From: Bacteroidota bacterium
Lineage (GTDB): Bacteria; Bacteroidota; Kryptoniia; Kryptoniales; JAKASW01
NCBI GenBank assembly: GCA_021785235.1
Contig: JAJYGB010000057.1
Span: forward strand, 1 to 5,737
DNA: 5,737 bases
Direction of reading: 5' to 3'
Below the pieces are notes generated by a model that was given only the letters and a program-made list of their open reading frames with translations, had not been told where the DNA came from and made no database searches. The position numbers were made by a program, and so were the translations under genes. This document shows positions 1 to 5,737 of the stretch, one piece after another. The first letter of the stretch is position 1. Each line of letters opens with the position of its first letter.

Positions 1-974
1 GGTATGTCTTCGCGTCTCTCGCGGAGGGGAGGGATCTGAATATTTATGACGTTAAGTCGGTAGTAAAGATCATCACGGAAACTCCCCTCGGCAACTGCTG
101 CGGAAAGATCTCTGTGGGTGGCCGCAATGACGCGTACGTCAACCGTTATTTCCTCGCTGCCGCCGACCCTGTAAAAACTCCGCTCCTGCAGTACGCGCAG
201 CAGATCCATCTGCAGCTTCGGTGAGATATCTCCGATCTCGTCCAGAAAAATCGTTCCGCCGTCTGCAAGCTCGAACTTTCCCTTCTTCTGCACCACCGCA
301 CCGGTGAACGCTCCCTTCTCATGACCGAACAGCTCGGATTCGAGGAGAGTCTCGGCAAGGGCCGCGCATGATACACCGACGAATGGCTTCGACGACCTGT
401 CCCCGGAATAATGAATGGCTCTCGCTATCAATTCCTTTCCCGTCCCGCTCTCGCCTTGGATCAGGACGGTACTTCTCAGGCTCGACACCTCCTGCACAAG
501 CTCGAAGATGTCGTGCATTTTCGGATTCTTGCTGATTATGTCATGAAAGCTGTACTGCCTGGTGAGCTTCTTCCTGAGGATCATATTCTCGCGCTGGAGA
601 TTTTTCACTTTAATTATGCGCTCGACCAGAATGGATATCTCCTTGGGATTGCACGGCTTTACGATATACTCCTGCGCCCCTTCCTTCATGGCAGAGATCG
701 CGGTGTCGACAGTCGCATAGGCAGTAATGATGATTATCGAGGCGTCCGGATGGATTTTCTTAATCTCCATCATCGTCTCGATGCCGTCCATACCACCGGG
801 CATCTTGAGGTCTATGAAATAGATGGCGTAATCCTTTTCCTTCGCCCTGTTGATAGCCGCATTTCCCGAAGCGGCGGAGTCGACGCCGTAACCGTCTTCA
901 CGAAGCCAGGCCACCAGCGATTCTCGCATGACTTCTTCGTCATCTACGACAAGTATTTCCCATTGCGTTTTCAT
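1..974 (-). CDS. NtrC-family sigma-54-dependent response regulator, 3' end cut off by the window
   Basis: This cytoplasmic transcription activator would be phosphorylated by the kinase encoded upstream and would drive sigma-54 promoters by ATP hydrolysis. The visible 324 residues hold a receiver domain (about 5-120) with acidic pocket D11/D12, phosphoacceptor D55 in [10 protein letters not shown]84 and K106. The AAA+ domain follows from about 143, with Walker A GESGTGKE (174-181), the sigma-54-contacting GAFTGA loop (221-226), Walker B IFLDEIG (242-248), sensor I near VIAATHRDL (282-290) and arginine-finger segment FRDDLYYRL (299-307). All key residues are intact. The C-terminal Fis-type DNA-binding domain lies beyond the left edge, so target DNA cannot be judged. 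The start is ATG at 974-972, with GGAG 8 bases upstream; it overlaps the protease stop as ATGA, which suggests translational coupling. The family call is very secure; the regulon is unknown. Confidence 0.96.
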
Positions 975-1552
975 CTTCGTATCTCCACGACTTTGTTCTT
1001 CCTGGTTTCTTTTCTCAGTCTCGTAAGCGTCTCTTCGAGGACTGCCCAGCAGCCGGCACAAAAGTCTCCAGATTTCACGTCGATCTGAAGTATTTCCGTC
1101 GAGAGCGACATAAGGCATGCCCTATCCCGGCAGTGCACAAGGCCGAACGTGTGCCCGAGTTCGTGCGCTGTTTCTTTTCTCGCCCGGCGGATTTTAAGTT
1201 CCTTGTTCGGCTGGAGCCCGTAGAATTCCTGCGAGAGCCTGGCAAGCGAGACTATCGCGGTCCTTCCCGAAAGCTGCGCCTGCCCGTAAACAAAAGTGAC
1301 CATCGGGATGAACAGGTCTGCCTCCGTTATCGCGAGGAACCTGACGGCGTCAGGAGGACAAACCCGCGCGAGATTCCGCAGGATCAGGGCGGAGCTGTAC
1401 TGCCCCCTCCTCCCGTCCAACGCGTAGTCGGGCTCGGGAAAGGAAGTGTACATCTCCACTTCGAAACCGAACATTTCTCCGATATGCCGCGCTATCATGT
1501 TCATTATCTCGTCGTTCACCCCTCCAACCGGGGACACATATATCTTCCCCAT
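971..1552 (-). CDS. amzA: Archaemetzincin-family zinc metalloprotease
   Basis: This 193-residue protein is a small metzincin-type peptidase of the archaemetzincin family, which is best known from archaea and vertebrates and patchy in bacteria. The signature is complete. [11 protein letters not shown] (130-140) gives the catalytic zinc ligands H130, H134 and H140 and general base E131. Cysteines C141, C146, C165 and C168 (HC-x4-C-x-M, then CAGC) form the family's second, structural zinc site, and M148 is the Met-turn. The N-terminal half carries the family-like segments around residues 70-105 ([10 protein letters not shown], then the stretch ending in IVSLARL). There is no signal peptide or membrane helix, so it is predicted to be cytosolic. 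Length is normal. ATG 1552-1550 overlaps the kinase TAA stop (TAATG) and has no strong Shine-Dalgarno sequence, so it is probably translated by reinitiation. Its substrate is unknown. The position between a sensor kinase and its regulator is unusual and suggests a signalling-linked role, which is inference. Confidence 0.95.
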
Positions 1553-3186
1553 TACGAGTTGACACCGTGCTGTCCCGGCGATACCGCAGACTGTTCCGCC
1601 TGGTCCTGTCTCTTCTTAATCGGAAGAGTCACCTTGAAAGTCGTTCCTTCACCGGCAACGCTGGCCACCTCGATGTCTCCGCCGTGCGCATCCACGATAC
1701 CGTAGACGACAGAAAGGCCGAGCCCCGTGCCTTTCACTTCTCCCTTCGTAGTGAAAAACGGGTCAAAGATCTTCGACAGAAATTCTTTCGGTATCCCGTC
1801 CCCCGTATCGGATATTTCCAGGATCATCGATTCGTTCGCCTGCCTCGTCGTTATCGATATTTTCCCCTGTCCCTTGTTCTGACACGCCTCCGCCCCGTTT
1901 AAGACGAGGTTTATTATTACCTGTTGCATCTGAGATCCGTCACATTCGACGGGAGGCAGCGAATCGGACAGATGAAGCTCGAGGACGAGATTTCCCAGCT
2001 CCAGCCGATGCCTGAGTATCATTAGTGTGCTCTTAATAACCGAATTCAAATCGACGGTTTTACTCTGGGGCTTCGATCTTCTCGAGAAAGCCAGAAGATC
2101 GGACACGATTCTTCCCACACGGGTAGTCTGGTCAATTATCTGACCCAGGTACTTTCTGAACTCCGCGACCCGATCCGCCGGTATGCCGTCCGCCTTCATT
2201 ATCCTGTCGAGGAGCATCGCGAGGTTAAGCACGCCGGAGATCGGGTTGTTTATTTCATGCGCGACGGTCGCGGACAACTGGCCGAGAGACGCGAGGCGAT
2301 CGCTCTGAAGCAATTTCTGATGAGCGACTTCGAGTTGTTTCGTCCGCTCCTGGACCTTCAGCTCCAGATCCTGAGTCGCCTGGTTCAGCTCCACCATCGC
2401 CTTATTCAGCCGCTCGCTCATCACGTTGAACTCGTGCGCGAGTTCGCCGAGGTCCGCACTCGAAGTGATCTCGACGACGTGGTCAAGTTCCATCCGGCTT
2501 ACGGCCCGCGTTCCAGCAATAAGCTGGTTTATCGGCCTATCGACGAAGCGGCGCGTGAAAAAGACAATAAAAAGCCCGATCAAGATAATCTGAATGCCGG
2601 TAACGGCGAGGACTGCGGCTCTCGCCGCATTGAGCTCCGTGTCCAGAGGTTTCAGATCGAATGCGACATCCAGTACACCGAGCACGCTTGTCGTCACCGG
2701 GTGAGCGTGGCACGGAGCCTGACTGCAGGAAGGCTCGTTATAGATCGGCGTGACCATTGCAAGCTGCCTGTCTCCGTCGGCCGCTCGAAAAATCCTCGAG
2801 CGCGAGGAGGCGTCGATGTTCACAAGCGGCAGCGAAGAGGAGTGGCACATGGCACATGCCTCGGCATTCTTGTTCACCTGCTTCTCGTCGACCGCCTTCG
2901 TAGAGAACATCACCCGCCCCTCTTTATTGAAGATCCTGATCCGGCTGATTCCCGGATTCGCCGCGATGGTCTGCATTACCTCGTATGCCGCGGTGCGGTC
3001 GTCGGCAAGCATTGCGTGCCAGGTAGCACTCGCGATTCCCCTGGAAAGCTGGTCCGCCCCGTTGATCATCGCGTCAAGGATTTGCCGCTCCTGGTTCTTC
3101 AGGCTGATGTAGCCCGAAATTCCGGACACGAGCATGACGATGATCGTTAGAGAGATGATTATCTGTTGAGAAAGCCGTTTCGGCAC
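1552..3186 (-). CDS. Membrane sensor histidine kinase with periplasmic c-type heme-binding motifs
   Basis: A 544-residue inner-membrane kinase. A first membrane helix (about 9-27) is followed by an external sensor domain (about 30-188) and a second helix (about 190-211). A HAMP linker (about 212-264), a coiled-coil stretch (about 262-295), a dimerisation domain with phosphorylated H310 in VAHEINNP, and a GHKL ATPase domain with N-box (Q421-N430), DTGDGIP (460-466) and GTGLGL (486-491) come after. The sensor domain has CAMCH (111-115), a canonical heme c site, and CSQAPCH (154-160), a CxxxxCH site of the kind accepted in some multiheme cytochromes. The likely signal is redox state, oxygen, NO or electron-chain status, but this is inferred. 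No PAS or receiver domain is present. The start is GTG 3186-3184: an in-frame TGA lies at 3195-3193, no other start fits between, the next Met is residue 18 inside the helix, and GAGG sits 4 bases upstream. First gene of the operon; its probable partner is the response regulator two genes down. Confidence 0.95.
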
Positions 3187-3210
3187 GACACCTCACCCGC
3201 TTTCGAACTT

Positions 3211-3256
3211 TGAGTATAATTCTATTCTTGAAAGAATTAATTCAAGGCAGGTGCTA
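3211..3256 (-). promoter_or_regulatory. Possible promoter region of the sensor operon
   Basis: Two weak promoter readings are possible on the minus strand. A sigma-70-like -10 hexamer TATACT (3218-3213; 5 of 6 matches) lies 26 bases before the GTG start, but no good -35 accompanies it; TTAATT with 16-base spacing matches only 3 of 6. A sigma-54-like pair TAGCAC-N5-TTGAA (3256-3241) resembles TGGCAC-N5-TTGCA but lacks one base of each conserved GG and GC pair. The sigma-54 reading would suit self-activation by the NtrC-type regulator encoded in the operon. Neither is convincing from sequence alone. Confidence 0.3.
3224..3246. repeat. Nested palindromes upstream of the kinase, possible operator
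   Basis: Two perfect dyads overlap. ATTCTT-GA-AAGAAT occupies 3224-3237, and CTTGAA-N8-TTCAAG occupies 3227-3246 with GAATTAATTC inside it. They lie 38-60 bases before the kinase start and overlap the candidate promoter elements, so they could be a binding site for a dimeric regulator. AT-rich sequence produces short palindromes by chance, which limits confidence. Confidence 0.4.
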
Positions 3257-3350
3257 CGGCATACCGCAAGAGATTTAAGCCCATTACACTGACGGAGATA
3301 AAATAGGGAGGGTAAATCAGAGATTCAATTCAGGCAATGACTCATTTAGG

Positions 3351-3452
3351 TTTCACGCAGAGATCGCCGAGAAATAAGATCGCAGAGAACGGAAAGGGAT
3401 TTTACACTTTTCTCCGCGTACTCTGCGACCACTTTGCGGACTTTGCGTGAAA
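3351..3452. repeat. Dispersed-type long inverted repeat (REP-like intergenic element)
   Basis: The left arm begins TTTCACGCAGAG and the right arm ends CTTTGCGTGAAA. Each arm is about 45-48 bases, built of degenerate units containing CGCAGAG or CGCAAAG, and pairs with the other arm with several mismatches and a small indel around a short AT-rich centre (TTTTACAC, about 3400-3407). Internal pairing blocks include TCGCAGAG (3379-3387 region) against CTCTGCGA (3421-3428). Similar CGCAGAG-rich inverted repeats recur between genes in many bacterial genomes; that is general knowledge. Copy number in this genome cannot be seen. It contains no transposase and probably folds into a long imperfect hairpin. 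Confidence 0.8.
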
Positions 3453-3502
3453 TATCTTCACTAATATTCAAGCCGATTCACTACCTTCAATTCAATGAAT
3501 AT

Positions 3503-3532
3503 AGCCGAGGTTTGATTGACCAAACCTCGGCT
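3503..3532 (-). terminator. Perfect 12-bp hairpin behind kdgK, probable terminator
   Basis: AGCCGAGGTTTG and CAAACCTCGGCT form a perfect 12-bp stem with a 6-base loop, beginning 10 bases after the kdgK stop. On the minus strand the stem is followed by ATATTCATTG rather than a clear T run, so it is a terminator or a 3'-end stabilising structure. The plus strand also lacks a T run and has no gene to end. Confidence 0.6.
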
Positions 3533-3542
3533 TGAGATACAA

Positions 3543-4625
3543 TTACCGTTGAATTCTTGCCGAGCCTCCCTTTGCGAATGCGCGGACCTGGTCGACAGTT
3601 GCCATGGTTGTGTCACCCGGGAAGGTGGTCAGCAGGGCTCCATGTGCCCAGCCGAGTTTCACCGCTTCTTCGGGAGTCTCACCTGTCAGCAATCCGTAGA
3701 AAAACCCGGAGGCAAATCCGTCTCCGCCGCCCACGCGGTCGAGGACGTTGAGGTCGACGGTGGGCGATGCGTAAGTCTTTCCGTTGACCCAGGCTACCGC
3801 TCCCCAGCCGTGGTGGTTCGTCGAGTGTACTTCGCGCAGCGTAGTCGCCACAACCTTCACCCGCGGATGCTTCGCCACAACCTTGTCGATCATGCCGAAG
3901 AAAGTGCTCGGATCGAGCTTCGACTTCGCGGAAACTTCCGGGCCGGGTATCCCGAGCCCCTTCTGCAGATCCTCTTCGTTGCCGACGAGCACGTCGACGT
4001 TCTCGACGATTCGCGCGACGACTTCCACCGCTTTCTTCTGCCCGCCCCAGATATTCCAGAGCTTCTCGCGAAAATTAAGATCGAAGCTGACTATCGCCCC
4101 GGCCTTCTTCGCGGCTTTCATTCCTTCGATGATGACTTCGCCGGTAGTCTCGGAAAGCGCCGCGAAAATCCCGCCGCTGTGGAACCAGCGGACTCCGCCC
4201 GCACAGATCGTTTTCCAGTCGAAGTCACCGGGTTTTAGCTGGGCCGCCGCCTCGTTTGCACGGTTGTAAAACACCACGGGAGGTCTTATGCCGTGTCCCA
4301 TGTCGCTGTAGACTGTCGCCATGTTAGGGCCGTTGACCCCGTTGTGTTTGAAGCGCTTGTAGAACGGTCTGACGCCCATAGCTCTTACCCGCTCGGCGAT
4401 CAAATCGCCGATCGGATAATCCACCATCGCCGAGGCGATCCCGGTGTTAAGCTGGAAACAGTCCGACAGGTTCGCGGCCACATTGAACTCACCGCCGCTC
4501 ACGTGGATCTTACACTCCGTCGCTTTCCTGAAGGGTACTATGCCAGGATCGAGCCTGTGCACCAGCGCGCCGAGAGATACAAAGTCGAGCGCACCCTTTT
4601 GCGGTACATTTAGATCATTACTCAT
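3543..4625 (-). CDS. kdgK: PfkB-family sugar kinase, probable 2-keto-3-deoxygluconate kinase
   Basis: A 360-residue cytosolic kinase of the ribokinase/PfkB fold. It most likely uses ATP to phosphorylate 2-keto-3-deoxygluconate to KDPG, the substrate of KDPG aldolase. Seen: the N-terminal substrate motif SGGEFNVAANLS (43-54), the substrate-side segment VVFYNRANEAA (117-127), FDLNFREKLW (181-190), which fits the D-N-R-xxLW element of KDG kinases, NEED (216-219), and the C-terminal anion-hole and catalytic-base motif DRVGGGDGFASG (296-307) with D302 as base. GGGD in place of the commoner GAGD occurs in this branch. Length is slightly above the 310-350 typical of the family. The start ATG 4625-4623 has AGGA 7 bases upstream. 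Upstream gnd, also a sugar-acid phosphate enzyme, supports a carbohydrate role. Family membership is secure; the exact sugar is less so, and another keto-sugar acid or fructose-type substrate is possible. Confidence 0.9.
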   Translation of the reverse strand: MSNDLNVPQKGALDFVSLGALVHRLDPGIVPFRKATECKIHVSGGEFNVAANLSDCFQLNTGIASAMVDYPIGDLIAERVRAMGVRPFYKRFKHNGVNGPNMATVYSDMGHGIRPPVVFYNRANEAAAQLKPGDFDWKTICAGGVRWFHSGGIFAALSETTGEVIIEGMKAAKKAGAIVSFDLNFREKLWNIWGGQKKAVEVVARIVENVDVLVGNEEDLQKGLGIPGPEVSAKSKLDPSTFFGMIDKVVAKHPRVKVVATTLREVHSTNHHGWGAVAWVNGKTYASPTVDLNVLDRVGGGDGFASGFFYGLLTGETPEEAVKLGWAHGALLTTFPGDTTMATVDQVRAFAKGGSARIQR

Positions 4626-4668
4626 ATAGAATTCCTATTTGGTTATCTTGGTATTCTATTCCTGTGAG

Positions 4669-4703
4669 AAGTTCCAAGCTCCAACTCACAAGCTCCAAAC
4701 AAA
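4669..4703. repeat. Degenerate 7-base tandem repeat in the gnd-kdgK spacer
   Basis: Five successive heptamers can be read in register: AAGTTCC, AAGCTCC, AACTCAC, AAGCTCC and AAACAAA. The first, second and fourth are nearly identical, and the ten-base CAAGCTCCAA occurs exactly twice (4675-4684 and 4689-4698), 14 bases apart. There is no gene in it. It sits 44-78 bases upstream of the kdgK start and overlaps a TGTGAG/CTCACA inverted pair (4663-4668 and 4685-4690), so it may influence kdgK expression or simply be an expanding intergenic repeat. Confidence 0.6.
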
Positions 4704-4722
4704 CACAAAACATCAAGGAGAT

Positions 4723-4745
4723 AAAAAGGGCATGTAAAGTTGCCC
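4723..4745 (-). terminator. Short intrinsic terminator candidate behind gnd
   Basis: On the minus strand GGGCA (4745-4741) pairs with TGCCC (4732-4728) around an 8-base loop and is followed directly by TTTTTA (4727-4722). It begins 4 bases after the gnd stop. The stem is only 5 bp, so termination may be partial. If active, kdgK needs its own promoter within 4626-4722, where no strong one is visible (TAGAAT at 4657-4652 is the best -10 match, without a matching -35). Confidence 0.5.
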
Positions 4746-4749
4746 AACC

Positions 4750-5737
4750 TCATGCCAGATAAGTCGACGACGCAGTATCGCCGCCGTGGCCGGTCCAGTT
4801 CGTGTGGAAAAACTCTCCGCGCGGTTTGTCGACACGCTCGTACTGGTGCGCGCCAAAGTAATCGCGCTGCGCCTGGAGAAGATTCGCCGGGAGACGCGAA
4901 TTGCGGTAACCGTCGAAGTAATTCAGCGCCGTCGAAAAAGCCGGCACCCAAATCCCGTTCATGACGGCAGTGGAAATGACTCGCCGCCAGCTTTCCTGCG
5001 ACTGCTCAATCTTCCCCTTGAAAAACGGGTCAAGCAGAAGGTTGCTCAGGTTTGGGTTCTTGTCGAACGCCTCTTTTATCTTTCCGAGGAATCTGCTCCG
5101 GATGATGCAGCCGCCTCGCCAGAGGAGCGCGATCGGACCGTAGTTGAGATTCCACTTATATTCCGCCGCTGCGGCGCGCAAGAGCGTGAAACCCTGCGCG
5201 TACGACACAATCTTCGACGCGTACAACGCCTTCTCAAGATCGTTGAGGAACGCCTGCCTGTCGCCGGTGAAAGACGGCTTCGGCCCGTGCAGAACCTTCG
5301 ACGCCTCGACTCTCTCTTCTTTGATCGCCGAGAGACATCGCCCGTAGACAGCTTCGCTTATAAGCGTCAGCGGGATCCCGAGATCGAGAGAGGTCTCGCT
5401 CGTCCACTTTCCCGTTCCCTTCTGGCCCGCGGTGTCCAGTATCTTATCCACGAGCGGCTTGCCGTCGGTGTCTTTGTATGCCAGAATATCCCTTGTAATC
5501 TCTATCAGGTAGCTGTCGAGATCTCCGGTGTTCCACTTCTTGAACACTTCATGCATCTCTCCGGCGCTCATGCCGAGAAGTTCTTTCATGATCTGGTAAG
5601 CTTCAGTGATGAGCTGCATGTCGCCGTATTCTATGCCGTTATGGACCATCTTGACGAAATGCCCGGCTCCATCGCTGCCGACCCAGTCGCAGCACGGTGT
5701 GCCATCTTCAACCTTCGCGGCAATAGATTGGAATATC
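4750..5737 (-). CDS. gnd: 6-phosphogluconate dehydrogenase, decarboxylating; 5' end outside the window
   Basis: This cytosolic enzyme oxidises and decarboxylates 6-phosphogluconate to ribulose-5-phosphate with NADP+ or NAD+ in the oxidative pentose phosphate pathway. The 328 visible residues are the C-terminal part of the long (about 470-residue) form; the N-terminal Rossmann cofactor domain, about 140-150 residues, lies beyond the right edge, so cofactor preference cannot be read. Seen: GSDGAGHFVKMVHNGIEYGD spanning visible residues 20-39, with catalytic K29 and substrate-binding H32 and N33; the family signature ILDTAGQKGTGKW (99-111; bases 5442-5404), an exact match to the known pattern; and the all-helical domain ending in the tail FHTNWTGHGGDTASSTYLA, whose GGDTxSSTY end contacts the partner subunit's substrate. 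The reading frame is uninterrupted and ends in TGA at 4752-4750. Downstream are a short terminator-like hairpin and then kdgK. Confidence 0.98.
   Translation of the reverse strand, partial: IFQSIAAKVEDGTPCCDWVGSDGAGHFVKMVHNGIEYGDMQLITEAYQIMKELLGMSAGEMHEVFKKWNTGDLDSYLIEITRDILAYKDTDGKPLVDKILDTAGQKGTGKWTSETSLDLGIPLTLISEAVYGRCLSAIKEERVEASKVLHGPKPSFTGDRQAFLNDLEKALYASKIVSYAQGFTLLRAAAAEYKWNLNYGPIALLWRGGCIIRSRFLGKIKEAFDKNPNLSNLLLDPFFKGKIEQSQESWRRVISTAVMNGIWVPAFSTALNYFDGYRNSRLPANLLQAQRDYFGAHQYERVDKPRGEFFHTNWTGHGGDTASSTYLA

Follow-up and report, generated by a model that had tools for sequence, protein, structure and literature searches.

The window, by which we mean the whole stretch of 5,737 nucleotides analysed here, carries three open reading frames in series on the minus strand, which encode a histidine kinase, an archaemetzincin and an NtrC-type sigma-54 regulator. 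An earlier note on this DNA had read these identities from motifs, and Pfam and NCBIfam matches bear them out; the overlaps by which it described the genes as fused (TAATG at 1554-1550, 1 base; ATGA at 974-971, 4 bases) are likewise present in the sequence. RNA families and tRNAs were searched for across the window and none were found. The features, all on the minus strand, are:

1552..3186, minus strand: sensor histidine kinase of 544 aa with a GTG start and HAMP, HisKA (His310) and HATPase_c domains; predicted order from the N- to the C-terminus: helix, extracytoplasmic Cache-type sensor, second helix, HAMP, HisKA, HATPase_c
2533..3186, minus strand: sensor region of the kinase (residues 1-218), the first row of the alignment and the region folded as a structure model
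2842..2856, minus strand: CAMCH, first heme-c motif (kinase residues 111-115), read in the sequence
2701..2727, minus strand: CSQAPCHAH, second motif of the form CX4CHxH (kinase residues 154-162), read in the sequence
1550..1554, minus strand: TAATG, kinase stop and archaemetzincin start, read in the sequence
971..1552, minus strand: archaemetzincin (M54) of 193 aa, from Pfam and NCBIfam matches
1130..1165, minus strand: catalytic zinc site of the archaemetzincin, 12 residues of the HExxHxxGxxHC type, from the alignment
1049..1132, minus strand: four-cysteine zinc-site region of the archaemetzincin (C141, C146, C165, C168), from the alignment
971..974, minus strand: ATGA, regulator start and archaemetzincin stop, read in the sequence
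3..974, minus strand: NtrC-type response regulator (REC and sigma-54 AAA+, from Pfam), truncated by the window edge

The regulator opens with an ATG at 974, and 324 of its residues are visible before the window start, its C-terminus and the downstream genes lying beyond the window. Among relatives, the genes overlap or are at most 10 bases apart at 44 of the 50 kinase-protease and 40 of the 45 protease-regulator junctions that were scored.

Components of the module

Archaemetzincins occur in archaea, bacteria and animals. The window protein matches Peptidase_M54 (PF07998; 83.4 bits against a cut-off of 24.4) and the NCBIfam archaemetzincin model NF033823 (160.1 bits against 145), and its sequence retrieves the structures 2x7m (E 1.8e-30) and 3zvs (E 5.2e-19). 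It displays the family signature HExxHxxGxxHC x4 C x M ... CxxC, and His130, Glu131, His134, His140, Cys141, Cys146, Cys165 and Cys168 are invariant in all 26 aligned proteins (the window and 25 relatives). Its M-x16-C spacing departs from the x17 of the published consensus, as given in PMC3427221. AfAmzA of Archaeoglobus and AmzA of Methanopyrus belong to the same family and have the same HExxHxxGxxHC and four-cysteine site, but they are described as single enzymes with no assigned role, whereas the window archaemetzincin is fixed inside a two-component system that lies beside a redox operon in relatives. It is predicted to be cytosolic, as no signal peptide was seen on reading its sequence.

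The kinase has a sensor that recurs in 58 kinases of at least 400 aa from the best 80 of at least 380 loci. When the window is aligned with these 58, the CxxCH motif is found in 55 of 59 kinases, and in the CX4CHxH motif Cys154, Cys159 and His160 are present in 59 of 59 and His162 in 57 of 59. The earlier note had proposed a redox-type heme-motif sensor; the motifs and the Cache-type fold of the structure model support redox or heme sensing by the kinase, and the second motif, which the note overlooked, is to be added. We take CX4CH to be a heme motif, and on this reading the sensor would carry one or two covalently bound c-type hemes. The membrane helices flanking it are predicted from long helices of the model and hydrophobic stretches. 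A CXXCH within an extracytoplasmic Cache/PAS-like domain, the hallmark of heme-containing Cache sensors, likens the window kinase to the sCache_heme and DUF3365/Tll0287 sensors (e.g., Geobacter GSU0582 and GSU0935), from which it differs in the extra and more conserved CX4CHxH motif and in the absence of PF11845 (DUF3365/Tll0287) among its six Pfam matches at E <=0.001. The only Pfam models that touch the sensor region are CHASE8 and Mcp40H-20, both below cut-off, and a Foldseek search with the sensor model lists GSU0935 (3b42) among its matches at E 1.3e-5 but with an rmsd of 13.7.

Response_reg and Sigma54_activat matches in Pfam, together with a GAFTGA loop read in the translation, place the window regulator among the NtrC-type proteins with REC and sigma-54 AAA+ domains. 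A Fis-type HTH (HTH_8; 58.4 and 57.6 bits) forms the C-terminus of the full-length regulators of loci L002 and L003, a region before which the window regulator is truncated. AtoS/AtoC, ZraS/ZraR and other NtrC-type pairs are the nearest known systems: the kinase core and the regulator match models of this kind best, though below the cut-offs of those models, and the module differs from these pairs in its extra protease gene and heme-motif sensor.

Distribution and inheritance of the gene set

The scan for related loci yielded at least 592 stretches, of which at least 380 were confirmed and the best 80 kept; these lean towards window-like proteins, and most are metagenome bins according to database records. 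The proposal that the protease is part of a two-component system is upheld in them: the best 80 of at least 380 loci contain 81 archaemetzincin genes, of which 72 adjoin a sigma-54 regulator and 69 a histidine kinase as well. The module is found across many phyla and in two gene orders. In a tree of 122 archaemetzincins its members form one group of 88 (SH-aLRT 92, not starred), of which all 88 keep the catalytic Glu and 83 the full four-cysteine pattern. The regulator is adjacent in 80 of the 88; the other eight comprise two at contig ends (L062 and L307), one interrupted by N (L077) and five with a GcvH-like gene nearby. Neither a sigma-54 regulator nor a GcvH-like gene was found in the loci of the remaining 34 tree rows. 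These proportions are not population frequencies, because the loci are biased to window-like proteins and 40 further tree loci (L297-L316 and L330-L349) were chosen mostly for an M54 gene without a heme sensor beside it. An apparent fusion of a response regulator with an archaemetzincin, a 534-aa ORF in L077, was rejected, as it spans N runs at 5796-5865 and 5988-5989 and reflects an assembly gap.

In trees of 65 rows, gene order changes twice for the kinase, once for the regulator and twice for the protease. Comparing these trees, as the earlier note had called for with protease and regulator, gives distance correlations of 0.64, 0.64 and 0.91, none of which was reached in 2000 permutations, a signal in which shared vertical descent is not separable from co-evolution.

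Three genome draws were made around L003, L022 and L056, whose phylum names are taken from database records. In the 148-genome draw around L003 (Bacteroidota), an M54 gene lies within 6 kb of 15 of 31 strong sensors; of the others, 2 have a sigma-54 regulator without the protease, 13 have other regulators and 1 is at a contig end. Regions of unlinked sensors were read for 16 of 16 cases in the first draw, 12 of 15 in the second and 20 of a longer list in the third. The protease tracks the sigma-54 branch rather than the sensor itself, because kinases with the same heme-motif sensor but with non-sigma-54 regulators have no protease in the regions read. The coupling to a redox-type sensor that the earlier note proposed needs qualifying in this respect; moreover, some protease-regulator pairs (L304, L306, L339 and L345) adjoin a kinase without the heme-motif sensor. 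Conversely, sigma-54 pairs without the protease are seen in L165, L177, L317, L326, L356 and L365. Many M54 genes also occur with no sensor within 6 kb (11 of 26 and 35 of 64 in the first two draws) or with neither a sensor nor a GcvH-like gene (33 of 73 in the third).

GcvH-fold proteins and Qrc/Hmc-like operons in relatives

Outside the window, in relatives, the module adjoins genes absent from the earlier note, namely one for a GcvH-fold protein and an operon for a Qrc/Hmc-like menaquinone oxidoreductase. A tally of neighbours covered 57 loci from the best 80 of at least 380, leaving aside those whose map missed the protease (L011, L012, L016, L019, L029, L039 and L070) or the kinase (L013, L014, L026 and L036) and 12 not counted as linked; the first gene downstream has GCV_H in 19 of 49 cases, and the second has NrfD in 12 of 44. 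A complete GcvH-QrcABCD-GcvH operon is present in 12 of 15 extended loci. With an E-value line between GcvH-like and ordinary GcvH that was drawn after the lists were seen, a GcvH-like gene is present in 11 of 11 and 26 of 27 module genomes in two draws, and in the third draw 38 of the 40 genomes that carry a GcvH-like gene also have an M54 gene.

The GcvH-like protein often has a Cys4 segment. The model of the L001 representative (mean pLDDT 74.4) has the H-protein fold, matching the apo-H protein 3a7l at E 1.9e-8 over 125 columns, and its sequence scores below the cut-off of the gcvH family model (28.3 against 115.85 bits). Lipoyl-lysine is, we take it, the mark of ordinary GcvH; among 13 aligned GcvH-like proteins no lysine stands in the invariant or near-invariant columns, and thus there is no conserved lipoyl lysine. 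REC-GcvH regulators are also present in related systems.

The likeness to QrcABCD menaquinone reductase and HmcBC of sulfate reducers lies in this neighbouring operon, which differs from known Qrc in its flanking GcvH-like genes and in hosts that, according to database records, include Bacteroidota and Acidobacteriota. L396, an extension of L002, is the nearest relative with a complete operon; its QrcA is above cut-off (192.4 against 180), and QrcD (557.9/570), QrcC (367.7/400) and QrcB (255.1/440) are below theirs. QrcD is above cut-off in 8 of 16 genomes, and all 3 QrcB-position genes tested belong to the molybdopterin oxidoreductase family. For one proposed phylum, PMC9727166 mentions a new family of proteins next to qrcABCD.

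The earlier note had suggested a search for conserved sigma-54 sites. With the sigma-54 consensus, promoter-like sites lie upstream of 8 of 13 GcvH/qrc operons or genes, whereas the other genes in these loci have none (0 of 87). This used 13 of the 15 extended loci, excluding L393, whose operon is cut, and L400, which has a different gene order, and its rows include a lone GcvH-like gene (L399), a stretch without the module (L397) and two close kin (L392 and L398). Because the 87 controls include genes inside operons, a wider control was added, which gave sites at 7 of 701 genes and at 4 of the 247 genes preceded by 100 or more intergenic bases. The best site in L396 scores 8 of 12, and none scoring at least 10 was found in the window. 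L003 has an upstream PfkB gene in common with the window; its module adjoins a single GcvH-like gene, and the 19.5 kb read there contain no qrc genes. A Qrc/GcvH operon as the target in the window's organism is thus a prediction read from relatives, the operon itself lying outside the window.

A putative redox circuit and the place of the protease

We posit that the conserved three-component module is probably a sigma-54 circuit that responds to redox state and serves a quinone oxidoreductase, its target being the neighbouring operon; this estimate excludes the role of the protease. The extracytoplasmic Cache-type domain with its c-type heme(s) would sense the redox state or a heme ligand and set the activity of the kinase, which, judging by its family, would phosphorylate the NtrC-type regulator. 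The latter would then activate sigma-54 promoters, in relatives likely those of the operon that encodes the Qrc/Hmc-like membrane menaquinone oxidoreductase and is bordered by genes for GcvH-fold proteins. The archaemetzincin would be co-produced with both through translational coupling and would work in the cytosol. Its most likely role, which we offer as a guess with a little less than an even chance of being right, is that of a peptidase acting on a protein of the circuit; the earlier note had suggested either such processing or a part as co-produced effector. The Cys4-GcvH-like protein is the first candidate substrate, because its pairing with the protease persists where the heme kinase is absent, an assignment that we make tentatively and that is itself doubtful. 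In the most specific form, which is rather unlikely, an active archaemetzincin would cut a Cys4 GcvH-fold protein under redox control, coupling proteolysis to quinone oxidoreductase transcription in a new class of signalling system.

The archaemetzincin might instead cut nothing and bind the response regulator, tuning promoter activity as an adaptor. The precedent is CarG of Myxococcus xanthus, which according to PMC8156234 has an archaemetzincin-like motif with an E -> Q replacement and lacks protease activity; its translation is coupled to that of carD, and it joins CarD in a regulatory complex. The coupling to a transcription regulator is common to both systems, the protease gene adjoins that of the regulator whichever gene order is present (with both orders taken together, the two overlap or are at most 10 bases apart at 59 of the 67 junctions scored), and two purified archaeal archaemetzincins showed no activity on many substrates tried (PMC3427221). 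However, CarG has lost the catalytic Glu and acts with CarD under ECF-sigma control, whereas the module pairs a sigma-54 NtrC-type regulator with a kinase, and the Glu retained throughout its group includes Glu131 of the window protein, which scores 92.7 bits against a cut-off of 250 on the CarG-type model NF033824. AMZ-tk of Thermococcus is reported as proteolytically active (PMC4681839), and the protease stands apart from the regulator in L058, L060, L348 and L349; we hold the adaptor role to be unlikely. Three of those loci (L058, L060 and L349), where the protease heads a cluster with GcvH-like, FeS, NrfD and tetraheme cytochrome genes, speak, like the general linkage to GcvH-like and NrfD/FeS genes, for a maturation or quality-control protease that serves the respiratory complex, for instance by trimming or clearing one of its cytosolic subunits or the GcvH-like protein, its link to the regulators being one of co-expression only. 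Yet in the main class its gene stands between those of the kinase and the regulator, the start codons being coupled, and outside the qrc operon, and it is missing from clusters of the Bacteroidota draw that hold FeS, NrfD and a 13-heme cytochrome, so that this too seems improbable.

That the gene slipped into a kinase-regulator operon by chance, with no functional link, could draw on the minority of sigma-54 pairs with the heme-motif sensor, among those read, from which the protease is absent. The earlier note would have accepted this had the arrangement been unique or the protease mostly missing; the protease is in fact usual in sigma-54-coupled pairs with the sensor, and its distribution over many phyla, the two gene orders, co-inheritance and coupled starts contradict chance insertion, which we consider extremely improbable. 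Returning to the redox-responsive circuit with a peptidase, we found no description of the kinase-archaemetzincin-regulator module in the open-licence literature, and none there of an archaemetzincin linked to a histidine kinase, of a CX4CH heme histidine kinase or of GcvH-like proteins with Qrc and lipoyl; for QrcD with a response regulator or sigma-54, and for GcvH/NrfD/kinase/regulator, nothing relevant stood among the matches listed.

In that literature, as far as its excerpts go, bacterial archaemetzincins have been assigned no role beyond that of the non-proteolytic relative CarG. The conserved gene set gives an archaemetzincin a testable job, in which the questions are what gets cut, and when. 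It also offers a candidate for a regulator dedicated to Qrc/Hmc-like complexes, and it suggests that the GcvH fold may be used in signalling (compare the REC-GcvH regulators). If redox-controlled cleavage of the GcvH-like protein proves true, it would provide a function for proteolytic bacterial archaemetzincins and a non-metabolic role for the GcvH fold.

The kinase-archaemetzincin-regulator module and its conservation

The genes on the minus strand of the window are listed below in the order of transcription; a 356-base intergenic gap separates the PfkB gene from the three-gene module of kinase, archaemetzincin (M54 protease) and regulator:

4750-5736, minus strand: 6-phosphogluconate dehydrogenase fragment, upstream of the module
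3543-4625, minus strand: PfkB-type sugar kinase, upstream of the module
3186-1552, minus strand: heme-motif histidine kinase
1552-971, minus strand: archaemetzincin
from 974, cut at the window edge, minus strand: NtrC-type sigma-54 response regulator

The junctions read in the sequence are those reported by the earlier note, namely TAATG between kinase and archaemetzincin and ATGA between archaemetzincin and regulator. The archaemetzincin scores above the curated M54 cut-offs and retains all zinc ligands and the catalytic Glu. It does not belong to the CarG type, which has a Gln in place of this Glu (PMC8156234). Imperfect inverted repeats (TTTCACGCAGAG... / ...CTTTGCGTGAAA) lie at about 3348-3455, between the kinase and PfkB genes, and resemble a dispersed intergenic repeat, and a terminator-like palindrome (CCGAGGTTTGATTGACCAAACCTCGG, about 3508-3533) immediately follows the PfkB stop. 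A PfkB gene occupies the same place upstream of the module in L003 (L-numbers denote loci fetched from other genomes), where it is preceded by a 520-aa gene.

An archaemetzincin alignment was scanned against 84,980 species genomes, and the best 80 of 380 confirmed loci were retained. Among the 81 archaemetzincin genes of these best 80 loci, 72 are adjoined on the same strand by a sigma-54 regulator and 69 have a histidine kinase in addition; the nine with no adjacent regulator are L044, L046, L058, L060, L062, L073, L075, L080 and L077 (a gap of Ns). By title, the linked loci within this best 80 come from Bacteroidetes, Ignavibacteria, KSB1, Acidobacteria, Deltaproteobacteria, Eisenbacteria, Krumholzibacteriia, Gemmatimonadota, Zixibacteria, Planctomycetota and others. 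The module occurs in two gene orders, which stand in tandem as six genes (HK-RR-AMZ-HK-AMZ-RR) at L023:817-7926 and likewise in L400. Genes overlap or lie at most 10 bases apart at 44 of 50 scorable kinase-protease, 40 of 45 protease-regulator and 19 of 22 regulator-protease junctions. This distribution contradicts a chance insertion of the protease gene, the main worry of the earlier note.

Co-inheritance and the sigma-54 branch of the sensor kinases

A quick tree of 122 archaemetzincins, whose rows are not a random draw, places the module members in a single group of 88 (SH-aLRT 92, under the threshold of 95 for a star). The regulator is adjacent in 80 of the 88; the other eight comprise two loci at contig ends (L062, L307), the gap of Ns in L077 and five with a GcvH-like gene nearby (L044, L058, L060, L348, L349). 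Neither a sigma-54 regulator nor a GcvH-like gene was found in the 34 loci of tree rows outside this group. On trees of 65 rows, gene order changes twice for the kinase, once for the regulator and twice for the protease. The three genes are shown by these comparisons to be co-inherited, and their distance correlations over the same rows (protease-kinase 0.64, protease-regulator 0.64, kinase-regulator 0.91; none reached in 2000 permutations) are compatible with co-evolution or vertical descent alike. Stand-alone archaemetzincins of another group directly adjoin a 511-521-aa gene in three genomes (L330, L332, L336), possibly a second conserved context.

We examined sensors with and without the protease in three genome draws, in which adjacency of linked genes was taken from coordinates and the regulator was read directly in fetched loci only. 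The draw for L003 (148 genomes of its phylum, Bacteroidota by title) yielded 26 M54 matches and 31 strong sensors (E under 1e-50), with a sensor within 6 kb of 15 of the 26 and an M54 gene near 15 of the 31. All of the other 16 sensors were read (15 regions): two have a sigma-54 regulator without the protease (L165, L177), 13 have other regulators and one meets a contig end. In the L022 draw (149 genomes, Acidobacteriota by title), 29 of 64 M54 matches are near one of 44 sensors; 12 of the 15 unlinked sensors were read, giving a sigma-54 regulator without the protease in two (L317, L326), contig ends in two (L180, L324) and other regulators in eight. The L056 draw (148 genomes, Deltaproteobacteria by title) has a sensor within 6 kb of 15 of 73 M54 matches, and among 20 regions around unlinked sensors a sigma-54 regulator stands beside the kinase in L356 and L365 and divergent from it in L369. 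Within a wider family of heme-motif sensor kinases, the protease thus belongs to the sigma-54 branch. Some protease-regulator pairs have a kinase without the heme-motif sensor (L304, L306, L339, L345). Short frames of 289-310 aa in drawn genomes (G319:C22, G323:C42, G392:C608, G422:C15, G451:C147) match the sensor and are too short for a kinase; a full-length one lies on the opposite strand, a few kb away.

The Qrc/Hmc-like operon and its GcvH-like proteins

The interpretation in the earlier note pointed the right way; the context that tells most lies beyond the window and went unmentioned there. Across 57 linked loci, the first downstream gene is a GCV_H match in 19 of 49, the second an NrfD match in 12 of 44 and GCV_H in five more, and the first upstream gene matches GCV_H in 3/45 and NrfD in 3/45. 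Gene maps of extended loci give the order GcvH-like, pentaheme QrcA, QrcB, QrcC, QrcD, GcvH-like, which is whole in 12 of 15; nine of these 12 operons are convergent with the module, L392 and L398 have it after the module on the same strand, and L397 has no module within its stretch. The remainder are cut (L393), have a lone GcvH-like gene (L399) or a different order (L400). In L396, the extension of L002, QrcA is above the curated cut-off, QrcD and QrcC narrowly below and QrcB far below; the QrcB-position genes of L386, L392 and L396 belong to the molybdopterin oxidoreductase family, and QrcD is above cut-off in 8 of 16 genomes searched. The neighbours in L058 are HmcB-like, HmcC-like and a tetraheme cytochrome. 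A cluster without archaemetzincin (L172:9633-16884, L177:6503-13855), which combines FeS, NrfD, a 13-heme cytochrome, a diheme-motif kinase and two REC-GcvH response regulators, is a sister signalling system to the module; gene lengths in L166-L171, L173, L174, L178 and L179 resemble it.

Sigma-54-like sites (GG and GC fixed, at least 10 of 12 consensus bases, at most 450 bases upstream) precede the first GcvH-like gene in 8 of 13 loci, with L392 and L398 being close kin in this count, versus 0 of 87 other genes there (mononucleotide shuffles: mean 0.17, maximum 2). Dropping L399 and L397 leaves 7 of 11; the best site in L396 scores only 8. In a wider control of all fetched loci over 6 kb, such sites occur at 7 of 701 untagged genes and at 4 of the 247 that have 100 or more intergenic bases upstream. 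They also lie upstream of 8 of 56 kinases, and none scoring 10 or more was found in the window. Small ORFs (82-106 aa) separate the site from the GcvH-like gene that opens the qrc operon at L387:6185-6433, L388:14162-14455 and L391:4634-4954.

The C-terminal half of the L001 GcvH-like model (mean pLDDT 74.4) matches H-proteins (3a7l, E 1.9e-8). The 13 aligned members share four invariant cysteines and no invariant lysine, and therefore, by this test, the protein is predicted not to be a lipoyl carrier. The Cys4-segment pattern occurs in ORFs at 32 of the 86 module loci (many of these loci have short flanks), at none of the 34 outside-group loci and, among 47 fetched kinase loci lacking the protease, at one (L165); the same segment was read in L172, outside the counted sets. 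In the L003 draw, the GcvH-like gene is present in 21/22 sensor genomes, 11/11 module genomes and 0/126 without a sensor; the L022 values are 38/42, 26/27 and 3/107, the last three genomes each carrying an M54 gene. In the L056 draw, 38 of 40 genomes with a GcvH-like gene (E up to 5.6e-26) have an M54 gene, which lies within 6 kb of 55 of 84 GcvH-like copies; conversely, 38 of 73 M54 genes have a GcvH-like gene within 6 kb and only 15 a sensor, and thus the protease/GcvH-like pairing is wider than that with the heme-motif kinase.

The proposed circuit and the role of the protease

By family knowledge, a signal would reach the Cache domain of the kinase, which would autophosphorylate and transfer the phosphate to the regulator, which would then activate sigma-54 promoters; full-length regulators of L002 and L003 have a Fis-type HTH. 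We infer the regulator's target from position, co-occurrence and promoter-like sites. Catalytic residues retained in 88/88 module-group archaemetzincins, together with the activity reported for the Thermococcus enzyme (PMC4681839), argue for the module protein being a predicted peptidase. The CarG precedent and the inactivity reported for two archaeal archaemetzincins (PMC3427221) argue that the fold can act as a regulator subunit. The best candidate for a substrate or partner of the protease is the GcvH-like protein, since the two keep company also where the heme-motif kinase is missing.
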